Positions 1 to 64,000 of a stretch of 64,000 nt of DNA are shown here, in pieces. Source of the stretch: Candidatus Chlorohelix allophototropha. GTDB lineage: Bacteria > Chloroflexota > Chloroflexia > Chloroheliales > Chloroheliaceae. Numbering within the stretch: position 1 is the stretch's first letter; the number at the start of each line of letters is the position of its first letter. The notes under the pieces were generated by a model that did no database searches, was not told where the DNA came from, and saw only the letters and a list, made by a program, of their open reading frames with translations. The DNA is taken from positions 2,222,934 to 2,286,933 of the forward strand of contig NZ_CP128399.1 of the NCBI RefSeq assembly GCF_030389965.1, given 5' to 3'. Both the position numbers and the translations under genes were made by a program.

Positions 1-1356
1 CGCATGACTCTTTGGTATGGTGGCGTGCTGACAATTGCTTTGCTGCTTTTCGGCGTGGCGCTTTTCTTCAGCGTACAACAAAATCTCTTGCAACCCGTTT
101 TAAGTGAAATGAAGGCGCAAACTACACAGGTAGAGCAGCAATGGTTACGCCAAACCCCGCAAAGTTGCCCCTTGATTTCAACCGGGAATACCCCTGATAG
201 ACCATTTTCAGTGCCTGAACCCCCTCCGGATGGAAATAGGTTCAGAGCGCCCTTCTACTTTGCCTGTTATGATAGTACAGGAGTTATTTTAAGCCTCGAC
301 CCACGCACAACCGGAACAGGGTCTCTAAGCAACCCTGATAAATATCTTAACTCGGCGCTTGCCTTGAAAGCGTTGTCGATATGGAAGCAGAATGGGCAAA
401 CTGAAGTTACCGACACGGTGGATGGTGGTCAAAATGTTGGTCAAATATATCGCTATGCCAGCGTAGTAACTGATATATCCGGTCAAAAGGTATTGGGTGT
501 GGTGCAAGTAGGCAGAGCAGTAGAGGATTTGCAGTCAGCGTTACAGGTATTGCGCGATTTACTGCTGGTACTTGGCTTTATTACATTACTGGTAGCGACT
601 GCGGGCGGTTTGTTTCTGGCGGGGCGTGCCCTCCAACCTACCCGTCAGGCTTTTACACGCCAACAGGTTTTTATTGCCGATGCTTCTCATGAGTTGCGAA
701 CCCCGCTCACCTTGCTAAAAGCCGATGCTGAGCTATTACTACGCGGTTCAGAAACGCTTGACCCAGATGATGCTGAATTGGTAGTGGATATTATGACAGA
801 AGCGGAACATCTAAATAATATCGCTAACAATCTTTTACAACTGGCGCGTCTTGACGCGGGTAAACAACACCTCGAACAGGATGTGGTTGACCTGAGTGAA
901 ATAGGCGCTGGCGTTCTGAAGCGCGTTAAGACTTACGCTACCGAAAAACGACTTGAATTGAAGGTTAACACTTCTGCGCCCGTGCTTGTTATCGGGGATA
1001 AGCAACTGTTGGAACAGGCAATCCTAATTTTACTGGATAATGCAGTCAAATATACCCCTGAAGGTGGCACAATAACTTTGAGAACCGATTCGGATGCAAA
1101 ATGGGCATGGCTGGAAGTGGTTGATACCGGAATCGGAATTCCTCCAGAGCATCTTGCTCATTTAGGCGAACGCTTTTACCGGGTTGATAAGGCGCGTTCT
1201 CGTGAAGAGGGTGGCACCGGGCTTGGCTTAGCGCTGGCAAAAAGTATTGCCGGTTTGCATAAAGGTCGTTTACACATTGAAAGTGAACTTAATGGCGGTA
1301 CCACTGCAAAGATTATTATGGCAGTGGTACGAGCGAGAGAGGTTAGTTCTATTTGA
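1..1356 (+). CDS. sensor histidine kinase, cut by left window edge
   Basis: This is a membrane sensor kinase that would phosphorylate itself on histidine and pass phosphate to a response regulator. Counted from the ATG at 4, membrane segments near residues 5-25 and 185-207 bracket an outer domain of ~160 residues with no recognised fold. The H-box SHELRTPLT (His229), N-box LLDNAVKYTP, G1 box DTGIGIP and G2 box GGTGLGLA are all visible, so the kinase core is complete. The frame is open back to base 1, and the residues R-M-T-L-W-Y match the R-L-T-L-W-Y stretch usual at the first helix of such kinases. The ATG at 4 is therefore probably internal and the gene starts outside the window. A cognate response regulator is expected upstream. 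Its layout resembles the kinase at 33668. Confidence 0.9.
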   Translation, partial: RMTLWYGGVLTIALLLFGVALFFSVQQNLLQPVLSEMKAQTTQVEQQWLRQTPQSCPLISTGNTPDRPFSVPEPPPDGNRFRAPFYFACYDSTGVILSLDPRTTGTGSLSNPDKYLNSALALKALSIWKQNGQTEVTDTVDGGQNVGQIYRYASVVTDISGQKVLGVVQVGRAVEDLQSALQVLRDLLLVLGFITLLVATAGGLFLAGRALQPTRQAFTRQQVFIADASHELRTPLTLLKADAELLLRGSETLDPDDAELVVDIMTEAEHLNNIANNLLQLARLDAGKQHLEQDVVDLSEIGAGVLKRVKTYATEKRLELKVNTSAPVLVIGDKQLLEQAILILLDNAVKYTPEGGTITLRTDSDAKWAWLEVVDTGIGIPPEHLAHLGERFYRVDKARSREEGGTGLGLALAKSIAGLHKGRLHIESELNGGTTAKIIMAVVRAREVSSI

Positions 1357-1563
1357 AAAATACCTACAATATATAGTAAATCATCTCAATTCCCTCGATA
1401 GGTACAGCATTGCTTATAGCATGTTACTGCGCTTTATTTTTTTCAGCAGAAATTTTGTAGGATATTATAATAGAGCATATTGCAGAAAGAATATTTTGCT
1501 ATGCAAGAAACTTAGGTTTTTCGCATTTGGGAAGGTTGGAATATTTAAACCGGGAGCTTTATT

Positions 1564-2835
1564 TTGTCTAAATACAACGAGGGTAAACCTGAGAACCCCG
1601 CTACCCGTACCAGCATTTCAGAATCAGAGTCCTTAAAGGATAAGGCATTTAACACTCCGCTACAGAGAGCCGAATTAAAACGTACCTTTCGCCTCGATGT
1701 TATAGCTGCTATTCTATTTAGCACCTATGGAGTGGCAATTATTTCGTTTCCGGCGGTTCTTGCCCGTAAAGAAGGCGGCTCGGATTTTATAATCTCGTTG
1801 GTAATATCCGCTCCGGCAATCGGTCAGTTAAGTACCATATTATGGGCACACTATACACAGCAATTTCCCAAAATGAAAGTCATGGTTTTTCTGGGTAGCG
1901 CGGCGCGACTCTCGCTTGCCTTAGTATTTTTTGCCTTTCAGCCCTGGCTATTTGCAGTAATAATGATGATTTGCCTTACCCTAGAATTATCAATTTCTCC
2001 GGCATATGAAGGGATTATGCAAGGGGTGTACCCCGATAGTCAGCGTGGCATATATATGGGGATGGTGCGGGTTATCTCAAGCATTGCCACCGTGATTTGC
2101 GCCTTTTTACTGGGCGTTATTCTGGAAAATAGCTCATTTCGGGAAGTTTATCCCTTCGTTGCGCTATTGGGCTTTGGTTCAATACTTGTCTTTTCCCGGA
2201 TTCATTATAAAGAGGTAAAATCAACGCGCCCACCCGTTACGTTGAAGGCAATTATTATGCTTGCCGGAAGGGATAAAAAATACGGTCTTTTTTTAAGAAC
2301 AGTATTTATTATGGTCTTTTTCAACTTGTTGGCGGCGGCTGTTTATCCCTTAATCATGGTAGATGATTTGCATGTCAGCAACAGCTTTGTGGGAATTATG
2401 AATGCGCTTCAAAGTTTGGTTGCAATTTTATCCTATTATTTCTGGGGTAGATTTATAGATCGTCACCATCCGGCATTGATACTTTATATAACATTTATAT
2501 TAGGCGCATTAGTTATTTTTATCTATATGGTTGCGTGGAACTACTTATTGCTACTGCCGGTGGCGCTTCTAACCGGAATAATCACAGCAGGCGCTGACCT
2601 TGCCAATATCAACAACGCGATTCGCTTTGCTGAAGATAAACAAGATGTGCCTCAATATATTGCATTGTATTCTTCATTGGTGGGAGTTCGCGGGGTAATA
2701 GCGCCTTTTCTGGCAACCTTTCTGCTTTTTTTTATGAATGCAAGAATGGTGCTTTTGATAGCTTTTATAGGCATTACTTTAGGGTGTATTAACTTTTATA
2801 GGGTTAGGAAAAAACTGTTGGACCCTACTGAATAA
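1564..2835 (+). CDS. MFS transporter
   Basis: This 423-residue hydrophobic protein has about 12 membrane helices and the loop pattern of the major facilitator superfamily, with a short soluble N-terminus of ~35 residues. The likely role is proton-coupled efflux or uptake; the substrate cannot be told. The start is TTG at 1564, chosen because GGGAG at 1552-1556 lies 7 bases upstream and no ATG in frame is as well placed. The 207 bases before it are AT-rich with a TATAAT at 1466-1471 but no good -35. A strong hairpin follows the stop. It is separate from the upstream kinase. Confidence 0.85.
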   Translation: MSKYNEGKPENPATRTSISESESLKDKAFNTPLQRAELKRTFRLDVIAAILFSTYGVAIISFPAVLARKEGGSDFIISLVISAPAIGQLSTILWAHYTQQFPKMKVMVFLGSAARLSLALVFFAFQPWLFAVIMMICLTLELSISPAYEGIMQGVYPDSQRGIYMGMVRVISSIATVICAFLLGVILENSSFREVYPFVALLGFGSILVFSRIHYKEVKSTRPPVTLKAIIMLAGRDKKYGLFLRTVFIMVFFNLLAAAVYPLIMVDDLHVSNSFVGIMNALQSLVAILSYYFWGRFIDRHHPALILYITFILGALVIFIYMVAWNYLLLLPVALLTGIITAGADLANINNAIRFAEDKQDVPQYIALYSSLVGVRGVIAPFLATFLLFFMNARMVLLIAFIGITLGCINFYRVRKKLLDPTE

Positions 2836-2852
2836 GAAACGAGCTTTAATTC

Positions 2853-2915
2853 AGAGGGCTACCGGTGAACTTGGGGTAAGCCCAGTTCACCGGATAATCC
2901 TCTTATTGTTTATTT
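2853..2915 (+). terminator. intrinsic terminator between convergent genes
   Basis: CCGGTGAACT...AGTTCACCGG (2862-2893) forms a ~13-pair stem with one bulged T, extended by AGAGG (2853-2857) pairing with CCTCT (2899-2903). A T-rich stretch follows on the + strand, so it should end the MFS transcript. The same stem lies just beyond the stop of the minus-strand ferredoxin. Confidence 0.8.
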
Positions 2916-3461
2916 TGAATGTTTCGATCTGTTTAAGCCGATTTGGCGAAGAAACACCCGTTTGCTATCTTGTACCAAATTATTTAAATCCTTGAAAGGA
3001 TTTACAGTATCCAAACCTGCTTTGCCCGATGCTATTCCTTTAATTACGTAGGGATACATGGTGATGTAATCCTTTGAGGCTTGCTTGACACTGCCTAACA
3101 AAGCCCCCAAATTATCATTTTTATCCTGTATAGTAGGCGCTTTGAAAATACCAATGAATTGTTGCTTTACTTCTTCAGAGCGGGAAGTTACTCTAACTGT
3201 CCCTTTCTTCGCCTTAAAGACTGCCCGGCATGACAGCCGTGAGCCGTTTTCTAGGCGTTCGGCAGAAAGCCGGGATTTTTCATTGCCGGTTATTGGATTT
3301 AATAACTCTGCGCCTTCTTCAACTTTACACTCGCAAAAGGTACAAATCCCTCTGCGGCTGCAAGTAAAACCGATATGCGCGCCATTACGGCGGGCAACAT
3401 CCATTATAGTTTCGCCCACTTCGGCTTCAAACACCTCATTATTAATAATTAGATCGGGCAT
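2910..3461 (-). CDS. [2Fe-2S] ferredoxin-domain protein with C-terminal extension
   Basis: Residues 1-95 form a plant/adrenodoxin-type [2Fe-2S] domain. The ligands are Cys34, Cys40, Cys43 and Cys78 in the pattern C-x5-C-x2-C-x34-C, with an extra Cys45. Such domains transfer single electrons. The protein is 183 residues long, so about 85 residues follow the ferredoxin domain. That tail is amphipathic and rich in Lys, Asn and Ser, and I do not recognise it. A good ribosome site (AGGAGA, ~6 bases before ATG) supports the start. It lies 47 bases downstream of the flavoprotein at 3509 and is probably cotranscribed with it. Iron-sulfur proteins with extra C-terminal domains (CsmI, CsmJ, CsmX) occur in chlorosome envelopes of green bacteria. 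That link is inference here. Confidence 0.85.
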   Translation of the reverse strand: MPDLIINNEVFEAEVGETIMDVARRNGAHIGFTCSRRGICTFCECKVEEGAELLNPITGNEKSRLSAERLENGSRLSCRAVFKAKKGTVRVTSRSEEVKQQFIGIFKAPTIQDKNDNLGALLGSVKQASKDYITMYPYVIKGIASGKAGLDTVNPFKDLNNLVQDSKRVFLRQIGLNRSKHSK

Positions 3462-3508
3462 TCTTGTCTCCTTTTTTCATCCAATGTGCAACCTTTGACG
3501 ACTTCCTT

Positions 3509-5188
3509 TTACTTGTACTTTAGATCCGACAATACCACTCCTGCGGTATTGTAACCTGCTGCGCCGCTTACTCCTCCACCGGGATGTGTGCTGGCTCCGG
3601 TCAGGTACAAACCCCCTACTGGAGTATGATAATTGGAGAGTTCGCCTAAAGGACGTAAATGGAACATCTGTTTGAGGCTCATATCAACATGCATAAGGTT
3701 GCCGCGCACCATTCCGCCAATCCGTTCAATGTCCAACGGACTCTTGATATATTCGCCTACGATTTTAGCTTTAATTCCCGGCGCGTAATCTTCCACTACC
3801 TGAAGACATTTATCGGCTTCCCGTTTCTTGATTTCATCCCAGTTTTCCCCATTGGAAAGTTGGTAAGGGTGCGTTTGCGCCCAAAGATAAAGCACATTCT
3901 TACCGGCTGGCGCGAGAGTATCATCAATAGCGGATGGTGTCATAGCAATAACAGCCGGGCGAGTTGGAGGCAATCCCTTTTCCGCATCGCGGTACGCCTG
4001 TGCCAGATACTCGGTGGAAGGGCAAAGTAATTGCATCCCGTTGTGGGGTATTCCCGCTTGCACCTTGCCGTTTGCCTCTGGGGTTGGTAGTGCCGTGTAA
4101 TTGGGAAGGCTGTCCGTGGCATATCTTACGGTCATTCCGAACCCATTTTGCACCTTGATATTTTCCACTTTCCGGCGGAAGTTAGGTTGCAGGGCTTCTT
4201 CTGGGGTAAGTTTTAAGAGAGTGGTTTGGACATGCGCATTTGAAATGACCGTAGAGCTAAAGAATTTCTCACCACCGTTTATTTCAACCCCTTTAACCTT
4301 GCCGTTCTCAATCAGGATTTGTGATACCTCGGCATTTACCTTGATTTCGCCACCGTAATGTTCAAGGCAACGCGCCATAGCTTGGGTTAACATACCGCTA
4401 CCCCCGCGCGGTCTGCGCACGCCCAAAAGGTGGTAAAGTGATTGCTGCATTGCAAAGAGTTCGCCGCTGAACGGTTCATCGGGACCGGGACCACTTTGCG
4501 CACCGAGCCAAGTAAGCGCTGCCTGTACTTCGAGCGATTTGAAGTTGTCCTTTATGAGTTTCCCGTATGATGTAATGATTTCACGTAAACTGCCTAATAA
4601 CGCACGTGGTGACGAGTTTTTGATTGCTGAGACAGTTTTATTCCAAACCGCATTAGTTAAGCCTTTGGTAGCAAGGTCGCCGATGCCAAGCATCAGTTTT
4701 TCGGTTTCCTTGATTGTAGCTCTTAATGTCATAGTTGAAAGGGAAGGCGGATAGCAAAAAATATCCATCATCGTTTCGTTAAAGCGCATCCAAAACTGCA
4801 TAAAGCGGCGATAAGATTCGGCATCTTCCGGTGAAAACTTTGCAATAGTTTGGGCGGTTTTATCCACATCTCGATAAAAAATAATGTGATTTCCGTTCGG
4901 GAAGGGTGCAAAACCCCAAGGATCTACCTCAATATAGTCTAGCCCGAATTTCTCCAAATTAAGGTCTTGTACGACCGGAGTTCCGTTTATTACAACATGA
5001 AAACTGCTACAGGTATCGAGGCGATAACCGGGGAAAATGTCAGTTTCGGTAATAACAGCACCCCCAACTAAGCCTCTTCGTTCCAGCACCAGTACTTTAT
5101 AGCCTGCTTTTGCCAGATAACATGCACTTGTAAGCCCATTATGCCCTGCTCCGATTACTATCACATCATAAGTTTGTGCAGTATTCAC
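3509..5188 (-). CDS. FAD-dependent phytoene desaturase/CrtO-like oxidoreductase
   Basis: This 559-residue flavoprotein begins with a Rossmann FAD motif (VIVIGAGHNG, residues 10-19, followed by the ERRGLVGGAV segment). It ends with the CrtI-family signature TGASTHPGGGVSGAAG near residue 535. The family includes carotenoid desaturases, the CrtO-type carotene ketolase and PYROXD2-like proteins. The N-terminal half, with the LxxCSSxH and PEDAESYRRF segments, reads more like CrtO than bacterial CrtI, but the substrate cannot be fixed from sequence. The start is GTG at 5188 with GGAAGGG upstream. It is the first gene of a two-gene unit with the [2Fe-2S] protein, which could be its electron partner. 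No other carotenoid gene is in the window. Confidence 0.8.
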   Translation of the reverse strand: MNTAQTYDVIVIGAGHNGLTSACYLAKAGYKVLVLERRGLVGGAVITETDIFPGYRLDTCSSFHVVINGTPVVQDLNLEKFGLDYIEVDPWGFAPFPNGNHIIFYRDVDKTAQTIAKFSPEDAESYRRFMQFWMRFNETMMDIFCYPPSLSTMTLRATIKETEKLMLGIGDLATKGLTNAVWNKTVSAIKNSSPRALLGSLREIITSYGKLIKDNFKSLEVQAALTWLGAQSGPGPDEPFSGELFAMQQSLYHLLGVRRPRGGSGMLTQAMARCLEHYGGEIKVNAEVSQILIENGKVKGVEINGGEKFFSSTVISNAHVQTTLLKLTPEEALQPNFRRKVENIKVQNGFGMTVRYATDSLPNYTALPTPEANGKVQAGIPHNGMQLLCPSTEYLAQAYRDAEKGLPPTRPAVIAMTPSAIDDTLAPAGKNVLYLWAQTHPYQLSNGENWDEIKKREADKCLQVVEDYAPGIKAKIVGEYIKSPLDIERIGGMVRGNLMHVDMSLKQMFHLRPLGELSNYHTPVGGLYLTGASTHPGGGVSGAAGYNTAGVVLSDLKYK

Positions 5189-5526
5189 GGTTTAACCCTT
5201 CCTTTATATTTGTTTTTGACTTTCGATTATCCGCTTGTACTACAATCTGGAGTGACTAATATTTGGCATTTTGGCTATACCCACCAGTAAAAAAACCGAT
5301 TCGCTAATTTAAAGCAAGGTGGTGAGCAGGAATCCTATTAAGGGGTTAGAGCTTTCAGTGCCTAAATTAGAAGTGAGGGGAAATTACCTATAATAATAAT
5401 ATTTTAGGCTAGTGTAAGAAGTTAGTCAAATTTCTTAATCTTAAAATAACTGTTTAGTCTTGTAGTAGAACAACTTGGTATCAGAATATTAACCAAGTAA
5501 ATTAGCGAAAATAGCGAAAAAAACTA
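5189..5526. other. AT-rich intergenic region upstream of the flavoprotein
   Basis: No gene is visible. The stretch must hold the promoter of the minus-strand flavoprotein, but I could not pick convincing -35/-10 boxes. An inverted repeat ACTTGGT...ACCAAGT lies at 5473-5498, followed by repeated AGCGAAAA at 5505-5520. Confidence 0.5.
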
Positions 5527-5553
5527 AAAGACCTGCTAATTTCACAGGTCTTT
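5527..5553 (-). terminator. rpsO terminator
   Basis: AAAGACCTG (5527-5535) pairs perfectly with CAGGTCTTT (5545-5553) around a 9-base loop. Read on the minus strand it is followed by TTTTAGTTTTTTT, a proper U-tract, 30 bases beyond the rpsO stop. Confidence 0.88.
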
Positions 5554-5582
5554 CTGGTTTTTTCTGCTTAGCACTTTTCCGG

Positions 5583-5852
5583 TTAACGGCGAAGCCCTAA
5601 TTTACCGATAACAACACGGTAGCGCTCAATGTCTTTCTGGCTTAGATATACCAGCAAGCGACGACGACGACCTACCAATTTTAGCAACCCACGCCGTGAA
5701 TGATTATCATGCTTGTGCGTGTTAAGGTGCTGTGTTAGCTGTAAAATGCGCTCTGTCAATAAGGCTATCTGCACTTCGGGTGAACCGGTGTCGCCGTTAT
5801 GTACGGCATATTTCTCAATGATGCCGTCTTTTTCGGCTTTTTGCAGCGACAT
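5583..5852 (-). CDS. rpsO: 30S ribosomal protein S15
   Basis: The 89 residues match S15 along their whole length, with the family landmarks [33 protein letters not shown] and the Arg-rich end. S15 binds 16S rRNA early in 30S assembly. The start ATG follows a GGGGG ribosome site ~8 bases upstream. In many bacteria rpsO is followed by pnp, but not here: it stands alone with its own promoter and terminator. The ~200-base leader is long for a single-gene unit, and S15 is known to regulate its own mRNA in several phyla. Confidence 0.98.
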
Positions 5853-6050
5853 TCAAAAACCCCCTTTCGGTAGTTTTGTCCTCAAATCTATTTACCAAAA
5901 TTAACGGGCTTTTGTGCCTGCCAACATAAATGTTTTGACACGCAACCCTAACGTTAAATACAGTGCTTTTTTGTTGCTCTTTGTTAACTGTACGCTGGGC
6001 GTTTCCCGCGTTACAGGGTAGTATATGAGCTACTATACCTGTTGCACTTG
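5853..6050 (-). promoter_or_regulatory. rpsO 5' leader, possible S15-binding RNA
   Basis: If transcription starts about 6050 (see promoter at 6058-6086), the leader is ~200 bases with no reading frame of note. Near its 5' end the minus strand holds GGTATAGTA...TACTACC, a stem with a two-base bulge (about 6013-6041). A GC-richer block with GCGGGAAACGC follows. Autoregulatory S15 leaders are known but differ between phyla, so this is only a candidate. Confidence 0.4.
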
Positions 6051-6057
6051 CTGAGTT

Positions 6058-6086
6058 AGTATAACATATCACACTCAACCATGCAA
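6058..6086 (-). promoter_or_regulatory. sigma-70-type promoter of rpsO
   Basis: On the minus strand TTGCAT (6081-6086) and TATACT (6058-6063) are separated by exactly 17 bases, close to the housekeeping consensus. Confidence 0.75.
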
Positions 6087-6158
6087 TTTTTACCCAGTCC
6101 AGAAATTATAACTAGTTTATTCCACTACCGAGTGTAAAACTCGCCTCATAAATTTGGA

Positions 6159-6197
6159 TTGTAAAGCTTATTTGTATTATGCTGCAAAGCTTTACAA
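6159..6197. promoter_or_regulatory. perfect inverted repeat upstream of chemoreceptor
   Basis: TTGTAAAGCTT (6159-6169) and AAGCTTTACAA (6187-6197) are perfect 11-base inverted copies around 17 bases that include TATTAT (6175-6180). No T-tract follows, so an operator at the chemoreceptor promoter is more likely than a terminator. A weak TTTGGA box lies 16 bases before TATTAT. Confidence 0.5.
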
Positions 6198-6257
6198 TTA
6201 TGTTATTATTTTCCAAAGGCTAGAACTTCTATCCGTTCATCCTGCAAGGATCAATCT

Positions 6258-8027
6258 ATGGCGAATAAACGCATATCAATATTTTCTCTACATAGTCTGA
6301 GTGGTAGGATTTATTTTACCCTTTTCTTCATTATCGTACTTGTTACAGTGAATGGGTTGGCTTCTTTCTATCTCTTAGGGCATATTACTACTACTCGAGA
6401 TTTGGAAGAACAAAGTAGGGAACGGGTGAACTACGCTAAAGATTTAGAGTACTTATTGGATGAGCAAACAGAATTCTATCAGCTTTATGCTGATAATTTT
6501 AACAGTAATCTGCAACAGGAAACCTTGAAACAGGATTTGCGGGTTGAAGAGCAATTTCGCGAAATAACCCCTGCTTTTAGCGATCCGAAAATTAATTCAG
6601 GTTTTCAGAAAATAGTCCAAAACTATCAAGCGGTAGCCCAAATTTACAATATGTTGCAGAACCTTAACCTCAAACCTGAAAATGCAAAACAATTATTTTT
6701 CGATTCGCAGGCTAACCGCAGAAAACTTTTTGATGAACTCAAAAGTTATACCGCTGAATTAACTAAAATATACGTAGGTTTTGAACAAGAAGGTCGCGAC
6801 AATGTAAGCTTAACACTCTGGATAGCCGGGCTTGCATTAATAGGAAGCATTACATTAGTATTATTACTGACATTTAGCATACCACGTCTATTATCACGCC
6901 CTTTGAGCGCATTAAATGATAAGCTGAAGCTTACTGCCGAAGGCGACTTAACTCCTAAATTTCTAGTAAAAGGCGCACAAGAAATAATGGAGTTAAGCGA
7001 GAACCTTAATAAAGCGCTGGCACGCTTGCGAATAGTTATTACCCGGATTCAATTACAGGCTAATACTGTTTCTATAACCAGTCATCACCTCGAAGAAGCC
7101 AGCACTAGGCAAGCAAGTAGCCTATCAGAACAAGCGGTGGCTGTTTCTCAGGTTTCAACTACCGTTAATGAATTGAGCGGAACAAGCCAGCAAATTGCAG
7201 AGAGCGCCAGTATGGTAGCACAAAGCGCAAATGAGTCATTGAATAGCGCAGAAATTGGCTATAACACAATGCATGCGCTCTCACAAAAGATGGCAGATAT
7301 TACGCAGCGCGTAAACCTAATCGCAGATCGCATAATCGCTTTAAACTCTGTTTCACAACGAATTCGTGAAGCCACCAGCCTGATTAGCACACTTTCCGAT
7401 GATACCCATCTGCTTGCATTAAATGCAGCTATCGAGAGCGCCGGAGCAGGAGAAGAAGGGGAACGCTTTTCGGTAGTGGCTTCACAGGTGCGAAAGTTGT
7501 CGCAACGCTCACGGCAAGCGGCGGTGGAAATCCAACAACTGATTAGCCAAATCCAACAGGCTACTACTGCCAGTGTAATGGCAACCGAAGATGGCATTAA
7601 GGTAGTAGCTTTGGGTCGTCAAATGGTCGAAGAAGCGTTGGAAGCCAATAAAGAAATAATTGAAGCGGCAAAGCACACCAGTCAGCTTTCATATGCAATT
7701 TCACTTGCCACCGACCAGCAAAGAGTTGCCAACACACAGGTTGCGGGTACAATGCAACAAATGTCGCATATGATAGCGAACATCAGCGAAGGTAGTAAGA
7801 GTTATCTTTCAAGCTCAAACGCACTAATTGAAATTGCACGACAACTAAACACGCTTATAGGCACAATTAAACTACGTGATGACCTCAAAATAAAAAAACC
7901 CGGCGCTACTCCTACATTCAAAATGAAACGGGTGAAAACCAAAAAGAATCTTGCTGAGTCGAAAAATGGCACACCATCTCAGCAAGTTAGTGGGGTTACC
8001 ACTGAAACGACTGTCGGTCGCGAATAA
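6258..8027 (+). CDS. methyl-accepting chemotaxis protein
   Basis: This is a 589-residue transmembrane chemoreceptor. Helix 1 is at ~18-40, the periplasmic four-helix-like sensing part at ~41-183, helix 2 at ~184-207, a HAMP linker at ~208-260 and the cytoplasmic signalling coiled coil after that. The hairpin tip carries ALNAAIES followed by GERFSVVASQVRKLSQRS, which is where CheA and CheW bind in this family. It would bias flagellar or pilus motors, or feed another Che-like output; no che gene is nearby. AAGGA lies 7 bases before the ATG. The C-terminal ~50 residues are basic and Thr/Lys-rich, without a CheR-binding pentapeptide that I can recognise. Confidence 0.95.
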   Translation: MANKRISIFSLHSLSGRIYFTLFFIIVLVTVNGLASFYLLGHITTTRDLEEQSRERVNYAKDLEYLLDEQTEFYQLYADNFNSNLQQETLKQDLRVEEQFREITPAFSDPKINSGFQKIVQNYQAVAQIYNMLQNLNLKPENAKQLFFDSQANRRKLFDELKSYTAELTKIYVGFEQEGRDNVSLTLWIAGLALIGSITLVLLLTFSIPRLLSRPLSALNDKLKLTAEGDLTPKFLVKGAQEIMELSENLNKALARLRIVITRIQLQANTVSITSHHLEEASTRQASSLSEQAVAVSQVSTTVNELSGTSQQIAESASMVAQSANESLNSAEIGYNTMHALSQKMADITQRVNLIADRIIALNSVSQRIREATSLISTLSDDTHLLALNAAIESAGAGEEGERFSVVASQVRKLSQRSRQAAVEIQQLISQIQQATTASVMATEDGIKVVALGRQMVEEALEANKEIIEAAKHTSQLSYAISLATDQQRVANTQVAGTMQQMSHMIANISEGSKSYLSSSNALIEIARQLNTLIGTIKLRDDLKIKKPGATPTFKMKRVKTKKNLAESKNGTPSQQVSGVTTETTVGRE

Positions 8028-8035
8028 TAGGCAGG

Positions 8036-10552
8036 CTAGTTACCCGGCAAATAGCTGAGTTGAAAGTTGCTGAAAATTGCCTGAGCACCTGTATTATTGT
8101 AACTCCCCGTGGCAAGGCCTAACCCACCTGAGCCGATGGCTTTTACTGGTTGATTATTTACTGCCCGGTTGTTAACGAAAACTTGCAACCCTTTGCTATT
8201 TGCCACTATCCGCAACAGATTTGAAGCGCTTTTTTGCCAGTTATATGCGCTATTCCAAGGCATAATTTCAACCCATGACCCACCAGTATAATGGCTGATT
8301 TGCGTCATGCCGTCGCCTGAAACGGACAGCAGATAATAGTCATCCGGGCTTTGCAACCAGAAAACCAGCCCATAGATATTTTTGCTCTCCACTAACCCTT
8401 CCGCATTCACCTCCGCCGCAAAATTCCCAACTCGGATTTTTTCAAGCGGATACGCGCTCCAACTTAGCTGGTTGGGTGCTGCTGCCATTTGATATTGTCC
8501 ATCTACATAGCGTCCCAAAGCTTGATTGGTCAACCCGGTTTGGACGCTTTTGAAATCGTCCCGAAAATCGGCTACCAAGGGGGCAGGGGTAGGTTGGGGC
8601 GTAGGACTGGCAATAGTAGTTGGAGAAATAACAACCGTTGGAGTTATTGAAGGGCGCGCTACCGTAATTTTAGCGGCAGTAGTAACCGTTAAGCCCGGAG
8701 GAGTAGGATAGCTATAATTGATCACAATACGAGTATCGGGGCTAAGATTGGGCGTGGGGGAAGGGGCAAGCGGGGCGCGACTGGTGGCGGCTGCACCGGG
8801 AATCTCTCCGGCAGTGGCACGTCCATAGCCGTAAATCAAGTCTGGTCCAGCCGGACCGAGGTCTTTAGCACGTTGTAACAAGAAAGTCGTAAGCTGGTCG
8901 GGAGTAAATGTTGGGTTTGCGCCTTTAATAACGACAGCGAGTCCCGATACTTCAGGACATGAGGCACTTGTACCGCCGAAGGTAGCAACCCCCTCTTGCT
9001 GGTAAGCCGCGCTACTAACATTGGTAGGTCCTGAAATCTCAGGCTTAAACACCCCCGTTACCAATGGTCCTTGGCTACTGTAAGAGGCTACTGTGTCTGT
9101 GCTAAATTCAACTGCGCCAACTGCCAGCGCACCTCTACTTGAAGCTGGGTCGCCGACTGACAGCGCCTGAACATAGAATTGGAATTGAAGTCGGTAAGTG
9201 AACAAATGCAGACGAAAAGGTTTGGCTGAAGCTTGTGTTCCCGGTTTCAAGCGTATTTTCAGATAGATAACTTGCCCCGGATTAAACTTAGCAGGAACCC
9301 ATTCCAATGGCTCACGAGTTCGTTGGTCGTTCTGGCTACTGTATAAAGGCTTGCCATCTTCGGATTCGGCATACAGATCAAGGTCTGTTTTGTTTTTCTC
9401 GTACCATTGTTCCCAATTCAATACAATCGGGGTGCTGTAGGGAGCGGAATATTTCGGAAGACTGACAGCAATGCGAGTTACACCCGGCAAAAATTGGTGG
9501 AAACCGTTGGAATCAGGGTTAAAATTAGCAGCGTAATGGGCTTGGGCTTCGTTTCCGGCTGAGGCAATGAACATAATCCCTTTTTCAGCGCGCAAGCGTT
9601 CAATTTTGCGATCAATAGGGCCATTACCATCGCCCGCGGTAATATTGCGCCGCACCGACATTGAAATGATTTGTACCTTTTGCTCAACCATATAATCTAT
9701 AGCTCTTGAAAGCTCTAAATCATTGCCATCCATTGCCGCAGCTATCATAGTTGCTTCAGGGGCGAGCGAATAGATTATTTCGGCAGTCCCGGTGCCATGC
9801 ACGTCATATTCGATTAAAGGGGTATTTCCCATTTCATCAGCAATATCCACAGGCTGAAAATCCGGCGGTAGGTAAGTGCCGCGCAAGTCTTTGTAATATT
9901 TAAAACCCGCGTCTATCACTCCAATACGCACGCCTTTCCCCTTAAAACCGGCGGTATGCCATTTATCAACCCCCATAACTTTGACACCTTCGTTTTTCGC
10001 ATTAAAGCCTACCTGCTGTAAAGCTTCTAACGTTTGCGGCAAGGTCTCCAGTCCGGAGGGTTGTGCTTGAAAGAGCAATTTGATTGCCGTTACACCATTA
10101 AATTGGGCTAGGTCGCGCAAAAAATCATCTTTGGTAGCGCTATTAACATAGGTGACCAGTGTTTTAACCGGAACTCTGACCAATAATTTAATCGTACCCT
10201 CAATATTATCGGCGTAAGCCACCTTACCACCCATCGCGCTAATTTTAGTAGTTACCGGTTCTTGCGCCTCTATTTTGTCCAATTCCAGTTCAAATGCGAT
10301 TTCATCCCGGGCATTAATTAAGCCCAGACCACGCGCATATTCAATTGAAGCCTGTAATTTTTGGTCACCTGTACCTTCGGTAGTGGCATACCTGACTACT
10401 ATTCCCAGCAATACCGTATCTATTTTCGACTCACTGGCGGGAGGAGTTGGAGAAGGTGTCGGTGAATTATCTGCGCCACAAGCTACCAGCAACAAGGATA
10501 ACAAGATAGAAACAATAGTAATAATACTCAGAGTATTTTTGTGATCAGGCAT
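8036..10552 (-). CDS. subtilisin-like serine protease lipoprotein with C-terminal beta-sandwich domain
   Basis: An N-terminal lipoprotein signal (hydrophobic core then LVAC) anchors this 838-residue enzyme outside the membrane. The S8 triad is complete: Asp214 (GVIDAGF), His252 (VHGTGTAE), oxyanion Asn334 (SAGNEA) and Ser529 (FGGTSASCPEV). About 115 residues are inserted between the Asn and Ser blocks, probably a beta domain. A Pro/Thr-rich spacer (about 600-660) leads to a C-terminal domain of ~170 residues of laminin-G/DUF1080-like type, related in pattern to the end of the protein at 22881. A GTG two codons earlier (10558) overlaps the GAGG ribosome site, so ATG 10552 is the better start. 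It converges with the chemoreceptor gene, 8 bases apart. Confidence 0.9.
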   Translation of the reverse strand: MPDHKNTLSIITIVSILLSLLLVACGADNSPTPSPTPPASESKIDTVLLGIVVRYATTEGTGDQKLQASIEYARGLGLINARDEIAFELELDKIEAQEPVTTKISAMGGKVAYADNIEGTIKLLVRVPVKTLVTYVNSATKDDFLRDLAQFNGVTAIKLLFQAQPSGLETLPQTLEALQQVGFNAKNEGVKVMGVDKWHTAGFKGKGVRIGVIDAGFKYYKDLRGTYLPPDFQPVDIADEMGNTPLIEYDVHGTGTAEIIYSLAPEATMIAAAMDGNDLELSRAIDYMVEQKVQIISMSVRRNITAGDGNGPIDRKIERLRAEKGIMFIASAGNEAQAHYAANFNPDSNGFHQFLPGVTRIAVSLPKYSAPYSTPIVLNWEQWYEKNKTDLDLYAESEDGKPLYSSQNDQRTREPLEWVPAKFNPGQVIYLKIRLKPGTQASAKPFRLHLFTYRLQFQFYVQALSVGDPASSRGALAVGAVEFSTDTVASYSSQGPLVTGVFKPEISGPTNVSSAAYQQEGVATFGGTSASCPEVSGLAVVIKGANPTFTPDQLTTFLLQRAKDLGPAGPDLIYGYGRATAGEIPGAAATSRAPLAPSPTPNLSPDTRIVINYSYPTPPGLTVTTAAKITVARPSITPTVVISPTTIASPTPQPTPAPLVADFRDDFKSVQTGLTNQALGRYVDGQYQMAAAPNQLSWSAYPLEKIRVGNFAAEVNAEGLVESKNIYGLVFWLQSPDDYYLLSVSGDGMTQISHYTGGSWVEIMPWNSAYNWQKSASNLLRIVANSKGLQVFVNNRAVNNQPVKAIGSGGLGLATGSYNNTGAQAIFSNFQLSYLPGN

Positions 10553-10613
10553 AATCACCTCAGTTTTTTGGAGATTGGCGAAATTTTAATTTCTGCACTA
10601 CCTTAGCACTTTC

Positions 10614-10666
10614 AATATAGCAGTATGGCTTTGACGTTTGAATATACCATTTATTGTAGTGGTATA
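10614..10666 (-). promoter_or_regulatory. probable protease promoter with upstream palindrome
   Basis: On the minus strand TTCAAA (10637-10642) and TATATT (10614-10619) are 17 bases apart. Directly upstream of the -35 lies TATACCA...TGGTATA (10643-10666), a perfect 7-base inverted repeat with a 10-base gap, which would suit an activator site. Confidence 0.5.
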
Positions 10667-10751
10667 CTCCAAAACCATTTCAATATGCCAAAAGTGCAAA
10701 GATAGTGTTTTAGTTTTATAACTTCTCAGCTATGATTTTACATCAACAAGG

Positions 10752-11711
10752 TTAGTCTAGGTTCACTCCGGTTTGTAAGCATAATGCCGCTGCCCCAATT
10801 ACTCCGGCTTTTTCACCCAGAGCGGCACGCCTTACTTCTAGCTTCTCCAAAAAGCTAAGTCGGGTTCTTCGTTCCAATTCGATTATAAGCGGTTCGAATA
10901 GCAAATCTCCCATCAGCGTAAGACCACCACCCAACACTACGCGGTCTAGGTCTAAGATAACCGCGGCGCTTGAAATTCCTCTGGCAAGGGCAAAAGCAGT
11001 GTCACGAATTAATTTCAGTGATAAGGTATCACCGCGCAAAGCTGCCTCATTAATTCGTGCACCAGTAATTTCAAGTAAGGGTAATTGCGACAGGCTGCTC
11101 TTTAACCCTCGCCGTATCGCTCTTCTTGCTCTTTCTGCCAAAGCAGTTCCAGAAGCGTAAGCGGTTAGGCAACCTCTCGAACCACAGTGACAGCGGGGAC
11201 CTTTGGTAAAGACAGGAGTATGCCCGATATGACCACCGTTCCGGTTTGCGCCATCAAAAAGCCGCCCATTTACTACCAATCCGCCTCCAATTCCGGTAGA
11301 GACAACCATTCCTAGAACGCAATTCCCGCCCCGTCCTGCCCCGAATAAAGTCTCGCCCAACGCAAAGGCTTTAGCATCGTTGTCAACCTGCACCCTCATT
11401 CCGAAGCTCTCTTTTAAACGAGCTAGAAGTGGGAAATCTCGCCATGCCGGAATCAGGAAAGGAGAAAAAAGCCCTTTCTCAAAAAGCATCGGACCACCAC
11501 AACCTGCGCCCACCGCCATAATTGGCTGGGTAAGTTGGGCATTTACTATGGCGTTGTTCGCCAACGCCACAATTGCTTCATAGAGTTGTTCACTGTTGTG
11601 TACAGTAGGGGTAGGCTGGTTAAGAAAAGATAAAAGCTCTCCTGAAGAGGATACTACACCAGCGGCTATTTTTGTACCTCCAATATCAATACCGAGAACA
11701 TGCATGCTCAA
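10752..11711 (-). CDS. ROK family sugar kinase (glucokinase-like)
   Basis: This ~319-residue cytoplasmic kinase has the ROK hallmarks: the phosphate-binding GIDIGGTKIAAG at its start, VDNDAKAFALGE, GTGIGGG-like VSTGIGGGLVV, and the zinc motif GHTPV...CHCGSRGCL. Such enzymes phosphorylate glucose, fructose or N-acylhexosamines at C6. No DNA-binding domain is present, so it is a kinase and not a repressor. The frame runs open to 11828, but conserved sequence starts at about 11705. GGGGGG at 11719-11724 sits 7 bases before TTG 11711 and 13 before ATG 11705, which favours TTG 11711. It is divergent from the sugar operon at 12201 and may share its substrate. Confidence 0.88.
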   Translation of the reverse strand: MSMHVLGIDIGGTKIAAGVVSSSGELLSFLNQPTPTVHNSEQLYEAIVALANNAIVNAQLTQPIMAVGAGCGGPMLFEKGLFSPFLIPAWRDFPLLARLKESFGMRVQVDNDAKAFALGETLFGAGRGGNCVLGMVVSTGIGGGLVVNGRLFDGANRNGGHIGHTPVFTKGPRCHCGSRGCLTAYASGTALAERARRAIRRGLKSSLSQLPLLEITGARINEAALRGDTLSLKLIRDTAFALARGISSAAVILDLDRVVLGGGLTLMGDLLFEPLIIELERRTRLSFLEKLEVRRAALGEKAGVIGAAALCLQTGVNLD

Positions 11712-11832
11712 AGTATTACCCCCCAAATAAGTATGACGATTATTTTTGCATTTTTCCACATAATAACAGAAAATCTTAGGGTGCTTTCTATAACATTTTT
11801 TCAATTTCTTTATAAAATTACAAGGCAACCTA

Positions 11833-11870
11833 TTGACTTAGTCAGTCAAATTGACTTATAATAACGTCAA
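11833..11870 (+). promoter_or_regulatory. promoter and operator of the sugar operon
   Basis: TTGACT (11833-11838) and TATAAT (11857-11862) are 18 bases apart, near-perfect sigma-70 boxes. Four half-sites overlay them: TTGAC 11833, GTCAA 11845, TTGAC 11851 and GTCAA 11866. These make two inverted repeats, one covering the -35 and one the -10. Repression by the ROK regulator encoded in the operon (16910) is a reasonable guess. Confidence 0.7.
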
Positions 11871-11941
11871 TTATTACAACAATTCTCCCAACAATTCACT
11901 AAAAATACTTTTCGCTAAAGCACAAAATTTTTGAGTCTTCA

Positions 11942-12020
11942 AAATTCATGGAGGAATTCTTTGGAGAACAACGCAGGTAAATTACAAGTATTTATTTTAT
12001 TACCCTGCGCTTTTTTGTAA
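11942..12020 (+). promoter_or_regulatory. sugar operon leader with attenuator-like hairpin and possible leader peptide
   Basis: The ~330-base leader (about 11869-12200) carries CGCAGGTAA (11972-11980) pairing with TTACCCTGCG (12000-12009, one bulged C), followed by CTTTTTTG (12010-12017). This looks like an intrinsic terminator inside the 5' UTR. A short frame overlaps it: GGAGG (11951-11955), then TTG at 11962 and 19 sense codons to TAA at 12019-12021, reading through the stem. No other + strand gene lies upstream, so the hairpin would act on the operon itself. Confidence 0.5.
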
Positions 12021-12200
12021 GCATTTTTACTTGAATCTGCCGATTTTATTTCAATTAATGGCAGGTTCGATGGTTTTTTGCTGTCTTTTGTTCTAGTGTA
12101 TCAAATCTATGCACTTGCATAATTGTCTGTATTATTCCTGTTCGAGGTACTGACTACTTTTAAGAACAGGAACAAAGCTCAAATTAAGGAGGAGCGAAGC

Positions 12201-13319
12201 ATGAGTAAACGTGAACCAGGCAAAAAGTTTTCTCGTCGCTATTTTCTGAGAGGCGCTGCCGGCGTGGCGGGCGCAGCTTTCCTTGCAGCTTGTGGTGATA
12301 ACACTGCTACTCCAGTACCCGCAACTACTGCGGCAGCAGCAACTACCGCAGCGGCGGCTACTACTAAGGCAGCAGCAACCACGGCGGCGGGAGCTACTAC
12401 GGCGGCGGCTGGCAAGAAGTACACTATTGCTCTTGTGCAAGGTGTTAAAGGCGATCCTTTCTATGTTACTATGGAAAAAGGTGCGCGTGCGAAAGCTCAG
12501 GAATTAGGGGTAGATTTGCTGGTTGATGGTCCTGCTCAGTTCGATGCAGTGTTGCAAACTCCAATCGTTGATGCTCTAATTGCCAAAGGCATCAATGCCC
12601 TAATCATTGCTGCTTGCGACAAACAAGCCATGATTGCACCTTTGAAACGCGCAAGCGATGCCGGTATCAAGGTTATTTCCGTTGATACCTTCATCGGCGA
12701 TGGCGACTATGAGAAGGGTTCGGTTACTTTCCCCATTTCTTACATCGGTTCGGATAACGTGCAAGGTGGAAAGATTGCCGGTGATGCGCTGATCAAATCA
12801 ATCGGTGGCAAAGGCAAAATCTACATCCAGAACGTCAAGCCGGGTATCAGCACTACCGACCAGCGTGAACAGGGTTGCAAGCAAGCGATTGATGCTACCA
12901 GCGGTGCAGTAACTTTAGTAGGGGTGGACTATAACGGTGATAGCGCCGCTAAATCTGCCGAGCAAACCTCCGCGTTGCTACAACGCACTCCTGACTTGGG
13001 TGGTATCTTTGGCTGCAACCTGTTCAGCGCAGAAGGCGCAGCTCAAGCAGTCAAAAACGCCAACAAGAGCGGGCAGATCAAAATCGCTAACTTCGATGCG
13101 CCCGAACAAGCGATTGCCGACCTTCGCAGCGGCGTACTTGACTTGGTTATTGCCCAAAAACCGGGTGAAATGGGCAGTACCGCAGTAGATTATGCCGTTA
13201 AAGCTCTCAATGGCGCTACGACAGGGCTGTTGAAGCGCGTTCCTACCGGCTACGTGGTAATCGACAAGACCAATGTTGATACCCCGGAAGCCCAAGCCGC
13301 AATTTACAAGAGTAACTAA
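12201..13319 (+). CDS. sugar ABC transporter substrate-binding lipoprotein
   Basis: This 372-residue protein captures a sugar outside the cell and delivers it to the permease at 13371. Residues 1-31 carry a twin-arginine motif (SRRYFLRG) and a lipobox ending in LAAC (Cys31), so it should be exported folded and lipid-anchored. An Ala/Thr-rich spacer follows (about 37-72). Then comes a periplasmic-binding-protein type 1 fold of the ribose/fructose class, starting TIALVQGVKGDPFY. ATG 12201 is chosen over the longer frame from 12123 because AGGAGG lies just upstream and the signal peptide begins there. Fructose is favoured by the downstream kinases, but ribose, xylose or inositol cannot be excluded. 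Confidence 0.92.
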   Translation: MSKREPGKKFSRRYFLRGAAGVAGAAFLAACGDNTATPVPATTAAAATTAAAATTKAAATTAAGATTAAAGKKYTIALVQGVKGDPFYVTMEKGARAKAQELGVDLLVDGPAQFDAVLQTPIVDALIAKGINALIIAACDKQAMIAPLKRASDAGIKVISVDTFIGDGDYEKGSVTFPISYIGSDNVQGGKIAGDALIKSIGGKGKIYIQNVKPGISTTDQREQGCKQAIDATSGAVTLVGVDYNGDSAAKSAEQTSALLQRTPDLGGIFGCNLFSAEGAAQAVKNANKSGQIKIANFDAPEQAIADLRSGVLDLVIAQKPGEMGSTAVDYAVKALNGATTGLLKRVPTGYVVIDKTNVDTPEAQAAIYKSN

Positions 13320-13370
13320 ATTTTTTAACATGGGTCATTTTGCTTCGTATACAAGGAGCAGGATGACCCA

Positions 13371-14480
13371 TTGAAATATAGGGCTGAAATGAAAGTAGAT
13401 CAAATAAAGCCGGCGCAAGCCACCTCCCCACAAGCGCGCAATGCTTTCCAACTGATCGGGCAGTTATGGGCATGGATATTTTTGCTAATACTGGTGGTCA
13501 TTTTCTCAGTTTTTGGTCAAGGCTTTTTCAGCCTGCTGAACTTTCAAAATATCGGCGCCAATATGGCTATCGTCTTGATAATGGCGCTCGGACAAACCTT
13601 CGTTATTATTTCAGGTGGAATTGACCTCTCAACCGGCTATGTTATGGGTCTTGCTACAGTGGTAGCCGCCGAAGCTATAAATAAGATGGGTAATAATTCC
13701 CCGTTTTGGTTGGTGGTATTGGTGGGACTTGTTGCTGGCAGCATTGCCGGACTCATTCCCGGCTTCATCAACGGCGTAATAATCGCGCGTCTGAATGTGC
13801 CGCCATTTATAGTTACACTTGGTATGATGGGTATTGCGCGTGGTGCGGGCTTTATTATTTCCGAAGGCATGCCTGTAAGCGTTCAATATCCCAACCTTGG
13901 ACAGGTCGGAAACGGTTACTTGTTTTATGTAAGCCCCGATGCCGGTATCAGTTTCTTTAATCTACATGTCGGCTTATTGGATGAGCAACGCCGCCAAGTT
14001 GTCAGCGTTCTGCCGCACCCGCTGACTTTTATGCTTATTCTTGTGTTGGCGTGCCACTGGGTATTGAGCCAAACCAAATTCGGACAACATACCTATGCAG
14101 TAGGCGGCAACAAAGAAGCCTCTCTACGTGCTGGTATTCCGGTTATGTCTCATACCATCAAAGTTTATATGGTTTCGGCTTTTCTGGCAGCTTTGGCAGG
14201 GGTGCTTTACACCTTCCGCTTTACCAATGGCGCGGCTAATGCCGGTGACTCGCTACTGTTGGATTCGATTGCCGCAGTCGTAATCGGAGGGGCGAGCTTA
14301 TTCGGTGGAGAAGGTACAATTATCGGCACGCTCATTGGAGCGTTGATCATTTCCGTCATACAGAACGGCTTAATCATACTTGGCATTAACCCATTCTGGC
14401 AGTTTGTAGCCATCGGCGTAGTGATTATTCTGGCAGTGCTGGTTGATCAAGCGCGGGCGAAATTAATGACCAGTAAATAG
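13371..14480 (+). CDS. sugar ABC transporter permease (RbsC/FrcC type)
   Basis: This 369-residue membrane subunit has 8-10 predicted helices and the family segments GQTFVIISGGIDLSTG and GGASLFGGEGTIIGTLIGAL typical of BPD_transp_2 permeases. It forms the membrane channel with the ATPase at 14497. The start is uncertain. TTG 13371 has AGGA 7 bases upstream, while ATG 13389 is in frame but has a poorer ribosome site. The ~20-residue loop after YLFYVSPDAG is longer than in E. coli RbsC. It is 51 bases after the binding-protein gene. Confidence 0.92.
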   Translation: MKYRAEMKVDQIKPAQATSPQARNAFQLIGQLWAWIFLLILVVIFSVFGQGFFSLLNFQNIGANMAIVLIMALGQTFVIISGGIDLSTGYVMGLATVVAAEAINKMGNNSPFWLVVLVGLVAGSIAGLIPGFINGVIIARLNVPPFIVTLGMMGIARGAGFIISEGMPVSVQYPNLGQVGNGYLFYVSPDAGISFFNLHVGLLDEQRRQVVSVLPHPLTFMLILVLACHWVLSQTKFGQHTYAVGGNKEASLRAGIPVMSHTIKVYMVSAFLAALAGVLYTFRFTNGAANAGDSLLLDSIAAVVIGGASLFGGEGTIIGTLIGALIISVIQNGLIILGINPFWQFVAIGVVIILAVLVDQARAKLMTSK

Positions 14481-14496
14481 GACAGAGGGATTATTT

Positions 14497-15249
14497 ATGA
14501 CAGCCGAGGCACAACCAATTTTAAAGTTAGTAAACGTATCCAAGCGCTTTGGGGGCTTGACCGCAGTAGATCAGGTCAGCTTAGAAATATTCCCCGGTGA
14601 AGTGGTAGGTTTATTAGGCGATAATGGCGCGGGTAAATCCACTCTGATTAAAATGATTTCAGGGGTGTATCGCCCAGATGGTGGGCAGATAATATATCAA
14701 GGCAAGGAAGTGCATTTTTCCACCCCACTGGAAGCACGGAGGCAAGGTATTGAAACGATTTACCAAGATTTGGCGCTTTGCGAAAACCTAGATGCTACTG
14801 ACAATATTTTTCTTGGGCGTGAGCCTATCAAACATACGCTTGGCATCTTTAATCGGGTAGATCGCAATTACATGTTGCGGGAGTCAAAGCAAGTGCTTGA
14901 CCAACTCGACATCATAATTCCAAACCTAAAGCGTCCTATTCGGCAAATGTCCGGTGGGCAACGTCAGGCAGTATCTATTGCGCGGGCGGTTTATTGGAAC
15001 GCTAAATTAATGATTATGGACGAACCAACCGCCGCGCTCGGTGTGCCGGAGCAGCGCAAAGTGCTGGAATTGGTACATACTTTGCGACAACGGGGTGTTC
15101 CGGTAATCGTAATCAGTCATAATATGCAGGATGTTTTTGCGGTAGCCGATCGGATGGTGGTTATGCGGCGTGGTACGAAAGCCGGAGAGCGCAGTGTTAC
15201 CAACACTAACCCCAACGAAATAGTCAGCCTGATGGTGGGGGCAGAGTAG
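14497..15249 (+). CDS. sugar ABC transporter ATP-binding protein, single-domain (FrcA type)
   Basis: The Walker A GDNGAGKS (near residue 42), Q-loop, signature MSGGQRQAVSIARA and Walker B LMIMDEPTAAL are intact in 250 residues. Most ribose-class importers have a double-length ATPase. A single-domain one following binding protein and permease is the FrcBCA arrangement known for fructose uptake. GAGGG lies 8 bases before the ATG, and the gene is 16 bases after the permease. Confidence 0.93.
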   Translation: MTAEAQPILKLVNVSKRFGGLTAVDQVSLEIFPGEVVGLLGDNGAGKSTLIKMISGVYRPDGGQIIYQGKEVHFSTPLEARRQGIETIYQDLALCENLDATDNIFLGREPIKHTLGIFNRVDRNYMLRESKQVLDQLDIIIPNLKRPIRQMSGGQRQAVSIARAVYWNAKLMIMDEPTAALGVPEQRKVLELVHTLRQRGVPVIVISHNMQDVFAVADRMVVMRRGTKAGERSVTNTNPNEIVSLMVGAE

Positions 15250-15254
15250 AATGT

Positions 15255-16325
15255 ATGAGCAAGTCCGGTTGTAGGGTAACTGAACTGCTTCTCGCCGATT
15301 CGATGCGCTCAATACAACTTGAAAATGAATACCTATCCACTACCATACTGGTTGATAAAGGCGCTGACATATATCGACTGGAATACAAGCCGCAGGGTAT
15401 TGATGTACTGTGGAAAAGCCCATGGGGATTAACACCCCCGAAGGGTTATTTTTCTAACTTTCGCTCAATGGATAATTGGCTAGAATTGTACGAAGGGGGT
15501 TGGCAGGTTATCTTCCCGAATGGCGGTGAAGCCTGTGACTACAAAGGTGTGGAGCTAAACTTTCATGGTGAGGCTTCGCTAGTGGCTTGGAATTATGAGA
15601 TAATAGAAGCAAGCAAAGATAGAGTAGAAGTTTATCTCTCAACTCGTCTGCGCCGTAGCCCTTTTCGGTTGGAACGCACGCTACTGCTTGAAGCGGCTAG
15701 TCCAATCTTGACCATTCGGGAGAAAATTACCAACGAAAGCGGCGAAACCCTAGAAGCTATGTGGGGGCATCATCCTGCTTACGGTGCGCCTTTTCTAGGG
15801 TCTGACTGTCGGCTCGACATCGGGGCAGTTTATCTGAAAGCGGATGACCGAGACGACACTTTTCCCAATCCCCTAACGCCCGGTGAGCGGTATCGCTGGT
15901 CTTTGGGTGAGCGCGAAGGACGCTCAACCGATTTGTCGTTAGTTCCGGGAGAACAAACGCCCCGGCACTTGTTGGCATATTTTGATGAGTTTGATTCGGG
16001 TTGGTACGGGCTTACCAATACCCGTCTCGGCTTTGGAGTCGGGTTGGTGTGGGACAGCAAGGTGTTTCCTTATGCGTGGTTTTGGCAGGAAATGCATGCT
16101 TCGAGTGGGTTCCCATGGTACAAAGAAGCTTATGTAATGGCGGTTGAGCCGTTCAGTAGCTATCCAAGCCAAGGTTTGGCAAATGTTATAAACAAAACCG
16201 GCACGCAGCAAATCTGGCAACCGCGCTCTTCGCGAGAAACCGAATTGAAAGTTCTATTTTACGAATCGACAACCGGCATAGAACGGATTGAACCGGATGG
16301 AAAAGTTTGGAAGCGCACAGGCTAA
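15255..16325 (+). CDS. aldose 1-epimerase-like (galactose mutarotase fold) protein
   Basis: This 356-residue cytoplasmic protein shows the beta-rich mutarotase pattern: LEYKPQGIDVLW, WQVIFPNGGEAC, LNFHGEASLVAW and WGHHPAYGAPF. In this family, His pairs and a late Glu interconvert sugar anomers. It is longer than GalM-type enzymes. It may act as a mutarotase for the imported sugar or be a related hexose-phosphate epimerase. It starts 5 bases after the ATPase gene with only a weak ribosome site, suggesting translational coupling. Conserved sequence begins near residue 17, so ATG 15303 is a possible alternative. Confidence 0.75.
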   Translation: MSKSGCRVTELLLADSMRSIQLENEYLSTTILVDKGADIYRLEYKPQGIDVLWKSPWGLTPPKGYFSNFRSMDNWLELYEGGWQVIFPNGGEACDYKGVELNFHGEASLVAWNYEIIEASKDRVEVYLSTRLRRSPFRLERTLLLEAASPILTIREKITNESGETLEAMWGHHPAYGAPFLGSDCRLDIGAVYLKADDRDDTFPNPLTPGERYRWSLGEREGRSTDLSLVPGEQTPRHLLAYFDEFDSGWYGLTNTRLGFGVGLVWDSKVFPYAWFWQEMHASSGFPWYKEAYVMAVEPFSSYPSQGLANVINKTGTQQIWQPRSSRETELKVLFYESTTGIERIEPDGKVWKRTG

Positions 16326-16902
16326 AAGACCTGCTACCGGGCAACCCGTTATCATTATTGTATCGGGACCACCAGCCAGCGGTAAAACTAATCTGGCATT
16401 AAAAATTGCTGAGCATTTTACCTTGCCTTATTTTAACAAGGATAGTATTAAAGAAATTCTGTTTGATAAGTTGGGTTGGAGCGATATTGCTTGGTCTCGA
16501 AAACTGAATCTTGCCAGTATGGAAATACTATATCAGATAGCCGGGGCGCAACTCGTTGCTAAATGCAATCATATTCTCGAATGCAATTTCAAACCGGAAT
16601 TTGATACATCCCGATTTCTAGATTTGCAAAAGCAATATGACTGTAAATATATTCAGATACAATGTATTGCAGATGGGGTTGTATTGTTGGAACGATTCAG
16701 GCAACGCGCGCAAGCGGGTATCCGCCATCCCGGACATGTAGATCACGAAATTGAAAGCTACCTTGAGCCGCTTCTACTAAGGGGACGGCAGGGCAATCTG
16801 GAAATTGGCGGTAGCTTGCTTGAAGTGGATACAACAGACTTTTCCAAGATAAATTATCAAGCTCTGTTCGATTTTATTTCTTCTCAGCTTGCGATAGCGT
16901 GA
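16297..16902 (+). CDS. P-loop kinase/ATPase of unknown substrate
   Basis: A Walker A loop GPPASGKT (near residue 25) begins a ~200-residue P-loop domain of the AAA_33/zeta-like small-molecule kinase type. YFNKDSIKEILF resembles the substrate-side segment and ERFRQRA the lid. Such proteins phosphorylate small molecules, but the target here is unknown. It overlaps the epimerase-like gene by 29 bases (ATG 16297; a TTG at 16288 is also in frame) and is followed 7 bases later by the ROK regulator, so it belongs to the operon. It could serve the same sugar pathway, but that is context only. Confidence 0.6.
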   Translation: MEKFGSAQAKRPATGQPVIIIVSGPPASGKTNLALKIAEHFTLPYFNKDSIKEILFDKLGWSDIAWSRKLNLASMEILYQIAGAQLVAKCNHILECNFKPEFDTSRFLDLQKQYDCKYIQIQCIADGVVLLERFRQRAQAGIRHPGHVDHEIESYLEPLLLRGRQGNLEIGGSLLEVDTTDFSKINYQALFDFISSQLAIA

Positions 16903-16909
16903 AAATCAA

Positions 16910-18142
16910 ATGCGCAGCGGAACTAATCTACCCAGAGTAAAAGATTATAATCAAGGGGTAATCCTCGAAGCAATCCGGTCTGATGAAGGTATTAGCCGAA
17001 CCGAACTTGCCACCAAAACCGGACTGACCAAACAAACGGTTTCGGTTATAGTAAAACGGTTGCTTGATCAGCAATTGGTGCGAGAAGATGGTATTCGAGC
17101 ATCCAGCGGCGGCAAACGTGCCACCAACCTCCGCTTAGAACGAACTGCGCGCTATACCATTGGAGTCCAGCTTGATGTGGACTATACCAATTTGGTAGTA
17201 ATGGCGCTAGATGGCAAAGTAGTCGCAGAATCTTACCACAATATTTCGACTATCCTCACCCCCTATGAGGTAATTTCCAAACTGGCGGAATGGATCAAGG
17301 AACTGGTAATTGAATCTGCTCTAAATAATGATAAAATTATTGGAGTTGGGGTCTGTGCACCCGGCCCTCTCAATTACTTTAAGGGAATTATTCATAATCC
17401 ACCTGCCCTTAAGGTTTGGATTGATATACCACTCAAGCAACTTCTGGAAGTTCAGACTGGTTATCATGTGATAGTCGATAATGATGCTACCGCTGCCGCA
17501 ATCGGAGAACGTTGGTCAGGGGGAGCGCAAGGGGTTAACAACTTCGCTTTCATTTACATGGGAACGGGTATCGGGGGCGGGTTATTTATTGAGAATCAGG
17601 TTTATCGTGGCAGCACCACTTATGCGGGAGAGTTTGGACATATGAGTCTCAACCCATATGGTGCGCCTTGTTTTTGCGGGAATCGGGGTTGCATTGAAGT
17701 TTGTTGCGCTCCACCAGCGATTGTTGACGTGATACATGCCCGGCTTGCAAACGGCGAACCGAGCATACTCACCGAGCTTTATAACACCGATCCCGTTAAA
17801 GTCGATTTTGAGGAGATTGGCGAAGCCGCTCTTTCGGGAGACCCGCTGGCTTTGCAAGAGATCGAACGTGTTGCTTGGCTCTTGGGTAACGGGGTGGTAA
17901 ACTTAGTTAATCTTCTGGACGTTTCGCTGGTTGTGCTGGGAGGTAAAGGGTTTCGCAAACTTGGCACACTTTATCAACGCATAATTCAGGAAGTGCTAGA
18001 CCAACGGGTAATTGCCCGCTCTCGACGTGATATTCGGGTGGAATTATCGGCGGCTGGTGAAAATGCCGGAGCAGTTGGCGCAGCCTCCTTGATACTACAC
18101 GAATTCTTTGCTCCGCGTCTGGCAAGCCTGAATCCGACCTAA
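16910..18142 (+). CDS. ROK family transcriptional repressor
   Basis: This 410-residue regulator has an N-terminal winged helix-turn-helix (residues ~18-75, with SRTELATKTGLTKQTVS as recognition helix region). A sugar-binding ROK domain follows, with VDNDATAAAIGE, GTGIGGG and zinc motif GHMSL...CFCGNRGCIE. NagC/XylR-type proteins of this class release DNA when sugar binds. The operon promoter at 11833-11870 carries TTGAC/GTCAA inverted repeats that could be its operator, giving autoregulation. It is placed mid-operon, 7 bases after the P-loop kinase gene. Confidence 0.92.
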   Translation: MRSGTNLPRVKDYNQGVILEAIRSDEGISRTELATKTGLTKQTVSVIVKRLLDQQLVREDGIRASSGGKRATNLRLERTARYTIGVQLDVDYTNLVVMALDGKVVAESYHNISTILTPYEVISKLAEWIKELVIESALNNDKIIGVGVCAPGPLNYFKGIIHNPPALKVWIDIPLKQLLEVQTGYHVIVDNDATAAAIGERWSGGAQGVNNFAFIYMGTGIGGGLFIENQVYRGSTTYAGEFGHMSLNPYGAPCFCGNRGCIEVCCAPPAIVDVIHARLANGEPSILTELYNTDPVKVDFEEIGEAALSGDPLALQEIERVAWLLGNGVVNLVNLLDVSLVVLGGKGFRKLGTLYQRIIQEVLDQRVIARSRRDIRVELSAAGENAGAVGAASLILHEFFAPRLASLNPT

Positions 18143-18167
18143 CATACTTAACATAGCAAGGTAAAAT

Positions 18168-19136
18168 ATGGCAAAACCCGAAGTAATCGCTCTGGGTGAG
18201 GCTTTAATAGATATTACACCCAGACTGCCGGGCGGCAATATTGTTGCCACCGGGGAAATGTACATGTCTGCCAGCGGCGCACCGGCGATTGTTGCGGCGG
18301 CTCTGGCAAAACTGGGAACTGCTACCGGCTTTATCGGCAAGGTAGGCGCTGATTTCTTCGGCTATCACCTTAAGGATGCGCTTGATGTGCTTGGCGTGGA
18401 TACTGCCGGATTAGCCTTTGACAAGGATCATAATACCGGACTGGCTTTTGTAAACTGGGACGAGCGCGGCAATGCCCAGTATCTCTTCTACCGCAAACCC
18501 TCCGCCGATACTATGCTGGCAACCACCGATATCAACCCGGAATATATTGCACAGGCGAAAGTGCTTCATTTTGGCTCACTCATGCTGGCTACCGAACCTT
18601 CCGGTGAAGCTACCCGATTCGCCTTGCAAGTCGCCAGAGAAAATAAACTGATTCTTTCTTACGACATTAATCTGCGCCTTGCCGGTTGGCGAGATGAAGC
18701 TACTGCTAGAGCAGGTGTTTCTTATCCGCTCGACTTCGCTACTATCGTAAAAGTTAATCGCCAAGAATTGGCTTTCCTAACCGGAGTGGATGACCCGGCA
18801 GAGGGCACTGCAAAATTATGGCGCGAGAACTATGGGCTGGTAATTGTAACTCTTGATAAGGACGGTTGTTATTATCGCACCGCCAATGCCAATGGAAAGG
18901 TAGCCGGTTTTGAGGCAAAGTCGGTGGATACGGTAGGCGCGGGTGATGGCTTTATCGCCGGAGTGTTGGATATGTTAAACCGGGGCAGGTTTGCTTTTGG
19001 GGATGAAGCTTTGATTAGAAAAGCTTGTTTGCAGGGCAATGCGGTCGGCTCGTTGGCAGTTTCCCGGCAGGGCGCTATACCATCGCTGCCCGCACGCCCA
19101 AAAGTTGAGCGTTTATTTCGAACAAGAATCATATGA
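18168..19136 (+). CDS. PfkB-family carbohydrate kinase (fructokinase-like)
   Basis: The 322 residues fit the ribokinase/PfkB fold. ALGEALIDITP comes at the start and the C-terminal active-site motif is VDTVGAGDGFIAGVL, where the Asp of GAGD is the catalytic base. Similarity in layout to bacterial fructokinases (ATP + fructose to fructose 6-phosphate) agrees with an FrcBCA-like importer. The N-terminal motif reads SASGAPAIVA where most fructokinases have GG-A-PANVA, so substrate preference may differ. It overlaps the next kinase gene by 4 bases (ATGA). Confidence 0.85.
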   Translation: MAKPEVIALGEALIDITPRLPGGNIVATGEMYMSASGAPAIVAAALAKLGTATGFIGKVGADFFGYHLKDALDVLGVDTAGLAFDKDHNTGLAFVNWDERGNAQYLFYRKPSADTMLATTDINPEYIAQAKVLHFGSLMLATEPSGEATRFALQVARENKLILSYDINLRLAGWRDEATARAGVSYPLDFATIVKVNRQELAFLTGVDDPAEGTAKLWRENYGLVIVTLDKDGCYYRTANANGKVAGFEAKSVDTVGAGDGFIAGVLDMLNRGRFAFGDEALIRKACLQGNAVGSLAVSRQGAIPSLPARPKVERLFRTRII

Positions 19137-20071
19137 TACTTAATCTGCTGCCGAATCCCGCGCTAGATAAAACTGTGGTGGTGGAGGGTTTTGAAACCGG
19201 AAAGATTCATCGTCCGGGCGAAGTGCTAATTCTGGCAGGCGGAAAAGGCTTCAATTTTGCCCGCTCCTTAAAAAATCTGGGGGTGGATTCGCTGGTAGTT
19301 GCGCCACTGGGCGGACTTCTAGGCAATTATTTGCTGGAATTGGCGAAAACCGATAGCCTCGCTTGTGACCCACAACCTGTAAAAGCCGAATTACGAACTT
19401 GCCTGACAATAATCGACCCCGCAGCACAATATCGCTTGACCGAGCTTTACGAGAAGGGAAAACCGCTTGAGGAAACGGAATGGGCGAATTTAATCTCTCG
19501 CACTATCTCCCATTTTCCCGAAGCACAATTCCTGACCATTTCCGGTAGTTTTCCGCCCGGTGTGCCGGAAAGTGGCTTGGTAGCGCTGCTGCAAGAAGCG
19601 AACCGGATAAACCTGCTGGTATTAATCGACTCATACGGTGCACAAGTAAAACGAGTTTTTAACCTAGCCCCGGCTCTTCTGAAGATTAATCAGCATGAGG
19701 CAGCAGAGCTTACAGGCTTGCGCGTTAACAATCCATCTGAAGCGATTCAAGCCGCCAGAAAGCTGCAAAGGCAGGGTATAGCGCAAGTGGTGATTACTTT
19801 GGGGAAATTTGGGGCAATGGGATTGACGGCGCAAGGTGAGAGTTTTAGCTGGGCTTCTCCCCCTGTCACTCCGGTGGTTAGTGCAGTGGGCAGCGGCGAT
19901 GCGCTTTTTGCCGGAATCGCTATGGGGCTGGCAAAAGGTTGGTCTTTACCAGAAGCTCTACGGTGGGGAGTAGCGGCAGGAGCGGCTAATACCCTTCAAA
20001 TTGGGGCTGGTCGCTTTGAATTGCAACAAGTAGAGCAACTATTACCCTCAAACCCCATCGAAGGCGCTTAA
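19133..20071 (+). CDS. PfkB-family phosphosugar kinase (LacC/FruK subfamily)
   Basis: This 312-residue kinase begins with LNLLPNPALDKTV and GGKGFNFARSLKNLG, the signature of tagatose-6-phosphate / 1-phosphofructokinase relatives. It ends with the AVGSGDALFAGIAMG active-site motif. Such enzymes phosphorylate a sugar phosphate. After the preceding kinase makes fructose 6-phosphate, this one could make fructose 1,6-bisphosphate, acting as a dedicated phosphofructokinase. That is inference. Start ATG 19133 overlaps the previous stop, indicating translational coupling. It closes the eight-gene operon; no clear terminator follows. Confidence 0.85.
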   Translation: MILNLLPNPALDKTVVVEGFETGKIHRPGEVLILAGGKGFNFARSLKNLGVDSLVVAPLGGLLGNYLLELAKTDSLACDPQPVKAELRTCLTIIDPAAQYRLTELYEKGKPLEETEWANLISRTISHFPEAQFLTISGSFPPGVPESGLVALLQEANRINLLVLIDSYGAQVKRVFNLAPALLKINQHEAAELTGLRVNNPSEAIQAARKLQRQGIAQVVITLGKFGAMGLTAQGESFSWASPPVTPVVSAVGSGDALFAGIAMGLAKGWSLPEALRWGVAAGAANTLQIGAGRFELQQVEQLLPSNPIEGA

Positions 20072-20184
20072 TAATATTAGCCTATTTTCCACGCTGAAAT
20101 AAATTCCCCTACACCTCCAGATTTCCGAACAAAATCTCAAGAAAGCAGTAATTAAGTATTAATCAAAGTTGATTTGCTATTTGT

Positions 20185-20327
20185 AGGGCTGTTGCAAGTT
20201 CAGAAAGGGAGTGCAGGTGGAACGCCTGCCGGGGTCGCAAGGGGTGTCCCCTTGAACCCACCCTCTCTTCTACTTTCCGCCGGGAACAGCAGGTTATTGC
20301 CCTAATAACGTTTCTTGCAACTGCCCT
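20185..20327. repeat. MITE-like intergenic element
   Basis: AGGGCTGTTGCAAG (20185-20198) and CTTGCAACTGCCCT (20314-20327) are inverted copies with one mismatch. They bound 143 bases that are clearly more GC-rich than the AT-rich flanks. Inside lies the hairpin CAAGGGG-TGT-CCCCTTG. No coding frame is present and I see no target duplication. The rest of the 20072-20515 gap is AT-rich and featureless apart from the promoter region of 20516. Confidence 0.6.
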
Positions 20328-20515
20328 GCTGCTATTTGAGCAGGTTTATTCTTTTTAAAGCTCTGATATAGAGCAAAACCTATTGGGAAGCAAAATAGCA
20401 GACAATAATTAATAAAATTAAATACCGTTGTAAGGCGATTCGTAACAATAATGCTGTAACTTTTAATTGATATATTAATTATAAAAATTTTCTTTTTAAC
20501 AGCGAAGTAAAACAA

Positions 20516-22876
20516 ATGAAGCAAATATTTGTACTGGGTGCTTACGGGCAGAACAATATCGGAGATGATGCGCTACTTGAAGTATTCAAGGAGCAACTCA
20601 AGGACTATAATCTCATATTCAATTCTGCCCGCCCTGCCGATACCGAAAAACGGTTTGGAGTAAAAGCCGTTCCAACCTATTTATCAATACCTCGCTTTGC
20701 TCGTCCCACGGCTTTTGCCCGCTCACAAGCAATAGTTTTCGGCGGGGGCAGTTTGCTAAAGGAAATCGAAGGCAGTACTCCCCGTAAAATCGCCTACTTG
20801 ATTCGTATAATTTTGCTATTGTTAGCCGCCCGCATATTCGGTAAAAAAACCTTTATGCTAGGGGTGGGCATGGGACCATTACATGGCAAAATCTACAAAA
20901 AACTATCCTTATTTGCCGCAAATATGACCGACCTAATCTGTGTACGCGATACCGCTTCGGCTAAACTACTACAAGAGTTAGGCGTAAAAAGCAAGGTGTT
21001 GGTAACAGCCGATCCGGTATTTTTAATGCAACCGGGCGAACTAAAACCAGAAAATGCCTTTCCATTTGAAGATGCCAAAACGCCGCTCGTAATCGCAATT
21101 CCCAGATACTCACTTGAAAAAGAAGAAAAGCGTGCCTTTGCAGAAGCCTGTGACCTTATGGTCGAACGCTATTCCGCCCGAATTTTATTAATTCCATTTC
21201 AAGTAGGGTTTTCCAAAAAATTTGATGATGTAACGGCTTCAGAAGAAATCAAAAACATGATGCGATACGGGCAAGAAGCCCGAATCTGGACGGTATCAGA
21301 ACCACGTGTAGCTTTGGCTGCCTTTGCCCGTGCAAATCTGATTTTGAGCGCAAGGCTTCATGGCTTAATCTTTGGCGCAATACAAAATGTCCCACTTGTA
21401 GCAATAAACTATGAAGTGAAAGTGGGTAATTTTATGTCCGAGCTTGGGCTGAGTCGACTTTCACTTACTTCTCAGGAGCTAAAAGAAGGTAAATTAAAAG
21501 AGGTAATGGAAACAGCATGGCAAATGCGCCAGAATATTTCTTACCAAATTTCAAATCGAGTCACGAAAATAAAAAGAATAGCTGCTTCAAACTTTGAAGC
21601 GGCACGCAAGGAATCTAAAGCGGCAAAGAGCAACAACATTATTAAAAGCGGCTCAATCCTTCTGGTAAGCACCACCATTGTAAATGCCGGAAACTATATT
21701 TCAAATCTGATACTCGGTAGGTGGCTAGGTCCGGCAGGGTTTGCTGATTTCAGCTTGATGGTAACTCTCTTACTGGTAGTAGCTTTTATCAGTTCTACCT
21801 TACAAATGGTTTCTGCTAAATTTACTGCAATGTATGCGGCTGAACGCGAACCCGCTAAAATTTTTGCGGTGCGTGCCTTGATAGGAAAATGGGCGTGGGG
21901 CTTAGGTATATTGCTAGGCTTAATACTGGGCTTGGGCGCACCGCTATGGTCTAGTTTCTTCTCTACTGCCTCGCCTCTACCCTTTGTGCTCTTGAGTATC
22001 GGCTTACCTATATATTTGGGTTTAGGCGTTGACCGGGGTGTTTTGCAAGGGCGTATTCAATTCGGAATACTCTCTCTGAGTTACCAGAGTGAGATGTGGA
22101 CTCGTTTAATCGGAATCATCGTACTGGTAGCCCTCGGCTTTGCTGTAAACGGAGCAGTTGGGGCTATAACCTTATCGCTTGCTGTTTCATGGGTGGTATC
22201 AAGGAAAGCACGCAGCGGTTTGGCAAAAGGTGAGAAACTAACCCGCAAAGAAAAACTCCAAATATTGAGCTATTCTGGACCTGTTTGTGCCGCATTAATC
22301 GGACAGGTAATTATAAACAATAGTGACATATTAATGGTTAAGCACTTTTTTAGCTCGGAAGAAGCCGGACATTATGCCGCAGTTGCCTTAATCGGGCGAA
22401 TTGTATTTTTCGCCACTTGGTCAATTGTAACCATCCTTTTCCCTATAGTGGCGCAAGCTCACCAGAAAGGGCAGCCTCACCGACATTATCTCTGGATTGG
22501 GTTAGGTATAGTGGGCATGATTTCAAGCATTATTGTGCTGGCTACAATTGTTATACCAAATCAAATCATACTGTTGCTTTTTGGGGAAACGTATTTGCAC
22601 GATGCAGGGTTGCTGTGGCTCTATGCCCTTCTAACCGCTGTTTACGCAATGGCAAATGTGGTTATCAATTATCGCCTTTCGTTGGGCAATGGCGCTGGAA
22701 GCTTCTTTGCGGTTTTGGCAGGAATTTGCCAAGTTAGTGGCATATGGCTTTTGCATAGCAACTTAACGCAAATAATTCTAGTGCAATTAGTGGTTATGAG
22801 TGGATTATTGTTAATATTACTGGTTTGGAATTTTTTAGTGACACGCCGTTCAAAAAGTATAGTGGCGCTGGGATAG
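20516..22876 (+). CDS. fusion of polysaccharide pyruvyl transferase (CsaB-like) and polysaccharide flippase (Wzx-like)
   Basis: Residues 1-345 match CsaB-type pyruvyl transferases: LGAYGQNNIGDDALLE at the N-terminus, VFGGGSLL, GVGMGPL and SARLHGLIFGAIQNVP. These add pyruvate ketals to cell-wall or exopolysaccharide sugars. A Lys/Ala-rich linker (~346-374) leads to about 410 residues with ~12-14 membrane helices of the polysaccharide-exporter (MOP) superfamily, starting KSGSILLVSTTIVNAGNYIS. The frame is uninterrupted, so the fusion looks real. It heads a three-gene operon with 22881 and 24056. The product probably modifies and flips a surface glycan unit. The start ATG has a weak ribosome site. 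Confidence 0.85.
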   Translation: MKQIFVLGAYGQNNIGDDALLEVFKEQLKDYNLIFNSARPADTEKRFGVKAVPTYLSIPRFARPTAFARSQAIVFGGGSLLKEIEGSTPRKIAYLIRIILLLLAARIFGKKTFMLGVGMGPLHGKIYKKLSLFAANMTDLICVRDTASAKLLQELGVKSKVLVTADPVFLMQPGELKPENAFPFEDAKTPLVIAIPRYSLEKEEKRAFAEACDLMVERYSARILLIPFQVGFSKKFDDVTASEEIKNMMRYGQEARIWTVSEPRVALAAFARANLILSARLHGLIFGAIQNVPLVAINYEVKVGNFMSELGLSRLSLTSQELKEGKLKEVMETAWQMRQNISYQISNRVTKIKRIAASNFEAARKESKAAKSNNIIKSGSILLVSTTIVNAGNYISNLILGRWLGPAGFADFSLMVTLLLVVAFISSTLQMVSAKFTAMYAAEREPAKIFAVRALIGKWAWGLGILLGLILGLGAPLWSSFFSTASPLPFVLLSIGLPIYLGLGVDRGVLQGRIQFGILSLSYQSEMWTRLIGIIVLVALGFAVNGAVGAITLSLAVSWVVSRKARSGLAKGEKLTRKEKLQILSYSGPVCAALIGQVIINNSDILMVKHFFSSEEAGHYAAVALIGRIVFFATWSIVTILFPIVAQAHQKGQPHRHYLWIGLGIVGMISSIIVLATIVIPNQIILLLFGETYLHDAGLLWLYALLTAVYAMANVVINYRLSLGNGAGSFFAVLAGICQVSGIWLLHSNLTQIILVQLVVMSGLLLILLVWNFLVTRRSKSIVALG

Positions 22877-22880
22877 CGAT

Positions 22881-24059
22881 ATGGACAAACAAAAATTTCG
22901 AAAAATATTCTTGAATAAATGGATGGCGCTGGTATTCGGTTTGTTAATGGTAATAACAGTGATGTGGCGCATGGCAGATGCTGACGCGCCTACAATGAGT
23001 CATCCTGCGCAGAAACAGGTAAAAGACATCTTATATTCTTTACAAGATAGCGAAGCAGAACGCGCTAGCGGGGCTTACTTCCCCAGTCAGGGAGTTTTTA
23101 TTTCGCTTGATTTGATTCGCGGACCAAATTCAGTAAAAGGTAGGCAATCCTTTGAAGGTGTACGGGATTGGGGCATCTATCTGATGCAAACCTTCGGGGG
23201 TAAGTTAACAGCCGTACCGAAAGAGGAAAACATCGCTATTTCGGTTGATTTCTATGATTTTCCTATGTTCGTTTACCGACAAGTCGTGTTTATCAGTAAA
23301 GCTGCGGATATTAAAGACCCCTCCAAATATACAATATATCTGGACGGCAAGCCATACGGTCAGGCAGCCGGACAAAGCACACAGTCCGCACAGGTTACTA
23401 CTACCGCTGCGACTAAAAGCACAACACCGGTTGCCACTACAACTTCCGCGGCAAACAACACTGCTGCCAAAGCAACCACTCAAGCCTCTGCTACTACCGC
23501 TGCGACACCTGCTAAAACCGGTCCGGTTAAAGTCCAAGTAGATTTCACCGACCCACAGGCAGCCGCGCAACAATGGAAAGTAATCAACGGGCAGTGGGCA
23601 TTTAACAGCGGCAGTTATGTGCAAAGTGAGCTAGGAAAATTCGACCTTGTCAGTATGTTTACTACTCCATTGGCAGGAGATATAAAGCTCCAGGCTGATA
23701 TTAAGTATGTACAAGGCGATATGGGAGGAGGCTTGATCTTTAATGCGCCAAAAATGGACACAAAAAGCGGGGCATATATGGTCAGCTATACCGGTAAAGG
23801 TACATACTTGCAATGGGGTTATTACGATAGTACTGGGATATTCCAATATCAGGGTGGCGTATCCGTACAAAACAGCCAAGATGGCAAAGCGCATACCCTT
23901 GCAGTTAAAACCACCGGCAATCTCTATGAGGTGAGTGTGAACGGGGTAGTGCTAGGAAGCAAAATACCGATAAATGGCACATTGGGTGGTTATGCCGGGC
24001 TGCTGGTTTCAACTTCTCAAATTAATTTCGATAATGTTAAGGTGGAGAGTACACAGTGA
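22881..24059 (+). CDS. membrane-anchored protein with Ala/Thr spacer and C-terminal beta-sandwich domain
   Basis: Residues ~14-33 form a signal-anchor helix. Residues ~45-160 are an extracellular part I do not recognise. An Ala/Thr-rich spacer runs from about 165 to 215. The last ~170 residues look like a concanavalin/DUF1080-like domain (WKVINGQWAF, GGLIFNAPK, YEVSVNGVVLG, GGYAGLLVS), similar in pattern to the end of the protease at 8036. Such domains often bind carbohydrate. It starts 4 bases after the transferase-flippase stop and overlaps the next gene by 4 bases, so it probably serves the same polysaccharide pathway at the cell surface. Confidence 0.7.
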   Translation: MDKQKFRKIFLNKWMALVFGLLMVITVMWRMADADAPTMSHPAQKQVKDILYSLQDSEAERASGAYFPSQGVFISLDLIRGPNSVKGRQSFEGVRDWGIYLMQTFGGKLTAVPKEENIAISVDFYDFPMFVYRQVVFISKAADIKDPSKYTIYLDGKPYGQAAGQSTQSAQVTTTAATKSTTPVATTTSAANNTAAKATTQASATTAATPAKTGPVKVQVDFTDPQAAAQQWKVINGQWAFNSGSYVQSELGKFDLVSMFTTPLAGDIKLQADIKYVQGDMGGGLIFNAPKMDTKSGAYMVSYTGKGTYLQWGYYDSTGIFQYQGGVSVQNSQDGKAHTLAVKTTGNLYEVSVNGVVLGSKIPINGTLGGYAGLLVSTSQINFDNVKVESTQ

Positions 24060-25336
24060 TTACCGATGTTCGCAACTTTAATACAAAAGTTGAGAAACCA
24101 CGCCGTACACATCTGAAAGTGCTGGGGCTTAGTATAGAGCTTAAAACTCTAAAAGTTGTTTTACTCACTTTTGTAGTAACCCGCTTGATGATTTTCTTTA
24201 TAATTTTGTTATCATCAACTACTTTCCCGATGAGACTAGGCGCATACTTATACTCAAACCCCGACAACCTACTTTTGGACGGTTTGGTACGAGATGATAG
24301 CTGGTGGTATCATAATATTGCTACGCGCGGCTACAATATGGGCAATATTCAGACTGGCGCACAAGGCAATACAGCCTTCTTCCCGGTTTATCCCTTGCTG
24401 GTAAAGACCGTTAGCGGGTTGGTAGGTGATGTCTTTTTTGCAGGAATACTCGTTTCCAATATTGCTTTTCTGTTTTCATTAGTTTACATGTACCGATTGG
24501 CGCGGCGCGAATTTGATGATGATACCGCCGGGCGTGCTATTTTTTACTTTGCTGCTGCGCCCACCGCTGTTTTCTTCTCCGCGATGTACACCGAAAGCGT
24601 TTTTATGCTAGCCATACTCGCTACCTTCTATTATGCGCGTGAAGGTCAATGGGATAAGGCAGCAATAGCGGGAGCAGTGGCTTCCGGCACACGCAATACG
24701 GGGGTAATAATAGCGCTCTCGGTGGCGTTGGAGGGGTTGTATCAAGCCGGATTCCGCTTTAAACCGCCGCGTTGGAAACGTGCAGCTTTAAAAAGACACT
24801 TTTTTGCTCAAGTGAAAATAGTTCCAAAAGCATGGCGGAGCTTTGTGGCAGCCGCGTTTGTACCTGCCGGATTGATTGGCTACATGGCTTATCTGGCAAA
24901 TGCCTTTGGCGATCCACTAGGCTTCATACACGTTCAAGCTACTTGGGGTCGTGAGGTTACAGGAGCAGGTTTTACCAAGATTTTCAGCGATACCGCAACT
25001 CACCTGAATATCGGCAAAAACTTTATGGCAGGGCAATTTGATACCGGAACTCTGCTTAACCTGCTTTCAGCGGTGGGCTTTGGGGTTTTAGTAATTATTA
25101 CACTTTTCAAACTACGCCCAACCTTTTCGATCTATGCGCTGCTTACTTTCCTCGTACCTCTCAGCACCGGGTCGGTTGGTAGCATGACCCGCTATATTCT
25201 GATGTTGGTTCCATGTTTCTTGCTACTGGCGAAATGGGGCAAGAATCCGATGGTGGACAAAGTAATTGTCGGGATTTTCGTACCAATGATGGGCTATATG
25301 TCCATAGTAATGTCTCATTGGTATTTTGCAGGTTAG
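24056..25336 (+). CDS. polytopic mannosyltransferase-like protein (PIG-V/GT-C type)
   Basis: The 426 residues contain ~9-10 membrane helices and an early outward loop with RDDSWWYHNIATRGYN and FFPVYPLLVK, then AAAPTAVFFSAMYTES. These are hallmarks of the PIG-V-like GT-C glycosyltransferases that use lipid-linked sugars. The Asp pair in the first loop is the expected catalytic site. The acceptor is unknown; the operon suggests a surface glycan or glycoprotein. GTG start 24056 overlaps the previous stop (GTGA), and GGAGAG lies upstream. No terminator is obvious after it. Confidence 0.8.
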   Translation: MITDVRNFNTKVEKPRRTHLKVLGLSIELKTLKVVLLTFVVTRLMIFFIILLSSTTFPMRLGAYLYSNPDNLLLDGLVRDDSWWYHNIATRGYNMGNIQTGAQGNTAFFPVYPLLVKTVSGLVGDVFFAGILVSNIAFLFSLVYMYRLARREFDDDTAGRAIFYFAAAPTAVFFSAMYTESVFMLAILATFYYAREGQWDKAAIAGAVASGTRNTGVIIALSVALEGLYQAGFRFKPPRWKRAALKRHFFAQVKIVPKAWRSFVAAAFVPAGLIGYMAYLANAFGDPLGFIHVQATWGREVTGAGFTKIFSDTATHLNIGKNFMAGQFDTGTLLNLLSAVGFGVLVIITLFKLRPTFSIYALLTFLVPLSTGSVGSMTRYILMLVPCFLLLAKWGKNPMVDKVIVGIFVPMMGYMSIVMSHWYFAG

Positions 25337-25530
25337 GGAAAACGAGAGTGGGTGCTTGCCCACTCTTATAACCAATCTCAAATTTCCCCTTTTCCACTAG
25401 AATAGTTATCACCCCCATACTTCTAGACCTCGATCAAGTATATTGGGCTATTCCATGTGCGTTCCACAGTTCCAATACTTTTAGCAATAAACTTGCCTCT
25501 GAACCAATTTTTCTACCCATTATAAGTTCT

Positions 25531-25740
25531 GAAGTGAAAGAAGGAAGTATGGAACAGCCCCGTTTAGAGTCTACATGGAGTATATATATTATAATAGAAT
25601 AAGCAGCAAAGAGATGTGTTTATTGGCAGAAAAGAGTAGAGAATACCTAACACCAAGCTAAATGAATTGGTTTCACTCAGCTAGAATCTTCTCAAAAAAG
25701 GCGTTTATATTTTCCGCGATAGCTATGGAAATGACATCTC
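25531..25740 (+). repeat. dispersed ~210-base repeat, copy 1
   Basis: This stretch aligns over its whole length with 36280-36499. Shared blocks include GGAGTATATATATTATAAT, CACTCAGCT and GGCGTTTATATTTTCCGCG followed by TGGAAATGACA. Conserved features are a TATAAT box, a hairpin AGCTAAATGAA...TTCACTCAGCT, and TTTCC...GGAAA near the 3' end. It lies 24 bases before the FGGY kinase start. The rest of the 25337-25763 gap is AT-rich with nothing else recognised. Confidence 0.8.
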
Positions 25741-25763
25741 AAAATTGAAAAGGTATGGTATCC

Positions 25764-27308
25764 ATGAGCGGTGAATTGGTATTAGGAATAGATATAGGTA
25801 CTTATAGCTCCAAAGGGGTCTTATGCGATGCCAGTGGTAAAGTGCTGGCTACAAGGGCAGTTGAGCATGGCTTGTCACTGCCAAAACCCGGTTGGGCGGA
25901 ACAAGATGGCGAGACAATTTGGTGGTCGGATTTCATAAAACTATGTCGCAGCCTTCCCTCTGAGGCGGGTTGTTCGCCTGAAGAAATTGCAGCGGTGGCG
26001 GTATCCGGGCTAGGTCCAGACCTCTTACCACTAGATGAAAAAAGTCGTCCGCTACGTCCTGCAATTCTGTATGGAATTGATACCCGTGCCTATAATGAAA
26101 TCGAGCAACTCAATCGCCAGTTTGGTGAGCAAGAATTATACGAATTGAGCGGGATGGCGCTCACTTCACAGGCAATCGGACCAAAATTATTATGGCTGAA
26201 GAATAATGAGCCAGAAATTTACCGTCAAACGCGCTATATAACTTCATGTAGTAGTTATCTGGTGCAACGCCTGACCGGAGAGTATGTGCTGGATTATCAT
26301 ACCGCTTCTCACTTCAACCCGCTTTTCGACATTCGTAACCTAAAGTGGACTGACCGTTTCGCAGAGCCAATCTGGGATGTAGAGAAATTGCCGCGCTTAG
26401 CATGGGCTACTGAAATTGGCGGGCAGGTAACGACGCAAGCCTCCAAAGAGACGGGGTTAAAAAGTGGTACGCCCGTAACCACCGGCACAATAGACGCTGT
26501 AGCCGAAGCGTTAAGTGTTGGCGTTGTAGAACCCGGCGATATGATGTTAATGTACGGCACTACCTTTTTCTTTATTCTGGTAGCAGAAAAGCCCGTGACA
26601 GACCCACGCATGTGGCTTACTGCTTACGCCAATTCAGGAAATTATGCGGTAGCGGGTGGAATGTCCACTACCGGCGCGCTGACCAGATGGTTTCGAGACC
26701 AACTCGCCCCGGATTTACTGGCAGCCGAGCAAAAAGGCGGCGCGCCCGCCTACGCCATTCTCAGCGAGGAAGCGGGGCATGTTCCTCCGGGCGCACGCGG
26801 TTTGCTGGTTTTGCCCCACTTTCAGGGAGAACGCACGCCCATTCATGACCCACACGCCAGAGGGTTATTCGCAGGACTAACCCTAACACATACTCGCACC
26901 GAGATGTATCGGGCTGTGTTGGAAGCCACCGCCTACGGCGTAAACCAAAACCTACAAGTAATGCAAGAGATGGGCGCAAAGCCAAAACGATTGGTAGCGG
27001 TAGGTGGTGGCGCAAAAAGCAAAACATGGCTGCAAATAGTCAGTGATGTGACCGGAACGAGTCAGGATGTGCCACAGCAAATCATCGGTGCATCTTACGG
27101 AGATGCCTTTCTAGCAGCTTATGCCTCTGGTTTAGTCAAAGATTTCGATACCCTATCAAAAGTTTGGGTGGGAACGCCTGCTAGAATCGAGCCGGATGCT
27201 AAAAATCACGCCCTTTATAACGAATATTACGACCTGTTCCTACAAATGTACCGACAAACCAGCGAAATATCTCATCGGTTGGCACGATTAGGCGCGCAGG
27301 ATTTTTAA
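25764..27308 (+). CDS. FGGY-family carbohydrate kinase (xylulokinase-like)
   Basis: This 514-residue kinase starts with LGIDIGTYSSKGVLCD, the phosphate-1 motif, and later shows AVSGLGPDLLPLD and the C-terminal FGGY signature region VAVGGGAKSKTWLQIVSDV. FGGY enzymes phosphorylate pentuloses, hexuloses or polyols. The architecture is closest to xylulokinase/FucK-like members, but the substrate is unclear. ATG 25764 is preferred over ATG 25755 because AAAGG sits ~10 bases before it and only one base before the other. It is followed 22 bases later by a HAD phosphatase, a common partner in sugar phosphate breakdown. The 210-base repeat upstream may affect its expression. Confidence 0.85.
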   Translation: MSGELVLGIDIGTYSSKGVLCDASGKVLATRAVEHGLSLPKPGWAEQDGETIWWSDFIKLCRSLPSEAGCSPEEIAAVAVSGLGPDLLPLDEKSRPLRPAILYGIDTRAYNEIEQLNRQFGEQELYELSGMALTSQAIGPKLLWLKNNEPEIYRQTRYITSCSSYLVQRLTGEYVLDYHTASHFNPLFDIRNLKWTDRFAEPIWDVEKLPRLAWATEIGGQVTTQASKETGLKSGTPVTTGTIDAVAEALSVGVVEPGDMMLMYGTTFFFILVAEKPVTDPRMWLTAYANSGNYAVAGGMSTTGALTRWFRDQLAPDLLAAEQKGGAPAYAILSEEAGHVPPGARGLLVLPHFQGERTPIHDPHARGLFAGLTLTHTRTEMYRAVLEATAYGVNQNLQVMQEMGAKPKRLVAVGGGAKSKTWLQIVSDVTGTSQDVPQQIIGASYGDAFLAAYASGLVKDFDTLSKVWVGTPARIEPDAKNHALYNEYYDLFLQMYRQTSEISHRLARLGAQDF

Positions 27309-27330
27309 CAAGTTTACCATAAGGAGAATT

Positions 27331-28011
27331 ATGTCAACTAACCTCAACGGTTACGGAATAATCTGGGATATGGATGGCACTATGGTTGATACTATGCCAA
27401 TTCATCTTGAGGTGCTGACAGATTTTATGACTTCGCAAGGCTTACAATTTACCGAAGAAGATTTTATCCGAACCAGTGGTATGCCCACTATCGAAATATT
27501 TAAGCCATACTTTCCCAAAGCCAGTTATGAGGAGTTGCATAACCTTAGCCTTTTAAAGGATGCTGCCTTCAGAGAAAAAGCCGAAAAAGTCGGGATTCCA
27601 TTTCTACCCGGGGTAGCGCGTTTATTACAACAACTGAAAGAAGCAGGCTTTAAACAAGGGATAGCCACAGGCTCACCCGCTAAAAACCTAGAATTGGTAT
27701 TTAACAGCAACCCGGGCAGTCAAAACTATTTTTCAGGAACAGTGGTAGCAGAGGATACCAAACGAGGTAAGCCCAATCCAGAAGTGTTTTTGAAAGCCGC
27801 CGAAAAATTGGAAATTGCTCCTGAGAAGTGTCTGGTGATTGAAGACGGAACTATGGGGATTGAAGGAGCGCACCGCGCGGGGATGCGTACCATCGCTTAT
27901 GACCCCGATTTAAGCAGAGTAGAGCTTTTTAAGCGAACGGGCGCAACCGTTGTGATACAAACGCTTGAAGCATTAAGCGTGGATTTTATCTGGAAATTGC
28001 TGTTGAGTTAG
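27331..28011 (+). CDS. HAD-family sugar phosphatase/phosphomutase-like
   Basis: The 226 residues have the HAD motif I WDMDGTMVDT (catalytic Asp pair near residues 13 and 15), a helical cap, motif II TGSPAKN, a motif III Lys (KRGKPNPE) and motif IV VIEDGTMGIEGAHRAGM. This is the beta-phosphoglucomutase-like subclass. The usual Leu-Val after DGT is Met-Val here. It probably hydrolyses or isomerises a sugar phosphate produced by the adjacent FGGY kinase. AAGGAG lies ~5 bases before the ATG. Confidence 0.88.
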   Translation: MSTNLNGYGIIWDMDGTMVDTMPIHLEVLTDFMTSQGLQFTEEDFIRTSGMPTIEIFKPYFPKASYEELHNLSLLKDAAFREKAEKVGIPFLPGVARLLQQLKEAGFKQGIATGSPAKNLELVFNSNPGSQNYFSGTVVAEDTKRGKPNPEVFLKAAEKLEIAPEKCLVIEDGTMGIEGAHRAGMRTIAYDPDLSRVELFKRTGATVVIQTLEALSVDFIWKLLLS

Positions 28012-28038
28012 TAACCAAAAGCCATCCCTGTGAGGTTC

Positions 28039-28134
28039 GGGAGCAGTGTACTCGGCAAGTGAGTACAGGTCGGATAATGCTGCCTGAGTATTCCTCTAAA
28101 TCTGAGGGTAGTACACCAACGGTATCCCCTGCTC
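28039..28134 (+). ncRNA. candidate structured RNA between HAD and acyltransferase genes
   Basis: GAGCAG (28041-28046) pairs with CTGCTC (28129-28134). Just inside, TGTACTC (28047-28053) pairs with GAGTACA (28061-28067). CCTC (28093-28096) pairs with GAGG (28104-28107). GTGTACT (28046-28052) can instead pair with AGTACAC (28110-28116), so two folds exclude each other. The region is more GC-rich than its surroundings and has no coding frame. No known class is recognised. It may be a 3' UTR element of the HAD gene or a leader. Confidence 0.35.
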
Positions 28135-28154
28135 TGCTAATTACAGTATGATGA

Positions 28155-28183
28155 TTGACATGAAATTGGCAAGCATATATGAT
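28155..28183 (+). promoter_or_regulatory. strong sigma-70-type promoter of the acyltransferase
   Basis: TTGACA (28155-28160) and TATGAT (28178-28183) are separated by 17 bases. The start site would be ~28190, giving a ~55-base leader to the gene at 28246. Confidence 0.8.
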
Positions 28184-28245
28184 TAAAAGGTTGAAAGCTT
28201 ATGTATTAATATCTTTATAATTCCATACACCGGAGTTTGTAATAA

Positions 28246-28818
28246 ATGCTTCAAAAGTTACTAATGTACACAAAGGCATTGAGGTCTTGTGTTCACTTAA
28301 GATATAGCTTGGCTAACTTTATATGTTTTTTCCTACCAAAATTCTTTAGTGGATTAATCAGAGCCAAAATTTATCGAGTTGCCGGTTTTGATATTGGAAA
28401 AGGTTCTTTTATTATGGGCAATGTTGAGTTGCTAAGTGGAAATCCTGATTTCTACAAGAACCTTAAAATTGGCTCCAGTACTCTGATTAGCACCAATGTA
28501 ACCATTAATCTGGACGATAAGGTAGTTATAGAAGATTATGTTACTTTGAGTCCGTTTGTTCGTATTTATACCGGAACTCATACTATAGGTAATTCGGGAC
28601 ATCGGTGCAATAAGCCGCTCTATAAGCCGGTTACTATTGGACGGGGTAGCTGGATTGCCTTAGGAGCGATTATACTGCCCGGTGTTACAATTGGACGAGG
28701 TTGCGTTGTGGCTGCCGGTTCTGTAGTTACGAAAGATGTTCCACCTGACAGCTTTGTAGCGGGAGTACCGGCTGAAGTAAAAAAGGTTCTTACGAATAGT
28801 TTGCCTGTCTCTATTTAA
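28246..28818 (+). CDS. hexapeptide-repeat acyltransferase
   Basis: This 190-residue protein has left-handed beta-helix hexad repeats from about residue 55 to 175 and the O-acetyltransferase segments TGTHTIG (with the catalytic-type His) and PVTIGRGSWIALGAIILPGVTIG. The family (WbbJ/maltose-acetyltransferase-like) transfers acetyl or similar groups from CoA to sugars. The first ~35 residues are hydrophobic and basic and may contact the membrane. It stands alone behind its own promoter. Its role in surface glycan modification is plausible given the operon at 20516. Confidence 0.85.
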   Translation: MLQKLLMYTKALRSCVHLRYSLANFICFFLPKFFSGLIRAKIYRVAGFDIGKGSFIMGNVELLSGNPDFYKNLKIGSSTLISTNVTINLDDKVVIEDYVTLSPFVRIYTGTHTIGNSGHRCNKPLYKPVTIGRGSWIALGAIILPGVTIGRGCVVAAGSVVTKDVPPDSFVAGVPAEVKKVLTNSLPVSI

Positions 28819-28867
28819 AAGAAAAAGAAGCTGTAGATCACTGCTTTGAAAGAAAACCAGTATTTGT

Positions 28868-28898
28868 ACCAGACGTTTCCGCTAACGAAACGTCTGGT
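28868..28898. terminator. hairpin between convergent genes
   Basis: ACCAGACGTTTC (28868-28879) and GAAACGTCTGGT (28887-28898) form a perfect 12-pair stem with a 7-base loop between the acyltransferase and ABC permease stops. Neither strand has a U-tract after it, so it may work as a U-less terminator or an RNA-end stabiliser. Confidence 0.55.
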
Positions 28899-28932
28899 TG
28901 GATAGCTCCAGAAACACCGTGTAAAGTTAAAA

Positions 28933-29691
28933 TTAGGCGGTTGCACGTCGGAAAACGTTGGCAGCCCAATAAACACACAAGCCTGCTAGAATTATAACTA
29001 AGCTGTAACCAATCCACACTGAACTATCACCATAATCTCCGACGAAGAGTGAACGGGTAGCATTGACCACATAGTAAAAAGGGCTGATTTTTGCAGCGCC
29101 TTGTAACCAATCAGGTGCAAAGGTCAGCGGCAATAAAATGCCTGAGAGTAGTAATAAGGGCGTAGTCAGAAAGTTTAGAAGAGGGGCAATTGCATCCTCA
29201 CTTTTAAGTAGCAAACCAAGTGCGTAGGAGAACGAAGCCAACGCGATGCCCATCGGGATTACCAGAATCAGGCTCAATAGCACGCCCCCAAAATCAGCCT
29301 TCAAGCCCATCAGATAAGCTACTGCTATCAGCAAGACACACTGTACCAGCAAAATCAAGGCATCTCGCAATGCTCGTGCCAGCAAAGGGGCGAGGCGGTT
29401 TACGGGCGTAACTCGAAGACGTTCAACCACTCCTGCGCGCAAATCGGCGATTATACTAAAACCCACAAACATAGACCCGAACATACCGAGCATCACCAGC
29501 ATTCCAGGGGTAAAAATAGTCAAGGCGTTAGTGCCGGGCGCACCGCCGATAAGCATCTTTTCCAGCAACGGCCCGAACAAAAGTAAGTAGCAGATTGGGG
29601 TAAAAAGGGCTACGATAATCCAGACTGGCTGCCGCAGTGTATTTATCAAGTAATTTTTAAAGAGCAACCACGTATCGCTTATAAGTTTCAT
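28933..29691 (-). CDS. ABC-2 type exporter permease (DrrB-like)
   Basis: The 252 residues have six predicted helices. The cytoplasmic N-terminus WLLFKNYLINTLRQP and the loop DLRAGVVERLRVTPVNRL are typical of DrrB/NodJ-type ABC-2 permeases that export drugs or lipids. It follows its ATPase gene by 34 bases in the same transcript. Substrate unknown. Confidence 0.9.
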   Translation of the reverse strand: MKLISDTWLLFKNYLINTLRQPVWIIVALFTPICYLLLFGPLLEKMLIGGAPGTNALTIFTPGMLVMLGMFGSMFVGFSIIADLRAGVVERLRVTPVNRLAPLLARALRDALILLVQCVLLIAVAYLMGLKADFGGVLLSLILVIPMGIALASFSYALGLLLKSEDAIAPLLNFLTTPLLLLSGILLPLTFAPDWLQGAAKISPFYYVVNATRSLFVGDYGDSSVWIGYSLVIILAGLCVYWAANVFRRATA

Positions 29692-29725
29692 CTATTCTCT
29701 CCTGTAATCGGTTTATCCGGCTAAA

Positions 29726-30688
29726 CTATTCTTCCACTTCTCGTAAGGAGCGTCCGGTTTTATGCAAAAACACATCGTCTAACGAGGGACGGTGTAGCGA
29801 GATCGAAGATAGTGCTAATTGTGCGCCATCCAGTGTGCGCAAAATGTTGGGTAATGCTTGTTCGCCACTTTCCACATATAACCGCAAGCCATTCTCAATC
29901 GGCATTACCTCGCGCACAAAGGGTTGCTGTTCCAGCAAGCTATGCGCTTTTTTACGTGCTCCGTTGTGTGCATCCAGACCCAGTACAACCGCATCCCCGG
30001 CAATCTCGCGCTTGAGTTCGTTTGGTGTACCGTTCGCTACAATACGTCCTCCATCGATAATTGCTAACCGATCACAAAGTGCATCCGCTTCTTCCAGATA
30101 GTGAGTGGTTAGGAACACAGTAGTACCGACTTCCCGCATCTTACGCACTTCATCCCACATTCGCGCTCGGCTCTGTGGGTCAAGTCCGGTAGTTGGTTCA
30201 TCTAGAAATAAAAGGGCTGGCGTATGTACCATACCCAAGGCAATATCCAGCCGACGCTTCTGCCCGCCCGAATATCCCGAGGCGGGACGATCAGCAAATG
30301 CCTCAAGTTCTAAGTCTTTTATCAATAAGGTGGCTCTTTGTTGAGCATCATGTTTGTGCATGCCATAAAGCCGTCCTTGCAATATAAGATTCTCACGCGC
30401 AGTTGCTGCCACTTCCACACCACCACTCTGGCTCACATATCCAATGCGTTCTCGTACTTTCTTGGGTTGTTTAAGTAGGTCATAGCCTGCCACTTTTGCA
30501 CTTCCTGAGGTAGGGTCTAACAAAGTTGCCAATATTCGAAGTGTGGTAGTTTTTCCCGCGCCATTTGGACCAAGAAAACCGAATATTTCACCCTGCTCAA
30601 CACTCAAATTGACGCCTCGTACCGCCTCAACCGGTCCACGCCGGGATTTGAAAACTTTCCTAAGCTCATGTGTTTCTATAATTGACAT
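29726..30688 (-). CDS. ABC exporter ATPase (DrrA-like)
   Basis: Walker A GPNGAGKT, Q-loop, signature YSGGQKRRLDIALGM and Walker B LLFLDEPTTGLDP are complete. A ~90-residue C-terminal domain typical of DrrA/CcmA exporters follows. The frame extends to 30736, but ATG 30688 has GGAG 9 bases upstream and conserved sequence begins there, giving 320 residues. It works with the permease at 28933. The gene follows the PadR gene by 126 bases, and a palindrome at 30718-30739 overlaps its promoter region, so PadR control is likely. Confidence 0.92.
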   Translation of the reverse strand: MSIIETHELRKVFKSRRGPVEAVRGVNLSVEQGEIFGFLGPNGAGKTTTLRILATLLDPTSGSAKVAGYDLLKQPKKVRERIGYVSQSGGVEVAATARENLILQGRLYGMHKHDAQQRATLLIKDLELEAFADRPASGYSGGQKRRLDIALGMVHTPALLFLDEPTTGLDPQSRARMWDEVRKMREVGTTVFLTTHYLEEADALCDRLAIIDGGRIVANGTPNELKREIAGDAVVLGLDAHNGARKKAHSLLEQQPFVREVMPIENGLRLYVESGEQALPNILRTLDGAQLALSSISLHRPSLDDVFLHKTGRSLREVEE

Positions 30689-30717
30689 TCTTTTACACTC
30701 CATTATTAATCTATATA

Positions 30718-30739
30718 TACAAACTTGTATATTCAAGTT
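30718..30739 (-). promoter_or_regulatory. probable PadR operator at the ABC exporter promoter
   Basis: Two overlapping palindromes are present: TACAA-AC-TTGTA (30718-30729) and ACTTG...CAAGT (30723-30738). ATTCAAGTT (30731-30739) is repeated exactly at 31377-31385 next to the PadR gene's own promoter. Confidence 0.55.
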
Positions 30740-30814
30740 ATATTAGCCGCAACTTTATTGCAATAGGTCTTTAGACCAGTTATTTAATTTCTAACAAAAT
30801 AGTGCCTAGAAGTA

Positions 30815-31363
30815 TCAAGGTAATTCGTCTCGTTCCACTTTTCCTATTGCTCTTTCAATCCAACGAATTTCTGTTTCCATATGGTCGGCAGCCAATCGTA
30901 GGTTTTCTAAAATATGGCGGGGAGTACCGGGATCAAGCAATTTGTTGGAATTCTCATCACATAACAACTCGACAATTCCGTTTAATGCATTTATCCGATG
31001 CTTAAAATATCCGAGAATTTCATCTTTTGGGAGGGCATTTATAAAAGTCAGGGCAACTTGAAAAGGATCAATTACCGGTTTTACGTCCTTCCAATATTCC
31101 CTTAACAGTCGATAAAATTCCTCTATACCCTTTTCGGTTATACGATATACGGTGCGCGCAGGGCGGTTATTGATTTGGTCAATCGCAACAACCTCTACCA
31201 ATCCTTCCTGTGTCATTTTATTGAGCGAAAAGTAGATTGAGCCATATGCGATATTAGCCCATTGTTCGGCATTCCATGTTTCTAGTTCACGTCGCAATTC
31301 GTAACCATGTATCGTATCGCGTTGTTTCAAAACACCAAGAATTAAGACTCGGATTGATGACAT
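30815..31363 (-). CDS. PadR-family transcriptional regulator
   Basis: The 182 residues have the PadR winged helix (LGVLKQRDTIHGYELRRELE, then GSIYFSLNKMTQEGLVE, residues ~5-75) and a C-terminal helical dimerisation domain (Vir_C type). PadR repressors usually sense small toxic compounds and control a nearby exporter. It precedes the DrrAB-like genes on the same strand. A consensus promoter and a TTCAA-GT-TTGAA palindrome just upstream suggest autorepression. Confidence 0.92.
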   Translation of the reverse strand: MSSIRVLILGVLKQRDTIHGYELRRELETWNAEQWANIAYGSIYFSLNKMTQEGLVEVVAIDQINNRPARTVYRITEKGIEEFYRLLREYWKDVKPVIDPFQVALTFINALPKDEILGYFKHRINALNGIVELLCDENSNKLLDPGTPRHILENLRLAADHMETEIRWIERAIGKVERDELP

Positions 31364-31377
31364 TGCTATAGTCCTTA

Positions 31378-31433
31378 TTCAAGTTTGAATATTTAATTTT
31401 TAGTAGTATAAAAATTTGGTGAAAAGATGTCAA
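31378..31433 (-). promoter_or_regulatory. PadR gene promoter with operator in the start region
   Basis: On the minus strand TTGACA (31428-31433) and TATACT (31405-31410) are 17 bases apart. TTCAA-GT-TTGAA (31378-31389) lies just after the expected start site, a typical repressor position. AAAGATGT...ACATCTTT (31423-31445) is an additional perfect stem over the -35. Confidence 0.75.
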
Positions 31434-31598
31434 TACCACATCTTTCTGCGGCTAATGTCAGAACTGCTGCGAAATATTAAAGTAACATTAATACTCAAAA
31501 AAGAGCCTTATTCCAATAATTCTCCAATCTTTTAAATCTATGATATAACCAAGATAGTGAAATAATTATTTATCAATCAAAGGAGTTTTATTACTATT

Positions 31599-32021
31599 AT
31601 GATTAGAAATTACCCCGGAATTGCTAAAAATCCTCAAACTGCTAAAAAAGGCTTGAGTATGTTCAAAATGAATTTGATAATGTTCACGGCAGTTTCTATA
31701 CTGTGCGCTCTGTTGGTTTTCCAGATTGGACTTCAAGTAGGTAATTCAATAGCGCCTTCCAATTATACTGCGGTTGATGCAGTGCAAACCACTTCCTCCT
31801 CTGCGGGCGGCCCGCCGGACCCGATAGTAACAGTCGCTCCAGTACAAACTACTGCGGCGGCTCAAAGCGCACCCACTACTGCGGCAGCTACCGCTAAAGC
31901 AGCCACACAAACTACTGCGGCGGCTCAAAGCGCACCCACTACTGCGGCTACCGTTAAACCGGTGACTACTGCTAAAGTAATTGTTACCCAAGCTCCCAAG
32001 CCTGTCACAAAACACTCATAA
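31599..32021 (+). CDS. small membrane-anchored Ala/Thr-repeat protein
   Basis: This 140-residue protein has one helix (~26-47) after a short basic cytoplasmic N-terminus. An outer tail dominated by Thr, Ala and Gln contains two copies of TTAAAQSAPTTAA. No enzyme domain is visible. It may be a stalk or spacer protein at the surface. GGAG lies 13 bases before ATG 31599, which is loose; ATG 31659 is an alternative start. A hairpin separates it from the cytochrome-like gene downstream. Confidence 0.65.
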   Translation: MIRNYPGIAKNPQTAKKGLSMFKMNLIMFTAVSILCALLVFQIGLQVGNSIAPSNYTAVDAVQTTSSSAGGPPDPIVTVAPVQTTAAAQSAPTTAAATAKAATQTTAAAQSAPTTAATVKPVTTAKVIVTQAPKPVTKHS

Positions 32022-32043
32022 AATATAAAGAAAATATATTGCA

Positions 32044-32070
32044 GGGGCAAACTTGATTGTTTGCCCCTTT
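32044..32070 (+). terminator. hairpin after the Ala/Thr-repeat gene
   Basis: GGGGCAAAC (32044-32052) pairs with GTTTGCCCC (32059-32067) around TTGATT, followed by only TTT. It may terminate partially, letting some transcription continue into 32107. Confidence 0.6.
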
Positions 32071-32106
32071 GCAACTCGCAAGCAATAAATCGGAGGTAAG
32101 CTAGGA

Positions 32107-32910
32107 ATGGGTCATAATAAAATAATACACGAAAATCCTCTTTTCAAAAACCGCAAACGAGTGTTGGTAGTACCCGAAGCGCGCAGAAGTCCTGCTACAC
32201 GTAATTTCCGGCTTTGGATGTTAAATTTAACCTTAGCAATAATAATACTGTTTGCGTTTGTATTTGGCATTAACGCAGGTACCCAATCCAATATAATGAG
32301 TAATTTCATTGGGCAACGCTGGTCAGAACTCATGCAAGAACAATTCAATACACAGGGCGCAGTTCTGGCAGAAAAAACCCCCTGGATAATGGCACGTGTA
32401 ACCGGCATAGTAGATTATATTTTGGTATTTGCCAGCGTCGCTCTTGGCTTGATGGTTTCGATGCGACTTACAGATCGCTTTATTCATCGCTCTAATCTAA
32501 CATACGTACATAAAATAATTTCTTTACTGGTTCTAGTATTTACGGTATTGCATGTGGTTGGTCTGATGTTTGACAATTATATGAATATCAGCTTGCTCCA
32601 GAGTTTAACGCCATTTTCGACCGAATACCGTCCCATCTGGACTGGCTTAGGTACAATTAGCCTTTATATGATGATTTCATTGGTATTCAGCTTTTATCTG
32701 GTTAATAGAATCGGCTTTAAAGCGTGGCGAATTATTCATTACATCAGCTTTGCCGCTTTCGTACTTACGCTGGTTCACGGTATAACAGCCGGAAGCGATA
32801 CCAATACCCCCTGGATGCAAGCAATATATCTGGCAACCGGCTTTATCGTAGCCACCCTGACAGGTACGCGGTTTATGGCACACCCTAATAAATTACCCGC
32901 TCGCAATTAG
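32107..32910 (+). CDS. ferric-reductase-like transmembrane (b-type heme) protein
   Basis: The 267 residues have about six helices. Conserved His residues sit in paired positions on two helices (VHKIISLLVLVFTVLHVVG and WRIIHYISFAAFVLTLVHG), the arrangement that binds two b hemes in the ferric reductase/NOX/MsrQ superfamily. There is no flavin or NAD domain, so it would need a partner or quinol as electron donor. A long hydrophilic N-terminus (~35 residues) precedes the first helix. GGAGG lies 10 bases before the ATG. A two-component pair follows directly, suggesting regulation by envelope or redox state. Confidence 0.7.
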   Translation: MGHNKIIHENPLFKNRKRVLVVPEARRSPATRNFRLWMLNLTLAIIILFAFVFGINAGTQSNIMSNFIGQRWSELMQEQFNTQGAVLAEKTPWIMARVTGIVDYILVFASVALGLMVSMRLTDRFIHRSNLTYVHKIISLLVLVFTVLHVVGLMFDNYMNISLLQSLTPFSTEYRPIWTGLGTISLYMMISLVFSFYLVNRIGFKAWRIIHYISFAAFVLTLVHGITAGSDTNTPWMQAIYLATGFIVATLTGTRFMAHPNKLPARN

Positions 32911-32971
32911 CTTGTGGGTATGAACACTTCATTAGCTATAGTGTAAAATGCTATAAGGGAGGATAAGTGAA

Positions 32972-33652
32972 GTGTATATATTAGTTGTTGAAGACGAAGA
33001 AAAGCTAGTAAAGCTAATAAAAAGGGTGCTGGAAGAAGAGCGCTATCAGGTAGATACTGCCCTTGATGGCGCGCAAGGTCTTGAAATGGCGCTGATCGGA
33101 AGTTACGACCTAATTATCCTCGATGTAATGATGCCGCATGTGACTGGGCTTGAAATATGCAAATCCTTGCGCGATGAAAAAAGCACAGTGCCAATACTAA
33201 TGTTGACTGCCCTTGATGCTATTCAAGACCGGGTGCAGGGTCTCGATGTTGGCGCAGATGACTATTTAACCAAACCTTTTGCTTTTGATGAATTGCTGGC
33301 GCGTATTCGAGCCTTATTGCGACGACGTATTAATCCCGAAGACCCGGTCAACACAATATTGAAGGTAGAAGACCTTGAGCTTGACCTATCAAAGCATGAA
33401 GCCAGAAGGCATGGCAAGCATATTGAGTTAACCTCCAAAGAGTTTGCTTTACTGGAATATCTGATGCACAACAAAGGGCAAGTCCTTAGCCGCGATCAGA
33501 TTATAAATCACGTCTGGGAATATGATTTTGATGCGACTTCAAATGTCGTAGATATATATATACACTACTTGAGAAATAAAATTGACGGGCATTTCTCGCG
33601 TAAATTAATTAAAACAGTGCGTGGGCTTGGCTACAGTATCAGAGTGGATTAG
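32972..33652 (+). CDS. OmpR-family response regulator
   Basis: The receiver domain has the acidic pocket VVEDEE, phospho-acceptor Asp51 (LIILDVMMP) and Lys in LTKPF. A winged-helix DNA-binding domain occupies the last ~95 residues (RHGKHIELTSKEFALLEYL, SNVVDIYIHYLRNKID). The start is GTG 32972 with GGGAGG 9 bases upstream. It is 15 bases before its kinase and 61 bases after the cytochrome-like gene. Confidence 0.96.
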   Translation: MYILVVEDEEKLVKLIKRVLEEERYQVDTALDGAQGLEMALIGSYDLIILDVMMPHVTGLEICKSLRDEKSTVPILMLTALDAIQDRVQGLDVGADDYLTKPFAFDELLARIRALLRRRINPEDPVNTILKVEDLELDLSKHEARRHGKHIELTSKEFALLEYLMHNKGQVLSRDQIINHVWEYDFDATSNVVDIYIHYLRNKIDGHFSRKLIKTVRGLGYSIRVD

Positions 33653-33667
33653 GGCTAGTAAGCTTAA

Positions 33668-35023
33668 ATGTTTGAAAAAGCGCGACGGACATTAATTTTT
33701 TGGAATATTGGGGTGGCAATATCGCTGATCGCAATAGTAGTATTTACTATGTATATTACGATCTTTTTGAATTTGCAACAAGAAGTCAACGATAATTTAC
33801 GCTACAATGCCGATAATATAATTCGCTCCATCCGCTATGTGCCGCCCACGCAAGCACAAACAACTCCTCCTACCAGAGAATCTGATGGCGATGATAACCA
33901 CTCTGCGCCCACCTATAAAGGCGACGACGGTAGGCTGGTTCGCGAGAACAATCGCTTTATCGTCTCGAATGCTTTTTATATTTTAATAGATACTAAAGGG
34001 GTTGTTACCGAAAGTTCACTTGTTTACTCCAATACAAACCTACCAGACCTTTCAGTTCTTAAGCCGGTGCTTGAAGGTCAGACTTTATACAAAGACCTCA
34101 AGGTTGATGATACTGCGATGCGGATTTATTCTGCGCCGGTGCGCCTAGAAGGTGGACGTATCCTAGGCATGGTACAGGTAGGTGAAAATCTTGAACCGCA
34201 TAAACAGCAGCTTAATACTATTCTCTTAATAGCTGGTTCTGTATCTTTGGTGGGACTTGCGCTTGCGGTAGCTGCTGCCATGATTCTTACTCGCCGCGCT
34301 TTGATACCGGTAAAACTGTCGATGGAGCGTCAGCGTGAATTTGTTGCCGATGCCTCACATGAATTGCGTACCCCTCTTGCCTTAATAAGGGCTAATGCTG
34401 AGGTTGCCTTACGTAGTAAAAATAAAAATTCAGAGCAGAATGTCGAACTGCTTGAAGATATACGCAAGGAAACCGATTACTTGAGTAGGTTGGTAACAGA
34501 TTTATTAACGTTGGCACGCTCTGACATGGAAAAAGCGGAGTTAAAGCCGGAACCGGTTGAGCTGGTTCGCTTGGGGCGTTCGCTTACACGTGAAATGCAG
34601 CCCTTAGCAGAGGCTCGCAAACTTGAGCTTGAATTTGATAGTGGCGATAAATCGGAAATTTGGGTTATGGGCGAATCGGTACGTTTGCGTCAATTGTTGC
34701 TAATTCTGCTGGATAACGCCATCAAATATACCCCTTCTGGTAGGGTTGATTTATCGGTTACTCTCGATAAAAGTCATCATGCTATTATAAAGGTGACTGA
34801 TACAGGCGTGGGAATTCCCGAAGATAAAGTGGATAAGATCTTCGAACGTTTCTACAGAGTGGATAAATCCAGAACCCGCCGTGAGGGTGGGTTTGGGCTA
34901 GGCTTGTCCATCGCCCGCTGGATAGTACAAATCCATAATGGTTCGATTCATGCAACCTCTAAAGTTGGGCAAGGAAGCGTATTTTCTGTATCTTTGCCAA
35001 CCCGTATGCCTCATAAAATTTAA
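33668..35023 (+). CDS. sensor histidine kinase
   Basis: Helices at ~15-37 and ~187-208 enclose a ~150-residue outer sensing domain with an Asp/Pro/Thr-rich stretch (~60-90). The H-box ASHELRTPLAL (His231), N-box LLDNAIKYTP, G1 DTGVGIP and G2 GGFGLGLSIA are intact; the first G of the usual GGTG reads GGFG. It is the partner of the regulator at 32972. The signal is unknown. Confidence 0.95.
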   Translation: MFEKARRTLIFWNIGVAISLIAIVVFTMYITIFLNLQQEVNDNLRYNADNIIRSIRYVPPTQAQTTPPTRESDGDDNHSAPTYKGDDGRLVRENNRFIVSNAFYILIDTKGVVTESSLVYSNTNLPDLSVLKPVLEGQTLYKDLKVDDTAMRIYSAPVRLEGGRILGMVQVGENLEPHKQQLNTILLIAGSVSLVGLALAVAAAMILTRRALIPVKLSMERQREFVADASHELRTPLALIRANAEVALRSKNKNSEQNVELLEDIRKETDYLSRLVTDLLTLARSDMEKAELKPEPVELVRLGRSLTREMQPLAEARKLELEFDSGDKSEIWVMGESVRLRQLLLILLDNAIKYTPSGRVDLSVTLDKSHHAIIKVTDTGVGIPEDKVDKIFERFYRVDKSRTRREGGFGLGLSIARWIVQIHNGSIHATSKVGQGSVFSVSLPTRMPHKI

Positions 35024-35061
35024 CCTGCTTTGCGATACCCCTCAGCTACACTTATATGCAA

Positions 35062-35097
35062 TTACCACCCTTAACAAGATTGTGATAAAATAGACGC
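35062..35097 (+). promoter_or_regulatory. putative GAPDH promoter with half of a Rex-like site
   Basis: TTACCA (35062-35067) and TAAAAT (35086-35091) are 18 bases apart. TTGTGATA (35080-35087) matches the left arm of a Rex operator, but the right arm is poor. Confidence 0.35.
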
Positions 35098-35158
35098 GGT
35101 GTACATTTCTTAGTAATGAAGAGTTGGCGTTGGATATATTAAGCAAAGGAAATTAACT

Positions 35159-36160
35159 ATGGCTAAAGTAGCAATTCACGGATTTGGGCGCATTGGTCGC
35201 TCACTTATGAAAGTAGCTCTTCGCGAAAATCTTTTCACTCCGGTTTCTATCTCTGATATTAAAGATCTTCCTACCCTTGCCGCTTTGTTTGAAGTGGACT
35301 CAAACTATGGACGCTGGCACGAAGCAGTAGCCACCAAAGGCGATACCCTGTTTGTAGGCGGTCGTGAAATCGCTTTCTTTGACTCAATGAAAGAATTGCC
35401 GGATTGGAAGGCATTGGGCGTGGATTTAGTGATTGATTGTACCGGACGCGCTACCACCCGCGCCGGAGCACAAGCTCACCTCGATCGAGGCGCAAAGCGC
35501 GTATTGGTTAGCGCACCCAGCAAAACCTTCCAAGATTGCGACGCAGTATTATTGAAGGGTATCAACCTCGACACCTTCGACCCTGAAGCTCATAAAATCG
35601 TGAGTATGGCTAGCTGCACTACCAACGCGCTTGCCCCGGTAGTCAAAGTGGTGCTGGAAAACTTCGGCATTAAGTACGGCTTGTTCTCCACCATTCACGC
35701 TTACACCAATACTCAATCTCTGACCGATCAGCCAATGAAAGACCGTCGCGATTCATGGGCGGCTGCCGAGAATATTATTCCTTCGTCTTCCGGTGCAGCT
35801 CGTGCTCTCCAGTTTATCTGGAAAGACCTGAAAATTACCGGCAAAGCCTATCGCGTGCCTACCCGCACCGGAAGCATCGCCGAACTTAACCTGATTACCG
35901 ATCGCAACGTAACGGCTCAGGAAGTAAACGACGCTTTCCGCGCTGCCGCTAAGACTGACGCTCTGAAAGGCGTTTTTGGGGTGCTAGAAGACGAATGGGC
36001 TTCGTCCCGCATTCTGGGCGACTCACATTCTTCGATTGTTGACCTGCCGCTTACCTCGGTTCAGGAAGGCAATTTGCTTTCGGTAGCAGCTTGGTACGAT
36101 AACGAGTGGGGTTATTCCTCCCGCCTCGCCGAAACTGCGGCGTTCCTTACCAGCAAGTAA
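35159..36160 (+). CDS. gap: glyceraldehyde-3-phosphate dehydrogenase
   Basis: This glycolytic and gluconeogenic enzyme of 333 residues oxidises glyceraldehyde 3-phosphate with NAD(P) and phosphate. The Rossmann motif GFGRIGRS, catalytic Cys153 in ASCTTN and His180 in STIHAYT are present, and the length is normal. The phosphate-site segment reads PSSSGAARALQ where most homologues have STTGAAKAVG. AAAGGA lies ahead of the ATG. No pgk or tpi follows; it is monocistronic with its own terminator. Confidence 0.96.
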   Translation: MAKVAIHGFGRIGRSLMKVALRENLFTPVSISDIKDLPTLAALFEVDSNYGRWHEAVATKGDTLFVGGREIAFFDSMKELPDWKALGVDLVIDCTGRATTRAGAQAHLDRGAKRVLVSAPSKTFQDCDAVLLKGINLDTFDPEAHKIVSMASCTTNALAPVVKVVLENFGIKYGLFSTIHAYTNTQSLTDQPMKDRRDSWAAAENIIPSSSGAARALQFIWKDLKITGKAYRVPTRTGSIAELNLITDRNVTAQEVNDAFRAAAKTDALKGVFGVLEDEWASSRILGDSHSSIVDLPLTSVQEGNLLSVAAWYDNEWGYSSRLAETAAFLTSK

Positions 36161-36221
36161 TTTAGAGTGAGAGCAGGGGTTTAAACCCCTTGTCTGAAGT
36201 AAAAGAATTTGAAATAAAAAC

Positions 36222-36253
36222 CGCCTCCTTCACTTCCGAAGGGGGCGATTTTT
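36222..36253 (+). terminator. GAPDH terminator
   Basis: CGCCTCCTTC (36222-36231) pairs fully, with one G-U, with GAAGGGGGCG (36238-36247), followed by ATTTTTTATT. A smaller palindrome AGGGGTTTAAACCCCT lies just before it. Confidence 0.93.
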
Positions 36254-36279
36254 TATTGAAACCCTTGAATGTTACACTT

Positions 36280-36499
36280 GAAGCAGGGGAAGAAGGAAGA
36301 ATGGAACCTCGCCATTTAGAGCCTCTGTGGAGTATATATATTATAATGGAATAGGCATCAAAGATATATATATGGGCAGAAAAAAGAGGTGAGCATATCT
36401 AGTAATAAGCTAAGTGAATTTAAATCCATTCACTCAGCTTGAAAGTCCCTCACAAGAGGCGTTTATATTTTCCGCGATAACGATGGAAATGACACGCCT
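36280..36499 (+). repeat. dispersed ~210-base repeat, copy 2
   Basis: It aligns with 25531-25740. Here the hairpins are better formed: AAGCTAAGTGAAT with ATTCACTCAGCTT (one A-C mismatch), and GGCGT...ACGCC enclosing TTTCC...GGAAA (about 36458-36498). It lies between the GAPDH terminator and the hybrid kinase gene, whose start is 110 bases further on. The rest of the 36161-36609 gap is AT-rich. Confidence 0.8.
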
Positions 36500-36609
36500 G
36501 AACTGTTACTAAAAATGAAACAAATGTAATTTAATCTGTAATGTAATTAGGTTATAACTGTTTTAGTATTAAGTCTATATTTAGATTTATCAGTGGGGAG
36601 GCATACAAA

Positions 36610-39291
36610 TTGGATAGTAAGAGCCAACCCGGTCAATATGGCAAGCATAATTATTCCAGCGCACTTTCCGGTGGTAGTAAGGATGAACCTCTCTATCGAA
36701 TAGCGCGCACCGCAGCTGAGACGTTGGCTGTGCCGTTTGCCTTTATTACCCGCGATAATCTTACTTTAAGGGCATCCTATTGTAATCCTGTGATTGAAAC
36801 CTTGCCTGACCTCTTTTATTGTCAGCAGGTAATTAACACTAAAAAGCCCCTATATATAAGTGATACACATAAAGATCAAAGGTTTCCCCAAAATCCGCCA
36901 CCCACATTTCGGTTTTTTGCGGGTATTCCTCTCTTCAGCCACGATTATAATGTGCTTGGTACTTTATGTTTGATTGACCACAAGCCACGACAGCTAAGTA
37001 ATGCCAAACGCCAAATGCTGGAAGATCTTGCAGTGTGGGCGGAGAATGAAATTAACCTCCCTAAAATTAAAAAAGCCAGTGCAATGGCACGTGAAAGTGA
37101 CACCCGTTTCTCTAAGGTGTTCAGAGCTGCACCCATTCCAATTGCGATTAATTTTCTGGAATCTGGAGAATTTATTGAAGCGAATGATAGTTTTCTGAAG
37201 CTTACCGGCTATAGTCGCGCCGAATTAATGAAATATTCTATTGTAAAACTGCTGGGTAATTCTTCTAGAGAACATTTAGCTCAACTGAAAAAGTTGATTC
37301 TGGACAGTGCTTTTTATAACCATGAAGTAACTTTCAAGAACAAAAATGGCGAGTTACGTGAGGTGGTTCTATCATGCGAAGCGATAGAGATAGACGGTGA
37401 ACCTAGCTTCTTGACAATGGGTCGTGACATTACCGACGACCGTTTGTCGAGAGAAGCTTTACGACGCAGCGTAGCCACTAATCGGGCTTTGTTCGATGTA
37501 ATACCCGATTTGATGCTTAGGATTAACCAAGACGGCTTAATTTTAAATTATAAACCGTCAAAAGAATCTCTGCTTCCGGTAACCCTTGAAAACCTAATTG
37601 GTCGCACATTGGTTGATATTTTTGAGCCGGGTCTTGCTTCCGTTTATCTTTCAAATGTTCGAGAGGCGTTGAATAATCTGGAAACCCGCGTTTTTGAATA
37701 TCAACTTTTAATTGATAATAGTATTCGCGATTTTGAGGCGCGCATTGTAGTTAGTGGCGAAAATGAGACTCTGGCAATTTTGCGCGATATTACCGAGAGA
37801 AAAACCGTTGAGCGTATGAAGAATGAATTTATTTCAATCGTCAGCCATGAACTACGTACACCGCTTACCTCTATCCGAGGGTCACTGGGCTTACTGGTTG
37901 GCGGTGTGGTGGGAGAGTTGCCCGACCAAGCTAAAATGATGCTCGATATTGCGCACAAGAATAGTGAGCGTTTGGTGCGCCTGATTAATGATATTCTCGA
38001 TATTGAGAAAATCGAGAGTGGCAAATCTAGCTTTAACATGAAACCGCTTGAAATTCAGCTGCTGGTAGAACAAGCGCTAGAAGCAAACCGGGGTTATGGT
38101 GAGTTGTATAACGTTAGCTTTAAACTGACAAAGAGCTTACCGGGTGTAATGGTGTATGCCGACCAAGATAGATTAATGCAGGTACTAGCAAATCTGATCT
38201 CCAACGCCACCAAATTCTCACCCAAAGATGGTGTAGTTGAAATAGCGCTAACCAGCACGCCACATAGCGTCCGAGTGGATGTAACCGACCATGGCAACGG
38301 CATCCCTAAAGAATTCCGAAATCGCATCTTCCAGAAGTTTGCACAAGCAGACTCTTCCGATACCCGCTCAAAAGGCGGAACCGGATTGGGCTTGAGTATT
38401 GCAAAAGCTATTGTTGAGAAACTAGGCGGGATTATTAACTTTGAAACCGAAGAAGACAAGGGCACTACTTTCTACTTTGTTATTCCGGTATGGAATGAAA
38501 CGCCCGTAAACAAAGAACAACCTCAGAAAAATACTGCTGTGCTAATTGTTGAAGACGATGCCGAAATAGGTTTGCTGCTAAGCATTATGCTTAAACAAGC
38601 CGGGTTTGAAACGGATATTGCCTACTCAGCGCTGCAAGCTAGGCATTTGCTACAAAGCAAACCTTATTCCGCCATTACACTGGATGTAATGCTACCCGAT
38701 CAGAATGGGCTTTCCTTGCTGCATGATTTTAAGAGCAGCGAGGCTACCATGAATATCCCAGTGGTTATGGTTTCGGCTAAAACAAAATCAAATCAGGATC
38801 CAACCCAAAATGCGACATTACAAATTGTTGACTGGATTGATAAGCCGATTGATCAGGAGAGGTTGGTAGAGGCAGTACAACTTGCCACCAATATTTTTTA
38901 TGGTCATAAACCTAGTGTGCTACATGTTGAGGATGATGCTGATGTTTCAAGTGTGGTATCTGCCATTCTCAGCAATATTGCCCAAATTACAATTGCGGCA
39001 ACCTTGAAGCAAGCCCGACGGTTGCTCCGAAATCAGGTATTTGATTTGGTGATACTAGACCTAGATATGCCTGATGGCTCAGGATTGAGCTTGTTACCTT
39101 ATTTAAGTAAAGCGCCCGATCACAAAATTCCGGTGGTGGTTTTCTCTGTTTCTGATTTAGAAGAAGCGGTGGTAAACAAGGTTGATGCAATTTTAATTAA
39201 ATCTCGCACCAGCAATGCAGAATTAATAGACACAATTAAAGCAATTATTCGAAGGACTAGGTTCAAACACTTGGAACATAGTGTAAAATAA
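36610..39291 (+). CDS. cytosolic hybrid histidine kinase (GAF-PAS-PAS-HisKA-HATPase-REC-REC)
   Basis: The 893 residues hold a GAF domain (~25-150), PAS (~160-285), PAS-like (~290-395), phospho-acceptor H-box SHELRTPLTS (His413), ATPase domain with N-box NLISNATKFSP and G2 GGTGLGLSIAK, then two receivers. REC1 has Asp692 (ITLDVMLP) and REC2 has Asp817 (VILDLDMP). No membrane helix is predicted, so it senses a cytosolic cue. REC1 has Lys in DWIDKPID, and REC2 has Lys864 in a divergent ILIKSR context. The start is TTG 36610 with GGGGAGG 9 bases upstream. With the next two genes it makes a phosphorelay set. Confidence 0.93.
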   Translation: MDSKSQPGQYGKHNYSSALSGGSKDEPLYRIARTAAETLAVPFAFITRDNLTLRASYCNPVIETLPDLFYCQQVINTKKPLYISDTHKDQRFPQNPPPTFRFFAGIPLFSHDYNVLGTLCLIDHKPRQLSNAKRQMLEDLAVWAENEINLPKIKKASAMARESDTRFSKVFRAAPIPIAINFLESGEFIEANDSFLKLTGYSRAELMKYSIVKLLGNSSREHLAQLKKLILDSAFYNHEVTFKNKNGELREVVLSCEAIEIDGEPSFLTMGRDITDDRLSREALRRSVATNRALFDVIPDLMLRINQDGLILNYKPSKESLLPVTLENLIGRTLVDIFEPGLASVYLSNVREALNNLETRVFEYQLLIDNSIRDFEARIVVSGENETLAILRDITERKTVERMKNEFISIVSHELRTPLTSIRGSLGLLVGGVVGELPDQAKMMLDIAHKNSERLVRLINDILDIEKIESGKSSFNMKPLEIQLLVEQALEANRGYGELYNVSFKLTKSLPGVMVYADQDRLMQVLANLISNATKFSPKDGVVEIALTSTPHSVRVDVTDHGNGIPKEFRNRIFQKFAQADSSDTRSKGGTGLGLSIAKAIVEKLGGIINFETEEDKGTTFYFVIPVWNETPVNKEQPQKNTAVLIVEDDAEIGLLLSIMLKQAGFETDIAYSALQARHLLQSKPYSAITLDVMLPDQNGLSLLHDFKSSEATMNIPVVMVSAKTKSNQDPTQNATLQIVDWIDKPIDQERLVEAVQLATNIFYGHKPSVLHVEDDADVSSVVSAILSNIAQITIAATLKQARRLLRNQVFDLVILDLDMPDGSGLSLLPYLSKAPDHKIPVVVFSVSDLEEAVVNKVDAILIKSRTSNAELIDTIKAIIRRTRFKHLEHSVK

Positions 39292-39355
39292 ATAATAATC
39301 GCAGCAACTAAATCATTAATGTGGTGAGAGCTTGTTGAAAGGATTATTTGCTTGA

Positions 39356-39751
39356 ATGTCAGAAAAAATGCTAGAAAAAATCTTGTTGGTCGAGGATGAA
39401 GTAGATATTCAGGTTATAGCACAAATTGCCCTTGAAAGAATCGGCGGTTTCAAATTAAAAGTCTGTAAATCGGGTAAAGAGGCGCTTCAAGTTATTCCAG
39501 ATTTTATGCCTGACCTCGTTTTACTGGACGTTATGATGCCCGAAATGGACGGTCCCACCACCTTAAAGCACATGAGAGCTAATCCTCTCATAGCGGGTAT
39601 TCCTGTAATTTTTATGACCGCAAAGGTTCAACCTCAAGAGATTTCGCAATATACCCAAATAGGCGCAATAGGCGTTATCAGCAAGCCGTTTGACCCTATG
39701 ATGATTGCCTCCAATATCAAAGACCTTTGGAGGGTGAGTAATGGCGGATGA
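39356..39751 (+). CDS. CheY-like single-domain response regulator
   Basis: This 131-residue receiver has no output domain. It shows LLVEDEVD, phospho-acceptor Asp58 (LVLLDVMMPEMDG), Thr in MTAK and Lys in SKPFDP. It could shuttle phosphate from the hybrid kinase to the Hpt domain of the next gene. It overlaps that gene by 11 bases, indicating translational coupling. AAGGA lies ~13 bases upstream of ATG 39356; ATG 39368 is an alternative. Confidence 0.93.
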   Translation: MSEKMLEKILLVEDEVDIQVIAQIALERIGGFKLKVCKSGKEALQVIPDFMPDLVLLDVMMPEMDGPTTLKHMRANPLIAGIPVIFMTAKVQPQEISQYTQIGAIGVISKPFDPMMIASNIKDLWRVSNGG

Positions 39752-41423
39752 TAGTGAGTTGGAGATTGCGGCAGAATTAAAGTTATTGCGCAAAGCCTAT
39801 GCCGGAAGATTGCCCAGTCGAATGGATGAAATCACCAATTGTTGGCTTGAGGCGCGTCGCAATAATTGGCGAATGGATTATTTTGAGAACCTCCATATGT
39901 TGGCACATAAGCTGGCAGGTTCGGGCGCTACTTATGGTTATAGTCAGATAGGTGATTCGGCTAGAACGCTGGAACAGAAATTAAAAAACCTTTTATCTTC
40001 CGGTATAACACCCGATAATTCACAAATTCATGAGCTTGATCGAAATCTACAGAATCTGTATCAGATTATTCAAAATACTTACCGTGCTAGCCAGTTTGAC
40101 GATACAATACTAAATTCAATTGAAAAGCCTTATCTGAGTTTAGATACCCAATTCAGGACAATTATAATTATTGAACCTGATCCAGATGAAGCTCTAGCGC
40201 TTGCTCAACAAATCGGTTATTTCGGCTATGACGTACATATCTTTAAGGATATAGATGAAGCTTCCTTTATGCTAGAGCAAAGCCGCCCCGTAGCTATAAT
40301 TACCGATATAATATTTGCTGATGATAATTTGTCAGGAACGCAAATGGCGGCACAGGTAATTAAAAATAAAGCTCAGAACTCAAGGCTTATTTTCCTTTCG
40401 TCACGCTCGGATATTGCGGCGCGTTTACATGCAGTGCGTGCAGAGGGATATGCCTTTCTAACCAAACCGGTTGATATTACCAGCCTAATTGATCGCCTCG
40501 ACCAATTGACCGGCACGCGCTACAAGGAACCCTATCGGGTGATGATTATTGATGATGATGCGGAAGTGGCTAGTGCTATCGCGGCAACTCTTAGAAGTGC
40601 GCCGAACGACCTTTTTGAAACCCTCATTCTTACCAATCCTTTGAAGGTTCTCGCACCACTTACAGAGTTTAACCCCGATTTGATTTTGCTTGATATGTAT
40701 ATGCCCAGAGCAAAAGGGCAAGAGATTGCTATGATTATCCGACAACTCGATGCCTTTTTAACAGTTCCAATTGTGTTTCTTTCAGGGGAAAGTAGCGAAG
40801 AACACGAACTTGAAGCGATTACCTCCGGCGGAGATGATTTCTTAAGCAAGCAAGTTCTGGCTAACCACCTGATTTACTCTATTAAAGCCAGAATCGAGCG
40901 TTCCCGTTCTTTACGTTCCATAGTGGTGCGCGATGGTCTGACCGGCTTGCTGAATCACACCAAAACTAAAGAACAGCTTGATATTGAGGTTTCGCGCACC
41001 CGCCGCCGTAACGGTAAGCTGTCTATGGCAATGATTGATATTGATCACTTCAAGTTGGTAAATGATACTTATGGGCATCCCACCGGCGACCGAGTTCTGA
41101 AAAGCCTTTCTCGTTTATTGCAACAACGGTTACGCCGCACTGATATTATTGGGCGTTTTGGTGGTGAAGAATTCGCAATAATTCTACTTGATACCGATGC
41201 GCAAGCCGCCTTCAAAGTAATTAATGAAATTCGTGAGGGTTTTGCTCAGATTCGCCATCAATCTCAAGACCACGAATTCTCGGTTACTTTTAGCTGTGGC
41301 ATCGCCTCTTTTCCTGAATTCGGAGACGCTTCCAGCCTAAACGATGCGGCTGATAAAGCCTTGTACGAGGCAAAAGATGCCGGACGAAACAGGGTGAATA
41401 TAGCAGAGCAATATCTTTTCTAA
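39741..41423 (+). CDS. Hpt-REC-REC-GGDEF diguanylate cyclase
   Basis: Residues ~5-115 form a histidine phosphotransfer domain (His56 in AHKLAGSGATYG). Residues ~138-255 are a receiver with Asp189 (IITDIIF), and ~263-385 a second receiver with Asp318 (LILLDMYMP). In the latter, the usual Lys-Pro reads SKQV. Residues ~395-560 form a GGDEF domain with active site GGEEF (474-478) and an upstream RRTD inhibitory-site motif. It should make c-di-GMP from GTP when phosphorylated and be product-inhibited. Having Hpt and receivers in one chain next to a hybrid kinase implies a multistep relay. Confidence 0.94.
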   Translation: MADDSELEIAAELKLLRKAYAGRLPSRMDEITNCWLEARRNNWRMDYFENLHMLAHKLAGSGATYGYSQIGDSARTLEQKLKNLLSSGITPDNSQIHELDRNLQNLYQIIQNTYRASQFDDTILNSIEKPYLSLDTQFRTIIIIEPDPDEALALAQQIGYFGYDVHIFKDIDEASFMLEQSRPVAIITDIIFADDNLSGTQMAAQVIKNKAQNSRLIFLSSRSDIAARLHAVRAEGYAFLTKPVDITSLIDRLDQLTGTRYKEPYRVMIIDDDAEVASAIAATLRSAPNDLFETLILTNPLKVLAPLTEFNPDLILLDMYMPRAKGQEIAMIIRQLDAFLTVPIVFLSGESSEEHELEAITSGGDDFLSKQVLANHLIYSIKARIERSRSLRSIVVRDGLTGLLNHTKTKEQLDIEVSRTRRRNGKLSMAMIDIDHFKLVNDTYGHPTGDRVLKSLSRLLQQRLRRTDIIGRFGGEEFAIILLDTDAQAAFKVINEIREGFAQIRHQSQDHEFSVTFSCGIASFPEFGDASSLNDAADKALYEAKDAGRNRVNIAEQYLF

Positions 41424-41477
41424 ATATAGAACTCGTATGCGCTACCTGCTATCGGTCAAATGCTCGCAAACTTATAA

Positions 41478-42878
41478 TTATCCCACCAACGTGGAATTGA
41501 CAATCAGGCGATTGTTATAGCTTCGACTAGAGGGGTCAAAATCCCCTGTACAGGTAATCAGGTTCAGATTGGAGGTTATGGACGGACCAAAAACGGATTC
41601 GCTTGCGCCGCCATATGCCGAAACACTAGAGACTCCGGTAACTACAAAGGTTTGCCTCTTATCTAGGCTACTTTGTACATAAATCAGATCGCCCGGTGAC
41701 AGGCTATCCAGATTATAAAATACGACCTTGCCAATATTATACCAATCCCGATGCCCTGCAATAACGGCATTTCCGACTTCACCGGGACGCGCTCCATATT
41801 TGTACCAGCCTACATTATTGGGGTTGGAAGGAACATCCATATTTCCGTTCGGTAAAACACCCACATATTCGATAGCCGTATCAATACCGAGTTTAGGTAT
41901 AATCAAACGGGTGCTAGGCTGGGTATAGGCTGGCGCAATACCATAAGTCGAAGAATATCGCCAATTGTAATAATGTCTACCCACATTGCCCATTTCGACC
42001 TGAAAACCGGGCGGGTTGGAAGGGGTATAGGTCAGGGCGCGACGCTCGAACAATTGCACCAGTACATCCTTTTCGACTCCACCCACCCGGGAGCGAGTCC
42101 AGTAAGCTTCGGTAATGGGATAGCCAAATGCGAAAACCCAGTTTTCTATGGTTTGAGAGCGCAAGTTTCGGTCAATCATCACCGGACCGTTCAGGTTCAT
42201 AAAACTCCATAACACCCCCGGAATGTTATGTCCTAGTGTAGGTTCGTAGTAAGCAACGGCAGTTTCAGGATATTGGGTTATAAGGCTGTAGTCGGTGCTG
42301 ACTACGCCATCTTTAGCGAGTATGGAAGTTATCGGCTTGCTACTTTGTGCAACGCGATTATCCATTGCAAGGCTGGCAAGGTCTTTAAAACTGGCGTAGG
42401 TAGGGCTGTCGGCGTTATACTCGGCAGGATCACCACTGACCGGAATATTGGCAGGAGAGTTTCTATAACTTTCTTCGGGGTTATCGCCCGTCTGCATTAT
42501 ACCGGATACCATTTCACGCACCAACAAACCATTGGTGACATACCATTTGCTATTGCGGTCACTGGCAGGTTGGGTTATTTCCATGCGACTCTTATCCCAA
42601 TATTGCACGCGCCTGACCCCGTTTGGCGATTGGGCATAGACTTCACTGGTTACCGCAAAAGGCGCAGGTCCCCAGTACCATGAGCGAGAAGTAGCCCCTA
42701 ATCCCACGGGCCAGTCGGTTCGCTCCCATACTTTCAAATAGTACCAGTCATCGTTTATGGCAAGTTCGGCTTTTGCCGGAGTAGGGATTAGCAGCAAAAG
42801 AGCGAGGATTTGCACGCTCAATATCATGAAGATAAATCGTTTAAAATGGAAATTCATAACAACTGTACTTAATCTCAC
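41478..42878 (-). CDS. sortase with large N-terminal extracellular domain
   Basis: The last ~150 residues are a sortase. They contain IIPKLGIDTAIEYVG, catalytic His in AGHRDWY, Cys443 in LITCTGDF and Arg457 in SYNNRLIV. Sortases link surface proteins to cell-envelope acceptors. Residues ~15-38 are a signal peptide ending near PAKA. The ~270 residues between contain FERRALTYTP and MGNVGRHYYNWRY, a repeat-like domain I associate with Chloroflexota surface proteins. The fusion of the two is unusual. The start is unclear: GTG 42878, or ATG 42857 just before the signal peptide, neither with a strong ribosome site. It follows fabH by 18 bases. No LPxTG-type substrate is evident in the window. Confidence 0.82.
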   Translation of the reverse strand: MRLSTVVMNFHFKRFIFMILSVQILALLLLIPTPAKAELAINDDWYYLKVWERTDWPVGLGATSRSWYWGPAPFAVTSEVYAQSPNGVRRVQYWDKSRMEITQPASDRNSKWYVTNGLLVREMVSGIMQTGDNPEESYRNSPANIPVSGDPAEYNADSPTYASFKDLASLAMDNRVAQSSKPITSILAKDGVVSTDYSLITQYPETAVAYYEPTLGHNIPGVLWSFMNLNGPVMIDRNLRSQTIENWVFAFGYPITEAYWTRSRVGGVEKDVLVQLFERRALTYTPSNPPGFQVEMGNVGRHYYNWRYSSTYGIAPAYTQPSTRLIIPKLGIDTAIEYVGVLPNGNMDVPSNPNNVGWYKYGARPGEVGNAVIAGHRDWYNIGKVVFYNLDSLSPGDLIYVQSSLDKRQTFVVTGVSSVSAYGGASESVFGPSITSNLNLITCTGDFDPSSRSYNNRLIVNSTLVG

Positions 42879-42896
42879 TTCTTTATTATATTAATG

Positions 42897-43913
42897 CTAA
42901 TTCTCAGGGTTTAAACCCCATTTTATGATAGTAGCCCCCCAACTAAAACCACCACCAAAACCTGCAACTGCCAGATACATTCCCTGTTTGAGCCTGCCTT
43001 CCTGCATAGCATCGTAGAGCGCAAGCGGAATTGAGGCAGAACTGGTATTGCCATACCGCTCTAGGTTCTGATAAGAAATGCCATCCGGCAACTCAAGGCG
43101 TTTTTGTACCGCATCTATTATACGGCTATTTGCTTGATGAGCAATCATTAGATTCAAATCACTCAACTGTAAATCAGAGTGTTTCAGGGCTTCAAGCGTA
43201 GTATCCGCCATCGCCCGCACTGCTGCTTTAAACACTTCCGCTCCGTTCATACGCAAAAAGTGGAGTTTGTCGCGGACAGTGTTTTCGGTGGTCGGGTAGC
43301 GGCTACCACCTGCCGGAATAATTAAGCAATCGGCTTTAGAGCCGTCACTTTTCAGCGCAACTTCCAGAATAGCGCCTGCTTTTTCATCGAAGCTAGCTTG
43401 CACTATTGCTGCGCCTGCCCCATCGCCGAAAAGAACACAGGTGCTGCGATCTTCCCAATCTACCACACGAGACATAGTTTCTGAGCCGATAACCAGCACT
43501 ACCCTAGCCATTCCGCTGTGGATGAAAGCACGCGCCACGCCTAACGCATACACAAAACCGGCACAAGCGGCTTCAAGATCGAAAGCGCCCGCTTTGGTGG
43601 CGCCTAGCGCAGCTTGTACCAACGAAGCGGTACTGGGGAAGGGGTGTTCAGGAATGAGGGTGGCGCAAATAACTAGGTCTATTTCTTCTGGGCGAAGTTT
43701 TGCCATTTTTAGCGCATTTTTGCCGGCTTCATACGCCATTGTGAAAGTGGTTTCATGGCTCTCAGCAATGCGCCGCTGACTAATTCCGGTGCGTTGCTTA
43801 ATCCATTCATCGCTAGTATCGACCATTTTTTCAAGATCATGATTGGAAAGAATTTTCGCAGGTAAATATATTCCTAGCCCGGTAATCGCAGCTGCGGGAT
43901 GCCCCTTGTTCAA
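42897..43913 (-). CDS. fabH: beta-ketoacyl-ACP synthase III
   Basis: The 338-residue condensing enzyme starts fatty acid synthesis by joining acyl-CoA to malonyl-ACP. The Cys-His-Asn triad is visible: Cys117 (DLEAACAGF), His in LMIAHQANSRI and Asn in YGNTSSASIP. The length and the N-terminal GLGIYLPAKILSN are typical. No other fab gene is adjacent. A consensus promoter lies at 44000-44028. Confidence 0.95.
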   Translation of the reverse strand: MNKGHPAAAITGLGIYLPAKILSNHDLEKMVDTSDEWIKQRTGISQRRIAESHETTFTMAYEAGKNALKMAKLRPEEIDLVICATLIPEHPFPSTASLVQAALGATKAGAFDLEAACAGFVYALGVARAFIHSGMARVVLVIGSETMSRVVDWEDRSTCVLFGDGAGAAIVQASFDEKAGAILEVALKSDGSKADCLIIPAGGSRYPTTENTVRDKLHFLRMNGAEVFKAAVRAMADTTLEALKHSDLQLSDLNLMIAHQANSRIIDAVQKRLELPDGISYQNLERYGNTSSASIPLALYDAMQEGRLKQGMYLAVAGFGGGFSWGATIIKWGLNPEN

Positions 43914-43999
43914 GCTGATTATCCTCCAGAACGAACATTATAGGTGGAGATAGCTATAAACCGATTAACCACGCTGTTAATATACTTTGGAATTAGGCT

Positions 44000-44028
44000 A
44001 TTATACGTTCTGGGGGGTGTACTTACAA
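44000..44028 (-). promoter_or_regulatory. fabH-sortase promoter
   Basis: On the minus strand TTGTAA (44023-44028) and TATAAT (44000-44005) are 17 bases apart, about 85 bases upstream of the fabH start. Confidence 0.75.
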
Positions 44029-44035
44029 GGCATTT

Positions 44036-44974
44036 TCACGTATTGAGCAAAACCTCGACAGTTGCATGGTCGCGCAGGGTTTTAATATAAGCGCTAAAAG
44101 CCTCTTGGCGGCGCTGCTCTAATAAATCGAGAGGAAGTTGCCGTACTTCCCGCCCTTCTACTTTGATAATATGCCAACCAAGTGAGGTTTTGATTGGTCC
44201 GCTAAAAGTTCCAATTTTAAGGGAAAACGCGGCTTGCTCGAAGGACGGTTCGGTTTGCCCTTTGAAAACCCAATCTAGGTCTCCGCCCTTTTTGGCGCTG
44301 GCGACATCAAGGGAAAACTGGGTTGCCAGTGCGGCAAAATCTGCGCCCTGTTGCAAACGCACAAAAATATCCTTAGCCTCTTTTTCAGTGCCTAGCAAGA
44401 TATGGCGAACTTTTACCTGTTCTTCTTTATCCTGAACGGTGGCGTGCTGTTCTAGCATTTTACTGAAAAGCAAACCCTGTTCAAGGGCGCGGCGGTTATC
44501 GGTATCGCTCATAAAGCGGCGAGATAGCCAGATTTTGTAGGTATCCTCACCACCAATTTGCTGCTTGAAATTTTCAAGTTGGTTGGTAACATCTTGGGCA
44601 GAAACGGTCACATTTTCTTTGCGCGCTTCACTTTCAATCACGGCGTAGTTAATTAATCCCTGCAATACCTGATCGCGTAATTCTTTCAAGCGTGTTTTAT
44701 TGGTTTCGGTGTTCCAATCAATTGTGCCACCATTTTGTTCCTCGCTGGTTACACGGGTCTGGTCTAACGCTTGGTTAAACTCGTTCGCGCTGATTTCTGT
44801 CCCGTTCACCTTTGCAACGGCACCAGTAGCATAACCGATTCTAGGGTTTGAGGAGGGAGTGGGAAATGGTAACAAACCACCACCGCTAGGGGTAATTTGC
44901 GGAGTCGCGGCGGCTTCATCGCCACAGGCTGTCAATAGCAGCAATAGAATAATTAAAGACAATAGTTTTTTCAT
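44036..44974 (-). CDS. SurA/PrsA-like peptidyl-prolyl isomerase lipoprotein
   Basis: A lipobox LTAC (Cys17) anchors this 312-residue protein outside the membrane. Residues ~50-165 form a SurA-N-like chaperone domain (VNGTEISANEFNQAL). Residues ~185-280 are a parvulin domain with KVRHILLGTEKEA, GGDLDWVFKGQ and SLGWHIIKVEGRE. It should assist folding of exported proteins such as the lipoproteins in this window. It lies upstream of fabH on the same strand. Confidence 0.9.
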   Translation of the reverse strand: MKKLLSLIILLLLLTACGDEAAATPQITPSGGGLLPFPTPSSNPRIGYATGAVAKVNGTEISANEFNQALDQTRVTSEEQNGGTIDWNTETNKTRLKELRDQVLQGLINYAVIESEARKENVTVSAQDVTNQLENFKQQIGGEDTYKIWLSRRFMSDTDNRRALEQGLLFSKMLEQHATVQDKEEQVKVRHILLGTEKEAKDIFVRLQQGADFAALATQFSLDVASAKKGGDLDWVFKGQTEPSFEQAAFSLKIGTFSGPIKTSLGWHIIKVEGREVRQLPLDLLEQRRQEAFSAYIKTLRDHATVEVLLNT

Positions 44975-45180
44975 GCGCCTTATTTTAGCACAGATGCTTA
45001 TTGTTGTTGAGCTTGAAGAATAAATAAAGGTCTCTCATATTTTGATAGTCCCACCGAATTTAGTTAAGCCTAATCAGCATATAAAGAAAATCCCCTACAA
45101 TTTATTAGCAAAATTGTCTTAATATACACTTATATTTACCAGAACTTTTACATATCTGAAGTATTCTAAATGCGGTGAGA

Positions 45181-45198
45181 TTGTGATATTTATAACAA
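45181..45198 (+). promoter_or_regulatory. Rex-like operator upstream of hydrogenase
   Basis: The 18 bases starting TTGTGATA and ending TATAACAA form an imperfect palindrome (7 of 8 arm positions pair). They match the length and outer bases of the known Rex site TTGTGAA-N4-TTCACAA. The site lies 26 bases before the GTG start of the small subunit, where a bound repressor would block transcription. Confidence 0.45.
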
Positions 45199-45224
45199 AC
45201 ATTCATATGTGAAAGGCTACTTCT

Positions 45225-46031
45225 GTGACAAAACTCACACGGGGCAAACCCAAACTGGCAGTTTGGAAATTTACCTCCTGCGATGGTTGCCAGCTTACAT
45301 TACTTAATCATGAAGATGAACTACTTAAATTACTGGGCGATGCCGACTTGGCTTATTTCCCCGAAGCTACCAGTTCTCACTTGAAAGGTCCCTATCAGCT
45401 ATCGCTGGTGGAAGGCTCAATTTCAACTGCTCACGAAGCTGAAAAAATACAAGAGGTTCGCGCTGCCTCCAAATATTTGGTGACTATGGGTGCTTGCGCA
45501 ATGGCTGGTGGTTTGCAGGCTCTTCGAAACTTTAAGGATGCTGGTGAATTTACGAGTGTGGTTTACCCAATGCCAGACTACGTTGAAACCCTACATAAAT
45601 CTACTCCTATATCAGAGCATGTAACGGTGGATTATGAGGCGCGGGGTTGCCCGGTCAATACCGATACATTAATTCAGGTTGTCAGAGCTTTCCTATTCGG
45701 CGAACCCTTGCCTGAAACAAATAATCGCAGCGTGTGTGTGGACTGTAAAAAACTTGGGTTATCATGCATAATGCTGGATCAAGGTATTACATGTATGGGT
45801 CCCCTTACTCAATCAGGCTGTGGCGCGTTATGCCCTTCCTTTAACCGCGCTTGCGCTGGTTGCTACGGTCCCCGCAAATTTGCCCACCCGGAAGCCTTAG
45901 AACGACACTGGCGGCAATTGGGTATTCCCGAAGGTGAAATTGCGCGCGCCTTTAGAGGAATACATTCCTACTCAGAAACGTACCGGAATCATACTCTAAA
46001 AGAGGAGGCGAAGGTCGGTGAATCAAACTAG
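45225..46031 (+). CDS. [NiFe] hydrogenase small subunit (group 3-like)
   Basis: This 268-residue electron-transfer subunit has the proximal-cluster ligands CDGC (Cys19, Cys22), GAC (Cys91) and RGCPVN. A C-terminal region with further Cys (VCVDC, ITCMGPLTQSGCGALC, CAGC) can hold extra iron-sulfur clusters. There is no Tat signal, so it is cytosolic. This fits the delta subunit of bidirectional group 3b/3-type enzymes. The start is GTG 45225. It overlaps the large subunit gene by 14 bases. Confidence 0.92.
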   Translation: MTKLTRGKPKLAVWKFTSCDGCQLTLLNHEDELLKLLGDADLAYFPEATSSHLKGPYQLSLVEGSISTAHEAEKIQEVRAASKYLVTMGACAMAGGLQALRNFKDAGEFTSVVYPMPDYVETLHKSTPISEHVTVDYEARGCPVNTDTLIQVVRAFLFGEPLPETNNRSVCVDCKKLGLSCIMLDQGITCMGPLTQSGCGALCPSFNRACAGCYGPRKFAHPEALERHWRQLGIPEGEIARAFRGIHSYSETYRNHTLKEEAKVGESN

Positions 46032-47310
46032 AACTATTAAGGTTGAAAATATAGCGCGAATTGAGGGTGAAGGTAAGCTGCTGATTAAAGTGAGGCATGG
46101 CGAAGTGGAAGCGGTTCATTTGGATATATTTGAACCGCCGCGCTTTTTTGAAGCATTCCTGAAGGGTCGGCACTATAAAGAAGTGCCGGATATGGTTTCG
46201 CGAATCTGCGGTATTTGCCCGGTTGCACATCAGATGAGTTCGATACACGCGCTTGAGCAAATTCTGGGAGTAACTATTGACCCGCAAGTAAGGGCGTTAC
46301 GCCGGGTATTATATTTGGGCGAATGGCTCGAAAGCCACGCCCTTCATGTGCATATGCTGCATGCGCCCGATTTTGTAGGTACTACCGACGTAATTCAGAT
46401 GACCAAAACCTACCCTGAAGAAGTACAGCGCGGTATCAAGCTGAAAAAACTCGGTCATGAAATTATGACTGTGCTTGGTGGCAGGGCTGTTCACCCTATT
46501 AACGTGAGAGTAGGCGGTTTTTACAAGAGTCCTAAAAAGGCTGATCTGGCAGACCTTATTGAACGGCTGAAATGGGGTAGAGAAGCCGCGCTGGATACAA
46601 TACGTTGGGTTTCGACCTTGCCTTTCCCTGAATATGAGCAGGACTACGAATTTGTATCGTTGCGACATCCTGACGAATATCCGGTAAATGAAGGCAGACT
46701 AATTTCCAGTCGAGGCTTGGACATCCCGGTGAGCGATTACGAAAAGCATTTTGTGGAAGAGCAGGTTGCCAATTCTAATGCGCTACATTCGAGAGTTAAA
46801 GAGCGGGGTGCCTATCTAGTTGGACCGCTGGCACGCTTTAACCTTAACTTTGATAAACTTGCCCCAATAGCGCAGCAAGCCGCACAGGAAGCTGGTTTGA
46901 ACGGAACTTGCAATAATCCCTTCAAAAGTATTATTGTACGCAGTATTGAATCGTTACACATCTGTGAGGAGTCGCTTAGTTTGCTGGGAAATTACGAAGA
47001 ACCTGACAAAGCAGCGGTTGCTACCGAACCTCGCGCGGGCAAGGGTTATAGTTGTACCGAAGCGCCCCGTGGTTTGTTGTATCATTACTACGAGTTGGAC
47101 GAGCAGGGGTTGGTAAAAGAAGCGCAGATTATTCCACCTACCGCCCAAAATCAGAATAAAATTGAAGAAGATTTGTTTCGCTTTGTAAGTGATAATCTTG
47201 AGATGCCCAAGGCTCAAATGACAGCCAAGTGTGAGCAAACCATTCGGAATTACGACCCTTGCCTGTCGTGTGCCACTCACTTTCTCAAGCTTGAGTTCGA
47301 TGAGGAATAA
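46018..47310 (+). CDS. [NiFe] hydrogenase large subunit (group 3-like)
   Basis: The 430-residue catalytic subunit binds the NiFe centre through Cys64 and Cys67 (RICGICPVAH) and Cys415 and Cys418 (DPCLSCATH). The residues after His421 are the maturation tail removed by the protease encoded next. It would split or make H2. The start is GTG 46018, inside the small subunit gene. The usual beta and gamma (flavin/diaphorase) subunits are absent from the operon, so its electron partner must be elsewhere. Confidence 0.95.
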   Translation: MNQTRTIKVENIARIEGEGKLLIKVRHGEVEAVHLDIFEPPRFFEAFLKGRHYKEVPDMVSRICGICPVAHQMSSIHALEQILGVTIDPQVRALRRVLYLGEWLESHALHVHMLHAPDFVGTTDVIQMTKTYPEEVQRGIKLKKLGHEIMTVLGGRAVHPINVRVGGFYKSPKKADLADLIERLKWGREAALDTIRWVSTLPFPEYEQDYEFVSLRHPDEYPVNEGRLISSRGLDIPVSDYEKHFVEEQVANSNALHSRVKERGAYLVGPLARFNLNFDKLAPIAQQAAQEAGLNGTCNNPFKSIIVRSIESLHICEESLSLLGNYEEPDKAAVATEPRAGKGYSCTEAPRGLLYHYYELDEQGLVKEAQIIPPTAQNQNKIEEDLFRFVSDNLEMPKAQMTAKCEQTIRNYDPCLSCATHFLKLEFDEE

Positions 47311-47313
47311 ACT

Positions 47314-47799
47314 TTGGTAACTGATAGTGTTATAAAATTGCCCATCCTAATTATAGGGGTGGGCAATTATTACAGAGGAGATGATTCAGCCGGGCTACTT
47401 CTGGCGCAAACTTTGGCAAGTAAAAATGTGCCGGGGGTTCAGGTAGAAGAATTTGATAGTGATGGTTCAGGCTTGCTCAGTTTGTGGGAAGATGTTGACG
47501 GTGTGATTGTCATTGATGCCGTATCTTCCGGTAACAAAGTAGGTCGAATCTATCGCTTTGAGCCACTTGCCAAGCCTTTGCCTTCCAGTTTTTTTAGCAC
47601 TTCAACCCACAATTTTGGAGTAGCGGAAGCCATAGAATTGGCACGCGCTTTAGATTGCCTTCCATCCCGTTTAGTAGTGTTCGGAGTTGAAGGCACAAAC
47701 TTCAAAATGGGCGACCCGCTCTCTCCAGAGGTTGAAGCTGCACTTCCTACTTTGCTACAGCAAATTCTAGATGAGGTAGATAAACTTAAGCTATCTTAA
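47314..47799 (+). CDS. hydrogenase maturation endopeptidase
   Basis: The 161 residues match the HycI/HyaD family: VGNYYRGDDSAG near the N-terminus with the Ni-binding acidic residue, VIVIDAVSS, and a Ni-binding His in STHNFG. It clips the C-terminal tail of the large subunit after nickel insertion. The start is TTG 47314 with GAGGAA six bases upstream, right after the large subunit stop. Confidence 0.93.
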   Translation: MVTDSVIKLPILIIGVGNYYRGDDSAGLLLAQTLASKNVPGVQVEEFDSDGSGLLSLWEDVDGVIVIDAVSSGNKVGRIYRFEPLAKPLPSSFFSTSTHNFGVAEAIELARALDCLPSRLVVFGVEGTNFKMGDPLSPEVEAALPTLLQQILDEVDKLKLS

Positions 47800-48098
47800 T
47801 ACCACCTGTTGCTATTTCACAAAAAGCCGTTGAATGGGTAAGGTATTTTAGCGGGATAAAACCAAAGTATCAGCAAATCATCTATAATAAGCTGTGAAAG
47901 TATCTGAGTATCTCAAAGGGAATTTGTATGTAAAGGTATAATGGAGCTTAACAGGCACATTGATTATTTTAGCTTCACAATCTGACTATCAAATACCCTG
48001 ATAAACTTGAATTTTTACGAGAGTATGTTAATAATTTTGCAGTCTATTTTTTTACCAATCGTTGTTTATATTCCGCTTGTTACTGTGGAGGTTCAGTA
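47800..48098 (+). other. AT-rich intergenic region before the serine hydrolase
   Basis: Nothing coding is seen. A TATAAT-type box lies near 47938-47943 without a good -35. No terminator hairpin for the hydrogenase operon was found. Confidence 0.5.
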
Positions 48099-49496
48099 AT
48101 GGTAACCGCTCAACAGGCATATAACTATGTGTTGCAGCAAGAACGCCTGGGCAACTACCAGTCTGCTTATGAGACTCTTGTAGATTTACAGCATAACTAT
48201 CCTAATTATTTGGATGTTCCGGTACGGCTCTACCAACTACAACAACGGGGGCTCACCTATACCGGGATGCAAAGCTTTTTCTATCAAAAGCCATTTGAAT
48301 ATAATAAGAATTCCGCGAAAAAAGGTTCTAGCAAAAGCAAACCATGGTTAGTAGTGGGTTTGGTGGTTTCAACCCTTGTGCTTATTGCGGCTGTGGTCGC
48401 GATTGTGTTAGTAGTAACGGGTAAAAAGGCAGATGACTCTACCAAGACTGCTAGCGCTGCCTCGGCTACTCCTGCGCCAAATGTAGAAAAAACCGGGATT
48501 ATTCTACCTCCCAGAACGACTACGGTTACCACTACTCGGCAAACTACCGCCAGCACTACTGTGGCTGTTACAACGCCTGAGCCTACTACTAATGTTGCGC
48601 CTGATACAACTGCCAGCGATACAACTGATACTGTCGCTACCGCTACGCCAGAACCCACTTCTACACCTGAGCCGACTCCGAGCGCAACTCAAGACCCCGA
48701 TGAGCTAAATAACCTCGATCGCATATTTGGTAATTTACCTAAAGGCGCAAATGCTATAGTAATATTGCCTACCGGGGATTTTGTAGCAGTAAACGAGAAT
48801 GTCAAGATTCCGGCTGCCAGTCTTATCAAATTGTGGATTGCCGCCACAGTGCTCGATGAAGCGGAGAAGGGCAACATTAGCCTATCGGATACCTACGTTC
48901 TGAAAAAAGACGCCCAAGTATCCGGCACGGGGATAATGAATCAACTCGCTTTGGTTGGTACTAAGTTCACCTACGAAGATATACTGTATAACATGCTCGT
49001 CCATAGCGATAATACGGCGGCTAATCTCCTGATTGATAAACTGGGTGGATTCCAAAAAGTTAACGACTATTCCAAAAATAACGGTTACAAAGACACCCTT
49101 TTGCAACGCAAACTGGGACTTCCCGATGCTAATCACGAAAATTATACTTCGGCACAAGACCTTGGACAGTTTCTCTATGATCTAGTAGATGGTTATGTGG
49201 TTAGTGAAAAAGCTTCGGCTCAACTAATGCAAATTTTAAAGGCGCGGGCTACCAGCGGAGATAACAATGAAGACCATGCCCTTAATATGTTCGCTACAGA
49301 CTTACCCAAAGGTGTAAACTATGGACATTTGAGTGGGCAAAACACCAATTTTCGAGGGGAAAGCGGCTTTTTCTTTAAAACAAATGGAAAGCCGGTTGTA
49401 GTCGTAGTTATAATCATCGGGAACGAATTGCAGGCTGAACAAGCAATAAACCGTTTCATTGGGGAAGCCTGGGTGGTTACATCAGGACGACCATAA
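48099..49496 (+). CDS. membrane-anchored class A beta-lactamase-like serine hydrolase
   Basis: Residues ~1-60 form a cytosolic TPR-like helical segment, and ~83-107 a single membrane helix. Residues ~115-200 are a Thr/Pro-rich spacer, and ~210-465 a serine hydrolase domain of beta-lactamase fold. The SxxK motif is Ser241-Leu-Ile-Lys244, and SDN is at 303-305. The KTG position is not the classic one (GESG near residue 425). This suggests a peptidoglycan-active or esterase-like enzyme as much as a true beta-lactamase. GGAGG lies 7 bases before the ATG. Confidence 0.82.
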   Translation: MVTAQQAYNYVLQQERLGNYQSAYETLVDLQHNYPNYLDVPVRLYQLQQRGLTYTGMQSFFYQKPFEYNKNSAKKGSSKSKPWLVVGLVVSTLVLIAAVVAIVLVVTGKKADDSTKTASAASATPAPNVEKTGIILPPRTTTVTTTRQTTASTTVAVTTPEPTTNVAPDTTASDTTDTVATATPEPTSTPEPTPSATQDPDELNNLDRIFGNLPKGANAIVILPTGDFVAVNENVKIPAASLIKLWIAATVLDEAEKGNISLSDTYVLKKDAQVSGTGIMNQLALVGTKFTYEDILYNMLVHSDNTAANLLIDKLGGFQKVNDYSKNNGYKDTLLQRKLGLPDANHENYTSAQDLGQFLYDLVDGYVVSEKASAQLMQILKARATSGDNNEDHALNMFATDLPKGVNYGHLSGQNTNFRGESGFFFKTNGKPVVVVVIIIGNELQAEQAINRFIGEAWVVTSGRP

Positions 49497-49661
49497 ATTT
49501 AGTTTACGCTCAAGTTTGTACTATAGCAGGCTAAAAACAAGCGGCAAAAACCAGCCTGTCGAGTACAGACTTGGGAATTAAATAAACATTCGGACTGGAA
49601 GCTTATATAAAAGTTTTGGAGAAAGTAGAGCTTAGACCCTAAGTTACAAGTTAAGGTAGTA

Positions 49662-49712
49662 AGGGAATGTCAAAACAAACGAGGACTCTTGGAAGGTCGT
49701 TTGACAATCCCT
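49662..49712. repeat. imperfect inverted repeat
   Basis: AGGGAATGTCAAA... (from 49662) pairs with TCGTTTGACAATCCCT (49697-49712) with a small internal mismatch. It may be the end of the decayed insertion sequence or a terminator of the serine hydrolase gene. The rest of 49497-49799 has nothing else recognisable except the stem AGACCATTTC/GAAATGGTCT at 49791-49814. Confidence 0.45.
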
Positions 49713-49799
49713 AATGTCATTTTGCGCTAGATATAAGGCTCAGAGTTTCTCCCCGCTTTAAAGTTTGACTGTAATGGTACAACCTTCGATAGACCATTT

Positions 49800-50150
49800 C
49801 TACCGAAATGGTCTAAATGGTTGCTTCAATTCTTCCGCTACGGTGTCAGTCAAATCCATTAAGACGCTGCCGGTTAAACAACGCTGTTCCAATACATTCG
49901 TCAGATAAATGTACCACTTTCCTTCATAAACTACTTCCACCAACCGCAGGATTTTGCTCATTGCTCGCTTCTTTGAAGCCTACCCGCACTAATTGCTCCA
50001 CCACCCGGTAGTTCATATTGCTTTTGACCCATGTTACAAAATATTGGTGCCCCGGGGTCATTTTACGCTTTCGCCGCTTGCTATTAACTTGGTAATGTAC
50101 AAATTGGGTAAATTCGAGTTTAAATACCCCGATATAATCAAGGTTACCTA
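49800..50150 (-). pseudogene. decayed IS4-type transposase fragment
   Basis: The minus strand reads DYIGVFKLEFTQFVHYQ and TPGHQYFVTWVKSN in one frame, then shifts near 49950 into LVEVVYEGKWYIYLTNVLEQ, ending at a stop at 49800-49802. The phrase EGKWYIYLTNVL is characteristic of the core of IS4-family transposases (usually followed by the DDE Glu region). Start and end of the gene are missing and the frame is broken, so it is not functional. It marks past transposition next to the apparently acquired ABC cluster. Confidence 0.7.
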
Positions 50151-50158
50151 CTCAATTG

Positions 50159-50929
50159 TCATGCTGCTTTATGTTTATAAACTCGCATTGCGAAACCATA
50201 CGCAACAACTAGAATACCTAAGCACCATGCAAGAGCGACCCATATATTATTGCCCACTGGCTGGTCTGACAATAACGCGCGGAGAGCTTCTACTATCGAA
50301 GTTACCGGTTGGTTTTCAGCAAAGGCGCGAACGACCGACGGCATAGTTTTGGTGGGTACGAACGCCGAACTGATAAATGGAAGGTAGATAAGCGGGTAGG
50401 AAAAAGCGCCTACACCGTCCACCGATTTTGCAGACAGTCCGGCAATCGCCGCAATCCAGGTCAAAGCCAGCGTAAACAACGTTAGTATCCCGGCGATGGC
50501 AAGCCATGAGAGTACCCCCGCCGACGAGCGGAAGCCCATAATGAGCGCTACGAGAATGATTACGACAACCGAAATCGCATTGGATACCAGCGAGGTCAGC
50601 ACATGCCCCCACAACACAGCCGAACGCGCAATCGGCATGGAATGGAACCGTTCGAAGAGGCCTCTTTGCATATCAATAAATAAGCGGTAAGCCGTATAAG
50701 ATATGCCACTTGCAATCGCAATCAGCAGGATACCGGGCAGCAGGTAATTCACATAGTTGTCCGTGCCGCTTTGAATCGCACCACCGAACACATAGACGAA
50801 CAGAAGCATAAACGCAATCGGCATAATGGTGACCGTGATGATGGTGTCCATGCTGCGAAGAATATGGCGCATGGAACGCCCAAGCATAACGCCTATATCG
50901 CTGAAAAAGTGCTTCTTTATTATTTCCAT
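50159..50929 (-). CDS. ABC-2 type exporter permease
   Basis: The 256 residues have six predicted helices and the ABC-2 pattern (MLGRSMRHILRSMD, VNYLLPGILL, MQRGLFERFHSMPI). The frame runs on to 51094, but that extension overlaps the ATPase gene. ATG 50929, with GAGGG 5 bases before, is the clear start. It works with the ATPase 16 bases upstream. Base composition looks more GC-rich than the neighbours, and a transposase remnant abuts its 3' end. Confidence 0.9.
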   Translation of the reverse strand: MEIIKKHFFSDIGVMLGRSMRHILRSMDTIITVTIMPIAFMLLFVYVFGGAIQSGTDNYVNYLLPGILLIAIASGISYTAYRLFIDMQRGLFERFHSMPIARSAVLWGHVLTSLVSNAISVVVIILVALIMGFRSSAGVLSWLAIAGILTLFTLALTWIAAIAGLSAKSVDGVGAFSYPLIYLPFISSAFVPTKTMPSVVRAFAENQPVTSIVEALRALLSDQPVGNNIWVALAWCLGILVVAYGFAMRVYKHKAA

Positions 50930-50945
50930 ATACTTTCCCTCTTTT

Positions 50946-51698
50946 TTAACCGATGATGGCGAGGAATATCTCCTCCAATGTCGGCTGTTTTTCAACATAC
51001 TCCACCTTTGCAGGCGGAAACAGACTTTTAAGCTCAGCGAGCGTGCCGTTGGCAATAATCTTACCCTTATGCAGAATAGCAATTCGGTCGGCAAGTTGTT
51101 CAGCCTCCTCCAAATACTGGGTGGTCAGGAATACCGTCGTGCCATTGTCTGAAAGCTCTTTGACAATCTTCCAAACCTCAAGGCGCGCCTCTGGGTCAAG
51201 CCCAGTAGTCGGCTCATCGAGGAAAATAAGCGGCGGTTTTCCTACAAGACTCATGGTGATGTCGAGCCGGCGGCGCATACCACCCGAATAAGTGGACACC
51301 CTCCGCTCGGCGATGGCGGTTAAGCCGAGGCGTTTCAGCAGTTCGTCCGCAATCTGACGAGGCTGATTAAGGTGCCGCAGCTTGGCAATCATGATAAGAT
51401 TTTCCCGTCCGGTCAAAATCTCGTCAACGGCGGCAAATTGCCCTGTCAGGCTAATCGACTGCCGCACATTGTCTGCCTTTGACACAACATCGAATCCGTT
51501 TACGATAGCAGTACCGCTGTCCGGTTTCAGCAGTGTGGTAAGGATTTTGATAATCGTGGTCTTGCCTGCGCCGTTGGAGCCGAGTAGGGCGAAAATAGTG
51601 CCAGCTTTTACTTGAAAATTAACTCCTGTCAACACAGATACGTTTTTATAGGATTTTTTCAACCCTTGCACCGAGATGGCGCTTCCATTTTGTGACAT
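50946..51698 (-). CDS. ABC exporter ATPase
   Basis: Walker A GSNGAGKT, signature YSGGMRRRLDITMSL, Walker B LIFLDEPTTGLDP and the H-loop TTQYLEEAEQLADRIA are intact. It is a DrrA/daunorubicin-resistance-type ATPase without the long C-terminal domain of the one at 29726. ATG 51698 has GAGG 8 bases upstream, while ATG 51704 is only 2 bases from it. It lies between regulator and permease genes in one operon. Confidence 0.93.
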   Translation of the reverse strand: MSQNGSAISVQGLKKSYKNVSVLTGVNFQVKAGTIFALLGSNGAGKTTIIKILTTLLKPDSGTAIVNGFDVVSKADNVRQSISLTGQFAAVDEILTGRENLIMIAKLRHLNQPRQIADELLKRLGLTAIAERRVSTYSGGMRRRLDITMSLVGKPPLIFLDEPTTGLDPEARLEVWKIVKELSDNGTTVFLTTQYLEEAEQLADRIAILHKGKIIANGTLAELKSLFPPAKVEYVEKQPTLEEIFLAIIG

Positions 51699-51711
51699 AT
51701 TCATTACCTCT

Positions 51712-52599
51712 TTATGATGTTAACAAGGTGATATCGGTTATATCCGCTTTTCCGCTTTTCAAAAAAGCATAGGTCAACTTATCCGCTTTGCAGTTAATAA
51801 ATCGAATCCGCTTCATGCTCTTATTTTTGAAGAAAGTGTTGGTAAGGGTGGCGTTCTGGAATATCACCTTGGAAAATTCACAGTTTTCAAAAGAGCAGTC
51901 GTTAAATGTGCCATCGAAAACGATAGCGGTAATTTGTGTGGCGTAAAAGGTGGTGCGATTCCAAATTGCACCGGACATTTTAGTTTTCAGCACGGCACTG
52001 ACTTTAAAGACCGCTCCGGTAAAATCGGCGCCGGAAAAATCGCAATTTTTTATCTGATTTGATGAGAACTCAGCTTCTTTCAGAGAACAGTCTCTGAATG
52101 AACTATTAACTAAATTAGAAGTTTGAATGTGGCTGTTGCTGATGTCGGAATTGGAGAAGTCACAGCTATCTACATTGTTGCTTTCTAGCAGAAGCCCTGA
52201 CATTTCTGAACCGATAAAAAGGCATCTTTGCATGTTGGAAGCGCTGAACTTTTCACCCAGATTCTTTAAACCGGAAAAGTCCGCGTCCACCCAATTCCCC
52301 TGTGACAAATCCCAACTAGGCTTTTTCTCCTGTATTTCGGACGGCGATTCAGTCGAAGGCTCGGCGGACGCTTTTTCCATGTTTGCCGCTTGAAAGCCTT
52401 CTGAAAAATAATTCAGATCTACCCCCAAGACTTCCGCGAGCCGATTAAAAGTAATGATGTCCGGCATTGACTCGCCGCGTTCCCATTTTCCAACTGCTTG
52501 TGAACTAATGGATAGCTGTTGAGCAAGTTGGGACTGAGATAAATTTTTCTCTTTACGTGCTTCCGAAATTTTATTTCCTAACATTATTGTTGTTAACAT
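51712..52599 (-). CDS. XRE-type regulator with pentapeptide-like repeat domain
   Basis: Residues ~5-65 are a helix-turn-helix of the XRE/Cro class (EARKEKNLSQSQLAQQLSIS, SQAVGKWERGESMPDI). After a ~45-residue acidic linker, residues ~110-270 show quasi-pentapeptide repeats (CDFSNSDISNSHIQ, CDFSGADFTGAVF, CSFENCEFSKVIFQNATL), predicted to form a right-handed beta-helix. Such HTH-pentapeptide proteins often sit next to ABC exporters in Firmicutes. The job is probably to repress the exporter; the sensing mechanism is unknown. ATG 52599 is chosen for the AGGAGAGGG upstream. A promoter lies at 52640-52668. Confidence 0.85.
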   Translation of the reverse strand: MLTTIMLGNKISEARKEKNLSQSQLAQQLSISSQAVGKWERGESMPDIITFNRLAEVLGVDLNYFSEGFQAANMEKASAEPSTESPSEIQEKKPSWDLSQGNWVDADFSGLKNLGEKFSASNMQRCLFIGSEMSGLLLESNNVDSCDFSNSDISNSHIQTSNLVNSSFRDCSLKEAEFSSNQIKNCDFSGADFTGAVFKVSAVLKTKMSGAIWNRTTFYATQITAIVFDGTFNDCSFENCEFSKVIFQNATLTNTFFKNKSMKRIRFINCKADKLTYAFLKSGKADITDITLLTS

Positions 52600-52639
52600 A
52601 GCGGGTACCCTCTCCTTATGTGATTTCGTCGACGCTATT

Positions 52640-52668
52640 ATTTTAACCAAATTCGTAGTGCATCACAA
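52640..52668 (-). promoter_or_regulatory. promoter of the XRE-ABC operon
   Basis: On the minus strand TTGTGA (52663-52668) and TAAAAT (52640-52645) are 17 bases apart, giving a start ~40 bases before the regulator ATG. Confidence 0.7.
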
Positions 52669-53118
52669 TGAAAAACATGAAACTAATAGTTGTTTTTAAG
52701 ACACTAGAAGTTGTATTGTAAGCTAAATGTCAGTTGTTTTTAGGCAGAGTGAGTGGATGTTCTACATTTGAATAAAAGAATTTTATCTTGGTTAACGCTA
52801 ATTCAGGAGTTTTGGTGAAATGAAACGGTTTACAGAAGGCACTTTATTTAGATTTAGACCCTGTGCACACATTGGGCGTTGGTAGCCAATTCAAGGGTAG
52901 TCAGGTTTTGCCTTATCTTTCAATCTAAATCTGTTCCTTAACAAACCATAATGGATTTGGGGCGGCTAATTTTGAGATAGATTGGCAAGACTGCCAAATG
53001 AAGTGACCAATGGGAAAGACAAGCAGTGATTGGAAAGAAGGCAAAAACTATCGTGACAAACTGTCTGGACTATTGCAAAACCCCAACGCTACGAACCAAA
53101 TCTCATGAGAAGGGGAAT
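52669..53118. other. intergenic region, no gene recognised
   Basis: About 450 bases with frequent stops in all frames. A 21-codon frame from ATG 52820 has GGAG 11 bases upstream but resembles nothing known. No repeat or strong hairpin was found. Confidence 0.5.
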
Positions 53119-53538
53119 TTATTTCCGGCGGCGTTCTCGGTCGAGGTAAGTTTGTAAAATCAGGGCAGCAGCAGTGGCGTCAATATTATCTCTTATCTTC
53201 TGCCCTCGCTTACCCGAATCAATCAAACGGCGTTCCGCTTCAACACTGCTCAAGCGTTCGTCCATAAAATCTACGGGTACCGAAATGCGTCCCCCCAGTT
53301 CGGCGGCAAACACACGGGCGCGTTCGGCTTCTATTCCTTCGCGCCCATTTAACTGAATGGGCAAGCCTATAATAAGCTTGCCCACCTCATTTTGTTTCAC
53401 CAATGATTCGATTTCTGTAAATACCTGTTCAGAATGTCTAACCTGAATTACACCCGCAGGGGATGAAATCAAACCAGTTTCATCACTGAGCGCAAGCCCG
53501 ATTCGCTTGCGACCCAGATCAAGAGCAAGGTATCTCAT
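53119..53538 (-). CDS. ruvX: RuvX/YqgF family Holliday-junction resolvase-like nuclease
   Basis: The 139 residues have the RNase-H-like start MRYLALDLGRKRIGLALSD with the catalytic Asp, IIGLPIQLNGREG, FMDERLSSVEAERRL and a final DNIDATAAALILQTYL with the last acidic ligands. The family acts in pre-16S rRNA 5' end processing or recombination. It is 16 bases after the baseplate-J-like gene, in the alaS cluster, matching the frequent alaS-ruvX linkage in other bacteria. Confidence 0.93.
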   Translation of the reverse strand: MRYLALDLGRKRIGLALSDETGLISSPAGVIQVRHSEQVFTEIESLVKQNEVGKLIIGLPIQLNGREGIEAERARVFAAELGGRISVPVDFMDERLSSVEAERRLIDSGKRGQKIRDNIDATAAALILQTYLDRERRRK

Positions 53539-53554
53539 TTTGCCTCAATAAACA

Positions 53555-55870
53555 TCAAGCCTTTGGCGTTGGTTGTGTTAACTGACCACTGGTAGAAACG
53601 GCTTGATAATCAAAAACCGGCTTCAGATCAAGCTTACTGGCATCAGGCAAAGTACCTGTAAAGCCGCTAAAATTCACATCAAACAGGTACTGGTTATATT
53701 TTTGCAATATTGCGGTGCGCGCTTCTTCTGGCGATTTACCAGCGCCAAGCGTTGCAATATCCTTCTTCATATCATCGGTCAAAGGGCTGTACAGGGTGGC
53801 AGTAACCGGCACAACATATATTAGTCTGCCGTTTTCTTGGTTGACCTGTCCATCCCCTACAAACTTCAAGCTGGTAGGGTCAATTTGCTGGCGAGGGTCT
53901 TTTACCAAGGCACTCCGAACCGCATCCGCTAAAGCAGTTTGATTATAGATATAAGCTTTTTGTGAGACAGAACAGGTCCCGCTGAATTCTGCGGCTTCAT
54001 CTCCCACATTCTTGGAAAATTGGCATTGATTATCAGCAGCGTTCAAGAACTGGATACCTTGCGTATTCGGGTCATAGCGACCTTGCAACTCTTGTTTTGC
54101 CTGAGCGCGAGCATCTTCAACCAGCTTTTGCTCTAAAGCCGCTCTATCCTCTTTGGAAACCACCTGCACCTTGCGTTCGGTTCCACCTGTTACGGGTCCA
54201 ATAGATGCGCCTAGCGAATCGGTCAAGAAAACGCGCGAAGCTCCTTCAAAATTACCGGATGAGCCGGCGGCACTCGCTTGAATTTGCCCAACAGCCCTAC
54301 CAACTGCCCCGGTAAAGGGATCACCAGCCGGGATGGTCACAGCGCTTATTAAACGATACTGCACACCGCTGCGCTGATTGGTGTATATTACCGCCCCTGC
54401 CCCCAAAGAGCGAGGACTTGCGCCGCTATTCACAAAACTAGCTTGCCCTTGCGCTACGCCATCGGCTTTCAACAGCGAACCAAACGCCGGCCATGTACCG
54501 GTTTTAGTAATCTTTCCGGTGGTTACTTCCGTTACATTCAATCTACCGGGAGTCACACCTTGCGGCTGATCGGTCGGATTCGAAGTTGAGCTACTGCCAC
54601 TAACTACTGTCGGGACGGCGCTAACACTGCTTGTATCTAGCAAAATCGGCACTGTATTGGTAACCTGTGAGGTAGCCAGTATCAGATTAACCCGTTGTAA
54701 ATTTCCGGTTGAAGCATTGCCATTACCCTGATTCTGACCACCCCCTAGCGTTATTAATAACAAACCGATCAGAATTATAAATGCCCCCGCTACTCCCACC
54801 AAGGCGAACAACCCGAACCTATTTTTGTCACGGGCACGTTGGCTTTGAACATCAGGGGGTAACGGAGTACGTCCCATGGATACAGACGCAACAGCTTCTT
54901 TTGGGGCGCGGTTGCGAGGTAATAGACGACCAAAATTAGCAGTTAAGCCGGTAGCCATTGCCGCCAAGCCTGCCCCTTTAGGAGTGCGCTTACCTGTATC
55001 ATCAAAAGTGTCGGCAGTTTTCTTCCGGCTGCGTCCAATATCGGCACTCCTACGAACCCCACTGCGCTGTTTGAAATCGGCGGCGGCATTATCCGAGGTA
55101 GTACCCAGTACCGAAGGAACATCATCATCCTGTTCATCGGTTAGGTCAAACGGGAATTGAGCAGTATTGCCTTCGTCACCAATCGGGGCTTCATCACCAA
55201 AATAGCCGAATTGTGCCGCTTCTTCATAGGTCATAGTTCTCGCGCCGCCGCTATCAAAGTCGGTTGAAGGAGCTGGTTTAGGAGGCGGAGAGTCTAATTC
55301 TAAGAACGAGCCCAATGTCTCACGGGGAGTGTCATTGATATCCTGTTGCAGAAAATTCACCGGAGGAGGTGGTGGAACAGGGCGTGACATCATATCCGGC
55401 ACTTGTATATTGGGCATTTGGTTAAAAAATTCTTGGGTTGGGCGGCGTAACGGTTGCGTAGGTTCTAGCGGTGGAGGGGGTTGAGTCTGAGTTACAAAAC
55501 CCTGCGGCACTCCATTAAATACACGGGTTGGTTGCTGAGAAGGAGTCTCACCGAAATTTGCAAACAAATTATCATCATCACTAGAATCGGCAGAAGGAAT
55601 AGATTGGCTGGTTATACCATCACTCTTATCAGTCTGAAAACCCAACAATTTTGCAAGACCTTGCGCAGTTTTGCTGCCGCCCGAAAATGTTAGATTGATG
55701 CTTTCCTCGCGAACCACTCGCCGAAGCATATTGAACTGGTCGAGCGTTTCTAGCGCGCGGGTTTTACCGGGCAACATAACCAGCACATCTTTTGTGCGTG
55801 ATTGCCGCAGCCGATTAATTACCGAATCTAAATCTTCTTCAACGCCGACCGTTATTGTTTCCTGGGCCAT
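53555..55870 (-). CDS. large single-pass membrane protein with baseplate-J-like outer region
   Basis: Residues ~1-80 form a small alpha/beta domain (LVMLPGKTRALETLDQFNML). A Pro/Gln-rich, low-complexity cytosolic part runs from ~90 to 345 and a membrane helix is at about 355-378. The outer ~390 residues contain YTNQRSGVQYRLISAVTIPAG and IQASAAGSSGNF, which resemble baseplate J/gp47 domains of contractile injection systems. No other phage or injection gene is nearby, so the role is unclear. A GGAGG ribosome site supports the ATG. It sits between alaS and ruvX, 107 bases after alaS. Confidence 0.6.
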   Translation of the reverse strand: MAQETITVGVEEDLDSVINRLRQSRTKDVLVMLPGKTRALETLDQFNMLRRVVREESINLTFSGGSKTAQGLAKLLGFQTDKSDGITSQSIPSADSSDDDNLFANFGETPSQQPTRVFNGVPQGFVTQTQPPPPLEPTQPLRRPTQEFFNQMPNIQVPDMMSRPVPPPPPVNFLQQDINDTPRETLGSFLELDSPPPKPAPSTDFDSGGARTMTYEEAAQFGYFGDEAPIGDEGNTAQFPFDLTDEQDDDVPSVLGTTSDNAAADFKQRSGVRRSADIGRSRKKTADTFDDTGKRTPKGAGLAAMATGLTANFGRLLPRNRAPKEAVASVSMGRTPLPPDVQSQRARDKNRFGLFALVGVAGAFIILIGLLLITLGGGQNQGNGNASTGNLQRVNLILATSQVTNTVPILLDTSSVSAVPTVVSGSSSTSNPTDQPQGVTPGRLNVTEVTTGKITKTGTWPAFGSLLKADGVAQGQASFVNSGASPRSLGAGAVIYTNQRSGVQYRLISAVTIPAGDPFTGAVGRAVGQIQASAAGSSGNFEGASRVFLTDSLGASIGPVTGGTERKVQVVSKEDRAALEQKLVEDARAQAKQELQGRYDPNTQGIQFLNAADNQCQFSKNVGDEAAEFSGTCSVSQKAYIYNQTALADAVRSALVKDPRQQIDPTSLKFVGDGQVNQENGRLIYVVPVTATLYSPLTDDMKKDIATLGAGKSPEEARTAILQKYNQYLFDVNFSGFTGTLPDASKLDLKPVFDYQAVSTSGQLTQPTPKA

Positions 55871-55977
55871 GGCTCAGAATCCTCCTGCCCCAATCTAAGA
55901 AGCCTTAAAACGAAAGCTATAGCTGATTATAATTCCGGGTGTTATCCGCTAAGGCTTCTGCCGACCCCAACAAAATC

Positions 55978-58593
55978 TTATTTAATAGTGCCCCGAACCA
56001 ACCCTATCGTGAGGGATAGAGCTTCATCGAGTTTCTCCGGGTCGTTTCCGCCACCCTGCGCCATATTAGGGCGACCGCCAGCCCGACCACCAACCTTCTC
56101 TGCTATTGGCGCAATAATCTTTCCGGCGTTTAAACCTCGCTCTACGAGATCAGGCGTAACCATCACCAGCAAAGAGGGTTTTTCCTTGATAACCGCCCCA
56201 ATAGCCACAACTCCGCTCTTGAGGCTATCGCGCAGTTTATCGCCGATGCTTCGCAGCACGTCAGCATTGGGCGCATTTACCTTAGCCGACAATACCCTGA
56301 CACCTTCAACCTCAACCACACTCTTTAAAAGCTCACTGGACTCTGCCAGCGCCTGCTTTTGTTGGAGCAATGCCAGTTCGCGTTCGGTGTCACGTAATTT
56401 TCGTTTAAGTTCGATTGCTTCATCAACTAGTTGTTCAGGGCGAGCTTGCAATACACTCGCTAGCTTGTCTACCAGTTGCAACCGTTCTCCGATATATTTT
56501 TCCGCGCCTCTGCCGGTAACCGCTTCAATTCGCCGCAACCCGCTTCCAACGCTTCCTTCGTTAGAAATAAGCAGCAAGCCGATTTGACCGCTATTCTGGA
56601 GATGCGTTCCGCCACAAAATTCCTTGCTATAATCCCCAACGCTAAGAATGCGCACTACCTCACCGTACTTTTCACCGAACATCATTACGGCGCCGCTCTT
56701 TTTAGCTTCATCAATGGGCAGCACATTAACCGTTACGGGCAAACTGGCGCGGATTTTGTCATTTACAATTTGCTCAACCTGTACCAATTGCTCGGCAGTT
56801 ACCTGATTTGGGAAGGTAAAGTCGAAGCGCAACCGCTCCGGTGAAACCAACGAACCGGCTTGCCCTACATTATTTCCAAGCACATCCTTCAAAGCCTGAT
56901 GCAGAATATGCGTGCCGGTGTGGTTGCGAGCAGTATCTAGGCGGCGCACTTCATCCACTACGGCGCGAGCTTTTTGCCCCTCACCGATAAAGCCTTCCAC
57001 TACCTTACCCTGATGTGCTACTACATCGCCAACCGGTTTGTAGGTATTTTCAATCTCTATCCGCCCAAACTCAGTTTCGATATAGCCCGTATCGCTTATC
57101 TGACCGCCGCTTTCTACATAAAAGGGCGTTTGCGCCAGCACAATTTCAGCGTCTTGCCCTGCATCGGCACTCTTGACACGCTTTCCATTGACCAGCACTG
57201 CCAGCACTTCAGTTTCCAAACTGGTAGTTTCATAGCCCTTGAAAGGAGTTTTCTGCAAACCTAGCGCTTTATAATCCTCTAGGTCAACCCGCGCTACCTT
57301 CCAGCGATCGGGATTAGTACTGGCTTCAGAATGCTTTTGCTTCGCCCGCTCAAAACCTTCCCAGTCAATTTCAAAACCGCGTTCCTCGGCAAGTTCGCGT
57401 GTTAGATCGGGCGGGAAGCCATGTGTAGCCAATAGGTCGAAAACATCCTCACCACTGACAATTTTGGTATCAAGCGGGTTATTTTCGATAAGTATCTCAA
57501 AACGGTTCAAGCCCATTTGTAAGGTATGCCCGAATTTCTCTTCCTCATCCGCCAATACCGCGAACACATGGTTCTTGCGCTCGATAATCTCAGGGTAAAT
57601 ATCGCCCAGCATATCCATTACAACTTGGCTGGTATGATGCATAAAGGGTTTATCCTGACCTAACAACCGTCCGTAGCGAATAGCACGGCGCAAAATCCGG
57701 CGCAAGATATAACCTCTGTCCACGTTACCGGGCAGCACTCCATCGGTAATCAGCATGGTGGCAGCGCGGCTATGATCGGCAATAACCCGTAGGCTTATAT
57801 CATCTTTCTCATTCGCCCCATAACGTTTTCCGGTAATATCGGCGGCGCGTTGGATAATCGGCTGGAATAAATCGGTGCTATAAATTGAGCTAACACCTTG
57901 CAAAACCAGACTCAGGCGTTCCAGACCCATTCCGGTGTCAATATTCTTGCGCGGCAGCGGAGTATCCACCCCATGCGTATCGCGGTTGAACTGCATAAAC
58001 ACCAGATTCCAAATTTCAAGATAACGCGGCGAATCACCAACCCGCGCATCGGGGTCAGGGTCGAACTCAGGTCCTAAATCATAATAGATTTCGCTGTCAG
58101 GTCCGCACGGACCGGTTTTACCCACCGGACCCCACCAGTTATCTTCAATTCTGGTAATGCGGCTGGCAGGAAGACCGATCATTTTAGTCCATAACTCTAG
58201 CGCCTCTTCATCGGTAGGAAAAATTGAGGGGTAGAGTTTATCTTCCGGCAGTTTAAAAACTTGAGTCAGCAATTCCCACGCGAAGGAAACTGCCCCTTCT
58301 TTGAAATATTCGCCAACTGAAAAGTTTCCGAGCATTTCAAAAAATGTCAGATGGCTTGGGTCACCCACTTCATCAATGTCAACGGTGCGAAAACACTTCT
58401 GTACGGTCGTGAGACGGCGGTGAGGAGGCGTTTGGACACCCAGAAAGAAGGGAGTCATTTGTTGCATCCCGGCAGTCGTCAACAGAACCGTCTTGTCACC
58501 GGAAGGTGGGACAAGCGAAGAACTGGGCAAATGCAAATGCCCGTTTTTGACAAAGTAGTCTACATAAGTTTGTCGGATTTCTCGACTACGCAT
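55978..58593 (-). CDS. alaS: alanine--tRNA ligase
   Basis: The 871-residue enzyme charges tRNA-Ala. It has the class II core (residues ~1-240, TTAGMQQMTPFFLG, RNIDTGMGLERL), the tRNA recognition region, and the editing domain with zinc ligands NHTGTHILHQAL and CGGTH. The C-Ala domain contains GGRAGGRPNMAQGGG near the end. The length is normal. It has its own consensus promoter 36 bases upstream and heads the cluster with 53555 and ruvX. Confidence 0.98.
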   Translation of the reverse strand: MRSREIRQTYVDYFVKNGHLHLPSSSLVPPSGDKTVLLTTAGMQQMTPFFLGVQTPPHRRLTTVQKCFRTVDIDEVGDPSHLTFFEMLGNFSVGEYFKEGAVSFAWELLTQVFKLPEDKLYPSIFPTDEEALELWTKMIGLPASRITRIEDNWWGPVGKTGPCGPDSEIYYDLGPEFDPDPDARVGDSPRYLEIWNLVFMQFNRDTHGVDTPLPRKNIDTGMGLERLSLVLQGVSSIYSTDLFQPIIQRAADITGKRYGANEKDDISLRVIADHSRAATMLITDGVLPGNVDRGYILRRILRRAIRYGRLLGQDKPFMHHTSQVVMDMLGDIYPEIIERKNHVFAVLADEEEKFGHTLQMGLNRFEILIENNPLDTKIVSGEDVFDLLATHGFPPDLTRELAEERGFEIDWEGFERAKQKHSEASTNPDRWKVARVDLEDYKALGLQKTPFKGYETTSLETEVLAVLVNGKRVKSADAGQDAEIVLAQTPFYVESGGQISDTGYIETEFGRIEIENTYKPVGDVVAHQGKVVEGFIGEGQKARAVVDEVRRLDTARNHTGTHILHQALKDVLGNNVGQAGSLVSPERLRFDFTFPNQVTAEQLVQVEQIVNDKIRASLPVTVNVLPIDEAKKSGAVMMFGEKYGEVVRILSVGDYSKEFCGGTHLQNSGQIGLLLISNEGSVGSGLRRIEAVTGRGAEKYIGERLQLVDKLASVLQARPEQLVDEAIELKRKLRDTERELALLQQKQALAESSELLKSVVEVEGVRVLSAKVNAPNADVLRSIGDKLRDSLKSGVVAIGAVIKEKPSLLVMVTPDLVERGLNAGKIIAPIAEKVGGRAGGRPNMAQGGGNDPEKLDEALSLTIGLVRGTIK

Positions 58594-58628
58594 AAAGCCC
58601 CTATTCTAGTTAGCAAATCGCTTAGTTA

Positions 58629-58657
58629 ATTTTATGCCAGTTATTATTTATTGTCAA
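58629..58657 (-). promoter_or_regulatory. alaS promoter
   Basis: On the minus strand TTGACA (58652-58657) and TAAAAT (58629-58634) are 17 bases apart, an excellent match, giving a leader of about 30 bases. Confidence 0.85.
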
Positions 58658-58716
58658 GTTGTTTTCAGTGTGTTAAGCTCAAATTTAGGGATAAGTAATC
58701 TAAAAGCTGTCAATTC

Positions 58717-58760
58717 AGCATGAACTTTTAGAAAAATCTCTTTACTTGACCGTTCATGCT
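58717..58760. promoter_or_regulatory. spaced inverted repeat upstream of amidase
   Basis: AGCATGAAC (58717-58725) and GTTCATGCT (58752-58760) are perfect inverted copies 26 bases apart, between the divergent alaS and amidase genes. They may be two half-sites or arms for a regulator. Confidence 0.4.
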
Positions 58761-58823
58761 AAACTAAAGTTGTATTTTTCACTTTAGCAGAGTTCATCAT
58801 TATAATGAGTAGGAGGTTTCAAA

Positions 58824-60017
58824 ATGCCTTCAGACCCAAACACGCCAGATAATCAACCCACACAACCCAATTCTGATACACCTAGTATAGCAGACAATCA
58901 AACTCAACCAAACAACTCTTCTGCACCACTTTCCGATAGTGGCGCGGATCAGAGTAATAACAGCCCAACTTTTGGCGCTTATAGCGATGGCGTGGTTTTC
59001 CTTTTACCACCCGATAATGACCAAAATCTTCGCCCACGCATAGAACGCGATAAACAAGGTGAGCCGGATTCCGCAGAAGGCTTGCTGGCAGATGGCGTAT
59101 TTCCAGAGGATGACGGCAGCACTTCTACCGATCCCAATAATCTGCAAGAAAGCTCAGAGGCTACCAGTGCGGAAAGCGGTTCGGTTGGCGCATTTTCGGC
59201 AGGCGGTTCGGCTTTCGATATAGTCTTTAAAAGTAGCCCTAACTGTTGGCAAGGTCGTAATGGGCTAACCGCCATCGCAATAGTTGACCATATTATGCAA
59301 GGCACCCTCGATGCTACTACGGGTTGGTTCATGAACCCAAGCGCAGAAGCCAGTACCCATTTTGGAGTTGGTAAAGACGGTCGAATTATCCAGTACGTGC
59401 GTCTTGAAAATAGCGCGTGGGGCAACGGTCCGATAAATAAACCAGACCCAAATATTGAGTGGTTAGCAGATGCAATAAGCAAAGGCATTAACCCTAACCG
59501 ATTGACAGTTTCAATTGAGCATGAAGGCAAAACAGGGGAAGCCTTTACCGAAACAATGTATCAGGCAACTTTTTTCCTCCACAAACAAATCATTCGTCAG
59601 CTTAATATTCCGGTTGACCGCCACCATATAATCGGGCATTACCAAATTGATTCGGTAAATCGCCCGCTTTGTCCCGGCAAAGGCTTCCCGTGGGATAGAT
59701 TAATGGCAGATTTGAAGGCAGAGTTTAACCAACCTGCCGCCAACCCCCAACCTGCTACACAACCCCAAGGTGACCCGCCCGGCTACACCGATCTCCCGTT
59801 TGGTCCCGGCGCAGTGGCATTTAACAACGCTTATGTTCGTGCCTATCCCTCTTTCGACCCCTCAATAGGCGCGGTTCAACGAAAACTCACAAAAGATACA
59901 ATGCTCCACTTTGACGGCTATACCGATCAAGGACCTGCTTTTCAGGGCAGCACTCGCTGGTACAGAATCAACCAGCAAGACGGTGGCGGTTGGATTCACG
60001 CCCGCATGATAAGCTAA
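58824..60017 (+). CDS. N-acetylmuramoyl-L-alanine amidase (Amidase_2/PGRP type)
   Basis: The catalytic domain (~130-310) cleaves the amide between muramic acid and L-alanine. Zinc ligands can be seen as His156 (VDHIMQG), His272 (IIGHYQID) and Cys283 (PLCPGKGFPW). The C-terminal ~75 residues look like an SH3-type wall-binding domain (GAVAFNNAYVRAYPSF, GGGWIHARMIS). The first ~125 residues are Pro/Ser/Asn/Gln-rich and probably disordered. No signal peptide or membrane helix is present, so the export route is unknown; phage endolysins share this feature. AGGAGG lies 7 bases before the ATG. Confidence 0.88.
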   Translation: MPSDPNTPDNQPTQPNSDTPSIADNQTQPNNSSAPLSDSGADQSNNSPTFGAYSDGVVFLLPPDNDQNLRPRIERDKQGEPDSAEGLLADGVFPEDDGSTSTDPNNLQESSEATSAESGSVGAFSAGGSAFDIVFKSSPNCWQGRNGLTAIAIVDHIMQGTLDATTGWFMNPSAEASTHFGVGKDGRIIQYVRLENSAWGNGPINKPDPNIEWLADAISKGINPNRLTVSIEHEGKTGEAFTETMYQATFFLHKQIIRQLNIPVDRHHIIGHYQIDSVNRPLCPGKGFPWDRLMADLKAEFNQPAANPQPATQPQGDPPGYTDLPFGPGAVAFNNAYVRAYPSFDPSIGAVQRKLTKDTMLHFDGYTDQGPAFQGSTRWYRINQQDGGGWIHARMIS

Positions 60018-60032
60018 TTAAGCTAATTAAAA

Positions 60033-60060
60033 GACCGGACTACGCCATTGTAGCCCGGTC
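60033..60060 (-). terminator. terminator of the 85-residue protein gene
   Basis: GACCGG (60033-60038) and CCGGTC (60055-60060) bound a stem with CTAC/GTAG and one mismatch. Read on the minus strand TTTTAATT follows, so it ends the gene at 60088. It also lies just past the amidase stop. Confidence 0.75.
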
Positions 60061-60087
60061 AAAAATATTTGAAATCAGAATAAAGTC

Positions 60088-60345
60088 TTAGCTGGCTCTA
60101 CGGGTTGACTTATCAAGTCTTATACCCATAAGTTTGGCTTGTTTCTCTATAGCTTTAATAATACGTTGATGTCTCGGTGTTAAAAGTTCCGCACGCACGG
60201 TTGGGTCTTCATGATAAATTTGCTCTGCCCAAACGTGGTTATAATCCGGCAGAACGCTTAGATGAAGGCTATTTGCGAACGGGTAAGTGATATAGATATA
60301 CTTCCATAATTCACGGTCAGCACGCAGATTCAAGGGTAATGCCAT
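60088..60345 (-). CDS. small hypothetical protein (85 residues)
   Basis: I do not recognise this basic, soluble protein. It is rich in Leu, His and Arg, with a likely helical C-terminal half (TPRHQRIIKAIEKQAKLMGI) and an aromatic N-terminal half (ELWKYIYITYPF). AAGGAG lies 9 bases before the ATG and a terminator follows, so it is probably a real gene. A palindrome at 60451-60471, also present at the GH13 gene promoter, may control it. Confidence 0.65.
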   Translation of the reverse strand: MALPLNLRADRELWKYIYITYPFANSLHLSVLPDYNHVWAEQIYHEDPTVRAELLTPRHQRIIKAIEKQAKLMGIRLDKSTRRAS

Positions 60346-60450
60346 ATTTTCAAGCTCCTTTGCTTAAAAAAATTAATGTCGGCGCTAATTCTATAAGAAG
60401 AAATTTTCCAAACCTGACATCAATGCGCTACCAACCACATTGTTAGCGGC

Positions 60451-60471
60451 TACTATCCTACTATGATAGTA
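60451..60471. promoter_or_regulatory. 21-base operator-like palindrome, copy 1
   Basis: TACTATCCTAC followed by 4 bases and ATAGTA. It is an inverted repeat TACTAT/ATAGTA with a 9-base centre. It matches 62406-62426 at 18 of 21 or more positions and lies ~105 bases upstream of the 85-residue gene. Confidence 0.55.
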
Positions 60472-60522
60472 ATACTGATGCCCATCCAGACCTCATATCT
60501 CTGGTCGACTCAATTGCACATA

Positions 60523-60569
60523 TGTAACAATTGTTGAAGTGCGTTTGTGCAATTCATAACAATGTTACA
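60523..60569. promoter_or_regulatory. long inverted repeat
   Basis: TGTAACAATTGTT (60523-60535) and AACAATGTTACA (60558-60569) are inverted copies with one extra A. They lie in the AT-rich gap 60346-60663, which holds no gene. It may act as the end of the GH13 transcript or as an operator. Confidence 0.4.
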
Positions 60570-60663
60570 ACAATTATAGTAAAAAAATTATATACCTATC
60601 TCAACGCTTTTACAACAAAATTTTAATAAAAATGTCATTAATAAAAGCCAAGATGAATATACT

Positions 60664-62385
60664 CTAACCTTGCAACCACAAAAGCTGGTAAATATCCAAG
60701 CTAACCGCTTCGTTCGCCCGGTATTTAATCCCACTCAGCAAATCCAGATATTCTTGCCCATGATCAGCGCCTATAATGCTAGAAATAGAAGCAAGAGTTT
60801 GCACGCGGTCTGTCACATTCAGGAGGCACAGAATCCGCTCTGAACCATCCGGCGCAGTTCGCTGCAAGGCAAATATAGCGGGTGAAGTTTCCAAAAGCTC
60901 TTGCGCGGCATTGGGATGAAAGGTTTTATGCCTTGCCCTTAAGTGCAAAAGCTCTGTATATGCCTCGAAAATCCGCGCCTCTCTAGTTGACGAGTCTGCC
61001 AACGCCGCTTCCAGTTCGGGCAGTTTAAGCTTCTGACGATTAAGCGTGCGCGCGCGTCCGGTTTGCGCAAAACCCTCCTGCCAACTTGGCGAGCCGAACA
61101 AGCTGTGAAAATAAATTCCCGGCATCCCCTGAAAGGATAGCAATATCGCTTGTGATGCCATAAATCGCTTGATTTTAATTTCCTCGCCCTCGGTAGGGTT
61201 AGATAATGCATCAAAGTACGTTATGTTAAGTTCATAGGGGCTTTGGCTACCGTCAGGGTTGTTCTTATAACTTACCTGCCCGCCGTGCTGCAAAGTAGTC
61301 GCCACTAGATTCTCAATCTCAGCATCACTCAGGATGCCCTTTGCCGGAACTACTCCTATACCATCATGCGAAGCTAGAAAGTTAAAGAAAGTGGTTTGCG
61401 CAGAAGGGGCAGCCAAATCTCTCGCCCACAGCCTGAGTTTGCTCGAATCTCCCGTTAACAGGGTGTGCAGGGTCAGTGGTACAAGCGGGAACTGGTACAC
61501 CATTTGCGCTTCATTATAACCATCGCCAAAATAGCTGATATTATCACGGTGCGGCACATTGGTTTCAGTCACCAGCAATGTAGCAGGCGCGAGTTCATCC
61601 AGTACGGCGCGCCACAGTTGCACTACCGCATGCGTTTGGGGCAAGTGAATACAGTTTGTGCCAACCTCCTTCCACAAATAACCAATGGCATCCAGCCGAA
61701 TCAAACTTGCACCTTTGGAAACATAGAATAATAGCAACTCAGTTATGTCAAGTAACAATTGAGGATTCCTAAAATTCAAGTCAATCTGATCGACGCTAAA
61801 GGTTGTCCAAACATGTTGCCTACCTCCCGCAGTTTCAAAAGCGGTTAGCAAAGGCAAAGTGCGCGGGCGAGTTACGCCGGAGAGGTCAAGACGCGGGTCA
61901 GCAACAAGAAAATAATCTTGGTAAAGCGACTCCCCTTTCAGAAACCCTTGAAACCAAGCGCTACTGGCAGAAATATGATTAATCACCGCATCGAACATCA
62001 GCTTGAAATCGCCCTCTAGCACGGCAATATCGCCCCAGTCGCCTAGATTGGCATCAACCTGACGATAATCAACCACCGAAAAGCCATCATCGCTGGTATA
62101 GGGGTAAAAGGGCAGAATATGTACGCTATTGGTCAAACCCTTCAAATGGGAGGCGAGGAACTGATGTAGGGTGGCGAGGTGGGTTTGCCCCTCCTGCTGC
62201 ACCTGATCACCATAGGTAATTAAGATTGCGTCTTTCTCGCTGAATCGCCCGGCTGGGTTTGGCGGACGTTCTTTTAGAAAGGCATATTTCAACAGAAGCT
62301 TTTCCAGCTTATCGAAAGTTTCTTGCCCTAATTGAGCGCCGTAAATAAACTCCAGTTTCTGCTTGATTTGACCGATTCCAACCAT
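60664..62385 (-). CDS. GH13 glucoside phosphorylase (sucrose/glucosylglycerate phosphorylase type)
   Basis: The 573-residue enzyme has a GH13 barrel. HILPFYPYTSDDGFSVVDY is the subfamily-18 hallmark, nucleophile Asp232 is in LIRLDAIGYLW, acid/base Glu274 in LVTETNVPH and the third Asp in ASHDGIG. These phosphorylases split an alpha-glucoside with phosphate to give glucose 1-phosphate. Sucrose phosphorylases are usually ~490 residues. The longer chain and extra N-terminal ~50 residues are closer to glucosylglycerate phosphorylase/YcjM-type members, but specificity is not settled. A promoter whose -10 overlaps a palindrome lies at 62406-62449. Confidence 0.88.
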   Translation of the reverse strand: MVGIGQIKQKLEFIYGAQLGQETFDKLEKLLLKYAFLKERPPNPAGRFSEKDAILITYGDQVQQEGQTHLATLHQFLASHLKGLTNSVHILPFYPYTSDDGFSVVDYRQVDANLGDWGDIAVLEGDFKLMFDAVINHISASSAWFQGFLKGESLYQDYFLVADPRLDLSGVTRPRTLPLLTAFETAGGRQHVWTTFSVDQIDLNFRNPQLLLDITELLLFYVSKGASLIRLDAIGYLWKEVGTNCIHLPQTHAVVQLWRAVLDELAPATLLVTETNVPHRDNISYFGDGYNEAQMVYQFPLVPLTLHTLLTGDSSKLRLWARDLAAPSAQTTFFNFLASHDGIGVVPAKGILSDAEIENLVATTLQHGGQVSYKNNPDGSQSPYELNITYFDALSNPTEGEEIKIKRFMASQAILLSFQGMPGIYFHSLFGSPSWQEGFAQTGRARTLNRQKLKLPELEAALADSSTREARIFEAYTELLHLRARHKTFHPNAAQELLETSPAIFALQRTAPDGSERILCLLNVTDRVQTLASISSIIGADHGQEYLDLLSGIKYRANEAVSLDIYQLLWLQG

Positions 62386-62405
62386 TTGTCGTTCTCTCTT
62401 GCTAC

Positions 62406-62449
62406 TACTATCCTACATTAATAGTAGCAAAGTATAGAGCGCATAACAA
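62406..62449 (-). promoter_or_regulatory. GH13 promoter with 21-base operator, copy 2
   Basis: On the minus strand TTGTTA (62444-62449) and TACTAT (62421-62426) are 17 bases apart. The -10 box is one arm of TACTATCCTAC...ATAGTA (62406-62426), so a bound repressor would block the polymerase. A wider palindrome TTGCTACTA...TAGTAGCAA surrounds it (62400-62430 region). Confidence 0.65.
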
Positions 62450-62523
62450 TGGGAATTTATGGTAGTTTCGAGTATAATTTCGGGCGTATTGGTTCATTTA
62501 ATCATATGTGGGGAGTAAAATAA

Positions 62524-63282
62524 ATGTGCTATGACGATAAAGCGCAACCGCCGATTCCACCGGGTGCGGGTGGTTCGGCACAGGGCGAAGAATTGATTCT
62601 GGAAGCCGCCGACGGCAACAAGTTTTTGGCATTTGCGGCGCATCCTGCCAAGCCAGGCAAAGCGGCAGTACTGATTTATCCCGATGTGCGAGGTCTGCAC
62701 AACTTTTACAAAGAATTGGCGCTACGTTTCGGGGAAATTGGCATTACCGCGCTGGCAATAGATTATTTCGGGCGTACCGCCGGGCTAACCTCACGCGATG
62801 AATCCTTCGAATTTATGCCCCATGTCCAGCAATTACTAATAGACAACTTCTTTCAGGATGTAGCAGCGGGCTTGAGTTACTTACGTCAACAAGGTGAAGC
62901 TGGTTCAGCTATATTCGTGGTGGGTTTCTGTATGGGCGGTTCGCTTACGCTGGTTAGCGGCACAAATAAAGAGTTCGGTTTCGCGGGACTAATTCCATTT
63001 TACGCCGGGCTAACTCGAAATTTTGGAGGCAGAGGCACAGCCCTTGATCTAGCGGATAGGGTGAGTTATCCGGTGCTAGGTTTGTTTGGCGGTAACGACC
63101 CCGGAATCCCTGTAAATGACGTAAATGCGCTGGAAACAAAGTTACGCGCTACTGGGATTGAAACCAATATCAAAATCTACGAAGGTGCGACTCACAGCTT
63201 CTTCGACCGTCGCTACGAAGAATTCGCCGATGCTTCCGCCGATGCATGGAATCAGATATTGAGCTTTATTTCATCTCATTAA
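62524..63282 (+). CDS. dienelactone hydrolase family protein
   Basis: This 252-residue alpha/beta hydrolase has the triad Cys136 (GFCMGGS), Asp192 (GGNDPGI) and His224 (GATHSFF), the Cys-nucleophile set of dienelactone hydrolases. Members hydrolyse lactones or esters in aromatic breakdown and detoxification; many are of unknown substrate. GGGGAG lies 9 bases before the ATG. It is divergent from the GH13 gene and has its own terminator. Confidence 0.9.
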   Translation: MCYDDKAQPPIPPGAGGSAQGEELILEAADGNKFLAFAAHPAKPGKAAVLIYPDVRGLHNFYKELALRFGEIGITALAIDYFGRTAGLTSRDESFEFMPHVQQLLIDNFFQDVAAGLSYLRQQGEAGSAIFVVGFCMGGSLTLVSGTNKEFGFAGLIPFYAGLTRNFGGRGTALDLADRVSYPVLGLFGGNDPGIPVNDVNALETKLRATGIETNIKIYEGATHSFFDRRYEEFADASADAWNQILSFISSH

Positions 63283-63288
63283 TCTAAA

Positions 63289-63322
63289 TGGCGCATCCTA
63301 TCAAGATGCGCCATACTTTTAC
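63289..63322 (+). terminator. dienelactone hydrolase terminator
   Basis: TGGCGCATC (63289-63297) pairs with GATGCGCCA (63305-63313), followed by TACTTTTACTTT. Confidence 0.8.
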
Positions 63323-63425
63323 TTTCAGGGCTAATACCGATGACGCACTAGCGCATAATAGGAGGGCTACGAAGTGTCGAAGAATAGCAGGGCACCCTCC
63401 CTTCCTTACCTACTCGCCTGAACTT

Positions 63426-64000
63426 CTACTTCCGAGACACTTTATCTAGCCGCTGCTTCTCGTCCTCGGTGAGTCGCCAGCCCATTGCTCCGGCATTTTG
63501 TTCGGATTGACGCGGATTCTTTGCACCAGGAATCGCTACAATCAGTTCGTCCTTTGAGAGTAACCAGTTCAAGGCTACCTGTGATGGGGTTTTATCGCGT
63601 TCTAAAGCTATTGCCAGCACCTCGCGAACTACCGAATCAGCCTTTGCCAAACCAGACGCTCGAAAATCGGGCATGAAACGGCGTATTCCCGGTACGGCTT
63701 GTGCCGCTGTTCCACTATATTTGCCGCTCAACAAGCCTTTTGCCAATGGACTGTAGGCAATCAGTGTGATGTTCAAGCGGCGGCAAGTTTCCAGCACTCC
63801 GTTTGCTTCTGGCTTGCGATATAGCAAGTTATATTGCACCTGATTGGAAGCCAAAGGTACTCCCATTTGTTTGAGCAGCGAATAAGCCTGCTTCATTTGC
63901 GGGGCGTTATAATTGGAAATACCTACCGCGCGAACCTTACCCGCTTTGACCGCTTTTGCCAGCCCATTCATAAGATCGGACTGACTAATAAGGCTAAAAG
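63426..64000 (-). CDS. aldo/keto reductase, cut by right window edge
   Basis: The visible C-terminal ~190 residues show AKR features: GKVRAVGISNYNAPQM, NQVQYNLLYRK, IAYSPLAKGLLSGKY and IVAIPGAKNP, which binds NADPH in this family. The Asp-Tyr-Lys part of the active site lies beyond the edge. The frame stays open from ATG 63971 to base 64000 (residues ...LISQSDLMNGLAKA), matching the family, so the ATG is internal and the start is outside the window. It probably reduces a small aldehyde or ketone. Confidence 0.9.
   Translation of the reverse strand, partial: FSLISQSDLMNGLAKAVKAGKVRAVGISNYNAPQMKQAYSLLKQMGVPLASNQVQYNLLYRKPEANGVLETCRRLNITLIAYSPLAKGLLSGKYSGTAAQAVPGIRRFMPDFRASGLAKADSVVREVLAIALERDKTPSQVALNWLLSKDELIVAIPGAKNPRQSEQNAGAMGWRLTEDEKQRLDKVSRK

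Follow-up and report, generated by a model that had tools for sequence, protein, structure and literature searches.

The locus analyzed here raises the question of what two related stretches of about 210 bases represent and why each of them stands in front of a gene on its own strand. Both lie within a 64,000-nucleotide stretch of DNA (C1:2222934-2286933; hereafter, the window) from 'Candidatus Chlorohelix allophototropha'. The closed genome of strain L227-S17 has been described as consisting of molecules of 2.96 Mb, 2.45 Mb, 375 kb, 241 kb and 55 kb (PMC10972752); the source genome used in our searches amounts to 6,086,194 bases on five replicons, including three with lengths of 2,961,161, 2,453,413 and 375,274 bases. 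The original prediction, made from the sequence of the window, was that the repeats are either an RNA element or a mobile element with a structured transcript.

Anatomy of the two repeats

Sequence alignment of 25533-25736 with 36285-36494 yielded 77.4% identity over 212 columns (E 6.6e-38), which bears out the existence of two related repeats with limits within a few bases of those predicted; similarity at the protein level carries the second copy back to ~36255. The TATAAT, AGCTAA...TCAGCT and TTTCC...GGAAA motifs are present in both copies, and both point toward a gene on the same strand. The features, with coordinates in the window, are as follows.

25533-25736, + strand: remnant 1, probable right end of a transposon of the tniQ type, ahead of the FGGY kinase gene; identity 77% with remnant 2, 81% with C2:632k
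25533-25649, + strand: tniQ C-terminus pseudogene of remnant 1, in the frame ...GTAPFRVYMEYIYYNRISSKEMCLLAEK...; tblastn with the 208-aa TniQ, aa 172-206, 69% identity
25655-25683, + strand: stem-loop 3' of the tniQ stop, remnant 1, AAGCTAAATGAATTGGTTTCACTCAGCTA; aligned with the other copies, no covariation
25684-25713, + strand: putative intrinsic terminator of remnant 1, decayed; stem broken, none called here by the terminator scan
25710-25736, - strand: terminal repeat of remnant 1, TGTCATTTCCATAGCTATCGCGGAAAA; 1 mismatch to the outer end of C2:632k; element boundary at 25736
25755-27308, + strand: FGGY carbohydrate kinase gene (PF00370/PF02782; Pfam, ORF list); ATG 19-28 bp past the remnant 1 boundary
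36255-36494, + strand: remnant 2, probable right end, flanked by the gapA terminator on one side and the hybrid histidine kinase gene on the other
36255-36401, + strand: tniQ C-terminus pseudogene of remnant 2; tblastn, aa 160-204, 53% identity, one in-frame stop
36407-36440, + strand: stem-loop 3' of the tniQ stop, remnant 2, AAGCTAAGTGAATTTAAATCCATTCACTCAGCTT; fold and alignment
36445-36472, + strand: putative intrinsic terminator of remnant 2, weakened, GTCCCTC ACAA GAGGC GTTTATATTTT; fold
36468-36494, - strand: terminal repeat of remnant 2, TGTCATTTCCATCGTTATCGCGGAAAA; 1 mismatch to the outer end of C2:632k; element boundary at 36494
36610-39291, + strand: GAF/PAS hybrid histidine kinase gene (Pfam, ORF list); start 115 bp past the remnant 2 boundary

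In the 5' to 3' direction, each repeat thus consists of the tniQ C-terminus, a stem-loop, a terminator and the transposon right end. The identity of the first part was established through a further copy, C2:632k, which forms the 3' end of a 208-aa open reading frame. This reading frame scores 30 bits against the TniQ family (PF06527; cut-off 27) and is the sole match above the cut-off in the genome; it spans only positions 103-142 of the 142 in the model, so that the N-terminal part of the domain is missing or decayed. Its C-terminus is HTH_31-like, i.e., resembles a helix-turn-helix, and by sequence the protein matches the solved structures of TnsD (8v32; E 6.5e-6) and TniQ (8fcu; E 0.0012), as well as plasmid TniQ family proteins. 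In the window copies, only the C-terminal part of this protein is matched, in frame and outside the region covered by the PF06527 model, and, therefore, the 'TATAAT box' (25590-25595 in remnant 1 and 36342-36347 in remnant 2) corresponds to the codons TAT TAT AAT (Tyr-Tyr-Asn) within ...EYTYYNGISIKEMYLL.... The box, near which the original prediction proposed to look for the start of a discrete transcript, accordingly sits on tniQ codons. A few kilobases from this only TniQ copy, at L041:7918-9921 (C2:~636-638k), lies a 667-aa reading frame resembling a WD40-repeat lipoprotein, with very regular repeats of ~42 residues.

The coding part bears the marks of decay. Between the two longest copies, C2:632k and C2:1521k, differences favor third codon positions (9/8/16), compared with 10/15/11 for the 25533 copy and 12/16/15 for the 36285 copy, each against C2:632k, where no position bias is apparent and changed codons far outnumber silent ones. 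Stops and frameshifts were observed, tniQ survives only in pieces, and both window copies are frameshifted. Given the frameshifts and the lack of codon-position bias, the window copies are dead, noncoding gene ends.

The tniQ stop is followed by the stem-loop AAGCTAA...TCAGCTT and then by a second stem with GTTTATATTTT. Folding of the second stem in C2:1521k produces an intrinsic terminator (GCCTTT CAAT AGAGGC GTTTATATTTT), and similar stems fold in C1:1926k and C2:632k; the terminator stem is intact in these three copies and broken in 25533-25736. The GAGGCGTTTATATTTT block is the predicted terminator of tniQ. The first stem of the original prediction is present and follows the tniQ stop codon.

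Ends and copies of a probable TniQ-encoding transposon

The terminator is followed by TTTTCCGCGATAGCGATGGAAATGACA, which reads inward as TGTCATTTCCATCGCTATCGCGGAAAA. When up to 3 mismatches are allowed, the genome contains the terminal 27-mer TGTCAnTTCCATCGCTATCGCGGAAAA, starting with TGTCA, at exactly five sites (0 for the reversed control), namely, in C2:632k, the two window copies, C1:1926k and C2:1521k, the last four of which carry a single boundary site. Similarity between the copies ends at the outer base of the 27-mer, and the flanks beyond it are unrelated in the four cases compared, a pattern typical of a transposon end. C2:632k carries another such site at a distance of 42 bp, sharing the 21-base core, so that this copy has two end repeats of ~20 bp with a TGT...ACA terminus. 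Tn5053-type ends begin with TGTCA. Tn7, Tn5053 and their relatives have in common that each end carries an array of ~20-bp repeats (PMC8649781). The TTTCC...GGAAA motif, originally described as a stem, is present as a motif and most plausibly represents a terminal repeat of the transposase-binding type at the element boundary.

At least ten copies were detected in the genome by searches with both window copies and the derived protein. Besides the window pair, these are C2:632k (-), C2:1521k, C1:1926k, C3:89k, C1:1048k (-), C1:1883k (-), C1:2307k (-) and C2:156k (-), the minus sign denoting the strand. The copies are truncated to different extents. Of C1:2307k, which precedes an OsmC gene, only ~45 bp surrounding TATAAT remain, with the stems absent; C1:1926k lacks the first stem; and C1:1883k lacks the right end. 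C3:89k and C1:1883k share an internal tniQ deletion, in which ...KELKSG(I)(V/I)K is joined to the last tniQ codons and the helix-turn-helix part is gone. Because this deletion is common to both, deleted forms must have multiplied, and two lineages can be distinguished among the copies, one of them marked by the deletion. The C3:89k and C1:1048k copies extend ~130 bp further, to another terminal repeat, TGTGAyTTCCACnAGAAACGTAGAA, found once in C1:1048k and twice in C3:89k by eye. The regions L044:9369-9590 and L045:8155-8375 appear to belong to a sister lineage of transposon remnants with this terminal repeat.

Outside this genome, blastn detected no copies in 60 related genomes, none of them of the same genus. 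The TniQ protein produced only distant matches among 300 genomes and none in a scan of the genome_contigs collection; complete TniQ genes were located in other Chloroflexota. The exact 21-mer was absent from the viral_contigs collection and had one match in genome_contigs, in Lentibacillus persicus, which has no visible tie to the element and was taken as a chance occurrence.

We conclude, with a probability of about 0.88, that both repeats are what is left of the right end of a TniQ-encoding transposon, Tn5053/Tn7-like in kind and no longer active. With Tn5053/Tn402-like transposons (tniABQ), the element shares a TniQ protein, ends starting with TGTCA and end repeats of ~20 bp; unlike in those transposons, no clear tniA or tniB was found in the genome, the tniQ stop lies ~90-130 bp from the end, and all copies are decayed. 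With Tn7 and Tn7-like elements, including CASTs, it has in common a target-selection protein of the TniQ/TnsD family, repeated transposase-type end sites and TGT...ACA termini, but no TnsA, TnsB or TnsC was recognized and one end is known. No intact tniA/tnsB was recognized, and a whole-genome search with Mu-transpos_C returned nothing over the cut-off and one subthreshold match, on a NusA-like protein. The rve matches in the genome fall in reading frames of 144-420 aa, and the TniB model exceeds its cut-off only in ATPases of 854-916 aa, the same model having matches in 14 of 14 control genomes. The failure to recognize a DDE transposase bears on present activity rather than on origin because the remnants themselves lack that part. 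The left end was not found in the genome: all 21-mer matches are at right ends, and the left part is lost in every copy, the restriction to right ends being due in part to the use of right-end sequence in the searches. Inspection of the flanks by eye demonstrated no target-site duplication.

The living element would have ended with tniQ, encoding a zinc finger and a helix-turn-helix C-terminus, followed by the stem-loop, the intrinsic terminator, one or two transposase-type binding repeats of ~21 bp and the TGTCA terminus. Copies of it would have been inserted at different sites, and most of each would then have been lost through mutation and, presumably, deletion, with the right ~200 bp surviving mainly just upstream of same-strand genes.

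Placement in front of genes

In eight of the ten cases, the start codon of a co-directional gene follows the copy at a distance of ~20-130 bp. The downstream genes are mutually unrelated: six encode an FGGY kinase, a hybrid histidine kinase, DUF255, MazG-like and OsmC-like proteins and a GNAT acetyltransferase, and the other two are ORFs with no match in Pfam. The exceptions are C2:632k, which is oriented toward the end of a convergent gene, and C1:1883k, with its right end missing. The expected share is 0.21 (~2 of 10; P 1.1e-4) for random intergenic points with random orientation falling within 130 bp, a null model derived from rough ORF predictions over 163 kb of the genome and from a limit of 130 bp chosen after the data had been seen; with an assumed rate of 0.35, P is 0.005.

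Both this bias and the presence of TATAAT and two stems ahead of a same-strand gene in each window copy would be expected of a structured RNA element, riboswitch-like or a small RNA, that controls the downstream genes. The other observations make such an element highly improbable. The upstream part of the repeat is tniQ coding sequence, the genes downstream are unrelated, the copy in front of the FGGY kinase gene has a broken terminator stem, C1:2307k has no stems, and C1:1926k lacks the first. Across six copies, one stem pair is changed on both sides compared with a mean of 1.6 with shuffled partners, and 78.1% of the stem cells are paired compared with 78.4% after shuffling; thus, the covariation expected of conserved stems is not seen. 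An Rfam search of the window gave no family match above the gathering threshold. The 20-base block AGGCGTTTATATTTTCCGCG, which precedes the terminal repeat, is the longest one identical in the two window copies and C2:1521k (p 0.023); the identical block at TATAAT is not significant in run-length and window shuffles (p 0.10-0.15), and a specially conserved promoter core was therefore rejected. The identical blocks of ~20 bases reported originally are present but exceed only slightly the length that would be predicted with 65-70% of the columns invariant, and, with block p values of 0.02 and 0.10-0.15, 'conserved stems inside a diverged sequence' was an overreading. Thus, of the original alternatives, the mobile element gains from the TniQ-type ends and the further copies, and the RNA element, with neither covariation nor an Rfam match, can be struck off the list; a TniQ-type transposon was probably once active in this phototroph.

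The same remnants could be distributed as observed without having any present role. TniQ/TnsD proteins pick targets, and Tn7-type insertion is orientation-specific; if TniQ guided the element to sites ahead of start codons, right end toward the gene, the 8 of 10 bias and the unremarkable conservation of the TATAAT block would both follow. Unrelated downstream genes, distances ranging from ~20 to 130 bp and the C2:632k copy facing a convergent gene's end fit such targeting poorly, and we regard it as a serious possibility that falls somewhat short of even odds. Alternatively, insertion could have separated a gene from its own promoter, with the right end becoming a new promoter or leader region. 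Retention of this kind is possible, and its chance of being the cause of the bias is about equal to that of oriented insertion; the broader proposition that one extinct transposon family gave ~8 unrelated genes their promoter or 5' leader regions, with right ends kept by selection, is tentative and rather doubtful. The C1:2307k remnant fits a promoter takeover, and, because of the placement bias, a promoter at TATAAT may have been adopted by the downstream genes. The ordinary conservation of the TATAAT block counts against such a role, and the terminator remnants between TATAAT and the gene argue against a simple promoter. The resemblance to promoter-supplying transposon ends, which lies in end fragments with a TATAAT-type box upstream of unrelated same-strand genes, is likewise qualified by the intervening terminator remnants. 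If retention caused the bias, the family, with ~10 copies in one genome, would offer a compact test case for the conversion of bacterial transposon ends into host regulatory DNA, and a dispersed set of host genes would have been rewired by one TniQ-type transposon. It is unlikely that the window copies are instead nonautonomous, MITE-like elements moved as ~200-bp units by the transposase of the full element: copy lengths are similar, and the deletion shared by C3:89k and C1:1883k indicates that deleted forms did spread, but no left end is seen 5' of the window copies and the 5' limits vary between copies.

Other similarities involving the window were also observed. The intergenic segment 20273-20328 (56 bp) is 84% like C2:1508845-1508900, another short dispersed repeat, and the 31 bp at 63360-63390 share 90% identity with L036:817-847 in the vicinity of the C1:1048k remnant. 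The 248-bp segments 30027-30274 and 51043-51290 are 63% alike (E 1e-14) and lie in coding regions, probably of paralogous genes.
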